Source: a virus. Taken from it: 35,472 nt of DNA. Position numbers and translations under genes: made by a program. Below, piece after piece: positions 1-35,472 of the stretch. Numbering within the stretch: position 1 is the first letter of the stretch; every line of letters begins with the position of its first letter. The notes under the pieces are model-generated. The model had not been told where the DNA came from and did no database searches. It worked only from the letters and a program-made list of their open reading frames with translations. Location of the stretch: positions 1 to 35,472 of IMG/VR virus record IMGVR_UViG_3300037488_000686; one strand, given 5' to 3'.

Positions 1-107
1 CACTCCTGCAGTACCCGCTTGCACAGGGCTGCAATGATGTGGCTCTTGCCAGAGCCGGTTGGCAGCACTAGGCAGGGGTTGCCAGTGTTGTTGCGGTCGA
101 ACCAGGC
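1..107. repeat. Left copy of the 107-bp diverged terminal overlap
   Basis: Bases 1-107 match 35366-35472 over their full length with no indels and 8 substitutions (positions 12, 15, 27, 36, 51, 69, 84 and 87). The match starts at the first base and ends at the last base of the window, as expected for a circular genome opened during assembly. Seven substitutions are synonymous in the helicase frame and one changes Asn to Thr, so they look like natural variation rather than sequencing error. Confidence 0.92.
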
Positions 108-149
108 GTAGAGCTGGTCTATTGTGCGTTGTTGGTAGTCACGGAGCAT
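1..149 (-). CDS. Superfamily 2 DEAD/DEAH helicase, N-terminal fragment (cut by window start)
   Basis: This is the beginning of the helicase gene whose remainder lies at the other end of the window. Reading leftward from ATG at 149 the protein begins MLRDYQQRTIDQLYAWF (the Q-motif/DYQ region usual in phage SF2 helicases) and runs through Walker A, LPTGSGKSH, before leaving the window at base 1. The start overlaps the end of the Cas4-like nuclease gene (139) by 11 bp, and GGGAG lies a short way upstream. Bases 1-107 align without gaps to 35366-35472 with 8 mismatches, so this fragment and the 33907-35472 CDS are two reads of one gene in a circular genome rather than two genes (inference). Joined, the protein would be about 535 residues. 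Confidence 0.88.
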   Translation of the reverse strand, partial: MLRDYQQRTIDQLYAWFDRNNTGNPCLVLPTGSGKSHIIAALCKRVLQE

Positions 150-1098
150 TCAGCAACTCCCGGCTAGCATAAACATTAGCATCCCCCTCCCCATTGGCGA
201 CCTCTTGCCCATCAATGACGTAGATCGCTGTCCAGGCATCCGGCCCATCCAAGCGCTGCCACGGCACTAGGTTAGGGTGCAGGACATGCGACTCGCAGCC
301 GGTGTACTGGGTCTCAATCGGGATCACGCTGCGGTCAAATCGTGCGCATGTCCAGCTTGAATCAGGCTCGGCCGTGCTGTGAGCGCAGGTCCGGCAGTTG
401 ACCTCCTTGGTTTTCTTGCTGCCATGGCAGAAGTCATGCCCAGCGCAGAACTTGCACTCGTACCAACTTGGGTTGCTGGAGAGCGGCTCCGGCATCCTGT
501 CCGCCAGTGCGATGCGATGGCCTCGAGCAATCAGGCGTTCGGCCTCGGTTCGGCTGTACCGCAGGCGCTCGGTGTATATACGGTCATCGTCTTTGCAGAC
601 TGCAAAGTACAAGGCTCGGTCGATGTTCGTGCCGTGCATGTAGACCTGCATCTGGGCGGCGTGGACTGGCTTGGATTTCTCCACGCCGTGCTTGACTAGA
701 TCGTCAAACGATTTCTTGCTGTGCGTCTTGGCCTCAAAAATGTGCCGAGCCTTCGGCGCACCAGGCACGCCAGATTCGATGATGCCGTCCAGGCTCCCGC
801 TGACGTGCGAACCAAAGTCCACGCGGGCCTGGGCACCTTCGGTGCTGTGAATGTCAATCCCAATTGCCTTGAGGTCTTCCGCTATGGTGGCCTCCTCCAT
901 CCGGCCCCGCCGAAACAAGCGCAGGATGCGACCAGGAAATGGCTCGCGCACCGCCCAGCGGAACGACAGCCAGAGCCACCGGTCGCAGGCGTGACCAAGC
1001 TGGCTGGCGCCGAGGTGCGACCTGGGTAGCTCGACCTGGCGTTCGTGGGCGGCGTCAATGGCTGCAGCCACCTCATCAACGATTGGGATTGTTGACAT
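139..1098 (-). CDS. Cas4/RecB-like PD-(D/E)XK nuclease with iron-sulphur-type cysteines
   Basis: A 319-residue nuclease for processing phage DNA ends or recombination intermediates. The PD-(D/E)XK core is visible as D104 (in GSLDG) followed by E122-x-K124 (FEAK), with Q149 in a motif AAQMQVY typical of the RecB/Cas4 group. Four cysteines sit where Cas4/AddB proteins hold an Fe-S cluster: C38 before the core (HACDRW) and C215, C218, C224 after it (ECKFCAGHDFC). A second cysteine group (C235, C238, C251, C268) follows and may bind zinc. The start at 1098 overlaps the stop of the 56-aa gene as TAATG, and the end overlaps the helicase start, so it belongs to the leftward replication/recombination unit. 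The family call is firm; whether it acts as exonuclease or endonuclease is not visible. Confidence 0.88.
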   Translation of the reverse strand: MSTIPIVDEVAAAIDAAHERQVELPRSHLGASQLGHACDRWLWLSFRWAVREPFPGRILRLFRRGRMEEATIAEDLKAIGIDIHSTEGAQARVDFGSHVSGSLDGIIESGVPGAPKARHIFEAKTHSKKSFDDLVKHGVEKSKPVHAAQMQVYMHGTNIDRALYFAVCKDDDRIYTERLRYSRTEAERLIARGHRIALADRMPEPLSSNPSWYECKFCAGHDFCHGSKKTKEVNCRTCAHSTAEPDSSWTCARFDRSVIPIETQYTGCESHVLHPNLVPWQRLDGPDAWTAIYVIDGQEVANGEGDANVYASRELLNAP

Positions 1099-1268
1099 TA
1101 GGCGGCCTCGGCCTTGGCTTCAGTCTCAACCCAAGAGACTTCGCAGCCGTTGGAGTAGAGTAATTCCACCGTGTTGAACCCGTGCTCTTGATAGTCGAAG
1201 TCCATCCGGTTATTCGTCCACTCAAGGATGGCTTCTGTAATCTCTTCTTTGGTCAACTTGATAATCAT
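1098..1268 (-). CDS. Small acidic protein of unknown function (56 aa)
   Basis: Begins MIIKLTKEEITEAILEWTNN and ends in an Ala/Glu/Lys tail. A good ribosome site, AAGGAG, lies 7 bases before the ATG at 1268, and the stop overlaps the next start as TAATG, so it is very probably translated with the downstream nuclease. I do not recognise a domain; the N-terminal half should form one amphipathic helix. It sits between the DUF669 protein and the Cas4-like nuclease, suggesting a replication or recombination accessory role, but that rests on context only. Confidence 0.75.
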   Translation of the reverse strand: MIIKLTKEEITEAILEWTNNRMDFDYQEHGFNTVELLYSNGCEVSWVETEAKAEAA

Positions 1269-1297
1269 GATGTAACTCCTTGTTTTGTAAGGTAAAA

Positions 1298-1329
1298 GCG
1301 TGACAGGTTCCTAGATTTATTTGTCACGC
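1298..1329. promoter_or_regulatory. 8-bp perfect inverted repeat in the gap between leftward genes
   Basis: GCGTGACA (1298-1305) and TGTCACGC (1322-1329) are perfect inverted arms around 16 bases, in the only sizeable gap (1269-1343) of this part of the leftward unit. Read leftward, the second arm runs straight into TTTT, so it could be a weak terminator or attenuator; the long AT-rich loop equally fits an operator for a dimeric regulator. The sequence does not decide between them. Confidence 0.5.
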
Positions 1330-1343
1330 CAGGGTTTGCTATC

Positions 1344-1817
1344 TCACTTAGCCCAGGGAGGCGCGGCCTTGGCGCCAGCAGCAGGTGCCGCCGGCTTGCT
1401 TGCCGCAGGCATTGCCCCGCCAGCGATGCCGGCAAAGTCTTTGACCTCGTTGCCTTCGCCGTATTGGTCGCTGGTGGTGATCGCCAACTTGATCTTCAGT
1501 TGCCCACCGATAAGTTGGTCGGTGTCGTTGACCTTGGCCAGGCCGATGGCTCGCATCAGGCTGTTGAGCTGCTGGCGCCCAATCTCTTCCGCCTTTGGGT
1601 TCGGGTTGGAGATGTTGAGGTTGCCGAAAATCGTGCGGCCCTGGTGCGACGGCCCGGTAATGTCATACTTCAGCGAGATGTAGCGGCCAGTGCCTGCCTT
1701 GGTGTCCTTAACGCTTGCCTGGGTAATTGCCGCCGTGTACCAGCCGGCGGGCAAAGGCTCAAAAGACTTGCCCATAGGCAGGTCAGCTGCGACAAATGTT
1801 TCTCCGAATGAGGCCAT
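1344..1817 (-). CDS. DUF669-family single-stranded DNA-binding protein
   Basis: A 157-residue protein matching the DUF669 family of phage ssDNA-binding proteins: the N-terminal ETFVAADLPMGKSFEPLPAG, the YTAAITQASVK strand and GRTIFGNLNISNPNPKAEEIG are characteristic. Residues 1-130 should form the OB-like fold; the Ala/Pro-rich tail ends APPWAK, the flexible aromatic-bearing tail often used for partner contacts in SSBs. It lies just downstream of the Sak4-like ATPase and the 121-aa gene, a common phage recombination/replication set. Expected role: coating ssDNA and loading the annealing protein. Confidence in the family is high; ssDNA binding is inferred from family knowledge. Confidence 0.88.
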   Translation of the reverse strand: MASFGETFVAADLPMGKSFEPLPAGWYTAAITQASVKDTKAGTGRYISLKYDITGPSHQGRTIFGNLNISNPNPKAEEIGRQQLNSLMRAIGLAKVNDTDQLIGGQLKIKLAITTSDQYGEGNEVKDFAGIAGGAMPAASKPAAPAAGAKAAPPWAK

Positions 1818-1820
1818 GAT

Positions 1821-2186
1821 TTATTCCTTTGTGATTGAAAAAGACGGGCGACCCGCCGTGGTGGTGATCGCACCCAGGAGCGGGCGCGTGATGGATTCGT
1901 CAGCTGATTTCCAGACCGACGAATTGATTTCCGGTTTCCAGCGAAAAAGGGAGCCAAGATGTTGGGCCAAACCGGCCTCGGCGGCAATCGCTTGGAGCTT
2001 GTCGCTGTCGACCTTGTGGGTAAGGCGTCCGGCAATCTTGACCGTGTAGCCGTCAACAACAAAAGTCTTGGTTGTGTCCAAGTCCTTGGCGATCTTGTAT
2101 TGCGCAATCATCGCGTCCTCGGCATTGCGCCGAGCCTCGGTTGCCAGGCGCTCGGCCTCCTTGCACGCCAACCAGACCTCAATCAT
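1821..2186 (-). CDS. Conserved phage protein of recombination cassette (DUF7173-like, 121 aa)
   Basis: The start at 2186 is chosen because it overlaps the stop of the Sak4 gene as ATGA; the open frame runs further upstream, but that part reads the ATPase gene out of frame. The protein starts with a charged helix (about residues 5-35, Ala/Glu-rich), followed by a small domain with DGYTVKIAGRLTHKVDSDKL, LFRWKPEINSSVWKSADESI and a C-terminal GRPSFSITKE. This pattern recurs in phages next to Sak4 and DUF669 genes; I associate it with the DUF7173 family but cannot confirm the number. Biochemical role unknown; probably an accessory of the annealing/SSB pair. Confidence 0.78.
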   Translation of the reverse strand: MIEVWLACKEAERLATEARRNAEDAMIAQYKIAKDLDTTKTFVVDGYTVKIAGRLTHKVDSDKLQAIAAEAGLAQHLGSLFRWKPEINSSVWKSADESITRPLLGAITTTAGRPSFSITKE

Positions 2187-2860
2187 TTCGCACCGCCAAT
2201 CTTGGCAATGATCTGGCCGAGGTCTGGCGCTTCCCAGGGTCCGAGCTTGCCGCTGCGGTCCTTGGCTTGCCAGAGGCCATCGCTGTCGCACATGAGTGCT
2301 CGCTGGCTTATCCCTTCGGCGTCTTTCTCGACCCGCAGGGCCAGCACTTGGTCAAAGAAGTAAGGCAAGGATTGGCCAAACTTGTTGCCAGGCATCGAGG
2401 GCGAGTACAAGACCCGGCCCATCTCGTCTTGCGTCTTTTCTAACTTCGCCGACATGTAAACGTGCCGGCCCGCCAGGTCGCGGAACGCCCTCACAATGTC
2501 CGCCATCTGCTCTTGCATGGCGCCGTAGGCAGCGCGTGGGTCCTTGTTCAACTTTTTCTCAACGTTGAGGACTACTTCGGCAATCTCCGATATGGAGTCC
2601 AGCGCCACGCTCTGATAGTCCTTGGCCTCATGGCTGTCGCGCAGCCAACGGTAGGCCTCCATCAAGGTGGCCATGGAGGTCACCTCAATGTAAGGAAGGT
2701 TTGCGTCTTGGATCGAGAGCAGCCCGCCCTCGGCGCTCAAGATGATGGGCGCTGGCAGGGTTGCCGCCAGGGTTGTCTTGCCTGCGCCGGCTTGGCCGTA
2801 GACCAAGATTTTAGCGTTGTTGGACGCCAATGATGCGGTGGTTTTTAGGTTGATGGCCAT
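2183..2860 (-). CDS. Sak4-like RecA-fold ATPase, single-strand annealing recombinase
   Basis: A 225-residue AAA_24-type NTPase. Walker A is GQAGAGKTT (residues 22-30) and Walker B is VALDS ending near D88; AAYGAMQEQMADIVRAFRDL and MSAKLEKTQDEMGR are typical of Sak4 proteins. Phage Sak4 proteins are minimal RecA-like enzymes that promote single-strand annealing together with the phage SSB, here probably the DUF669 protein two genes downstream. It is the second gene of the leftward unit, after a 46-aa ORF, so it is expected early. AAA_24 proteins are sometimes annotated only as ATP-binding; the neighbourhood supports the Sak4 reading. Confidence 0.88.
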   Translation of the reverse strand: MAINLKTTASLASNNAKILVYGQAGAGKTTLAATLPAPIILSAEGGLLSIQDANLPYIEVTSMATLMEAYRWLRDSHEAKDYQSVALDSISEIAEVVLNVEKKLNKDPRAAYGAMQEQMADIVRAFRDLAGRHVYMSAKLEKTQDEMGRVLYSPSMPGNKFGQSLPYFFDQVLALRVEKDAEGISQRALMCDSDGLWQAKDRSGKLGPWEAPDLGQIIAKIGGAK

Positions 2861-2862
2861 GG

Positions 2863-3003
2863 TCAGGCTGCCTCAACCTTGGAGATGGTCCAGCCCAGCG
2901 CGCAGGCCCGCAGCCGTGCATCGTCCATTGAGCGATGGAACTCAACGTTGATGAACTCCTTGCCAAGACGTTGGGAGAAAACGTAGAAGGTAACTTTGAG
3001 CAT
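2863..3003 (-). CDS. Leader-position small protein of the leftward unit (46 aa)
   Basis: MLKVTFYVFSQRLGKEF begins at 3003 behind a strong AAGGAG site. It ends two bases before the Sak4 start and is the first gene after the leftward promoter. The sequence reads as a short beta-alpha unit with no known motif. Its place as the first early gene would suit a regulator or host-takeover peptide, but this is context only. Confidence 0.72.
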   Translation of the reverse strand: MLKVTFYVFSQRLGKEFINVEFHRSMDDARLRACALGWTISKVEAA

Positions 3004-3049
3004 CTTGCTCTCCTTGTGTCAGCACTCGTCGGGAGATCCGTTCAGTGCA

Positions 3050-3077
3050 TGGATAGCATCCTACACCATCTTTTCAA
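3050..3077 (-). promoter_or_regulatory. Leftward early promoter (PL-like) with palindrome at the -10
   Basis: On the minus strand TTGAAA (3077-3072) is followed after 16 bp by TATCCA (3055-3050), preceded by TGC as in an extended -10. The expected start is near 3043, giving a roughly 40-nt leader with AAGGAG before the 46-aa gene. The -10 is embedded in an 11-bp palindromic element, GGATAGCATCC (3051-3061), a plausible repressor site. Prediction from consensus only. Confidence 0.5.
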
Positions 3078-3090
3078 CTTGTGGTACACT
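3062..3090 (+). promoter_or_regulatory. Rightward early promoter (PR-like), extended -10
   Basis: TACACT (3085-3090) preceded by TGG gives an extended -10 (TGGTACACT); the -35 position, 17 bp upstream, holds only the weak TACACC. The expected start near 3097 leaves a short leader with AAGGAG (3118-3123) before the HTH gene. Its upstream half overlaps the -35 of the leftward promoter, so polymerase should not occupy both at once. The -10 contains GGTACA, the hexamer that is arrayed at 5259-5367. Confidence 0.5.
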
Positions 3091-3131
3091 TTTTTTCGAT
3101 CTTCACCAACTTTTTTTAAGGAGTACGCTTT

Positions 3132-3323
3132 ATGATGACCATCGAGCAAGTCGTTGCCGCTCTGCAAGACCGCAAGGTTCGGGTCGTTGCAGCGGCCACC
3201 GGCCTGCACTACAGTACCGTGCTCGCTCTCCAGCAAGGTCGCTGCACGCGGCCCCGCATCACCGCGATTCAGCGGTTGTCGACCTATCTTTCCAAGGCTC
3301 CAGCCCATGGCAGACCTGACTAG
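3132..3323 (+). CDS. Cro/CI-like helix-turn-helix regulator (63 aa)
   Basis: A small DNA-binding protein. The HTH lies at about residues 10-40: VRVVAAATGLHYSTVLALQQG has the ATGL turn and the STVLALQQG recognition helix of Cro-like phage proteins, followed by a helix AIQRLSTYL. It is the first gene of the rightward unit behind AAGGAG with 8-base spacing (ATG 3132 chosen over 3135 for spacing). Placed at the divergent promoters, it is the natural candidate for a repressor or switch protein acting on palindromic sites there. With no integrase or second repressor visible, it more likely times early expression than maintains lysogeny (inference). Confidence 0.8.
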   Translation: MMTIEQVVAALQDRKVRVVAAATGLHYSTVLALQQGRCTRPRITAIQRLSTYLSKAPAHGRPD

Positions 3324-5256
3324 CATTTTTGGCGGCGTCTACGCGCTTCCCGAGCCCAAGAGGGTAGACCCGCCAGACGAGCAGTTAAGAGAGGCAATGA
3401 TCGAGGCGGGCCTGGAGCCGCCAGAGAACATCTATCTAGACGGCAAGCTGCACAGGTTCAACTCCGGCACCAAGGGCACGCCAGGCCACAGCAAGCCGGG
3501 TTGGTACGTTGCTTTCGGCGATGGCGTCCCGGCAGGTCGCTTCGGCTGCTGGCGGGCAGGCATTGAGCAAGCCTGGCAGGCGGAGATGGGCAGGAAGCTC
3601 ACCATCGCCGAGGAGATGGCGCATAGCAGGCGAATGGCCGAGGCCAAGGCAGCGCGGGAGGCCGAGCAGGAGCGCAGCCAGGCGGTTGCCGCTAGCACCG
3701 TGGATGCCATCTGGACAGCAGGCGGTGCGGCGAGCGCCGATCATCCGTATCTAGCACGCAAGGGCATCGCCGCCAACGGCGCCAGGGTCACCGGCGACGG
3801 GCGGTTGATGGTGCCGCTGTACGGCGCCGAGGGTGATCTGGCCTCGGTCCAGTACATTGCAGCCGATGGCGAGAAACGGTATCACCCAGGCGGCGCTACT
3901 GGGGGAAAGTTTTGGATGCTGGGCGAGCCGTCCGCCACCATCTACATCGCCGAGGGCTTTGCCACAGCCGCCACTATTCACCAGGCTACCGGCAAGGCCT
4001 GCGCGGTAGCGTACAGCGCCAGCAACCTAGTCCCGGTCACCGGCGCACTTCGGGAGAGGTTCGGCGCACAGCAGGACTTGGTGATTGTGGCCGACAACGA
4101 TGCGTCTGGAGTCGGTCAAAGGTACGCCGAGCAAGCGAGCGCCAAGTATGGTTCCAGGTCAGTGATGCCGCCAGCGGCCGGGGACGCCAATGATTACGTC
4201 CAGGCCGGCAACGACCTGGCGGCGCTGCTTGAGCCAGCGGTGAGCGACTGGCTGATGCCGGCGGACGAGTTCTGCCGCCAGCCAGCGCCGATTAGGTGGA
4301 TGGTGAAGGGCTGGATCCAGCAAGCGGCGTTGATTATGGTTCACGGCCCGAGCGGCGGCGGCAAGACCTTCACCGTTCTAGACTGGTGCCTGCGCATGGC
4401 CCAGGGCCAACAGGATTGGTTTGGCAGCCGGGTCACGCCAGGCGCGATTGTCTATCTGGCGGGCGAGGGCCACCACGGTCTGCGCAGCCGGATCGCGGCG
4501 TGGAAAGAGCGCCATGGCAATGGTCATGCGCTTAATATGTATCTCAGTAAGAGCGGCTGCGACCTAGATACGCCAGAGGGCTACCGCAAGGTCTCCGAGC
4601 ACATCAGGGCGCTCCCCATCAAGCCTGCAGCCATCGTGATAGATACCCTCCACCGCTTCAACTCCGGCGACGAGAATTCATCCCAGGACGCCAAGGCGAT
4701 GCTTGATGCCTGCGCCATGCTAATGGCTGAATTCAATTGCACCATCATATTAGTCCACCATACTGGGGTTTCTGAAGAGACCCAGCATCGAGCCAGAGGC
4801 TCCAGCGCTTGGCGCGGTGCGCTGGACATTGAGATCAGCATCGTGCCGGCCAAGGGCGAGGCGCCGATGGAGATTATCCAGCGCAAGAGCAAGGACGCCG
4901 AGCTGGCGCACACACTATATGCCACGCTTGAGAGGGTGATTATCCCTGGTTGGTTTGATGAGGATGGAGAGCCGGTGACGAGCGCCGTGCTGGTGCAGGC
5001 AGGCGAGCCCACCAAGGCCGTTAGGGTCAAGCTGCGCAGTCCCAACGCCAATGATGGGCTGGAGGCGTTCAAGGTTCTCGACCAGCAATACGTTGGACAC
5101 GAAGCCTGGCGGGCGGTTTTTTACGCCATGTCGGAGCTCTCCAGCACCAACTCAAAGAAGCAGGCATTCGCTCGGGTGGTGTCCGAATTGCTGGATCGGG
5201 AGGAAATCCTTCAGACCGAGCCGGGGGTCTATGAGTTGAAAATTGACCTGCCATGA
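3307..5256 (+). CDS. Toprim primase fused to RepA/DnaB-type replicative helicase
   Basis: A 649-residue replication protein. The start at 3307 overlaps the HTH gene by 17 bp; the open frame extends further upstream only in the shadow of that gene. The N-terminal ~110 residues include a C-poor region and a charged helix; a Toprim domain follows with AEGFATA near residue 215 and ADNDASG near 262, the acidic triad positions of Toprim_3 primases. The C-terminal half is a RepA-like (AAA_25) motor: Walker A GPSGGGKT near 347-354, Walker B IVIDTLHRF with D446, and LVHHTGVSEE as the sensor histidine region. It should prime and unwind DNA for the host replisome, as no polymerase gene is present. The GGTACA array begins immediately after its stop, the usual place for an origin next to its initiator. 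Confidence 0.9.
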   Translation: MADLTSIFGGVYALPEPKRVDPPDEQLREAMIEAGLEPPENIYLDGKLHRFNSGTKGTPGHSKPGWYVAFGDGVPAGRFGCWRAGIEQAWQAEMGRKLTIAEEMAHSRRMAEAKAAREAEQERSQAVAASTVDAIWTAGGAASADHPYLARKGIAANGARVTGDGRLMVPLYGAEGDLASVQYIAADGEKRYHPGGATGGKFWMLGEPSATIYIAEGFATAATIHQATGKACAVAYSASNLVPVTGALRERFGAQQDLVIVADNDASGVGQRYAEQASAKYGSRSVMPPAAGDANDYVQAGNDLAALLEPAVSDWLMPADEFCRQPAPIRWMVKGWIQQAALIMVHGPSGGGKTFTVLDWCLRMAQGQQDWFGSRVTPGAIVYLAGEGHHGLRSRIAAWKERHGNGHALNMYLSKSGCDLDTPEGYRKVSEHIRALPIKPAAIVIDTLHRFNSGDENSSQDAKAMLDACAMLMAEFNCTIILVHHTGVSEETQHRARGSSAWRGALDIEISIVPAKGEAPMEIIQRKSKDAELAHTLYATLERVIIPGWFDEDGEPVTSAVLVQAGEPTKAVRVKLRSPNANDGLEAFKVLDQQYVGHEAWRAVFYAMSELSSTNSKKQAFARVVSELLDREEILQTEPGVYELKIDLP

Positions 5257-5367
5257 CCGGTACAGACCGGTACAAGACGGTACAAGCCGGTACAACTGTA
5301 CCGGGGCGCTATGCCGCAACCCGGTACAGACCGGTACACACCCCTTTAGGGGTGTACCGCTTGTACC
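5257..5367 (+). repeat. GGTACA iteron array with central hairpin, candidate replication origin
   Basis: Nine copies of GGTACA or its complement lie in 109 bp. Four direct copies start at 5259, 5269, 5279 and 5289, exactly 10 bp apart; an inverted copy follows at 5297; two more direct copies are at 5323 and 5333; two inverted copies are at 5353 and 5362. Most are preceded by CC. Between the last direct and inverted copies CACCCC-TTTA-GGGGTG (5337-5352) forms a perfect hairpin. One helical turn between copies implies protein bound along one DNA face. Position directly after the primase-helicase gene favours an origin; a multi-site operator is the alternative. The rest of the gap to 5441 carries the next promoter. 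Confidence 0.65.
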
Positions 5368-5407
5368 GGTGCAGCGGGTCAAAAACGTGTATCTGGTGCC
5401 ACAGGGA

Positions 5408-5434
5408 TTGACAATGACCTTTTTTTGCTATGAT
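5408..5434 (+). promoter_or_regulatory. Near-consensus sigma-70-type promoter with extended -10
   Basis: TTGACA (5408-5413) and TATGAT (5429-5434) are separated by 15 bp that include a T7 run; TGC before the -10 makes it an extended -10. The spacer is 2 bp shorter than ideal. Transcription would begin about 5441, next to the ATG at 5442, so the mRNA would have almost no leader. It would drive the DUF5856-like, GroES-like and following genes independently of the early promoter. Confidence 0.62.
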
Positions 5435-5441
5435 CGCCAAC

Positions 5442-5798
5442 ATGACTGAAATCGCCGCCTTTGTTCTGGCGTTGCTGCACTCCAGCACCAACGCTCATCT
5501 GATGCACTGGTCGACCAAGAGCCTGTCGGTGCATCTGGCGTTGGGGGACTACTACGCAAAGATCATTGAGCTGGCGGACCAGTTCGCCGAGGCCGCCATG
5601 GGGCGCTACGAGCAGCTCAAAGAGTTCCCCAGCGACTACCACCAGGCCACCGAGCCGGTCGCGTACCTGGAGTCCATGAAATCGTTCGTTGAAGAGGCGC
5701 GGCAGCATCTGCCCCAAGACAGCGAGCTGCAGAATCTTGTCGACGAGATTGCCGACCTGATAAATTCCACCCTATTCAAACTCCGTTTTCTGGACTAA
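5442..5798 (+). CDS. DUF5856-like (Dps/ferritin-like helical) phage protein
   Basis: A 118-residue all-helical protein. AHLMHWSTKSLSVHLALGDYYAKI and ELADQFAEAAMGRYEQL give the His/Glu-bearing helix pair that resembles the Dps/ferritin-like fold of the DUF5856 family seen in many phages; the function of that family is unknown and metal binding is only suggested by the pattern. ATG 5442 is chosen over ATG 5430 because 5430 lies inside the predicted -10 hexamer and could not be on that transcript. Neither ATG has a Shine-Dalgarno sequence, so leaderless translation is possible. It ends 4 bp before the GroES-like gene. Confidence 0.75.
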   Translation: MTEIAAFVLALLHSSTNAHLMHWSTKSLSVHLALGDYYAKIIELADQFAEAAMGRYEQLKEFPSDYHQATEPVAYLESMKSFVEEARQHLPQDSELQNLVDEIADLINSTLFKLRFLD

Positions 5799-5802
5799 AT
5801 AC

Positions 5803-6063
5803 ATGCTGCAACCGCTTCATGATAAGGTAGTTATTAAGCCTAATACTCGGCAACTATCTGATATTATTATTACCAACAACAAAGAGCCGTTTAACGAAGG
5901 AACGGTGGTGGCGGTCGGGCCGCTTGCGCTGGACGTGCAAGTGGGGGATTTTGTGAAGTATGGTAATGGCGATTATTTGAAATGGCCGACGCATAAGGTG
6001 GACGGCCAGGATTATCAGATTATTCAAGAAGCTGATATTTGTGCTATTGTTGAATTCAATTAA
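5803..6063 (+). CDS. GroES-like co-chaperonin (phage gp31 analogue)
   Basis: An 86-residue protein with the GroES fold signature: MLQPLHDKVVIKP at the N terminus, a variable loop with IIIT at the place of the GroEL-contacting hydrophobic tripeptide of the mobile loop, GTVVAVGP, VQVGDFVKYG and a C-terminal strand ADICAIVEFN. Phage co-chaperonins cap host GroEL, and in T4 gp31 is needed to fold the coat protein; here the gene is in the late-type unit ahead of packaging and head genes. Low GC in this gene suggests separate acquisition. No GroEL large subunit is present, so it must work with the host GroEL. No clear ribosome site is seen; coupling to the upstream gene is likely. Confidence 0.88.
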   Translation: MLQPLHDKVVIKPNTRQLSDIIITNNKEPFNEGTVVAVGPLALDVQVGDFVKYGNGDYLKWPTHKVDGQDYQIIQEADICAIVEFN

Positions 6064-6075
6064 AGGAATATAACC

Positions 6076-6480
6076 ATGTCTAATTCTATTGCTAGTGGCG
6101 TTGCGTACAACGACCCGGAGTTCTCGACCGTCTACGCTACGGCGGAGATTGGCTACAGCGCAGCGGCGCAGACTGCGGTGACCCAGCTCACCAGCAAGTC
6201 CACTGGCGTCACTGCCAACACCAGCGCTGGGCAGATCACGATGAACGCTGCTTCGCTGGCGACCGTCACGAACGTGACCTTCACGTTGACCAACAGCCTG
6301 CTGTCGGCCAAGGACGTCATCATCGTTAACGTGGCAAGCGCCAACGCTACTGCCGGCGCCTACAACTGCTGGGTGTCCAGCATGTTGGCCGGCTCGGCGA
6401 CGATCACGCTGCGTAACATCACCGCCGGCCCGCTGCTTGAGGCGGTGGTTATCAACTTTGCAATCATCCACGCGACTTGA
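6076..6480 (+). CDS. Beta-rich putative virion/decoration protein (134 aa)
   Basis: A Ser/Thr/Ala-rich protein with alternating beta strands: SKSTGVTANTSAGQITMNAA, VTFTLTNSLLSAKDVIIVNVAS and ATITLRNITAGPLLEAVVINFAII. This pattern recurs in small structural proteins of environmental phages and prophages; exact function is not known. It has a good site (AAAGGAA before ATG 6076). Lack of signal peptide, lack of charged catalytic motifs and repetitive beta character favour a capsid decoration or head-fibre-like role. It lies away from the head block, which is unusual for a decoration protein. Confidence 0.62.
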   Translation: MSNSIASGVAYNDPEFSTVYATAEIGYSAAAQTAVTQLTSKSTGVTANTSAGQITMNAASLATVTNVTFTLTNSLLSAKDVIIVNVASANATAGAYNCWVSSMLAGSATITLRNITAGPLLEAVVINFAIIHAT

Positions 6481-6481
6481 T

Positions 6482-6622
6482 ATGCCACTCATGAAGTCAG
6501 CAAGCCCCAAAGCGTTTAGCGCCAACGTCAAGGCCGAGGTGAAGGCGGGCAAGCCTGTCAAGCAGGCTGTGGCGATTGGCTATGCTGTCAAGAAGGCGGC
6601 TGAGAAGAAAGAGAAGAAGTGA
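6482..6622 (+). CDS. Small Lys/Ala-rich conserved phage protein (46 aa)
   Basis: MPLMKSASPKAFSANVKAEV followed by AGKPVKQAVAIGYAVKKAA and a terminal EKKEKK. This short basic protein is widespread in phages near terminase genes, always with the AGKPxKQAVAIAY-like core; no function is established. The start lies one base after the previous stop and the stop overlaps the GTG of the ParB-like gene (GTGA), so it is translated in a coupled row. Its basic surface suggests nucleic acid or virion contact, which is only a guess. Confidence 0.72.
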   Translation: MPLMKSASPKAFSANVKAEVKAGKPVKQAVAIGYAVKKAAEKKEKK

Positions 6623-7125
6623 GGATCGAACAGCGCCCAGTGGCGGGCCTGATCCCCTACGTCAACAACTCCCGCAAGCACAGTGATGAGCAGGTCGCTC
6701 AGATAGCGGCCAGCATCAAAGAGTTTGGCTGGACCAACCCGATCCTGGTGGATGGTGCCAACGGCATCATTGCTGGGCATGGGCGCTTGATGGCTGCTCG
6801 CAAGCTCGGCATGGAGGCCGTGCCGGTCATTGAGCTGGCGCACCTATCCGAGCCGCAGCGCAAGGCGCTCATCATTGCCGACAACAAGCTGGCAATGAAT
6901 GCGGAATGGGACAACGATCTGTTGATGCTGGAGCTGGGCGAGCTGCTGGAGGGCGGATTTGATCTTGATTTGCTGGGCTTTGGGAAGGATGAGCTTGATG
7001 CGCTGATGAAAGAAATTAATTTTGCCCCCGCCACAGAAGAAGAGCAGGGCAAATTGGACGAATTGGACCCAAAATGGATTGCTTGCCCTCATTGCGGGAA
7101 AGAGTTTGATGCAAGACAAGCCTGA
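6619..7125 (+). CDS. ParB/Srx-fold protein with C-terminal zinc-knuckle-like CPHC
   Basis: A 168-residue protein with the ParB N-terminal domain: VAGLIPYVNNSRKHSDEQVAQIA, GWTNPILVDG, and the box II analogue GHGRLMAARKLG (53-64), then ALIIADNKLAM as in phage ParB-like nucleases. The C terminus carries CPHCGKEF (C156, C159), half of a zinc ribbon. GTG at 6619 overlaps the stop of the preceding gene. Such proteins in phages often sit next to DNA methylases; here the partner is the Mom-like gene, which overlaps its last 17 bases. Likely role: DNA recognition, CTP/nucleotide chemistry or nuclease activity tied to base modification (inference). It is not a classic partition protein: no ParA is present. 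Confidence 0.82.
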   Translation: MRIEQRPVAGLIPYVNNSRKHSDEQVAQIAASIKEFGWTNPILVDGANGIIAGHGRLMAARKLGMEAVPVIELAHLSEPQRKALIIADNKLAMNAEWDNDLLMLELGELLEGGFDLDLLGFGKDELDALMKEINFAPATEEEQGKLDELDPKWIACPHCGKEFDARQA

Positions 7126-7792
7126 GCTCAAAATTGATTGGGCTAGCCATGATGCGGCTAAGTATGCTTGCATTAACTGGCATTACAGTAAATGTTTACC
7201 AGTTGGAAAGTTAGTTAAAGTTGGCGCATGGGAAAATAACAAGTTTATCGGTGTTGTTATTTTTGGGCGTGGTGCAAACAACAACATGCTCAAGCCTTTT
7301 GGTTTGGAGCAAGATGATGGTTGTGAACTTGTCAGAATTGCATTAACAAAGCATATTACGCCAGTTAGCAAAATCATGGCTTTTGCTATTAGATTTTTGA
7401 AGAAATCTCAAGCAGGATTACAGCTTATAGTTTCTTATGCCGATCCAGAACAAGGGCATCATGGCGGAATATATCAAGCATGTAATTGGATTTATACAGG
7501 ACCAAGCGATAAAGCTGTCAAAGTTTTCTACAAAGGAAAGTGGTCACACAAAAAGACTGTTGATGATGCTGGCGTAGATCAGACAAATCTTCCAAAGAAA
7601 GTTGTATCAGGCAAGCACAGATACCTAATGCCCCTAGACAAAGACATGAGTGCTAAGATCGCACCACTAGCAAAACCTTATCCAAAGCGTGAGAAGCAGG
7701 CGATGGTCGATTCCCTCGACACAGCGGCGGTGCGTCACCGACCCTTACGCTCCAATTCAATAGTGCTTGAGTGCGACACTTTGCCTCAATAA
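7109..7792 (+). CDS. mom: Mom-like DNA modification protein (adenine acetamidation family)
   Basis: A 227-residue protein resembling phage Mu Mom, a GNAT-like enzyme that converts adenine in phage DNA to an acetamido-type derivative and blocks restriction. Matching blocks are INWHYSKCLPVGK (22-34), NKFIGVVIFGRGAN (44-57), ELVRIAL (73-79), SKIMAFAIRFLKKS and VSYADPEQGHHGGIYQACNW (108-127), the last holding the Ser/Asp/Tyr pattern of the family. ATG 7109 is preferred to an upstream in-frame ATG at 7022 because it has GGGAAAGAG before it and leaves the ParB-like gene intact apart from a 17-bp overlap. AT-rich relative to both neighbours, so probably acquired. In Mu, mom is toxic and its translation is controlled by the overlapping zinc protein Com; a similar arrangement may exist here. 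Confidence 0.83.
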   Translation: MQDKPELKIDWASHDAAKYACINWHYSKCLPVGKLVKVGAWENNKFIGVVIFGRGANNNMLKPFGLEQDDGCELVRIALTKHITPVSKIMAFAIRFLKKSQAGLQLIVSYADPEQGHHGGIYQACNWIYTGPSDKAVKVFYKGKWSHKKTVDDAGVDQTNLPKKVVSGKHRYLMPLDKDMSAKIAPLAKPYPKREKQAMVDSLDTAAVRHRPLRSNSIVLECDTLPQ

Positions 7793-7795
7793 AAG

Positions 7796-8140
7796 ATGCT
7801 ACCCCACGAACCCACCGAGAAAACCCGCTCCCAGGCCCAATCCGCAGCGGGCCTGGGGCTGCCGCACGAGCAGATTGGCGCTCTGTTGGGCATCAGCGAT
7901 GTGACCCTGCGCAAGTACTACGACGTTGAGCTGGCGCTTGGGAAGGCCACAGCCAGTGCCAGTATTGCCAAGACGCTGTTCAATAAGGCGATGGCGGGCG
8001 ATACCACAGCCATGATCTGGTGGACGAAGGCGCAGATGGCTTGGGGCGAAACGAATACCACCAAACTGGCGAACCCGGACGGCACGCCCATCGAGGGCAT
8101 AATGGTTTCGTTTGTGAAGGCCAATGAGCCAAGCGCTTAA
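7796..8140 (+). CDS. terS: Terminase small subunit
   Basis: A 114-residue DNA-recognition subunit of the packaging motor. An N-terminal HTH (AGLGLPHEQIGALLGISDVTLRKYY, residues ~20-43) binds packaging sites; the second half, ASIAKTLFNKAMAGDTTAMIWWTKAQMAW, is the oligomerisation helix pair typical of this terminase family. It ends 17 bp inside the large-subunit gene. Three bases separate its ATG from the stop of the Mom-like gene. A headful (pac) strategy is suggested by the circularly closing contig. Confidence 0.87.
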   Translation: MLPHEPTEKTRSQAQSAAGLGLPHEQIGALLGISDVTLRKYYDVELALGKATASASIAKTLFNKAMAGDTTAMIWWTKAQMAWGETNTTKLANPDGTPIEGIMVSFVKANEPSA

Positions 8141-9401
8141 CAAGGCCATCAGCCTGGCCGAGTTCCCCGAGAAACTCGCCTGCCTTTTCGAGCCGTCCCG
8201 CTACAAAGTTCTCTACGGCGGACGTGGCGGCGCTAAGTCTTGGGGCATTGCCAGAGCCTTGCTTATCCTTGGCGCCAAGTCCCCGCTGCGCATCTTGTGC
8301 GCTCGCGAGTTCCAGACCAGCATCAAGGATTCGGTCCACAAGCTGCTCTGCGACCAGATTGAGGCGCTAGGCCTGCTTGGGTTCTACGAGATCACCCAGG
8401 CGACAATCCGAGGCAAGAACGGCAGCGAGTTTGCTTTTGCCGGCCTGCGCAACAACATCAGCAATATTAAGTCTTTCGAGGGCGTGGATATTTGCTGGGT
8501 CGAGGAGGCGCAATCGGTCAGCCGGTTGTCGTGGAACGTCCTGATACCGACCATCCGCAAGGCCGGCAGCAGCATCTGGGTCAGCTTTAACCCGGAGCTC
8601 GAGACCGACGAGACCTATCAACGCTTCGTGCTCAAGCCGCCCGCGGATTGCATGATTCGCAAGGTGAACTGGTCCGACAATCCTTGGTTCCCCGAGACCC
8701 TGAGGCTTGAGAAGGATGCGCTTAAGGAACGCGATATTGAGTCCTATAACACGGTCTGGGAAGGCATTTGCCGCCAGACGGTGGATGGTGCCATCTTTGC
8801 CCGCGAGATGCAGATGGCCGAGCTCCAGGGCCGGATTACGACCGTCAACTACGACCCCAGCAAACCTGTCCACGCGGTGTTCGACCTCGGCTGGTCAGAC
8901 TCCACGGCGATCTGGTTCTTGCAGTTCATCGGCATGGAGACTCGGCTTATCCGCTACCTCGAGGACAGCCAGCGCACCATCAGCCACTACATGGCGGAGA
9001 TGCAGAAGTTCGGTTACGTCTACGACACCCTCTGGCTACCCCATGACGCCCAAAACCAAACCCTTGCCGCAGCGGGCCGCTCCATCGAGGACATTGTTCG
9101 CTCGGCGGGCTATAAAGTCAGCATTATTCCCCGCGTACCGATTCCCGACTCGATCAACGCAGCCCGCACGATCTTCCCGAACTGCTGGTTCGACCGAGAG
9201 AATGCGGCGGATGGGATTTCGTGCCTGCGCCACTACAGATATGATGTAGACCCCGAGACTGGCGGATTCAGCAAGCAGCCGCTGCACGATCACTACAGCC
9301 ACGGCGCGGACGCATTCCGCTACATTGGCCTGATGGTCAACGAGCCGCGCAAGGCTAAGAAGAAGGCAACCTTTTCGTTGCCGGCGAACTGGATGGGATG
9401 A
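8124..9401 (+). CDS. terL: Terminase large subunit
   Basis: A 425-residue packaging ATPase-nuclease of the Terminase_3 (PBSX/XtmB-like) type. ATPase: Walker A GGRGGAKS (32-39) and Walker B DICWVEEA (122-129) with the coupling Glu. Nuclease: RNase H-like acidic residues at D254 (VFDLGWSD), D308 (LPHDAQ) and D396 (SHGADAFR). The length is normal. It powers DNA translocation into the head through the portal encoded next, with which it overlaps as ATGA at 9398. Confidence 0.95.
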   Translation: MSQALNKAISLAEFPEKLACLFEPSRYKVLYGGRGGAKSWGIARALLILGAKSPLRILCAREFQTSIKDSVHKLLCDQIEALGLLGFYEITQATIRGKNGSEFAFAGLRNNISNIKSFEGVDICWVEEAQSVSRLSWNVLIPTIRKAGSSIWVSFNPELETDETYQRFVLKPPADCMIRKVNWSDNPWFPETLRLEKDALKERDIESYNTVWEGICRQTVDGAIFAREMQMAELQGRITTVNYDPSKPVHAVFDLGWSDSTAIWFLQFIGMETRLIRYLEDSQRTISHYMAEMQKFGYVYDTLWLPHDAQNQTLAAAGRSIEDIVRSAGYKVSIIPRVPIPDSINAARTIFPNCWFDRENAADGISCLRHYRYDVDPETGGFSKQPLHDHYSHGADAFRYIGLMVNEPRKAKKKATFSLPANWMG

Positions 9402-11512
9402 ACATGGCCTACTACTCTGACAACGATCTGAGCTCAGACAAGCGCATTGACGCGGCGATCAAGTTCCTGCGCCTGGCGGGCGACTCCGACTCCAGCAACC
9501 GGGCCGACGCGCTGGATGACCTGAAGTTTGCTGCCGGCGACCAGTGGCCGGTGGAGATTCAGAACAGCCGCAACCTTGACGCCAGGCCGTGCCTGACCAT
9601 CAACAAGATCGACGCTTACGTGCGCCAGGTCACGAACCAGCAGCGCCAGCAGCGGCCCAGGATCAAAGTCCATCCGACCAACACCCAGGCGGACACCAAG
9701 ATCGCCCAGACGCTTGAGGGCATCACCCGGCACATCGAGGAGAACAGCAACGCCGATACGGCGTACGACAACGCCTTCGACTATGCGGTGCGGATGGGGT
9801 GGGGCTACTGGCGCATCGTTACGGATTACGTGCGCGAGGACTCGTTCGACCAGGAAATCTACATCCAGCCTGTTGACAACCCATTCAGCGTCTACTTCGA
9901 CCCCAACAGCGTGCTGCCGGACGGCTCCGACGCCGAGCAATGCCTGATTACCAGCGTGATGCCGAAGGCCGTCTTCCGCGAGATGTTCCCCGGCGCGGAT
10001 GATGGCGCCAACTTTCTTCAGCGCAGCACTGGCGACGATTCCGCCGACTGGGTGATGACCGAGGATATTCGGATCGCCGAGTATTTCCACGTTGAGCGGG
10101 TCAAGACGAAGCTGCTGATGCTCTCGGACGGCACCAAAATCTACAAGGACGAGCTGCCCAGCGACGAGTTCCTGGCGCTGGCGGGCATCACCGTTGTGGA
10201 CGAGCGTCAGAGCTTCCGCAAGGTGGTCAAGTGGTGCAAGTTGACCGCCATGGAGGTGCTGGAAGAAAAAGACTGGCCAGGACGGTACATTCCGGTTGTG
10301 CCGGTCTACGGGCAGCAGCTCATTGTTGAGGACAAGCGCAAGAAGTTCGGCCTGGTGCGGTTTGCCAAAGATCCGCAGCGCATGTACAACTTCTGGCGCA
10401 CCTCGATGACCGAGAGCATCGCGCTGGCGCCGAAGGCCAAGTGGCTGCTCGCCGAGGGCCAGGACGAGGGCCACGAGGACGAGTGGGCGCAGGCCAACAT
10501 CAAGTCAAGCCCAGTCCTGCGATACAAGCAGACGGACATTGACGGTCGCCCCGCCCCGCAGCCGGCACGCTTGCAGCCCGAGCCGCCGCCAGTTGGCGTG
10601 ATGAGCGCTGCCGATGCGATCAACTCTGACCTGCAGATGGTCCTTGGCATCACCGACCCCAACCAGCTGCCCAGCGGCAACATCAGCGGCAAGGCGCTCA
10701 ACGGCCAGCAACAACAGGTCGATCTAAGCAACTTCCACTATTTCGACAACCTGACGCGCTCAATCAAGCACACCGGTAAGATTCTGCTGGACCTGATTCC
10801 CAAGATTTACGACACGCAGCGCGTGATGCGGATCATTGGCGAGGATGGCCAGCCGGACATGGTGACCATCAACGAGCAGGGCCAGGACGAATACGGCGTC
10901 CAGAAGGTCTTGAACGACGTCACGGTGGGCGAATACGACGTGGTGATGGACTCAGGGCCAGGCTACATCAGCAAGCGGATGCAAGCGGTCGATTCCATGA
11001 TGCCGCTGTTGGCCGGCAACCCTGAGTTGTTTAAGCTCGCTGGCGATCTGGTCTTCCGCAACATGGACTTCCCCGGCGCCGACGTCATCGCCGACCGCCT
11101 GGCGGCATCCAACCCGCTGGCGCAGATTGACAAGAAGTCACCGATCCCGCCGCAGGTTCAGATGCAGCTTGCGCAGAGCAAGGCGCAGATTGAACAAATG
11201 ACCCAGCAGATGCAAGCGATGCAGCTGGAGATCAACAACCGCGCCCAGGTCGCGCAAATCCGCGAGGATGGCGCCACCAAGCGCACATTGATGCAAGTGA
11301 CAGCCAAGGCCCACGAGACCGAGGCCAGCAACGCCGAGCAGCGCAACACCGAAGAAATGAAGATCAGCGGGCGCGCCAACGAGACCGTCATCGAGAGCAA
11401 TACCCGGCTTCAGATTGAGAACATCAAGGGCAAGCTGGCCCTGCTGCTTGCCGAAATGCACCAGGGCACGCTTCAGGCCAGCAGCGCCGAAGCAATAGAA
11501 CGAGCAATCTGA
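9398..11512 (+). CDS. P22 gp1-like portal protein
   Basis: A 704-residue portal, close to the 725 residues of P22 gp1. N-terminal motifs FAAGDQWPVEIQNSRNLDARP, LTINKIDAYVRQVTNQQRQ and RPRIKVHP are typical of this P22-type portal family; NPFSVYFDPNS and the GNISGKALNGQQQQ segment follow. The last ~140 residues (from about 560) are Gln/Ala-rich coiled coil, corresponding to the C-terminal barrel that in P22 reaches into the capsid and senses head filling. The dodecameric ring docks the terminase during packaging and then gp4. Translationally coupled to terL (ATGA). Confidence 0.93.
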   Translation: MNMAYYSDNDLSSDKRIDAAIKFLRLAGDSDSSNRADALDDLKFAAGDQWPVEIQNSRNLDARPCLTINKIDAYVRQVTNQQRQQRPRIKVHPTNTQADTKIAQTLEGITRHIEENSNADTAYDNAFDYAVRMGWGYWRIVTDYVREDSFDQEIYIQPVDNPFSVYFDPNSVLPDGSDAEQCLITSVMPKAVFREMFPGADDGANFLQRSTGDDSADWVMTEDIRIAEYFHVERVKTKLLMLSDGTKIYKDELPSDEFLALAGITVVDERQSFRKVVKWCKLTAMEVLEEKDWPGRYIPVVPVYGQQLIVEDKRKKFGLVRFAKDPQRMYNFWRTSMTESIALAPKAKWLLAEGQDEGHEDEWAQANIKSSPVLRYKQTDIDGRPAPQPARLQPEPPPVGVMSAADAINSDLQMVLGITDPNQLPSGNISGKALNGQQQQVDLSNFHYFDNLTRSIKHTGKILLDLIPKIYDTQRVMRIIGEDGQPDMVTINEQGQDEYGVQKVLNDVTVGEYDVVMDSGPGYISKRMQAVDSMMPLLAGNPELFKLAGDLVFRNMDFPGADVIADRLAASNPLAQIDKKSPIPPQVQMQLAQSKAQIEQMTQQMQAMQLEINNRAQVAQIREDGATKRTLMQVTAKAHETEASNAEQRNTEEMKISGRANETVIESNTRLQIENIKGKLALLLAEMHQGTLQASSAEAIERAI

Positions 11513-11566
11513 TACTATCCAAAAACCTACCGGCGGGCGCACCGGGCAAAATCCTTGAGGTAACTC

Positions 11567-12484
11567 ATGTCGGAAGTGCAAGAGCGGTTGGCCGCGAACG
11601 TGGTCACCAGCGAAAATCTAGCCGAGTTCAACTCGCAACGTCTAAACCTAGCTACACGCGAGGCGCCAGCTGCGGCTGCGGAGGAAACTCCCGCAGAGCC
11701 GGCTGAAGTCAGCGAGCAGAGTGGGCAAGACAGCGAAGAGAAGGAAGCGACAGCAGTAGAAGAAAGCAGCAAGCCTAATAAGCTGGAGAAGCGATTCACG
11801 GCACTGACCAAGCAGCGCGAGGAAGCCCGGCAAGACGCCGAGCGGGAGCGGGCAGCTAGGGAGGTCTTGGAGTCGAAGGTTCGGGAGCTCGAGGGACGCA
11901 GCAGGCCGCAGGTTGAGCCGGCAGCAGCCACCGAGGAACCCCAGCCAAGCCAATTTTCGGATGCCTTTGAGTACGCAAAAGCACTGGCGGAATTCTCCAC
12001 CGAGCGGGCGCTACGGAATCGAGACAGGCAGGACGCAGAGCGCAAGGCGGCAGTTGATCGTGACAAGGTCATTGAGACTTGGAACACCCGACTGTCGGCG
12101 GCTAAGGCGGACCTGCCCGATTTTGATGACATGGTGGCATCAAGCGACGTACAGGTCAGCGACCAGGTGCGGGACGCGATACTCGACAGCGATGTGGGAC
12201 CGAAAATCCTGTATCACCTGGCCGAGCACACCGACCTGGCAACGAAGTTGGCCGGAATGTCCACCGCAAGCGCTCTGCGAGAGATAGGCAAGCTCGAGGC
12301 ACGGTTCGAGGCGAAAGCCGAGACCAAGCCGCTTTCTACCGTTGGCAAGTCCAAGGCGCCACCGCCGATTAACCCCATCCGGGGCGGCGGGACTGGCACC
12401 GATGTAAAGATTGACAGCAACGGCGAGTTTCACGGCGACTACCAATCATGGCGAGCCGCGAGAATGGCCGGCAAAATCCGATAA
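11567..12484 (+). CDS. P22 gp8-like scaffolding protein
   Basis: A 305-residue protein, almost the length of P22 scaffold (303). Acidic Ala/Glu-rich N-terminal region (about 30-65), a long charged coiled coil (about 70-115), and a short basic C-terminal end (WRAARMAGKIR) matching the role of the C-terminal helix-turn-helix that binds coat in P22. It lies between portal and coat, the P22 position, with GAGG 8-12 bases before ATG. Overall low sequence conservation is normal for scaffolds, so the call rests on composition, length and place. The 54-bp gap upstream shows nothing beyond the ribosome site. Confidence 0.82.
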   Translation: MSEVQERLAANVVTSENLAEFNSQRLNLATREAPAAAAEETPAEPAEVSEQSGQDSEEKEATAVEESSKPNKLEKRFTALTKQREEARQDAERERAAREVLESKVRELEGRSRPQVEPAAATEEPQPSQFSDAFEYAKALAEFSTERALRNRDRQDAERKAAVDRDKVIETWNTRLSAAKADLPDFDDMVASSDVQVSDQVRDAILDSDVGPKILYHLAEHTDLATKLAGMSTASALREIGKLEARFEAKAETKPLSTVGKSKAPPPINPIRGGGTGTDVKIDSNGEFHGDYQSWRAARMAGKIR

Positions 12485-12503
12485 CTTTAAGGAATAACGA
12501 ATC

Positions 12504-13751
12504 ATGGCTAATACCCTGCTTACCATCAGCAAGATCACCAACGAGGCGTTGATGGTCTTGGAAAACAGCTTGACTTTTACGAGTGAAGTTGAACGAAACT
12601 ATGACGATCAGTTCGCGGTTGTTGGGGCCAAAATAGGGAATACCCTTAATGTCCGCAGGCCGGGTCGCTTCATCGGTACAACCGGCCCAGCGCTGAACGT
12701 TGAAGACTTCAACGAAACCAGCGTGCCGGTGACGCTGTCGACCCAGTTCCACGTTGACACGCAGTTCTCGACGCAAGACTTGGCCCTGTCGTTGGATATG
12801 TTCAGCGACCGCGTTCTGAAGCCCGCAATCGCAGCCATCGCCAACAAGATTGACCGCGATGGCCTGGTAATGGCGAAGAACAACACCGCCAACATCGTCG
12901 GCACCGCTGGCACCCCGCCAAGCAGCCTGTTGACGTTTTTGAACGCTGGCGCGTATCTGGACGCTGAAGGCGCACCCCGCGACGGCCAACGCTCTTGCAT
13001 CATTGAGCCGTTTACCAGCGCAACGATTGTTGATGGCCTGAAGGGCTTGTTTGTGCCCAACGCTACCATCAGCCGCCAGTTCCAGAAGGGCTTGATGGGC
13101 ACCGACAGCGCGGGCATGGATTGGAAAATGGACCAGAACGTTGTGAACCAAACGTTCGGCTCCTACGCCACCACCACGGCGTTCAGCTGCCAGACCTCAA
13201 CCGCTACCGGCTTCCTGACCACCGGCTGGGCTTCGACCTCCACCATCGCGCTTTCTTGCGCAACGGCAGTGGCCAGCCTGAAGCAAGGCGACGTGATCCA
13301 GATTGCCAACGTCTATGCGGTCAACCCGCAGAACCGCCAGGCTTACGGCTCCAACAAGCTGCGCAACTTTGTGGTCCAGGCCGACGTTACCGTTGCAACC
13401 TCTGGCACCACCTCGGTGATCGTCTCCCCGGCAGTAATCTCGGCGGGCCAGTTCCAGAACGTCAGCATTACCTCGCCAGGCGCTTCGACCGTTACGCCTT
13501 TCAACAACACCGGCATCGTCTCGCCGCAGAACATCGTGATGCACAAAAATGCCTTCACGATGGCTTGCGCCGATCTCGAGCTACCAGATGGGGTCCATTT
13601 CGCTGGTCGCGCAAGTGACAAGCAGTTGGGTCTTTCGATCCGCGTGGTGCGGCAGTACACTATCAACAACGATTCGATCCCGACTCGTCTTGATGTGCTG
13701 TACGGCTGGGCTCCGCTCTACCCGGAGCTTGCTTGCCGGGTTGCCGCGTAA
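12504..13751 (+). CDS. P22 gp5-like major capsid (coat) protein
   Basis: A 415-residue HK97-fold coat of the P22 subfamily (P22 gp5 is 430). The N terminus ANTLLTISKITNEALMVLEN with ERNYDDQFAVVGAKIGNTLNVRRPGRFIG is diagnostic of this group; the central part contains the beta-rich insertion domain (about 225-345 by pattern) typical of gp5-type coats. A good ribosome site (TAAGGA) precedes the ATG. It builds the icosahedral shell around scaffold; folding of this family relies on the host chaperonin, which gives the phage GroES-like protein an obvious client. Confidence 0.94.
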   Translation: MANTLLTISKITNEALMVLENSLTFTSEVERNYDDQFAVVGAKIGNTLNVRRPGRFIGTTGPALNVEDFNETSVPVTLSTQFHVDTQFSTQDLALSLDMFSDRVLKPAIAAIANKIDRDGLVMAKNNTANIVGTAGTPPSSLLTFLNAGAYLDAEGAPRDGQRSCIIEPFTSATIVDGLKGLFVPNATISRQFQKGLMGTDSAGMDWKMDQNVVNQTFGSYATTTAFSCQTSTATGFLTTGWASTSTIALSCATAVASLKQGDVIQIANVYAVNPQNRQAYGSNKLRNFVVQADVTVATSGTTSVIVSPAVISAGQFQNVSITSPGASTVTPFNNTGIVSPQNIVMHKNAFTMACADLELPDGVHFAGRASDKQLGLSIRVVRQYTINNDSIPTRLDVLYGWAPLYPELACRVAA

Positions 13752-13761
13752 TCAATCAAGT

Positions 13762-13777
13762 GGGGCCACAGTGCCCC
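13762..13777 (+). promoter_or_regulatory. Intercistronic hairpin after the coat gene
   Basis: GGGGC and GCCCC pair around a six-base loop in the 47-bp gap between coat and the next gene. There is no U run, so termination is unlikely; it may protect the abundant coat mRNA or reduce reading of the following gene. TAAGGA for the next gene follows the hairpin. Confidence 0.35.
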
Positions 13778-13798
13778 CAACTTTAAGGACAAAACATC

Positions 13799-14227
13799 AT
13801 GGCCAATCCCGGACCCGCATCAAGCATCCAGACCCACCCGCAAGTTCTGAGCTCCAACCAGGCGCTACGCCTGCTGGGCAGCGCTCAGAGCATCAACTGC
13901 AACGCCACTGGTGACACGGCGATCCCGATTTTGAACACCAGCAGCTACATCATTTTGTACGTAATTGCCACAAACGCCAGCATTTCGCTGACCACCGCGG
14001 CTGGCGGCCTGTTTACCGGCCCTGCGGCTGGTGGCACCCCACTGGTGACTAGCGCAGCATTGTCGGCCCTTACCAGCTCGACAGTGGCCTCGCAGCGTAC
14101 CGTTCTGGCAGCCGGCGCGGCGCAGAACACCAGCCAGACGATCTACTGGAACATTGCCACCGCTCAAGGTGCCGCTGCAACAATGGATCTACTGGTTTAT
14201 GGTATCGACTTGACCTTCCTGCCCTAA
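13799..14227 (+). CDS. Putative capsid-associated/decoration protein (142 aa)
   Basis: A small, almost uncharged, Ala/Ser/Thr-rich protein with beta character: SYIILYVIATNASISLTTAAGG, and a C-terminal strand TMDLLVYGIDLTFL. It follows coat directly and precedes a strong terminator, so it would be made at coat-like levels, which suits a head decoration or minor capsid protein. No catalytic motif or signal peptide is seen. Family not recognised beyond its resemblance to small beta-rich structural proteins of environmental phages. Confidence 0.66.
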   Translation: MANPGPASSIQTHPQVLSSNQALRLLGSAQSINCNATGDTAIPILNTSSYIILYVIATNASISLTTAAGGLFTGPAAGGTPLVTSAALSALTSSTVASQRTVLAAGAAQNTSQTIYWNIATAQGAAATMDLLVYGIDLTFLP

Positions 14228-14251
14228 ACGGCGACGGCTCAGGCACAATAG

Positions 14252-14279
14252 AAGCCGTCCTCATAAGGGACGGCTTTTT
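14252..14279 (+). terminator. Rho-independent terminator after the coat block
   Basis: AAGCCGTCC (14252-14260) pairs perfectly with GGACGGCTT (14268-14276) around a 7-base loop and runs into a T5 tract ending at 14279. It follows the coat-decoration pair. No new promoter is obvious before 14307, so tail genes probably depend on read-through, giving many coat messages and fewer tail messages. Confidence 0.88.
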
Positions 14280-14306
14280 GTCCATCTAATCCTTGGAATT
14301 TGCACC

Positions 14307-14633
14307 ATGAACAACAGCGCATTTGCACCGTTCGGCCCAACGTACCTCATCGGCACCTCAGCTGTGCAAGTGCTTTCGACGAACAACAACGGCTCCACCA
14401 GCTACCGCGTTCGGGCGCTGCTGACTACCACGCAGTACTTGTCCTGGGCGCCGGCTGGCGTGGCCAACGCCACCCCAACAATCACAGTCACCGCGCCTGG
14501 CGCATCGCCTAGCGCCTACACCCTTGGCATCACGCCGGGGACGGTTGAGGTCTTTGGCAACTTGCCGCCCAACGGTTTTTTCAAAGCCGACATTGCAGCG
14601 GCTTTTGAAGTAACCCCAGGCGAGGGCTTGTAA
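14307..14633 (+). CDS. Small beta-rich structural protein (108 aa)
   Basis: Begins MNNSAFAPFGPTYLIGTSAVQ and ends NGFFKADIAAAFEVTPGEGL; the body is Thr/Ala/Pro-rich beta sequence. The FAPFGPTxLIGTSAVQV start and FEVTPGEG end recur in small proteins encoded among phage structural genes, without known function. It is the first gene after the terminator and ends one base before the 601-aa adhesin gene, suggesting a shared virion structure, such as a base or decoration for that protein. Confidence 0.65.
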   Translation: MNNSAFAPFGPTYLIGTSAVQVLSTNNNGSTSYRVRALLTTTQYLSWAPAGVANATPTITVTAPGASPSAYTLGITPGTVEVFGNLPPNGFFKADIAAAFEVTPGEGL

Positions 14634-14634
14634 A

Positions 14635-16440
14635 ATGATCCGGGGTCATTCTAGGCACGGCTCCCGGTTCAAAAATACAGCTTCAATTTTTAGTCTGAAT
14701 TTTGTAAATAGTCAAACGCTATCCCCGGCAATTACATTTAGTCGTGCTAATAATGCTACATATATTTCCAGCACGGGAATGGTTGAGTTTGCACAAGCAA
14801 ACATGATTATGCAATCGGAGAAATTTAATACTTCGCCAAATTCCCCGGTTCGATCAACAGTTACAGAAGATATAACCATTGCGCCAGATGGCGCAATTAC
14901 TGGCAATAAAATAGTTGCAACGGCGGTAGCAAATACACATTCTATTCAGCAGAATGCTACTTGTGTATCAGGAATGATGTACACACTAAGCGTATACGCT
15001 AAAGCGGCTGAGTATAATTTTGTATCACTTATACCGGGGTCAACTCCATTTGGCGTTGACCAATGGGCTACATTTAATTTATCTACAGGCGAAGTATCTA
15101 GCACAGGAACAACTAACGTAAGCCCCACAATTACAAATGTAGGTAATGGTTGGTACAGGGTAACTGTATCAGCTACGGCAACTGCAACTTCAATTTCTAA
15201 TTCATGGGCATTGTGCTATTTTCCAACCGACCCCGGAACTCGCAACCCATCTTATACCGGGGATGCCGTAAGCGGGATTTATATATGGGGCGCACAAGTC
15301 AACCCGGACGGCATACAAAATTACATTGCCACCACTACCACAGAATATTATGCCCCACGATTTGATTTTGATCCTGCTACATTAGTTTGCAGGGGTTTGT
15401 TAATTGAGGAAGCGCGGACTAATAGCATACTACAGTCGCAAAATTTTAATACAACGTGGTCAAAAATTGCAGCTACGATTGTTGTAGACGATGTTATTTC
15501 CCCAAGTGGTGATATTGATGCGGATGCGCTTGTTGATGACGCCACCACAAATGTTCATGCCGTTAATCAAGCAGTAACCACAACCGCTGTATATTGGGCG
15601 TATTCTTGCTTTGTAAAAGCAGGGACAAGGGATTGGGTATATTTACGAACAGTTAACTCTGCCGCCGCTAACATAAGAACATGGTTTGATGTATCTACCG
15701 GCACCGTTGGAACCCAACAAGCAGGGACTACTGGGACTATTCAGGCGTATCCTAATGGATGGTATCGGTGTACTATGATTGTATCGGCGCCGTTTGTTGG
15801 CGCAAATGCTTTTCTTATTAGTGCTGCTTCTGCGGATAACAGTACATCATATCTTGGAGATTCAACCAAGGCGCTATACCTTTGGGGCGCCCAAGCAGAA
15901 ATGGCAGTTACCTCTGCCGGGTATCCTACTAGCTACATTCCCACAACAACCGCTACCGCTACCCGCCCAAGAGATATTGCAACAATGACGGGTATCAACT
16001 TTTCTAGTTGGTACAACCAGACCGAGGGAACCGTTGCCGTTAATATTCAATGGGAAGGTTTGAAATTAACATCAAGCCAAACAATACTACAAATTGATGA
16101 CGGCACTACGGCAAACCGGATAGTATTTGCCGCAAGTTCTTCAAACTCGTTGCTTAACGTCGTTACTTCTGCGGGAGTTGGCACTAACGTCCTTACGCCA
16201 GCCACTACATACGTTGCCGCAACAAGTTACAAACATGCTTTTGCGGTGTCAAACCTTGACTTCCAACTAGCAATTAACGGGACTCTTGGTACGCAGGTTA
16301 CTACGGGCGCAATGCCAATTAGCGTAAACGCATTACGATTTTGTACAAACTTAACTACATTTGCTAGTATCTGGTTTCAAAGCCTTGCTTACTACCCAAC
16401 TCGACTGCCCAATGCAACCTTGCAAGCAATTACGGCGTAA
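14635..16440 (+). CDS. Two carbohydrate-binding-like jelly rolls plus LamG-like domain: putative virion adhesin
   Basis: A 601-residue protein with two tandem homologous domains. Repeat 1 (about 55-235) runs from MQSEKFNTSPNSPVRS through GNGWYRVTVSATA to GIYIWGAQVNPDG; repeat 2 (about 265-440) from LQSQNFNTTWSKIAAT through YPNGWYRCTMIVSA to ALYLWGAQAEMAV. Each resembles carbohydrate-binding jelly rolls (CBM4/9-like). Residues ~455-601 (WYNQTEGTVAVNIQWEG onward) resemble a concanavalin/LamG-type domain. It is AT-rich and differs in codon use from the genes on both sides, pointing to recent acquisition. It interrupts the usual coat-to-gp4 order. Likely a head- or neck-attached glycan-binding protein aiding adsorption or surface retention; enzymatic activity is not indicated. 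Confidence 0.8.
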   Translation: MIRGHSRHGSRFKNTASIFSLNFVNSQTLSPAITFSRANNATYISSTGMVEFAQANMIMQSEKFNTSPNSPVRSTVTEDITIAPDGAITGNKIVATAVANTHSIQQNATCVSGMMYTLSVYAKAAEYNFVSLIPGSTPFGVDQWATFNLSTGEVSSTGTTNVSPTITNVGNGWYRVTVSATATATSISNSWALCYFPTDPGTRNPSYTGDAVSGIYIWGAQVNPDGIQNYIATTTTEYYAPRFDFDPATLVCRGLLIEEARTNSILQSQNFNTTWSKIAATIVVDDVISPSGDIDADALVDDATTNVHAVNQAVTTTAVYWAYSCFVKAGTRDWVYLRTVNSAAANIRTWFDVSTGTVGTQQAGTTGTIQAYPNGWYRCTMIVSAPFVGANAFLISAASADNSTSYLGDSTKALYLWGAQAEMAVTSAGYPTSYIPTTTATATRPRDIATMTGINFSSWYNQTEGTVAVNIQWEGLKLTSSQTILQIDDGTTANRIVFAASSSNSLLNVVTSAGVGTNVLTPATTYVAATSYKHAFAVSNLDFQLAINGTLGTQVTTGAMPISVNALRFCTNLTTFASIWFQSLAYYPTRLPNATLQAITA

Positions 16441-16449
16441 TTAAACAAA

Positions 16450-17427
16450 ATGACCACAGCCTCAACCCCAATCCAAATTATTAGCCGGGCGCTCAAGGAC
16501 ATTGGGGCGCTTGAGGCCGGCGAAACGCCCACCGCGGACGCGGCGCAAGATGCTTTTGACATGCTCAACGACCTAGTGGGCCAGTGGTCGAATGAGAACA
16601 TGATGGTGTACTACACCAGCGAGATCATTTTCCCGGTGGTGAGCAACCAAATCCAGTACACCATTGGACCCACAGGCCAGATCGGCGCGGACATTACCGG
16701 CTCAATTGCCGGAACGGTCCTGACCGTCACCGGCCTAGCATCTGGCGCCATCTGCGTTGGCCAGAAGCTCTCCGGCACCGGCATTGCGCCTGGCACCATC
16801 ATCGTAGATTTCGTCACTGGCGCTGGCGGCAACGTCAACGTTCTGGGCACCTACACCGTCAGCATTCCGCAGACGGTCGCCAGCACATCAATCCGCGCCT
16901 ACTACGAGCGTCCGCTGTCCATCTCATCGGCGTTCGTGCGGGTCAGCACCACGGCCAACGGCGTGCCGATTTACGGCGGCGGCCTGGACTACCCGGTGGC
17001 TGTCCTCGGGCTTGGCGAGTACGAGATGATCGGGCTCAAGAGCCTGAACGGTCCCTGGCCCAAGGCGATTTATTACCAGCCGGCAGAGCAGTTGGCCACG
17101 ATCTTCGTCTGGCCCAACCCGGCCCAGGGCGAGCTCCATCTGTTCACCAGCACAAGTTTCTCGGAATACGTCAGCCTGTACGACGCCATCAACCTGCCCC
17201 AGGGCTACAACATGGCGCTGCGCTGGTGCTTGGCAGAGCGCCTGATGCCAATGTACGGCAAAGTTTCGCAAGCGCAGATCGCAATGATTGGCGGCTTCGC
17301 AGCCCAGGCCAAGGCTACAATCAAGCGTACCAACATGCTCCCGGCCCCGGTCGCTCGATACCCCGATGCGCTACTGATGGGCAAGGCCAAGGACGCGGCG
17401 TTTATCATGGACGGCGGATTTAGGTAA
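16450..17427 (+). CDS. P22 gp4-like tail accessory factor with inserted beta domain
   Basis: The N-terminal region ([41 protein letters not shown]) and the C-terminal helices ([20 protein letters not shown] onward) match the P22 gp4 family, which caps the portal after packaging. At 325 residues it is about twice P22 gp4 (166). Part of the excess is a separate beta domain at about residues 82-148: [32 protein letters not shown] and [14 protein letters not shown], a module found repeatedly in phage virion proteins. It sits in the loop between [10 protein letters not shown] and [11 protein letters not shown]. It ends 3 bp before the gp10-like gene. Confidence 0.88.
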
Positions 17428-17430
17428 CCC

Positions 17431-18987
17431 ATGCCAGATTTCGGCTTTGTCGGTCCCAGCTATGAGGCGCCCAGCATCTACCAAGATGCTCAGGAGTGCA
17501 TCAACTTCTATCCCGAGGTCGACCCAACCAAGCCGCCTGGCACTCGCGGGATCGTAGCGCTCTACCCGACGCCAGGCTACACGCTGGCGGCGCAGCTGGC
17601 GGTTGGCAAAGTGCGCGGAATGCGGGCGCTCTCTGGCGGGCAATATCTGGTGGTGGTCTCCGGCACTTCCGTTTACTCGATGACCTCGGCCATGGTGCCG
17701 ACGCTCATTGGCTTTGTCTCGGGCACTGGGCAAGTCTCAATTTCCGACAACGTCACCACCGCCGATGGCCTGACCGCCTACATTGTCAGCGGCGCAGATC
17801 GGTACACATGGGTTGCGCTCACTGGAGTATTTACCCAACTGCCGGCCACAGACGGTCCGTGGCAAGGCGCCGACGTCTGCGAGGTAGTGGACAACTACAA
17901 CATTTACAACCAGCCCGGAACGCAGAATTGGGCCGCCACGGACCTTGGCAGCAGCCTGAGCACCAACGCCTACTATGGCGCTAAGGATGGCGCACCGGAC
18001 AATCTGGTGTCTTTGATCGTTGACCACCGCCAGGTCTACTTGCTCGGCGAGTTCACCACCGAGGTCTGGACTGACATTGGCAACGTAATCCCCGGCATCA
18101 TTTCTTTCCCGTTCCAGCGCGTCCCCGGCACGATGGTGCAGCACGGCATCGCCGCTCAGTTCTCGGTCGCTAGGTTTGCCGAGGCGTTCATGTTCGTCAG
18201 CCAGGACCAGCGCGGCCAGTCGATCATCGGCATGATTGCCGGCTACCAGTTCCAACGTGTCTCAACCCATGCAGTTGAGCAATCTTTGGTCGACAAGACG
18301 ATCTCGGACGCAATAGCCTGGACCTATCAGATTGAGGGCCACGAGTTCTATGTTGTCACCTTCCCCAGCGCTGATCTGACTTGGGTCTACGACCTAGCAA
18401 GCCAAGCCTGGCACAAATGGTTGTCCTTCTCCAATGGAGAGTTCCACCGCCACCGCTCAAACTGCGGCACCAACTTTGCCGGCAACATCATCATCGGTGA
18501 TTATCAGAACGGGATGCTCTACAAGTTGAGCAACACCGTCTATACCGACGCCGATGCACCCATCCGCCGCCTGCGCCGAGCGCCGCATTTGACCACCGAC
18601 CTGCAGCGCCAGTACTTTGACGAGTTTCAGATCCAGTTCCAGCCTGGCGTTGGCTTGGCTGGCAATGATCCGGCAACACCGCTTGAGGCATTGCTTACCG
18701 AATCCGGTGATGAGCTGTTGACAGAGTCTGGCGATACTTTGCTGGTGTCCGTTGCCACCACTCAAGGTGTTAACCCGCAAGCCATGCTTCGCTGGAGCAA
18801 TGACGGCGGCAGCACTTGGTCGAACGAGCATTGGGCCAGCATTGGCAAAATTGGGCGCTACCAGAACCGAGCCATCTGGCGCCGCCTAGGCATGGCGCGG
18901 GACCGCATCTTTGAGGTCTCCATCTCCGACCCGGTCAAGGCGGTGATTGTCTCGGCTAATCTGAAGGCGTCGGTGGGCGATAACTGA
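17431..18987 (+). CDS. P22 gp10-like packaged-DNA stabilisation protein
   Basis: A 518-residue tail-hub/plug protein (P22 gp10 is 472). The N terminus FVGPSYEAPSIYQDAQECIN with FYPEVDP is characteristic, followed by beta-propeller-like strands such as GGQYLVVVSGTSVYS and WVYDLASQAWHKWLSFSNGE. Near residue 425 a short tandem repeat LLTESGDELLTESGD is inserted; this motif appears in other phage tail proteins as extra beta rungs. It binds below gp4 and prevents loss of packaged DNA. Its stop overlaps the next gene as TGATG, so the fibre-like protein downstream is probably made in matched amounts. Confidence 0.9.
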   Translation: MPDFGFVGPSYEAPSIYQDAQECINFYPEVDPTKPPGTRGIVALYPTPGYTLAAQLAVGKVRGMRALSGGQYLVVVSGTSVYSMTSAMVPTLIGFVSGTGQVSISDNVTTADGLTAYIVSGADRYTWVALTGVFTQLPATDGPWQGADVCEVVDNYNIYNQPGTQNWAATDLGSSLSTNAYYGAKDGAPDNLVSLIVDHRQVYLLGEFTTEVWTDIGNVIPGIISFPFQRVPGTMVQHGIAAQFSVARFAEAFMFVSQDQRGQSIIGMIAGYQFQRVSTHAVEQSLVDKTISDAIAWTYQIEGHEFYVVTFPSADLTWVYDLASQAWHKWLSFSNGEFHRHRSNCGTNFAGNIIIGDYQNGMLYKLSNTVYTDADAPIRRLRRAPHLTTDLQRQYFDEFQIQFQPGVGLAGNDPATPLEALLTESGDELLTESGDTLLVSVATTQGVNPQAMLRWSNDGGSTWSNEHWASIGKIGRYQNRAIWRRLGMARDRIFEVSISDPVKAVIVSANLKASVGDN

Positions 18988-19871
18988 TGGCCACTAACAC
19001 CAACATCAACTTCCCGCAGTCCGAGTTCTTGGACCCGCTGACCAAGCGGCCAGCGCGGGAGTGGATGCTTTGGTTGATGAGCCCGAGCGTTATTCAAATC
19101 AATTCAACCATTGGCCTTAGCGTTCAGTCTGGCGGCACAGGCCTGTCCACGATCCCGACCAATGGCCAGTTGCTTATCGGCAACGGCGCAGGCTACACGC
19201 TCAACACGGTGACGCCAGGCGCGGGCATTGGGGTTACCAACACTTCTGGCGCCATTGCGATTGGTATAGCCGGTGGCGTCTTGGGAACCGCAACCGGCGG
19301 CACAGGGCAGAGCACCTACACAAACGGTCAGCTACTGATCGGCAACACCGCCGGCAACACGTTGAGCAAGGCCACGCTGACAGCCGGGGCTGGCGTCACA
19401 ATCACCAACGGCCCCGGATCGGTTACGATAGCTTCACCCAAAGCCTACGGAAGGTTTGCTGGCCTTTCAACGCAGACTGCTGCGGCTATTGCTACTGCGT
19501 ACAAAGTGGTTTTTGACGCCACATACCTTAACAGCGGCGTGACTATGGTTAGCACGACTGACGCCACCGTAACAGCCACTGGCATCTACAATTTTCAGTA
19601 CTCGTTACAGTTTCTAAAAGCCACTGCCGGCCCCGGTGAGTATTACTTCTGGGTCAGGGTAAACGGAGCAAATGTAGTGGTTAGCGCAAGAGGTGTAACC
19701 GTAACCAATAACGGCATTTACGCCATAGGGGTGGGCAACATCATTCTTAGCTTGAACGCTGGCGATTATTTTACGCTGATGTGGTCGGTAAGCGACGTAG
19801 GGTGCCAATTGGTAGCCGTTGTCGGAACCCCAGACCTTCCTTCGTCCACTTTGACTGTACAACAGGTATAA
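18987..19871 (+). CDS. Tail fibre with two Gly-Thr repeats and C1q/TNF-like head
   Basis: A 294-residue fibre protein. N-terminal ~45 residues (NFPQSEFLDPLTKRPAREWM) probably anchor it to the tail. Then two homologous repeats: GGTGLSTIPTNGQLLIGNGA (about 49-) and GGTGQSTYTNGQLLIGNTAG (about 104-), a motif of trimeric phage fibres. The C-terminal ~140 residues (TGIYNFQYSLQFL, YYFWVRVNGANVVVSARG, LNAGDYFTLMWSVSD) resemble the C1q/TNF jelly roll used for trimerisation and ligand binding. It occupies the place of the P22 tail needle gene gp26, which has no sequence match here; whether it plugs the tail or only binds receptors is unknown. Confidence 0.78.
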   Translation: MATNTNINFPQSEFLDPLTKRPAREWMLWLMSPSVIQINSTIGLSVQSGGTGLSTIPTNGQLLIGNGAGYTLNTVTPGAGIGVTNTSGAIAIGIAGGVLGTATGGTGQSTYTNGQLLIGNTAGNTLSKATLTAGAGVTITNGPGSVTIASPKAYGRFAGLSTQTAAAIATAYKVVFDATYLNSGVTMVSTTDATVTATGIYNFQYSLQFLKATAGPGEYYFWVRVNGANVVVSARGVTVTNNGIYAIGVGNIILSLNAGDYFTLMWSVSDVGCQLVAVVGTPDLPSSTLTVQQV

Positions 19872-19872
19872 C

Positions 19873-21609
19873 ATGAGCGCATATCTCACCCCCAACCCGT
19901 TGATGCAATTCTTCGACGTTACCGGCGCACCGCTGGTCGGCGGAACGCTTGAGACGTTTGCCGCCGGCACAAGCACGCCGCTGGCCACTTACACCGACTT
20001 CAGCGCGGCTATTGCCAACCCGACCACCATCACGCTCAACACTCGAGGCGAGGCGGCGGTCTGGCTTGGGCCATCGGCATACAAATTCACGCTGCGCGAT
20101 GCCGCGAGCGTCCTCATCTGGACCGCCGACAACATCACCACGCAAGATGCGCTGCTTGATCTTGCCGCGTTTGAGGCACTGCTGGCCGGCAGCACAGGCT
20201 CTACCTTGGTTGGCTTCACCCAGACCGGCCCAGGCACTACGCGCACGGTCCAGAGCAAGCTGAGTGACTCCTACAGCGTAGCGGACTTTGGCTTCTCCAC
20301 CAGTGCCGGCGCATCGGCCAACGCTGCCGCGTTTGTCAACGCCTGGAACGTCTCTCGCCAACTGACCATCCCAGCAGGGACGTACAACGTCACCGGCCTG
20401 CCAAACTTTGCGGTGCGCGGCGCTCGCATCCAGGGCATTGGGCGCGTTGTGCTCAACATCACTGGGGCAGGGCCGGGGCTAATTGTTGACGCTGGGGCGC
20501 CGCCTTCCACCACGGTTGTGCAAGACATCGTCATCGACAACTTAACAATCAATTGCGTTGGCGCAGCAACCATTGGCGTTTTTATTCGAGGCATCACACA
20601 CAGCCAGTTCAATCGCTTGCGGCCTATCAATTTCCCCGCTTACGCCATGAATTGCGAATTTATGGTGAGCAACACGTTTTATGACTTCTGCCATTCGGGC
20701 AACGAACCAGGGATCGTCACACCATCTGTAATTGGTATAGGACTCGGCCGGCGCAATCCTAACGAACAATGCGCCGATTGCACTTGGATCAACCCCGTTA
20801 TTGAGGGCACTAGCGGCAACGGGTTGGTGCTAGACGAAGCATCCTCAAACACGTTTGTGGGCGGCACGGTTGAGGGCTGCGGGTATACCACAGGTTATGG
20901 TGGCATTCTTATCGGAGCCAACAACCAAAATAATACGTTTATTGATATGTTTCTTGAAGCCAACGGTATTGTTGGCGACGCAACGACGTTTCACGTTAAA
21001 TGTTCCGGCATAAGAACCTCTTTTATAAACATTTTTGCTGATGCTGGCGAAGGCTATCCAGCGCCCGCAGGTAGTCCCTTAGTGTGGGTATACGGCGGCA
21101 ACAGCACGGCATTTTACGGCGGCACCATCCAAAGTTTAAGAATTGAAGCCGGCACTAATAACACGGTCACCAATTCTCTGGCCTACAACATCGGCGCTGC
21201 TCCCGGCACCATTACCAACGCCGGCACCAACACCCGCCACATCCAACTCTACAACGTCAACGTTGCAACCGTATTGCCAGACTCCTACGTCACCAAAGGC
21301 ACTTGGACGCCGGTTGCCACTGGCTTGGCATTTGTTGGCCTTCCGACTTACGTCGGCACCTTTGAACGTATCGGTGATTTTGTCAACTTCACGATCTTTA
21401 TAACCGCGCCTACCAGCACCACAGCAACGGCGGGCACAACCACTTTCAGCACGCCGACTCCGACCATTGTGGCTGGCACCTGCGTTGCCGCGCTTAATAC
21501 TACGACAATTGGGCAGGGCACCGGGCTAGTTAACAACAACCTCATCTATGTGCCGTCATGGCCGGCAAGCGCTGCCGTTGTCGTCACTGGTCAATACTTC
21601 GCAGCATAA
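19873..21609 (+). CDS. Tailspike: P22-like head-binding domain plus right-handed beta-helix
   Basis: A 578-residue tailspike. Residues 1-105 (NPLMQFFDVTGAPLVGGTLE, TITLNTRGEAAVWLG, YKFTLRDA) form the compact virion-binding domain found at the N terminus of many podovirus spikes. After a linker comes a pectate-lyase-type beta-helix (about 130-435), seen as short repeating strands with Asn ladders: IDNLTINCVG, NTFVGGTVEG, NNTFIDMFLE, NNTVTNSLAY. A distinct C-terminal domain of ~135 residues follows (YVTKGTWTPVATGLAFVG onward). Such spikes bind and often cleave surface polysaccharide; no catalytic acid pair can be assigned by eye. Starts two bases after the previous stop. Confidence 0.84.
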   Translation: MSAYLTPNPLMQFFDVTGAPLVGGTLETFAAGTSTPLATYTDFSAAIANPTTITLNTRGEAAVWLGPSAYKFTLRDAASVLIWTADNITTQDALLDLAAFEALLAGSTGSTLVGFTQTGPGTTRTVQSKLSDSYSVADFGFSTSAGASANAAAFVNAWNVSRQLTIPAGTYNVTGLPNFAVRGARIQGIGRVVLNITGAGPGLIVDAGAPPSTTVVQDIVIDNLTINCVGAATIGVFIRGITHSQFNRLRPINFPAYAMNCEFMVSNTFYDFCHSGNEPGIVTPSVIGIGLGRRNPNEQCADCTWINPVIEGTSGNGLVLDEASSNTFVGGTVEGCGYTTGYGGILIGANNQNNTFIDMFLEANGIVGDATTFHVKCSGIRTSFINIFADAGEGYPAPAGSPLVWVYGGNSTAFYGGTIQSLRIEAGTNNTVTNSLAYNIGAAPGTITNAGTNTRHIQLYNVNVATVLPDSYVTKGTWTPVATGLAFVGLPTYVGTFERIGDFVNFTIFITAPTSTTATAGTTTFSTPTPTIVAGTCVAALNTTTIGQGTGLVNNNLIYVPSWPASAAVVVTGQYFAA

Positions 21610-21618
21610 GGAGCCATC

Positions 21619-23064
21619 ATGGCCGGCGTCAAAATATCAAACCTTCCTGCTGCGGGTGCAATCACTGGCGCCGAGCTTGTTGCGGTGGTGCAGGGCGGCA
21701 CCACCAAGCAGTCAACGGTCGCCGCTACGCAGACCACTGTGTCTGGCGGCACTACCGGCCTGACCCCGGCGACCGCGACTGCCGGTGCTGTTACGCTTGC
21801 CGGGATGTTGGCAATCGCCAACGGCGGCACGAACGCCACCGCCGCGCCTACGGCTGGTGCTGTGCCGTATGGGACAGGCACAGCCTACGCCTTCACTGCC
21901 GCGGGCACCGTGGGCCAGGTTCTGCAATCTAACGGCGCAAGCGCTCCGACCTGGGCAACAGTACCAGGGACAGGCACCGTTTCCAGCGTAGCGGCTACCG
22001 TGCCGGCGTTCCTAAGTGTTGCTGGATCGCCGATCACAACCGCCGGAACGCTTGCCCTTAGCTACTCTGGAACGGCGCTACCCGTTGCCAACGGCGGCAC
22101 GAACGCTACCACGGCCAGCATCACATCGTTTAACAACATCACTGGCTTCGCGCCTATTGGCACTACGGGGACAACCAGCAGTCGCCTTGTATTTTCTGCT
22201 TCCCCAACTTTTACCGGAACATTGGCGGCGGCAGCAATCACTGCCAGTTCAACCATAAATGTCACTGGAAACGCAATCCTTTCTAAAGCACTTATCGGTG
22301 GCCCAACTACTTCCGGGTTTACGCAAGGGCTGCAACTTTACGGCAACACGTCAAACGGTCCGCAAAATTCGCTTCAATGGTCTTACGGCGCGTCCCCTAA
22401 CCCAGCAACAATTTATCTCATTCGCTCAAACGCCACAACAGCAACGGGAAACACTACTGTCGCAAATGGGGATCTTCTTGGCACTTACGGCTTTGGTGGA
22501 ACAGACGGAACAGACGTTGCCGGGTTGCCAAATGTGGTCGCTACCGCAGGGATTGCCGGAATAGTTGATAGCGCGGTTTCCGCCAACACGGTGCCCACCT
22601 CGTTAATTTTTTCTACAGGGACAACGGTTGCTGTTTCGCGGATGGAGATTAGCAGCGCTGGTGTTGTAAAAATGTCCAACTATGGTGTTGGCACAGCAAC
22701 GTTCTCCGCTGCCGGCGTCATCAGTTCAGTCTCTGATGAGACGCTGAAGATCAAAGATGGCGTGATCGCTGACCCCATGCCAATGATTATGGCGTTGGAA
22801 CCGGGGTACTACTTTGGCAAGCCCGAAGCCAACATGGGACCAGGTCGGCAGTTGGGCTTTTACGCTCAGAACGTCCGCTCTGCCATTGGCCCCGAGGCTG
22901 CGCCTGATCCAGAATCTAAGACGTTGGAAGATGGCACCGTTACTACGAAGCCTTGGGGCTACTATGATCGATCAGTGCTGGCTGTGGCAATTGAAGCTAT
23001 CAAGGCGCAAAAGGTGCAGATTGATGCGCTGGTTGCAAGAATCTTAGCATTGGAAGCTAAATGA
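21619..23064 (+). CDS. Tail fibre with C-terminal S74 intramolecular chaperone domain
   Basis: A 481-residue fibre protein. The N terminus MAGVKISNLPAAGAITGAEL is a common phage fibre start. The shaft contains repeated ANGGTNAT motifs and a variable beta region. The last ~110 residues are the Peptidase_S74 chaperone: VSDETLKIKDG with the self-cleaving Ser-Asp site, LEPGYYFGKP, QLGFYAQNVRSAIG, and a C-terminal coiled coil AVAIEAIKAQKVQIDALVARI. In known members this domain trimerises the fibre and then cuts itself off. AAGGAG lies 5 bases before ATG. Third receptor-binding-type gene in a row. Confidence 0.87.
   Translation: MAGVKISNLPAAGAITGAELVAVVQGGTTKQSTVAATQTTVSGGTTGLTPATATAGAVTLAGMLAIANGGTNATAAPTAGAVPYGTGTAYAFTAAGTVGQVLQSNGASAPTWATVPGTGTVSSVAATVPAFLSVAGSPITTAGTLALSYSGTALPVANGGTNATTASITSFNNITGFAPIGTTGTTSSRLVFSASPTFTGTLAAAAITASSTINVTGNAILSKALIGGPTTSGFTQGLQLYGNTSNGPQNSLQWSYGASPNPATIYLIRSNATTATGNTTVANGDLLGTYGFGGTDGTDVAGLPNVVATAGIAGIVDSAVSANTVPTSLIFSTGTTVAVSRMEISSAGVVKMSNYGVGTATFSAAGVISSVSDETLKIKDGVIADPMPMIMALEPGYYFGKPEANMGPGRQLGFYAQNVRSAIGPEAAPDPESKTLEDGTVTTKPWGYYDRSVLAVAIEAIKAQKVQIDALVARILALEAK
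21817..22106 (+). repeat. 20-bp perfect direct repeat inside the S74 fibre gene
   Basis: GCCAACGGCGGCACGAACGC occurs at 21817-21836 and again at 22087-22106, 270 bp (90 codons) apart and in frame, encoding the ANGGTNA fibre motif. Such in-frame identical blocks permit recombination that deletes or swaps the 90-residue shaft segment between them without breaking the frame. Confidence 0.75.
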
Positions 23065-23303
23065 AAACTCCAGCCTGGCAACGCAAGGAAGGCAAGAACC
23101 CCGAGGGCGGCTTGAACGCCAAGGGCCGCGCCTCGTACAACGCGGCGAACCCTGGCAAGCCTGGGCTGAAGCCACCGCAGCCCGAGGGCGGGCCGCGCAA
23201 GGACTCGTTCTGCGCCCGGATGGGCGGCGTGCCGGGTCCGATGAAGGACGCCAAGGGCGAGCCTACCCGCAAGGCGCTGGCCTTGAAGAAGTGGAAATGC
23301 TAG
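23061..23303 (+). CDS. Small basic phage protein, DUF6321-like (80 aa)
   Basis: WQRKEGKNPEGGLNAKGRAS, followed by LKPPQPEGGPRKDSFCARMG and the C-terminal ALALKKWKC, match a conserved short family (I associate it with DUF6321) found beside phage structural genes. Highly basic and rich in Gly/Pro; function unknown, possibly DNA- or virion-associated. ATGA overlap with the fibre gene and overlap with the cupin-like gene show it belongs to the late unit. Confidence 0.8.
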   Translation: MKTPAWQRKEGKNPEGGLNAKGRASYNAANPGKPGLKPPQPEGGPRKDSFCARMGGVPGPMKDAKGEPTRKALALKKWKC

Positions 23304-23737
23304 AGCTTACCGCCCGTCCCGAGCCGCCGACGCTGGAGCAGATCCAGCGGCTTGAGACGGAGATGCTCGCCATGCCTCAAGTTGAGCTTGAGACAGAGCA
23401 CTATTTCTCCGAGGGCATGTACTGCCGCAAGGTAGCGCGGGCGGCTGGGACGATCATCGTCGGCAAGACCCACCTGAAGCCGCACCTGTTCTTGTGCGCC
23501 AAAGGCGAGATAATGGCGTGGAGCGAAACGGGGATGCGCCACATGCGCGCCGGGGACGTTATCCAGTCGCTGCCAGGCACCAAGCGGGTAACGATGGCAA
23601 TTACCGACGCAATCGGGATCACGATCCACCGCACCGACAAGACCGATTTGGACGAGATCGAGGCAGAATTGATTGAGCCGAACGACCTGGCCTTGTTTGA
23701 CGCCAGCAACAAATTGAAGATGGGGGTTTTGACATGA
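23297..23737 (+). CDS. Cupin-like phage protein at the P22 gp14 position
   Basis: A 146-residue protein with a cupin-like beta barrel pattern: EHYFSEGMYCRKVARAAGTI, VGKTHLKPHLFLCAKGEIMAW, MRAGDVIQSLPGTKRVTMAI, GITIHRTDKTDLDEIEAELI. His residues in THLKPHLFL correspond to the metal-binding histidines of cupins. The family is common in phages and has no assigned role. It lies immediately before the gp7-like gene, where P22 carries gp14 (needed for DNA transfer), so a virion assembly role for ejection proteins is possible. ATG 23297 is chosen; GTG 23291 in the same frame is an alternative. It overlaps both neighbours. Confidence 0.78.
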   Translation: MLELTARPEPPTLEQIQRLETEMLAMPQVELETEHYFSEGMYCRKVARAAGTIIVGKTHLKPHLFLCAKGEIMAWSETGMRHMRAGDVIQSLPGTKRVTMAITDAIGITIHRTDKTDLDEIEAELIEPNDLALFDASNKLKMGVLT

Positions 23738-24567
23738 CTTGGGTAGCAGCAGCAATCGCAGCATCGGCGGCAGTTGGGTATGCGGGAGCAAGCCAACAGG
23801 CCGGCGCAGCAGAATATGGCGCCCGCCTACAATCCGACGCCGCAGCAGCAGCCCAAGCCCAGCAGCAGGCCAACCTAGACCGCATCAACGCCCAGCAGGC
23901 GCCGCAGCGCAGCATAGGCTACTCGGCGCTCAGTCAGCTTGGCGGGATGCTGCCAGGCCAGCAGCAGCAGTACGACGCCCAGGGCAATGTCATCGGCACG
24001 ACCCAAGGCACCGGCTACCTGACCCAGCAGTTTGGCCCCGACCAGCTCAAAAGCAGCTTGGCGCCCAACTATCAATTCATGTTGCAGCAAGGCCTTGGCG
24101 CTCAGAATCAGGCCATGAACGTCGGCGGCGGCGGAAGCAACATCAACCGGGCTGGCATCAAGTTTGCCGAGGACTACGCCAACAATGCATACCAGAACGC
24201 GATACAAAACTTTACAACTCAACAGACCAACATCTACAACCGCCTTGCCGGGATTGCTGGCATTGGCCAGACTGGCCAGGCGCAGACCAACTTGGCGGGC
24301 ATTGGAGCCACCAACGCCATGGGACAGCTCGGCGTTGGCGCAGCTGGTGCGCAGGCGGGTGGCGCGGTCGGCGCGGCTAACGCGATGGCTGGCGGGCTGC
24401 AGGGGATTGGGAATGCTGGGTACTTGGCTAGCCTCATGAACCCTCAAGGTGGCGCTGGAGTTGTGCCAAACACCTATCAATACGGCGGCGGGTTCGGCAG
24501 CGTGCCAGGCGGCGGCGGCGCCGGCATGAACAACCCATCCGCCTACATTGCACCAGTTGGAGGCTAA
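23734..24567 (+). CDS. P22 gp7-like DNA ejection/transfer protein
   Basis: A 277-residue Gly/Ala/Gln-rich protein. The N terminus WVAAAIAASAAVGYAGASQQ is a hydrophobic, glycine-zipper-like segment as in gp7 and related internal proteins; a Gln/Ala helix follows (about 30-56), then NRAGIKFAEDYANNAYQNAI and a Gly-rich tail. P22 gp7 is 229 residues and leaves the virion with DNA to form the channel across the envelope. Its place before two larger internal proteins supports the call. ATGA overlap with the cupin-like gene. Confidence 0.78.
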   Translation: MTWVAAAIAASAAVGYAGASQQAGAAEYGARLQSDAAAAAQAQQQANLDRINAQQAPQRSIGYSALSQLGGMLPGQQQQYDAQGNVIGTTQGTGYLTQQFGPDQLKSSLAPNYQFMLQQGLGAQNQAMNVGGGGSNINRAGIKFAEDYANNAYQNAIQNFTTQQTNIYNRLAGIAGIGQTGQAQTNLAGIGATNAMGQLGVGAAGAQAGGAVGAANAMAGGLQGIGNAGYLASLMNPQGGAGVVPNTYQYGGGFGSVPGGGGAGMNNPSAYIAPVGG

Positions 24568-24570
24568 ACC

Positions 24571-26001
24571 ATGCCCGATTACGCTTTCACCGTCCCGCAA
24601 GTCCAACCCGTCAGGCAATCGTCCCTGGCGGACATGCTCACCATGGCGCGTGGAGCGCAGGCGTACCAGCAAGAACAGCAGATGAACCCGCTGGAGCTGC
24701 GGGCCAAGCAGATGCAGGTGGAGCAAGCTGCGGCGGTCAATCCGCTGGAGTTGGCGCGGATTGGTGCCGAGTCTCGGGTTGCTACCGGGACTGAAACGCC
24801 GAGAATTGCTCGAGCAGGAAGCGAGGCCGAAACGGCGGCGACTGGCGCCGCATCAGCTGCTCTTAATTTGCAAGCCAACAAAGCCAAGACCATTGCCAAC
24901 GGCTATGTCGGGGCAATCAACGATCCAATGATTTTGGAATCCGCGGCCGGCAAGCCGGTTGACAATGCAAAATTGGTTGATTACATCAACAATTGGGGAC
25001 AACAACAGGCAAAAGCATCTGGCGTTGATCCCGCTGCCGCCAACAATTTGATTGCGCCCTACATCAAAATGGCGCAAGAAAATCCCGCTGGTCTGCGCAA
25101 TTTTCTCATCCAGCGCCATGTTGCAGGCTTGAGCGAGTCCGGGCAGCTTGGGTCTTATCAGACAACTACCCAAGTCACGCCAGAAGGAAGAACTGTTAAA
25201 TTTATTCCAGGCGCTGGAGGAACGCAAGAAGCCACAGTCGGCATTGCTGGTGGCGTCAATACAGCGGCAGCCCCAGCACCGCAGACCGGCGGCGTCACGC
25301 AACAACAAATGGCTGGCGCACCTTTGCCATACCCGATTAGAAGCGCCGCCCAGCAATACATACCCGAGCCTAGCGAAGCAGCAGATGCCGCAAAAGGTCA
25401 GGCATACCGCGAAGGATTGGTTGCTAGGCAGTCGGAAATGACTTCGGCGAAGCGCAGCATGAGTGAAGTTGAAGCAAAAGCAAAAGAATTGGAGCAAGGT
25501 TTTTTGCCAACTTCCGGGGTGGCGGGAGCAATTAGAAGAAAAATATCAGGATGGGCGGGCGATCCAACTTACATAGAATTGAGCAAAGACCTTGCCAATG
25601 TGCAGATTGGAAACCTGAAAGCTCTTGGCGGTTCAATGGATACTGTTGCTGGTCAAAGCCTACAAAAGTATGCAAATGGCGATGAAACATACCCGCCAGA
25701 TGTTTTGATAAAAATTGTCCGCAGGAATAAAGCCGATCTGACCAATATTGATATGCAAGCTACTGCTGCGCAAAGATTTAAGCAGCAAGCTGGCGATCAA
25801 AACATGAACAAGTTTAAGCAAGATTGGTCTAGAAATGCTGATTCTAAAGTATTTGAGGCTATAAATCTTTCCAAAGAAATTACCGATCCAAAAGAAAGAG
25901 AAAAGGAATATAATAAATTATTCCCTAATCTTTCCGATAGAAAAGAGTTTCTTGATAAATACAGAAACCTGAAGAAATTATCCGAGACGGGAAGCCTGTA
26001 A
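24571..26001 (+). CDS. P22 gp20-like DNA ejection protein
   Basis: A 476-residue protein (P22 gp20 is 471) between the gp7-like and gp16-like genes. The N-terminal part is helical and Gln/Ala-rich (SLADMLTMARGAQAYQQEQQ and NPLELRAKQMQVEQAAAVNP), the middle has a Pro/Ala linker (about 235-255), and the C-terminal ~150 residues are charged and helical with FKQDWSRNADSKVFEAINLS and EREKEYNKLFPNLSDRKEFL. GGAGG precedes the ATG. The 3' third is AT-richer than the 5' part, indicating a mosaic gene. Call rests on place, size and composition more than motif identity. Confidence 0.72.
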   Translation: MPDYAFTVPQVQPVRQSSLADMLTMARGAQAYQQEQQMNPLELRAKQMQVEQAAAVNPLELARIGAESRVATGTETPRIARAGSEAETAATGAASAALNLQANKAKTIANGYVGAINDPMILESAAGKPVDNAKLVDYINNWGQQQAKASGVDPAAANNLIAPYIKMAQENPAGLRNFLIQRHVAGLSESGQLGSYQTTTQVTPEGRTVKFIPGAGGTQEATVGIAGGVNTAAAPAPQTGGVTQQQMAGAPLPYPIRSAAQQYIPEPSEAADAAKGQAYREGLVARQSEMTSAKRSMSEVEAKAKELEQGFLPTSGVAGAIRRKISGWAGDPTYIELSKDLANVQIGNLKALGGSMDTVAGQSLQKYANGDETYPPDVLIKIVRRNKADLTNIDMQATAAQRFKQQAGDQNMNKFKQDWSRNADSKVFEAINLSKEITDPKEREKEYNKLFPNLSDRKEFLDKYRNLKKLSETGSL

Positions 26002-28355
26002 TGGATGATCTTGAGCAATTTCTTAGTGGCGGCACTGCGGCGGCTCCGGCGGCGGCACCAACGCGCAGCACATCACAACCAAAACAATCAGAATCCACAA
26101 TTATAAAAAGAACTATGGGCGTTTTGCCGGCCATAGATTCAGATTATTTGAATTCCGAAATAAGTAAAACGCAAAAAGATTTGCCAAATATTAAGAATCC
26201 TCAAGATTTGGCAAATGCTCAAACTTATCTTGCTGATCTTCAGCAAAGATTGGGCTCATCCGGGCCGGCGACTCGCTCAATTTCGGCTCCGGCTCCCGCA
26301 ATGGCCCCATCATTAGCCGCACCATCTGGCGATTCTTTGGAGGCATTTCTGTCTGGCGCCTCGGCCTCAGGCGCCCAGCCCCAAGCCCCGGCCCCGGCTC
26401 CCGCCGCCGCTCCAGTAGCCGCCGCACCAGCCGCCACAAAGAGCAAGATCGGCGCCTTGACAGAATCTACCCTTGGCAGCATTGCCGGAGGCCTGGAGAC
26501 CGTAAGCGCTGTTGGCGGCGGCTTGCTGGCACAAATACCCGCTGGCCTGCGCGGCCTGTACGAGCTGGCGACTACGCAAGATTCGGCCAAGGCCGCCAAG
26601 GCGGTTGAGGAGACGCACAAGTTCTTGACCGAGAAGCTGCAACCTAGCACGCCAGAAGGCCAGAAATACCTCAAGGCCACCGCCGATGTGATGGGTAAGC
26701 TCAACATTCCCGCCGAGGCCATCGGGCAATATGCGCTGAAGAAGACCGGATCGCCCGCAATTGCTACGGCGTCCGAAATCTTGCTTAACCCGCTGAACGT
26801 TGTTGGCGCTGTCGGGCCTGCCGCCAAGGCGCTTGGCGCTGGAGCCAAGGCAGCCACCAAAGCAGCCAAGGCCGGCGGCGCTGTTGCGCAAGATTTCTCA
26901 GCCACCGCCGAGGCGTTGCGCACTCAGTTCCAGAACAAGATTGAAGCCACATCGGACGCCATCCGAGCGCAAAGGGCCGGCGGCGTTGCTGCGGCCCCGG
27001 CAGTGCCTGGCGCCGTTGTGCCTGCGGCCACTCCCGCAATGGCGGCTGTCCCGGCTGCGCAACCTGGCGGTCGCCAGTCGGTTGGCGCTGCTGCGGTTGA
27101 TACCGAGACCGGGCGGGTTGCGCAGGCGCAGCAACTCTACGATCCGATCGCCTTGTCCAAGGACCAGGCAACCCGCAACCCAGCGGATGTTCGCTTCGCC
27201 CGCGAGACTGCGAAAGACCCGGTATTCGGCCAAGCGTTGCAAGAGAAGTACGCCAGCGACAACGCCAAGCTCATCAACAACTTGGACATTCACATCAACA
27301 AGACTGGCGCCGAGCTCACCGGCGTTGGGGCTGGCGAGCTTGGCAAAGCGCTTACCGATGTGGTGACGCCTTATCAGGCCGGCATCAAAGGCGCAATTGC
27401 CCCGGCATACGACGCCGCTCGAGCAGCTGGGCAAATGGCCGAGCCGGTAGATGTGGCGGTCTTTCGCAACTACCTCAAAGACCACCAGGCCGAGGCCATC
27501 AATGCGCCAGTCCTCAAAAGCGTAGAGGCCAAGCTCAAAGGATTGACAGAGGGCAAGACCACCATCTCCGTCAACGACCTTGAGGAAATCCGCAAGATGA
27601 CCGGCACGCTGGCGCAGGATTCAGCGCCGAATGCGTACTACGGGCGCCAGGTCATCAAGATGATTGACAAGGCCACCGAAGGCAAGGGTGGCCCGTTGTA
27701 CCAGCAGGCTCGCAAGCTCAATGCCGATTACATGCGTGAGTTCGAGAACACGCCGGTCATCAAGAACATCTTGGCGATGAAGCCTGGCAAGACCCAGCGG
27801 GCGGTCGCCATTGAGGATTTGGTCGAGAAATCCATGCTCAAGGGTCCGCGCTCAGACGTTGAGCAGCTGTTCGCCTCGCTGAACAAGGCCGGCCCCCAGG
27901 GTCAGCAGATGGTCAACGAGCTGCGCGGGTTTGTGGCGCAGAAGATTCGCGACGAGGCCACCAAGAGCGTCACCAAGGACATTAACGGCCTGCCCTACGT
28001 CAGCTCTCACAAGCTCAATTCCATCATCACCGATCTGGACCGCAGCGGGAAACTGGACTACATCTTTGGCAAAGAGCTGGCGGACAAGTACCGCACAATC
28101 AACGATGTGGCCAAGGATGTGCTGACTGTCCCGCAGGGAACAACCAACCCTTCCGGCACGGCGTCCACCATGATAGCGGCCATGACGGAAATGGGAGTGC
28201 AGGCGGCAACGACCGGAATCCCTGTGCCGTTGGTAATGATTGGCAAGCAGATTTACGGCAAGCGCCAGGCGGCCAAAAAAACCACGAAGATCAATGAGTT
28301 CATCAACTACACCAAGCCACAGAAAGCGCCGCCGTTTGGTGGGCCAACGCCATGA
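26001..28355 (+). CDS. P22 gp16-like internal virion/ejection protein
   Basis: A 784-residue protein, longer than P22 gp16 (609). The N terminus carries two copies of a short DxLExFLSG motif (DDLEQFLSGG at the start and DSLEAFLSGA near residue 110), joined by Ala/Pro-rich linkers. A hydrophobic stretch (SIAGGLETVSAVGGGLLAQI, about 160-180) and AIATASEILLNPLNVVGAVG may insert in membranes. The rest is helical. It starts inside the stop of the previous gene (TAATG). Expected to be ejected with the DNA and to complete the trans-envelope conduit. No transglycosylase motif was found by eye. Confidence 0.75.
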   Translation: MDDLEQFLSGGTAAAPAAAPTRSTSQPKQSESTIIKRTMGVLPAIDSDYLNSEISKTQKDLPNIKNPQDLANAQTYLADLQQRLGSSGPATRSISAPAPAMAPSLAAPSGDSLEAFLSGASASGAQPQAPAPAPAAAPVAAAPAATKSKIGALTESTLGSIAGGLETVSAVGGGLLAQIPAGLRGLYELATTQDSAKAAKAVEETHKFLTEKLQPSTPEGQKYLKATADVMGKLNIPAEAIGQYALKKTGSPAIATASEILLNPLNVVGAVGPAAKALGAGAKAATKAAKAGGAVAQDFSATAEALRTQFQNKIEATSDAIRAQRAGGVAAAPAVPGAVVPAATPAMAAVPAAQPGGRQSVGAAAVDTETGRVAQAQQLYDPIALSKDQATRNPADVRFARETAKDPVFGQALQEKYASDNAKLINNLDIHINKTGAELTGVGAGELGKALTDVVTPYQAGIKGAIAPAYDAARAAGQMAEPVDVAVFRNYLKDHQAEAINAPVLKSVEAKLKGLTEGKTTISVNDLEEIRKMTGTLAQDSAPNAYYGRQVIKMIDKATEGKGGPLYQQARKLNADYMREFENTPVIKNILAMKPGKTQRAVAIEDLVEKSMLKGPRSDVEQLFASLNKAGPQGQQMVNELRGFVAQKIRDEATKSVTKDINGLPYVSSHKLNSIITDLDRSGKLDYIFGKELADKYRTINDVAKDVLTVPQGTTNPSGTASTMIAAMTEMGVQAATTGIPVPLVMIGKQIYGKRQAAKKTTKINEFINYTKPQKAPPFGGPTP

Positions 28356-28615
28356 TGCCCCAACTCCCCGCCGACAAGGCCAACCACGCCATCTACGGCG
28401 CGCTGATCTTCCTGCTGGCCCTGGCCATCCTACGCCGGCCTGACGCAGCCTATGGCCTAGTGGTGCTTGCCGCAGTGGGCAAGGAGGCGCTCGACTGGCT
28501 CTCCAACCAACGAGCCATCAAGGCGGGCCTAACGCCAACGCATGGCGTAGAATGGTTCGATGCCCTGGCAACTTGCGCCGGTGGGGCGGTGCCACTGCTC
28601 GCAAGGATGCTCTGA
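28352..28615 (+). CDS. Small membrane protein (87 aa), possible lysis or late function
   Basis: KANHAIYGALIFLLALAILR and AAYGLVVLAAVGKEALDWLS give two hydrophobic segments, then HGVEWFDALATCAGGAVPLL a third, weaker one. The HxxYG...GKExxDW...WxDxLAT pattern is seen in small phage and bacterial membrane proteins of the YfiM/DUF2279 type; no function is established. Because a clear holin exists on the other strand, this may be an anti-holin, second holin or virion-linked membrane protein. ATGA overlap with gp16-like and TGATG with the next gene. Confidence 0.65.
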   Translation: MMPQLPADKANHAIYGALIFLLALAILRRPDAAYGLVVLAAVGKEALDWLSNQRAIKAGLTPTHGVEWFDALATCAGGAVPLLARML

Positions 28616-28851
28616 TGGATTCACAACACCTGATCGACATTGGCCTGGCTACCGCTTGCGCCGTCACCGGCTGGTTCGCAAGGGAGCTGTGGGCAGCGGT
28701 CAAAGAGTTGAAATCCGACCTGACCCGCCTATCGGTCGAGCTACCCAAGACCTACGTCACCCGCGACGATTACCGCTCAGACTTGAAAGAAATCAAAGAC
28801 ATGCTGGCGCGCATCTTTGACAAGCTGGACGGCAAGGTCGACAGGTCATAG
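28615..28851 (+). CDS. Membrane-anchored coiled-coil protein (78 aa)
   Basis: A short N-terminal hydrophobic segment (LIDIGLATACAVTGWFA) leads into a charged helix (AAVKELKSDLTRLSVELPKT) and the conserved-looking end TYVTRDDYRSDLKEIKDMLARIFDKLDGK. This architecture resembles small haemolysin XhlA-like or holin-associated proteins of phages. ATG 28615 is chosen for the TGATG junction with the preceding gene. It is the last rightward gene; only 9 bp separate it from the convergent XF1762 gene. Confidence 0.7.
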   Translation: MDSQHLIDIGLATACAVTGWFARELWAAVKELKSDLTRLSVELPKTYVTRDDYRSDLKEIKDMLARIFDKLDGKVDRS

Positions 28852-28860
28852 CACCCTCTC

Positions 28861-29289
28861 CTAGCGAATACGCGCAACATCCGCCGACCCTATGTCGGAG
28901 CGTTTCCGACTTGGCGCATCCCAGCCCTTCCGGGCCGGAAGTTGCGCAGCAACTGCCCAACCAGCACCGCGCAACGACGCGCCGGACTCATCATGTTGCG
29001 TGTACGTCACGCACTTTGCATAGCCGAGCGCAGTAGCTGCGCGGCAGATGGCGCCATACAGTTTTGAGTTGGCGTTGCGCGTCCCATCGGTGCAAGTGCG
29101 CGTCACTTCCAACGTCAACCCGTCATCAAGCATCCGCGCTACTGGTCGGCCAGCGGTCGCCGTACCCACAAGAACGTCATCGACAAACAGGCCAACGCTG
29201 AACTTGTGACCGATTGGCGGCTTGTTGTGCCGGTGGTGCTCGCGCACATACTCTTGCGCCAACTTGAGCGATATGGGAGCGATTTTCAT
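28861..29289 (-). CDS. XF1762-family (GNAT-like) protein
   Basis: A 142-residue protein matching the XF1762 family: YVREHHRHNKPPIGHKFSVG, VGTATAGRPVARMLDDGLTL, EVTRTCTDGTRNANSKLYGA and TYTQHDESGASLRGAGW. The family is regarded as N-acetyltransferase-like and is frequent in phages; its substrate is unknown. It is the last gene of the leftward unit, coupled by ATGA to the gene upstream. Its presence together with the Mom-like enzyme, also a GNAT-type fold, raises the possibility of a second transfer reaction on nucleic acid or protein, but nothing in the sequence shows the target. Confidence 0.85.
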   Translation of the reverse strand: MKIAPISLKLAQEYVREHHRHNKPPIGHKFSVGLFVDDVLVGTATAGRPVARMLDDGLTLEVTRTCTDGTRNANSKLYGAICRAATALGYAKCVTYTQHDESGASLRGAGWAVAAQLPARKGWDAPSRKRSDIGSADVARIR

Positions 29290-29507
29290 AGCAGCGCCGA
29301 GATACCCACAGTCACCATCTCGCTCTTGAGTTTCGACGGGTTGGTCTTGGCCATCACCCGCAACGCCACGGCGGCAAACGTCTCTATCCCGGCCCAGGCA
29401 TCCTCAATGTGCGGATCATTGAGCGCCAGGATATGCGCTCTGATCGTCAGGACGTCAGCCGTGTAGGCTTCGCGTATGGCGTCTATGGCGGCTTTGGTGG
29501 GTCTCAT
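29286..29507 (-). CDS. Unknown small protein (73 aa)
   Basis: Begins MRPTKAAIDAIREAYTADVL at 29507, chosen because this ATG overlaps the stop of the preceding gene (ATGA); an in-frame ATG at 29519 is the alternative. Ends overlapping the XF1762 gene start by ATGA. Mostly helical, with no motif I recognise. Confidence 0.65.
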   Translation of the reverse strand: MRPTKAAIDAIREAYTADVLTIRAHILALNDPHIEDAWAGIETFAAVALRVMAKTNPSKLKSEMVTVGISALL

Positions 29508-29899
29508 CGCTGCATCCATTCGCCAAGCTGAAACACGCTGTTAGGGGCGTTGACAACGAAAAGTTTCGCCTTGCGTCTAGGCGCCAGTTCTTCCGCGTCA
29601 ATCCGCGTCAACATCTTGGCCACCCGGTTGGCCTTTGCCGCTTTGCACTGCAAACGCCGTTTTGTCCAGCGGCAGGCGTTCAGCTCTTGCGCAACCTGCG
29701 GCGACGCCCAGCGGGATGTGACCCCGCTGCCTGACACGCCTATCAACCCCATCTTGCGGGCAAGATGTAGAACTTTCTTTGTCTTGAAATGCGTGATTGC
29801 CATCCGCTTGCAAAGGGCAATTGCACTCGCCCCCGCCGGGTACTCCCGCGCTAGGTTGGCGGCGAGGTGAACTAGGAGTTCTGTGTCAGGATGCATCAT
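29504..29899 (-). CDS. Putative winged-helix DNA-binding protein (131 aa)
   Basis: The segment ASAIALCKRMAITHFKTKKVLHLARKMGLIGV (about residues 23-54) has the helix-turn-helix and wing spacing of small winged-helix proteins, followed by SRWASPQVAQELNA and a very basic region (KRRLQCKAAKANRVAKML). A phage regulator of late leftward genes is a reasonable guess. ATGA junctions at both ends bind it to the coupled gene row. Confidence 0.6.
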   Translation of the reverse strand: MMHPDTELLVHLAANLAREYPAGASAIALCKRMAITHFKTKKVLHLARKMGLIGVSGSGVTSRWASPQVAQELNACRWTKRRLQCKAAKANRVAKMLTRIDAEELAPRRKAKLFVVNAPNSVFQLGEWMQR

Positions 29900-30084
29900 T
29901 TGACCCCAATCAAGTCAGGCCGGTTAGCCCTCAACCAGGCCAACAACTCCAGCAGATCAACTGAGGTGCCGTTGAAGCCACCTTCGTTCCACGCGGATAC
30001 CACTAGGCGCCCGTTGTCTTCCACCTGAAGTTTTACGTCAAGTCCTTCCGCGTACTCCGTCACGCCGTGCATTATTTCAGTCAT
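29896..30084 (-). CDS. Unknown small acidic protein (62 aa)
   Basis: Contains EGLDVKLQVEDNGRLVVSAW and GTSVDLLELLAWLRANRPDL: two strands and a helix, a compact fold with no recognised family. Start overlaps the end of the 63-aa gene by 8 bp and the end overlaps the winged-helix gene as ATGA. Confidence 0.65.
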   Translation of the reverse strand: MTEIMHGVTEYAEGLDVKLQVEDNGRLVVSAWNEGGFNGTSVDLLELLAWLRANRPDLIGVK

Positions 30085-30268
30085 TTGACCCCCTGATGTG
30101 CCGAAGCGCGCACTCGTAGTGCTTTGGCCCCCATGACCAGCAGTCAGCGCTGTGCGTGCCGGTATGCCCGTCTCTAGCGTCTTGGTACTTGAGTTCGCGC
30201 TTGAGGCGCTCGTTCTCTGCTAGGGCATCGCCTAGCAGGAGGTCTAGGTTTCTCTCGGTCTCAGTCAT
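30077..30268 (-). CDS. Small coiled protein with Cys/His end (63 aa)
   Basis: An N-terminal coiled helix (NLDLLLGDALAENERLKREL) is followed by GTHSADCWSWGPKHYECALR, a Cys/His motif that recurs in short phage proteins (GTHxxxCxxWGPxHYxC). It may bind a metal. Function unknown. ATGA overlap with the preceding gene. Confidence 0.68.
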   Translation of the reverse strand: MTETERNLDLLLGDALAENERLKRELKYQDARDGHTGTHSADCWSWGPKHYECALRHIRGSND

Positions 30269-30435
30269 GTGCTCCGCTCCTTTTCTTTTGGCCCGTTAAA
30301 CACAACCATGCCAAGCTGGTCAAGCATTACTGCTTTCAAGCGTTCCCGATCTTCTTCTGCGTATTTGTTGGCAACTTCTTCCATAATTTTCCAAATGCTT
30401 GCGGCAACTTCTTTTGCTGGAATTATGGTGTTCAT
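30265..30435 (-). CDS. Unknown small protein (56 aa)
   Basis: MNTIIPAKEVAASIWKIMEE starts at 30435 and overlaps the stop of the Cys-containing gene upstream (ATGA); its own stop overlaps the next start (ATGA). Predicted helical with charged repeats. AT-richer than its neighbours. No family recognised; gene status rests on the coupled junctions. Confidence 0.6.
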   Translation of the reverse strand: MNTIIPAKEVAASIWKIMEEVANKYAEEDRERLKAVMLDQLGMVVFNGPKEKERST

Positions 30436-30593
30436 GTTTTCTTCTCCTCTACCGGGTCAGCCCAGCGCCCACACTTGTTGCACTGCCAATTGATGCGGTC
30501 GTAACAATCACGTTTAATTTCACCACCGCCGTGAAACCAACTGCACCACCATTTTCTCATAGTGATGATGCCCTCGATTGCCCAGGGGTTCAT
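30432..30593 (-). CDS. Small zinc-ribbon-like protein (53 aa)
   Basis: C17 and H21 near the start, C30, and the pair C38-x2-C41 (QCNKCGRW) suggest a single zinc site. Trp-rich N-terminal part (MRKWWCSWFHGGG). ATG 30593 overlaps the stop of the 86-aa gene; ATG 30560 in the same frame is an alternative. Function unknown, probably nucleic-acid or protein binding. Confidence 0.6.
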   Translation of the reverse strand: MNPWAIEGIITMRKWWCSWFHGGGEIKRDCYDRINWQCNKCGRWADPVEEKKT

Positions 30594-30850
30594 GGTTTAA
30601 GTCCAAAATGTTCGTGCATGTCATTTATTAGCTCAACTGCCCAAACTGGGGCAGCGTATTGAGCCGCTTCGTTTTCAACTATTTGGGCGCACTTCAGCAC
30701 GATGAGATTGGCAAACATCTCCAACTCCTCGGTAGTAATATGAGAAGTCTTGTAACCCTCAAACGTACCAAAGACCAGCGCCGTGCCTATGACGTTCGTT
30801 TTAATGTTCATGCCAGCCTGCTCGGCTAACTGTTTGATTTGTTCGTTCAT
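30590..30850 (-). CDS. Conserved small phage protein (86 aa)
   Basis: Begins MNEQIKQLAEQAGMNIKTNV and continues with LEMFANLIVLKCAQIVENEA and a C-terminal HEHFGLKP. This N-terminal helix plus FANLIVxKCAxIVE arrangement is very common in small uncharacterised proteins of environmental phages. No function known. It follows the holin gene with an ATGA overlap. Confidence 0.7.
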   Translation of the reverse strand: MNEQIKQLAEQAGMNIKTNVIGTALVFGTFEGYKTSHITTEELEMFANLIVLKCAQIVENEAAQYAAPVWAVELINDMHEHFGLKP

Positions 30851-31215
30851 TTCTTCAACGCTCCAGCTATAGCAGGCACAATCTTCTCGACACTGCGCCC
30901 GATGACGTAACCACCCAAGCCAAGCTCCACAATACTCCAGAGCTTCAGCACTTCAGCCTCAGTGATATTAGGAGCAGACCAACCCAGCCAGCGAGCCACG
31001 ATCAGCCCACCGAATGTCAGCATGAGGATGGGTCGCCAGCAAGCAGCAAGCCAATGATCCGACTGTGCTTCTGCCTGGACAATTGCTGCCTGCCCAGCAA
31101 ACATGGTCAATGCCATCTGCACCTTCTGGCGCTCGGCCTCGCCTGCATCAGGCCATATCTTGTCGATAATTGTCTTGCCCGCGTCTAGCGCAGCGGTAAG
31201 GGGGTCAAGACTCAT
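30847..31215 (-). CDS. Holin, 3TM-type
   Basis: A 122-residue membrane protein of the GTA/3TM holin family: amphipathic N-terminal part with IIDKIWPDAGEAERQKVQMA, then WLAACWRPILMLTFGGLIVA (about 55-74) and a second hydrophobic span LWSIVELGLGGYVIGRSVEK (about 92-111); the short charged C terminus ends ALKK. It should open the inner membrane so that the lysozyme encoded two genes upstream reaches the wall. Start overlaps the end of the 61-aa gene by 11 bp. Confidence 0.85.
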   Translation of the reverse strand: MSLDPLTAALDAGKTIIDKIWPDAGEAERQKVQMALTMFAGQAAIVQAEAQSDHWLAACWRPILMLTFGGLIVARWLGWSAPNITEAEVLKLWSIVELGLGGYVIGRSVEKIVPAIAGALKK

Positions 31216-31390
31216 CGTTTTTCTCCACGGGCAACATGAACAACTTCAAGAGCATCTCCCTGCAATCCACCAGAAGTTTTATTTCCTCATCCCAATCACC
31301 ATGATCACAGCCAAAATATTCATGGCTCATGCAGTAGATCATTTTGTCGATGCGAGGTATTAAACTGCGGTAGATCGGTACTTCTTTCAT
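31205..31390 (-). CDS. Unknown small protein between lysozyme and holin (61 aa)
   Basis: MKEVPIYRSLIPRIDKMIYC at 31390 is preferred to ATG 31396 because it overlaps the lysozyme stop (ATGA) and has AGGAG 7 bases upstream. It contains YFGCDHGDWDEEIKLLVDCR, acidic with one Cys/His group. No membrane segment, so it is not itself a spanin or holin; it may regulate lysis or be unrelated. Confidence 0.65.
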   Translation of the reverse strand: MKEVPIYRSLIPRIDKMIYCMSHEYFGCDHGDWDEEIKLLVDCREMLLKLFMLPVEKNDES

Positions 31391-31806
31391 ACCCATTCTC
31401 CTGTTTCCATTTGTGTTGCCAACCTATGGGCTCGCTCCGGCGTTTGCCGCGCCCAAGTGCTCTCTATCATCTGCGCAGCGGCCTCAAAGTACTGGCCATC
31501 CTCAGCCGCCGACAGCATCCGCTTGAACTTGAGCAAACCACCGATGCCCATTTGGAACGCCATGCCAATCAGCACGGCCTGGCGGGCATCGTTGAGTTTC
31601 TCCATCCACGGCAGCGCCTTCAGCACCGCCTCGTAGTTGCGCTTGATATCGTTGTCCAGCAGCAAGTCAATCTCATCGTTGGACAGGCCGCCGCCCTTGC
31701 GCGAGTCGATCAGCCGGCCAACGCCGATGGTCCAGAACCCTAGCGAGTCTTGGTAGGCGCAGGACTCGGCGCCTTCCTCGCGTAATAGTTGGGTCTTCAG
31801 ATCCAT
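31387..31806 (-). CDS. T4-type lysozyme (endolysin, GH24)
   Basis: A 139-residue muramidase. The catalytic triad is exactly at T4 lysozyme numbering: E11 (LLREEG), D20 (YQDSLG) and T26 (FWTIGVG). The C-terminal lobe shows ARQAVLIGMAFQMGIGGLLK and a final STWARQTPERAHRLATQMET, where the T4 enzyme has its conserved NTWARQTPxRA-like end. ATG 31806 is chosen; the open frame continues upstream in the shadow of other genes and lacks the family start. There is no signal peptide, so export requires the holin. Confidence 0.92.
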   Translation of the reverse strand: MDLKTQLLREEGAESCAYQDSLGFWTIGVGRLIDSRKGGGLSNDEIDLLLDNDIKRNYEAVLKALPWMEKLNDARQAVLIGMAFQMGIGGLLKFKRMLSAAEDGQYFEAAAQMIESTWARQTPERAHRLATQMETGEWV

Positions 31807-31985
31807 GACGCCACCACCGCAAGGGTCAAGAGCAGGCACGCGGCACCAGCCCAGAACCCGACGTTGGGGTTCCGGTAGCAGGTAATGGCGCACCCGTACT
31901 CGGCGCCGATTGGGAATGCTTCGCTGAGGGTGCGGGGAAATCGACGGGTCGTTCCTCCGTCCAGAACCTGTGGTTGTTGTAGCAT
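31797..31985 (-). CDS. Possible small membrane protein overlapping zinc-protein and lysozyme genes (62 aa)
   Basis: Its C terminus (GFWAGAACLLLTLAVVASWI) is a clear hydrophobic span at the very end of the chain, as in small tail-anchored lysis proteins. It overlaps about 160 bp of the NrdR-like gene in another frame and 10 bp of lysozyme. The N-terminal part has no known motif and may be a read-out of the zinc gene; a shorter start is possible. Kept as uncertain because the hydrophobic end sits in a lysis cassette. Confidence 0.33.
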   Translation of the reverse strand: MLQQPQVLDGGTTRRFPRTLSEAFPIGAEYGCAITCYRNPNVGFWAGAACLLLTLAVVASWI

Positions 31986-32068
31986 TTCATTCTCCTTCGG
32001 GTTGTGTTGTCAGGCTGCTGGCGCGTGTCCAGCGTCTCTGTTGGGGCGTTACACAGCGGGCATTGCAT
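31826..32068 (-). CDS. NrdR-like zinc-ribbon protein (80 aa)
   Basis: MQCPLCNAPTETLDTRQQPD at 32068 begins a zinc ribbon with C3-x2-C6, then RRRMKCYNNHRF with C29 and H33, the same layout as the N-terminal ribbon of NrdR and of small phage transcription factors. The Ala/Pro/Ser-rich second half (from ~45) looks disordered and may be functionally unimportant. An upstream in-frame ATG (32173) was rejected since it only reads other genes out of frame. Overlaps the 44-aa gene by 20 bp. Confidence 0.7.
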   Translation of the reverse strand: MQCPLCNAPTETLDTRQQPDNTTRRRMKCYNNHRFWTEERPVDFPAPSAKHSQSAPSTGAPLPATGTPTSGSGLVPRACS

Positions 32069-32183
32069 AGAGCGGCACCGCAATGCATCCCCGGTCCACC
32101 CAGTACTGCATCGCTTCCGTGCGCCTGGTGAGCAGGATGCAGACGCCAAACTCGGTGGTGACCATCCATCCAATGTGCGTCAT
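32049..32183 (-). CDS. Unknown microprotein (44 aa)
   Basis: MTHIGWMVTTEFGVCILLTR starts at 32183, overlapping the stop of the 36-aa membrane gene (ATGA), and ends with WVDRGCIAVPLYAMPAV. The GC-x-xVPLYxxP end resembles short phage proteins of unknown function. Two strands and a helix are expected. Confidence 0.6.
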   Translation of the reverse strand: MTHIGWMVTTEFGVCILLTRRTEAMQYWVDRGCIAVPLYAMPAV

Positions 32184-32290
32184 GCCAGCCACGCAATCAG
32201 CGCCATCAGCGCCACAATGATTACGGACCACAGCAGGGCGCTGCGGAAAGCTGCGCGGTAGTAGTACAGGTCAGCTTCTTCATCGTTCAT
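32180..32290 (-). CDS. Single-span membrane microprotein (36 aa)
   Basis: MNDEEADLYYYRAAFRSALL followed by WSVIIVALMALIAWLA: an acidic, Tyr-rich N-terminal part and one transmembrane helix to the C terminus. Start overlaps the upstream stop and stop overlaps the downstream start, both ATGA. Could modulate the holin or alter the host membrane; no homologue recognised. Confidence 0.6.
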   Translation of the reverse strand: MNDEEADLYYYRAAFRSALLWSVIIVALMALIAWLA

Positions 32291-32448
32291 TTCTTCGGCG
32301 TCCTTGGCATTGGGGCGGTCCACTTAAATTCCGGCGGGCAGGGATGCACATGGCCTGCTCTCGGAACAATGTGCGGCGGGCTGGCGGGCTCGTCAAAAAA
32401 TACGCGCTTGGCCACGCTGTCGGCGTTGTGTCTTTGGTAGCTAATCAT
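32287..32448 (-). CDS. Unknown small protein (53 aa)
   Basis: MISYQRHNADSVAKRVFFDE begins at 32448, an ATG chosen for its ATGA overlap with the stop of the 158-aa gene; a longer frame from 32490 is possible but lacks support. Pro/His-rich second half (SPPHIVPRAGHVHPCPPEFK). No family recognised. Confidence 0.58.
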   Translation of the reverse strand: MISYQRHNADSVAKRVFFDEPASPPHIVPRAGHVHPCPPEFKWTAPMPRTPKK

Positions 32449-32921
32449 GTCTTTGACCTCTCTGGCCAGCTGTCTGGCCGTGGATACCATTTGATAGTGT
32501 CTTGCGCCGGGTCGGCCCGACGGCTGTACCGCATCACTGTTGCGAAACTGTCCGAGTCAAGGCATGGAAAAGACCAGACTTTGCCGTCCCACCAACTGAC
32601 GCTATGGCCCCCGGTCGGCCACCATCCAATGCTTGGTGGCTTATTCATCGTACCCACCATCGCCATCAAATCGTTCCAGGGCCAGTCGTCCAGGGCCAGC
32701 AACTCAATCGCCTCGATCTTGTCGGGGCTCAGGAGGCCGAGAATGTCGACGTCCTTGATGTAGGCGGCCGCCAGGCACATGGTGCTGGGGTAGTCGGGGT
32801 GGTCGCCATGCCCGAAACACTCGGGCTCGTAGTCCAGGTGGCAGACGAGCGGCTCGCTCACATCGTCTATGTTGTAGACGAATTCCACGCTATCAATTGG
32901 GCAGGGTGGCGAGCCGTTCAT
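32445..32921 (-). CDS. Conserved phage protein of unknown function (158 aa)
   Basis: Begins MNGSPPCPIDSVEFVYNIDD and contains VCHLDYEPECFGHGDHPDYP and TMCLAAAYIKDVDILGLLSP, with a C-terminal part rich in Trp. The LDYEPE...PDYPxTMxLxAAYVxDVDI pattern occurs in uncharacterised phage proteins. Probably an alpha/beta fold with several Asp/Glu residues in an acidic cluster; enzymatic role cannot be claimed. ATGA junctions on both sides. Confidence 0.7.
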   Translation of the reverse strand: MNGSPPCPIDSVEFVYNIDDVSEPLVCHLDYEPECFGHGDHPDYPSTMCLAAAYIKDVDILGLLSPDKIEAIELLALDDWPWNDLMAMVGTMNKPPSIGWWPTGGHSVSWWDGKVWSFPCLDSDSFATVMRYSRRADPAQDTIKWYPRPDSWPERSKT

Positions 32922-32992
32922 GAGAGCGCCAGGAAGAGGAAGGTGGCGCCGGCAAGCCCTAGGGCTATGGCGAAGAGGGTGTCTTGGATCAT
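32918..32992 (-). CDS. 24-residue membrane microprotein with strong ribosome site
   Basis: MIQDTLFAIALGLAGATFLF plus LALS: a single hydrophobic helix and nothing else. AAGGAG lies 6 bases before the ATG at 32992, and the stop overlaps the next ATG (ATGA), so it is very likely translated although too short for most gene finders. A GC-rich 7-bp hairpin (33008-33026) lies just upstream. Possible roles are membrane perturbation or use as a translational leader for the 158-aa gene. Confidence 0.58.
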   Translation of the reverse strand: MIQDTLFAIALGLAGATFLFLALS

Positions 32993-33034
32993 GGGGGGCT
33001 CCTTGATGCCCGGCGCTTGGCCGGGCTGGGTTGG

Positions 33035-33343
33035 TTAGGCTTTGGTGTTAAGGGCTTCGACCAGTCTAAAGTTTGCTTCGCTGGTGTCCAGATTCGGTGG
33101 TGTATCTTTGCCGCCTGCCCCGATGCTCCAAGTCCAAACCGTGTGGCGTTTGGACAGCAGCGTCACCCACAGCTTGCGACCGATCTTTTCGATGTGCAGG
33201 TTGATCGGCTGGTGGCCGTGCAGGGTTGTGATGAGCCGGCTGGCTTGCTTCTGGTTGATGGTGCCGGCGTCAAGCAGGCTCCAGGCAAACTTGATGTTGT
33301 CAAGTTCGTGGCCTTCGGCGCTGTTGAATGTTGCAATGATCAT
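33035..33343 (-). CDS. Unknown protein (102 aa)
   Basis: Begins MIIATFNSAEGHELDNIKFA; contains SRLITTLHGHQPINLHIEKI and a beta segment KLWVTLLSKRHTVWTWSIG. No family recognised. The 59-bp gap upstream (33344-33402) holds an A8 tract and a possible weak promoter only. Gene status is supported by position and codon pattern. Confidence 0.62.
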   Translation of the reverse strand: MIIATFNSAEGHELDNIKFAWSLLDAGTINQKQASRLITTLHGHQPINLHIEKIGRKLWVTLLSKRHTVWTWSIGAGGKDTPPNLDTSEANFRLVEALNTKA

Positions 33344-33402
33344 GTTGTCTCTCCGGTCCGGTTGCGGGTTGGTGTGAAAAGGATATTACCTAAAAAAAAG
33401 CA

Positions 33403-33759
33403 TCAATTCTTAGGTACAAACCCCAGGTTTGCCATCTTTTTTTTAGCATCTTCTTGGCCGCGCCCAACGATCACATGGTGCCCCAGGTTGCGCAAGTAGT
33501 CGTGCCAACTTTGCTGCTCTGACGAGACGCTGCCGCCTTGCTCCCGCTTCATTTCGATCCAGAGCAGCCAGGCCGGCACGAACAGGTCAGGCACTCCAGC
33601 GCTGACGCCTTCGGCCTTCAGGCGGCCAGCCGCGGCGATGCCTCGCAGGCCACCGTTCGGGATCGCAAAGACCCGCACCCCGCAAACCTGGCGGATCCAC
33701 TGCACCAGCTCGCGCTGCTCTTCGTGTTCTGTTTTCAAAATGGCACGTCCATTGTCCAC
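33403..33759 (-). CDS. VRR-NUC domain nuclease
   Basis: A 118-residue single-domain VRR-NUC protein. EHEEQRELVQWIRQ at the N terminus, PNGGLRG (34-40), then the catalytic PD-(D/E)XK-type residues D58 (GVPDLFV) and E69-x-K71 (LWIEMKRE), Q82 and a final HVIVGRG strand. Phage VRR-NUC proteins of this size act on branched DNA such as Holliday junctions, useful for clearing recombination intermediates before headful packaging. It overlaps the upstream Cys-rich gene by 25 bp in the recombination part of the leftward unit. Confidence 0.9.
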   Translation of the reverse strand: MDNGRAILKTEHEEQRELVQWIRQVCGVRVFAIPNGGLRGIAAAGRLKAEGVSAGVPDLFVPAWLLWIEMKREQGGSVSSEQQSWHDYLRNLGHHVIVGRGQEDAKKKMANLGFVPKN

Positions 33760-33926
33760 TTGTCACACGCATCCGGCGTGGCGGCAAACTCCTCCGGCGG
33801 CTCCTTAAAAAACTCCACGCACAGTCCGTCCGTGCCGTACATCTCGCAGCTATGGCAGCACTTGGGCGGGCCGGCCTCAAGCATCTTGTAGTAGGCGGTA
33901 ACAATTTCAGGCTGTTTGTGGCGCAT
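33735..33926 (-). CDS. Small cysteine-rich, probably zinc-binding protein (63 aa)
   Basis: Contains KCCHSCEMYGTDGLCVEFFK and PDACDKWTMD: five to six cysteines in the layout C-x2-C ... C ... C, as in short phage zinc proteins that follow helicase genes. Start at 33926 lies 20 bp inside the helicase gene; end overlaps VRR-NUC. Likely accessory to one of the two enzymes; not assigned. Confidence 0.7.
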   Translation of the reverse strand: MRHKQPEIVTAYYKMLEAGPPKCCHSCEMYGTDGLCVEFFKEPPEEFAATPDACDKWTMDVPF

Positions 33927-35472
33927 CTAGTTTCCATTTTCGTTGCATAACACGGTGATATTTACCGTCCATCTTGAACTCGATCATGTCTGGCGGCTCG
34001 CCGCAGGAAAGAATGTCGGCCACCACGTCCAGCGGGTTGTGCAGGTCTGACACGAGCACATCGGCATCCCTGGCAATTGACGCCACGGTCTGGCGCGCCT
34101 TCTCGCCGGAATAGCCGGGATTGTTCACCGGCATGTACTCGTTCACTGGCGCATCGGACAAAGCGCCGTAATAGGTGACCATCAACATTTCATGGCCGCT
34201 AGCCCGGCCAACATGTTTGCGCCAGCGCCAGGCGGTCACCGACATTTCCTTGCCCGCCAAGCCCATAATGTCGTCGTTCTGGAGCTTGAGCTTCTTGATC
34301 TCCGGCTCCGGGAAAGGATGCCCGCAGGCAGGGCATACACGGGCCGCCAGGGCGCAGAGTTCTTGACAGTTGTCGCATACCTTCACCGGCGCAGCGCCTT
34401 CCTTCTCGCCTTTTTTGTTCGGCGGTCGGACGTGCGTGATGGGGCCGTGGGTTGCTACCACTGCGGCGAAGTCGAGGACCAGGCAGTGATCGGTGTGGCT
34501 CTTGGGCCGCAAACCCCGGCCCGCCATCTGGACGTAGAGGCCTGGGCTCATGGTGGGCCGCAGCATGGCGATCAGGTCAATGTCCGGGTAATCAAATCCG
34601 GTGGTCAGGACGTTGGCGTTGGTCAGGCAGCGGATTCGGCCCGCCTTGAATTCGCCAATGATGCGCTCTCGCTCACGCTTGGAAGTGGCGCCGGTGATGC
34701 AGTCGGCGACAATGCCGAGCTCGTTGAGCTTGTCGCAAATGTTCCAGGCATGTTGGACGCCGCTGCAAAATGCCAGCCAAGCCTTGCGATCCCCGGCCAG
34801 CTTGATAATCTCGCGCACAACGGAATTGTTCTGGTCTTCGGTGTCCACTGCCGCCTGCAACTCGGCCTCAATGAACTCCCCGCCGCGCTTGTGAACCTCG
34901 GTCACATCAAGCTGGGCGGTAGTGTGCTTGGAGCGTAGCGGCGCCAGATGGCCGAGGCGCACCAGTTCAAGGATATTGGTCGGCTCAATGAGCTCGCGGA
35001 AGATCGCCGGCTCGTCGGTAATCATTCCGTGGCCGAGGCGGTAAGGCGTGGCGGTCAGGCCCACCACCCGCAGGCGCGGGTTGATCGTTAGCAGTGCGGC
35101 CAGCAGCGACCGGTAGCCGCCTTGGTCTTTGTGCGCGATCAGGTGGCACTCGTCCACCAGCACCAGATCAACGTGCCCGAGCAGCGCGGCCTTCTTCCGC
35201 ACCGACTGGATGCCGGCAAAGGTGATTGGCTCGCCCAGCTGCTTCTTGCCGATGCTGGCGCTGTAGATGCCAACCGGCACATCGGGCCAGTGCTGGCGCA
35301 ACTTCTCCACGTTCTGCTCTATCAATTCCTTGACGTGGGTCAACATCAGAATCTGGCTGTCCGGCCACTCCTGCAGCACTCGCTTGCACAGCGCTGCAAT
35401 AATGTGGCTCTTGCCCGAGCCGGTTGGCAGCACCAGGCAGGGGTTGCCGGTGGTGTTGCGGTCGAACCAGGC
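33907..35472 (-). CDS. Superfamily 2 DEAD/DEAH helicase (5' end beyond window, continues at 1-149)
   Basis: The frame is open to the window edge (AWFDRNTTGNP at the edge), so 522 residues are visible. Motifs: Walker A LPTGSGKSH, DEAH-type box LVLVDECHLI, motif III GLTATP, and motif VI QMAGRGLRPK. A four-cysteine zinc element, CDNCQELCALAARVCPACG, follows the helicase core, and a C-terminal domain of about 150 residues ends the chain. This is the common phage helicase related to RAD25/SSL2-type enzymes, for replication or recombination fork processing. With the fragment at 1-149 the protein would be about 535 residues. A GTG inside Walker A is not the start. Confidence 0.93.
   Translation of the reverse strand, partial: AWFDRNTTGNPCLVLPTGSGKSHIIAALCKRVLQEWPDSQILMLTHVKELIEQNVEKLRQHWPDVPVGIYSASIGKKQLGEPITFAGIQSVRKKAALLGHVDLVLVDECHLIAHKDQGGYRSLLAALLTINPRLRVVGLTATPYRLGHGMITDEPAIFRELIEPTNILELVRLGHLAPLRSKHTTAQLDVTEVHKRGGEFIEAELQAAVDTEDQNNSVVREIIKLAGDRKAWLAFCSGVQHAWNICDKLNELGIVADCITGATSKRERERIIGEFKAGRIRCLTNANVLTTGFDYPDIDLIAMLRPTMSPGLYVQMAGRGLRPKSHTDHCLVLDFAAVVATHGPITHVRPPNKKGEKEGAAPVKVCDNCQELCALAARVCPACGHPFPEPEIKKLKLQNDDIMGLAGKEMSVTAWRWRKHVGRASGHEMLMVTYYGALSDAPVNEYMPVNNPGYSGEKARQTVASIARDADVLVSDLHNPLDVVADILSCGEPPDMIEFKMDGKYHRVMQRKWKLDAPQTA
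35366..35472. repeat. Right copy of the 107-bp diverged terminal overlap
   Basis: Partner of bases 1-107: same length, no gaps, 8 substitutions. It encodes the same helicase segment (AWFDRN to about LQEW), with Thr here where the left copy has Asn. Ends exactly at the last base of the window. Confidence 0.92.

Follow-up and report, generated by a model that had tools for sequence, protein, structure and literature searches.

A chain of overlapping microprotein genes around the lysis genes of an uncultivated podovirus, with apparent exchange of half-genes at a 27-nt core

Small ORFans make up most phage genes, and their origin is an open question. In type I restriction HsdS and in shufflons, variable N- and C-terminal halves are joined at a conserved middle, which yields combinatorial products. 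The PeSL cassettes of T4-type phages are mobile elements, each a promoter with a stem-loop, through which genes are shuffled as modules (Arbiol 2010; Comeau 2014, in the description given in PMC4503421). Sak-type annealing proteins work on diverged DNA and have been linked to mosaicism (PMC5499656), and in E. coli the removal of an intragenic Shine-Dalgarno (SD) sequence strongly lowered reinitiation in four of five tested gene pairs (PMC6728339).

The window, that is the whole stretch of 35,472 nucleotides analysed here, comes from an uncultivated P22-like podovirus and carries a chain of 18 minus-strand genes running from 32992 to 28861 around the lysis genes (all features located below lie on this strand). 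It is probable, in our view, that recombination at short patches that keep the reading frame put this operon together, with small-gene cassettes around the lysozyme and holin genes, an optional Mom-like end, and halves of one gene family, HF, exchanged at a core. The nearest portals (42-70%) are those of Rhodoferax phage P26218 and the Manatee Spring phages; these were tried as annotated models of the chain and set aside, the chain being absent from the stretches examined, and megablast of the chain region against cultured phages gave no match.

Layout of the chain and its cassettes

Twelve of the 17 junctions are ATGA overlaps, and the rest are overlaps of 8, 10, 11 and 20 nt and one 160-nt out-of-frame overlap. 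In this genome's structural operon, on the plus strand, 4 of 25 junctions are 4-nt overlaps, a rate at which the 12 of 17 would have P = 8e-7. An earlier note, made from the letters alone, had claimed that most successive genes overlap by ATGA and had listed products of 24, 36, 44, 53, 53, 56, 61, 62, 63 and 73 aa; all ten are present as ORFs at their place and the coupled chain stands, while the list missed one gene, zf80 (31826..32068), included in our count. The junctions, whose conservation the same note had proposed to follow, were compared in relatives by the stop context of homology-supported genes only, which is independent of ORF-caller choices. Summed over these genes, 238 of 609 stops before g73 lie in ATGA context, with ATGA after g24 in 26/26 relatives and after g86 in 23/23. 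This tally superseded an earlier one (374/600 4-nt overlaps), because the ORF caller rewards 4-nt overlaps. Frameshift-tolerant evolution, named beforehand as evidence against the genes, was looked for in relatives and not seen; premature stops are nearly absent among homologs of the chain ORFs. Pooled pN/pS of the chain genes is 0.13-0.59 (five genes have <=3 distinct homologs, and g102, just upstream of the chain, has none), and all chain genes for which there are enough homologs show purifying selection. As the earlier note had expected, Pfam and PHROGs profile searches left most members without a recognised family.

The first chain gene, g24 (32918..32992), encodes a 24-aa single-span membrane microprotein (pN/pS 0.19) and has an SD of -7.7 kcal/mol for its own start. 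It is followed by g158 (32445..32921), a 158-aa ORF of no known family that is a fusion of two genes, its counterparts in relatives being separate genes of about 92 and 66-69 aa that usually overlap by 11 nt, and by g53a (32287..32448; 53 aa), an ATGA-coupled optional cassette present in a minority of relatives. The product of g36 (32180..32290; 36 aa) has a C-terminal membrane span and 31 distinct homologs without stops, and g44 (32049..32183; 44 aa) is ATGA-coupled to it. The 80-aa product of zf80 carries an NrdR-type zinc ribbon (PF22811, 31.7 bits against a cutoff of 27.2); since it has the zinc-ribbon domain only, the ATP-cone part being absent from the 80 aa, it is not NrdR itself. This gene overlaps g44 by 20 nt, an overlap retained in about 20 relatives, and g62a by 160 nt in a different frame. 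Another membrane protein, with a C-terminal span and a strong SD (-8.8), is encoded by g62a (31797..31985; 62 aa). Lysozyme (endolysin; 31387..31806; Phage_lysozyme, PF00959, E 7e-12, with the longer ORF matching a PHROG endolysin) and holin (30847..31215; three membrane spans; GTA_holin_3TM, PF11351, 5e-11, 43.5 bits against a gathering threshold of 24.8; phrog_3427, 5e-27) are separated by the optional cassette g61 (31205..31390), and other relatives carry another type of holin in that slot, with about 35% identity.

Downstream of the holin lies g86 (30590..30850), the HF member. The next gene, g53b (30432..30593), encodes a Trp/Cys-rich putative zinc protein; because most homologs begin near residue 11-12, its true start is probably the 12th codon at 30560 (42 aa), and the 11 codons ahead of it resemble a leftover of another cassette. 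Its last codons contain GAGGAG (30444..30449; -9.1 kcal/mol), an SD for the ATGA start of the optional cassette g56 (30265..30435), which in turn ends with AAGGAG (30277..30282; -8.3 kcal/mol) for g63 (30077..30268), a conserved anchor at the distal edge of the variable stretch (pN/pS 0.22). Then come the optional cassette g62b (29896..30084); g131 (29504..29899), of no known family, whose slot in several relatives holds a substitute protein only about 25% identical; and g73 (29286..29507), the anchor gene before the last slot, mostly 89-99% identical in 92 relatives (pN/pS 0.13). The chain is kept in about 50 IMG/VR relatives, cassette gain and loss is visible across about 44 relatives, and the number of genes from holin to mom varies from about 2 to 9. 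The chain is an array of interchangeable cassettes, in which the genes from the holin to the end come and go.

The Mom-like terminal cassette

The last gene (28861..29289; 142 aa) is an optional cassette that matches phrog_1384 (E 8.5e-36) and ends, via TAG, five codons earlier than in relatives. It fits exactly between two copies of the short repeat GCTATGA, one upstream (29286..29292) and one downstream (28846..28852), the latter doubling as the stop of a convergent plus-strand gene; 42 mom-less contigs have a single copy. Alone, the protein scores 16.8 bits against Pfam Mom, below the cutoff of 27.1, and 24 of its 28 homologs match PF25680 (Mom) at E <= 0.01. The assignment was settled by fold, since direct profile comparison with Mu Mom is weak. 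The AF2 model (pLDDT 86) found phage Mu Mom 8bv8 at Foldseek rank 1 (E 2.1e-5, TM 0.65 over 122 columns), with other GNAT enzymes close behind. S75, invariant in 28 homologs, is aligned with Mu Mom S124, the residue mutated in the inactive 8bv8, in a weak profile alignment (E 0.036). The protein is best described as a predicted Mom-fold DNA-modification enzyme. A Com-like activator was considered in g53b and zf80 and dropped, because neither adjoins mom.

The earlier note had read the chain as a host-takeover and counter-defence island; on that reading, every small gene would act against a host function or a defence. The last chain member, with phrog_1384 and the predicted Mu Mom fold, agrees with that, optional and fast-exchanging cassettes suit an arms race, and three of the small proteins near the lysis genes are membrane proteins. 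However, no other member matches a Pfam or PHROGs profile suggesting such a role, PADLOC, which models defence and not anti-defence proteins, gave no match for ten products, and the array flanks lysis genes. Lysis genes are usually late and takeover islands usually early, and the operon is read as late because lysis genes are present. The island reading is possible, and we lean somewhat against it as a full account. It is compatible with recombinational assembly, and both may hold.

Apparent half-gene exchange in the HF family and encoded Shine-Dalgarno sequences

The HF family comprises 522 distinct members at 233 loci, with 354 N types, 359 C types and 460 combinations. Among types seen at least twice, 61 of 63 N types pair with two or more C types, as do 61 of 65 in the reverse direction; the halves of ten other chain genes give only 2-14 combinations each. 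In pairs sharing the N type, nucleotide identity is about 0.9 until the core and about 0.25 beyond it, and pairs sharing the C type are the mirror image, so that the breakpoints are located in the 27-nt core, on carrier contigs of up to 355 kb. The N half of g86 occurs with other C halves in L201, L020, L016, L028 and L223. Members of the same type have pN/pS of 0.21-0.26 (g86 against same-type relatives, 0.20). The AF2 model of g86 (pLDDT 79.8, pTM 0.66) predicts a three-helix protein, and its central FANLIVLKC (30689..30715) is a diverged copy of the DNA core TTCGCCGAGTTGATTGTnnnnGAATGT.

None of 67 HF members matched PHROGs or Pfam, the g86 fold has no significant solved relative in the PDB by Foldseek, and tblastn of one chimeric member against 50,697 phage records gave no match. 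A protein scan of 84,980 genomes confirmed nothing; its query was four closer sequences, since the full family alignment is short of conserved columns. The exact core was found in these genomes in five stretches, all on 3-9 kb contigs assigned to metagenome bins; we take these for binned fragments of phages and so derive no host from them. Open-access PMC text yielded no account of the family or its core. HF would therefore seem to be an undescribed family of small proteins, whose N and C halves are apparently swapped at one constant short stretch of DNA among hundreds of uncultivated phages.

Within the core, the first Glu is GAG in 80% of copies, the second Glu GAA in 81% and Ala GCC in 82%, compared with 17-20% in the background, and the bias is present in all GC bins. 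Outside the window's own clade, the core thus appears to be conserved as DNA, against codon usage. Such conservation may also result from recent common ancestry or from gene conversion, and not from function as a site. The window has only one HF gene, and in its clade the core has degenerated, so the shuffling in that clade is possibly old. Among members of one population no crossover was seen, and this counts against shuffling.

Similar constraints are found at gene ends. The terminal Gly of HF is GGA in 313 of 319 cases (98%; background 23%), and a second family that also shuffles, PL, ends with Lys AAG (181/198) and Glu GAG (152/198). These codons put GGAG or AAGGAG 11-13 nt ahead of the ATG, and the C-termini of both families encode the SD of the next gene. 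Along the chain, anti-SD energy is <= -6 kcal/mol at 9 of 17 starts, against 14% of background positions. It had been proposed that reinitiation links the genes and sets dosage by order; this is not supported, in view of the many starts with their own SD, the SD encoded in the upstream last codons of HF and PL, and the varying gene number between holin and mom. SD-assisted coupling along the chain is likely.

Much of this might be expected from ordinary phage mosaicism, in which a polycistronic late operon of fast-evolving ORFans is compacted by ATGA overlaps and conserved peptides are simply motifs that one protein family has in common. Both ATGA overlaps and mosaicism at gene boundaries are common in prokaryotes and phages (see also PMC6728339), and the modules are under purifying selection as proteins. 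This explanation is nevertheless unlikely: at two positions of the core one amino acid is encoded by opposite codons, contrary to background usage, the terminal Gly codon is nearly fixed, and the halves combine almost without restriction, with breakpoints in a single place, unlike in the ten other chain genes. Tuning of holin and lysozyme by small membrane proteins and cassettes, as a lysis-timing module, is improbable to about the same degree. It fits g24, g36 and g62a, each with a single membrane span as read from sequence; they belong to the core genes of the relatives and are located shortly upstream of the lysozyme and holin genes, but the variable cassettes downstream of the holin are mostly soluble-looking and occur also in unrelated phages. 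A dedicated site-specific recombination system acting on the core in place of general annealing, comparable with shufflons or inverting half-gene cassettes, is very doubtful. In its favour, the fixed 27-nt core keeps the same frame in 240 of 240 exact copies and is found on contigs of very different size; against it, no recombinase gene was recognised in the window's chain, the core tolerates variation, as expected of homology-based exchange, and gene boundaries reassort too.

Probable recombinational assembly and comparison with known systems

In the assembly by recombination that we prefer, cassettes would join at ATGA junctions, many of which have the next gene's SD in the final codons of the preceding gene; a swapped cassette would then bring its neighbour's ribosome-binding site, and coupling would persist. 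HF genes would recombine internally too, exchanging N and C halves at the frame-keeping core. The conserved patches (start, core and SD-ATGA end) may be annealed by phage recombination systems, plausibly the phage's own Sak4-type system; the window encodes a Sak4-like annealing protein, a Cas4-type exonuclease and an SSB-like protein. The purpose might be, more speculatively, a variety of small binding proteins directed at hosts, at defences or at competing phages. The sequences show that the genes are real, that cassettes are gained and lost, that half-genes assort, where the breakpoints lie, that the core and the ends are conserved as DNA, and which SDs are present; the Mom fold and the three-helix g86 come from structure prediction. 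A more specific version is offered tentatively, as something we would not yet bet on: a dedicated combinatorial system in uncultivated phages, with tandem three-helix microproteins, exchangeable halves joined at the core and translated ribosome-binding-site ends, acting as a diversity generator common to phages of tens to hundreds of kilobases. With a conserved core and a translated ribosome-binding site, any crossover at a patch would yield a new, translatable protein.

On this account the origin of small ORFans becomes visible here, as half-genes that phages trade at short constant sequences, by which the frame and the ribosome-binding site are preserved, a natural route to new small phage proteins. 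If confirmed, many of the small phage genes of unknown role would be module combinations whose evolution is testable in one lake sample, and HF would supply a protein scaffold whose loops vary naturally. Caution is due with peptides conserved at the ends of genes, as they may be ribosome-binding sites and not protein motifs.

The Mom-like protein shares a GNAT-like fold with Mu Mom (8bv8, PF25680, phrog_1384), but it has 142 aa instead of 241, its gene has g73 and no Com-type gene directly upstream, and it is an optional cassette of a lysis operon. As in PeSL, in the account of PMC4503421, short repeated DNA between small genes promotes module exchange among phages; here, however, the repeats lie in coding DNA (the core and the ends of genes), with no promoter/stem-loop identified, half-genes are exchanged, and one pool is common to phages of very different size. 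A consensus scan of 28300-35472 found 2 promoter-like sites against 2.4 expected, which does not mark the chain as PeSL, and it has little intergenic space because most genes overlap. The ATGA overlaps with intragenic SD resemble the termination-reinitiation pairs of PMC6728339, except that here they form an 18-gene chain and that in two families the conserved C-terminal peptide is a translated SD. Like HsdS and shufflons, HF joins variable halves at a conserved central region; it differs from them in consisting of tandem ATGA-linked phage microprotein genes, with no inversion or recombinase seen, whose ends carry the ribosome-binding site of the next gene.

A conserved chain of coupled genes

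Profile searches of the window, a viral record 35,472 bases long, identified a P22-like podovirus with genes for a portal, head-closure protein, primase-helicase, Sak4-like annealing protein, Cas4-type exonuclease and SSB-like protein; the portal is 70% identical to that of an uncultured Manatee Spring phage and 42% identical to that of Rhodoferax phage P26218. The chain, which surrounds the lysozyme and holin genes, runs from 32992 to 28861 on the minus strand and is convergent with the structural operon. Directly upstream lies g102 (33035-33343, minus strand), which has no clear relative among the neighbouring phages fetched; its slot is occupied there by various other small genes.

An earlier note described the chain as microproteins coupled by ATGA, and all the ORF sizes that it listed are present. 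It overlooked zf80 (31826-32068, minus strand), a zinc ribbon of the NrdR type, with which the chain comprises 18 genes and 17 junctions. Twelve of these junctions are ATGA, compared with four-base overlaps at 4 of 25 junctions in this genome's structural operon (P = 8e-7 at the structural-operon rate). The chain is common to about 50 IMG/VR contigs. Frameshift-tolerant evolution, which the note had named as evidence against it, was not found, because internal stops are almost absent from homologs of the chain genes and pooled pN/pS is 0.13-0.59; five genes had three or fewer distinct homologs in this comparison, and the upper values come mainly from g158, with a single usable homolog, and from zf80 and the membrane microprotein gene g62a (31797-31985, minus strand), which overlap out of frame. 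The zf80/g62a overlap covers 160 nt in different frames, homologs of both frames occur in many relatives, and it may be a dual-coding stretch. In g158 (32445-32921, minus strand) two genes, which in relatives overlap (usually by 11 nt), are fused in frame, owing to a local change of sequence upstream of their junction.

Cassettes and the mom slot

Comparison with relatives indicates that the chain is a cassette array, in which g24, the g158 pair, g36, g44/zf80, g62a, lysozyme, holin, g63, g131 and g73 are the anchor genes. Which genes lie between holin and g63, and how many, differs from one contig to the next, and the holin slot itself holds two holin types among relatives. In two relatives (L082 and L097), a gene of 343-376 aa is inserted exactly at the lysozyme/holin boundary. 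The clearest example is the mom slot. Among 42 distinct contigs that lack mom, the last gene of the window's chain, g73 usually terminates in one GCTATGA copy (GTTATGA or ACTGTGA in a few) and in most directly meets the convergent structural gene, whereas in 18 contigs with mom this gene lies between two copies of GCTATGA; in a few others a 96-aa gene takes the slot. Exchange therefore takes place at short sequences that contain the stop and start and keep the frame. At the 5' end of g53b, 11 codons (30560-30593, minus strand; MNPWAIEGIIT) are similar to the beginning of a different cassette family (MNPWTIESIIT...) and are likely left over from a cassette swap.

The last gene encodes a Mom-type enzyme. 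Its product has a PHROG match at E 8.5e-36, and 24 of its 28 homologs match Pfam Mom. The top Foldseek match of its model (pLDDT 86) is the Mu Mom crystal structure (E 2.1e-5, TM 0.65, 122 columns), with other GNAT enzymes scoring close behind. Ser75, invariant in the 28 homologs, is aligned, weakly, with Mu Ser124, which is mutated in the Mu Mom structure. By analogy with Mu, the enzyme probably modifies DNA to counter restriction. In the window, mom stops at a TAG (28861-28863, minus strand) five codons early, so that its product has 142 aa where those of relatives have 147 aa. Cultured phages, among them Escherichia phages Kapi1 and TL-2011a, and Mycobacterium abscessus prophages carry Mom-like proteins, mostly uncharacterised, with 39-61% identity to that of the window.

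Two families that exchange halves

Many of the cassettes between holin and g63 belong to two families, HF and PL, both common in IMG/VR, which explain much of the cassette variation. The HF proteins, of which g86 (30590-30850, minus strand) is a member, begin with MNERI, contain KFAELIVREC in the centre and finish with HFGVEP; the PL proteins carry PLYTKPQWQGLT and end in EAKLKEKNT. Up to 12 HF genes occur in one locus of about 15 kb. No Pfam or PHROGs match at E <= 0.01 was found for 67 HF members; in 50,697 phage records, tblastn gave no match for one chimeric HF member and one weak match for a PL member. The AlphaFold2 model of g86 (pLDDT 79.8, pTM 0.66) has three helices (3-11, 40-62 and 69-82) and a disordered loop (22-34), and no matching solved structure was found. 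Within half types pN/pS is 0.21-0.26 (0.20 for g86), which indicates purifying selection on the modules.

When 522 distinct HF members, gathered by motif-based scans that miss rarer types and including loci fetched for the exact core, were cut at the central motif and the halves clustered at 70% identity by single linkage, they gave 354 N types, 359 C types and 460 combinations. Among types found more than once, 61 of 63 N types pair with two or more C types and 61 of 65 C types with two or more N types; the picture was unchanged at 60, 70 and 80% clustering of the first 297 members. Ten other chain genes compared in the same way have, unlike HF, only 2-14 combinations each. The relatives are nearly all metagenome contigs and some chimeras may be misassembly, yet the N types with multiple partners span many contigs. 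The N-half of g86 (GMNIKTNVIG...) is joined to other C-halves in L201, L020, L016, L028 and L223, and its C-half type to other N-halves elsewhere. The PL halves gave 135 N types, 124 C types and 157 combinations, and genes with an HF N-half and a PL C-half (L327, 4855-5098; two 90-aa members in the window clade) indicate that these two different families exchange halves with each other. DNA identity between genes of the same N type and different C types is about 90% as far as the central motif and falls to about 25% past codon +10, and pairs sharing a C type give the mirror image; the exchange therefore falls inside or beside the 27-nt motif.

This core is conserved as DNA. A set of 200 different combinations from 62 loci, found via degenerate protein patterns and excluding loci fetched for the exact core, has GAG for the first Glu in 80% and GAA for the second in 81%, which a single codon preference cannot yield. 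The Ala codon is GCC in 82% (17-20% elsewhere), the Leu codon TTG in 80% (about 25%) and the Phe codon TTC in 78% (about 37%), and the bias is present in all GC classes. At least 120 IMG/VR stretches, on contigs between 4 and 355 kb long, contain TTCGCCGAGTTGATTGTnnnnGAATGT exactly, and a scan of bacterial and archaeal genomes totalling 257 billion bases gave five stretches; the FAELIV frame is open in 240 of 240 exact core copies. The five stretches from that scan (L504-L508) are on short contigs from metagenome bins, labelled Burkholderiales, Chlorobiota, Erysipelotrichaceae, Bacteroidetes and actinobacterium, and are probably phage fragments that were binned with them. The core is decayed in the window's clade, where g86 has TTTGCCAATCTCATCGTGCTGAAGTGC. 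The conservation may mean that the core functions as a site, that gene conversion is frequent or that descent is recent.

Gene ends and a proposed mechanism

The ends of HF and PL genes would also serve as ribosome-binding sites for the downstream gene. In HF (CAT TTT GGA GTT GAA GAA TGA), 313 of 319 genes use GGA for Gly (background 23%), so that GGAG stands 11 nt upstream of the ATG in ATGA; in PL (AAG GAG AAG AAC ACA TGA), AAG in 181 and GAG in 152 of 198 (backgrounds 34% and 25%) place AAGGAG 12-13 nt upstream. At these ends the mean anti-SD energy is -5.5 kcal/mol in HF and -7.1 kcal/mol in PL; forty bases upstream it is -2.7 and -2.0, respectively. In the window the SDs are strong at g53b-g56 (-9.1), g56-g63 (-8.3) and g63-g62b (-10.1 kcal/mol) and weak at g24-g158, g86-g53b and g73-mom. 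Reinitiation at such overlaps in E. coli is strongly affected by intragenic SDs (PMC6728339). Given these SDs, the downstream genes are probably fed by more than reinitiation, and the proposal of the earlier note that dosage is set by gene order is unsupported, the more so as the number of genes between holin and mom varies from about 2 to 9 across relatives.

The assortment of cassettes and half-genes, the breakpoint position, the DNA-level conservation and the SD content can be read from the sequences compared. HF and PL proteins might, speculatively, be variable binders aimed at hosts or rivals. As to mechanism, short patches would be annealed by phage recombinases, for which the Sak4-like protein, the exonuclease and the SSB-like protein of the window phage are a candidate set; Sak-type annealing proteins have been credited with recombining diverged DNA and with mosaicism (PMC5499656).
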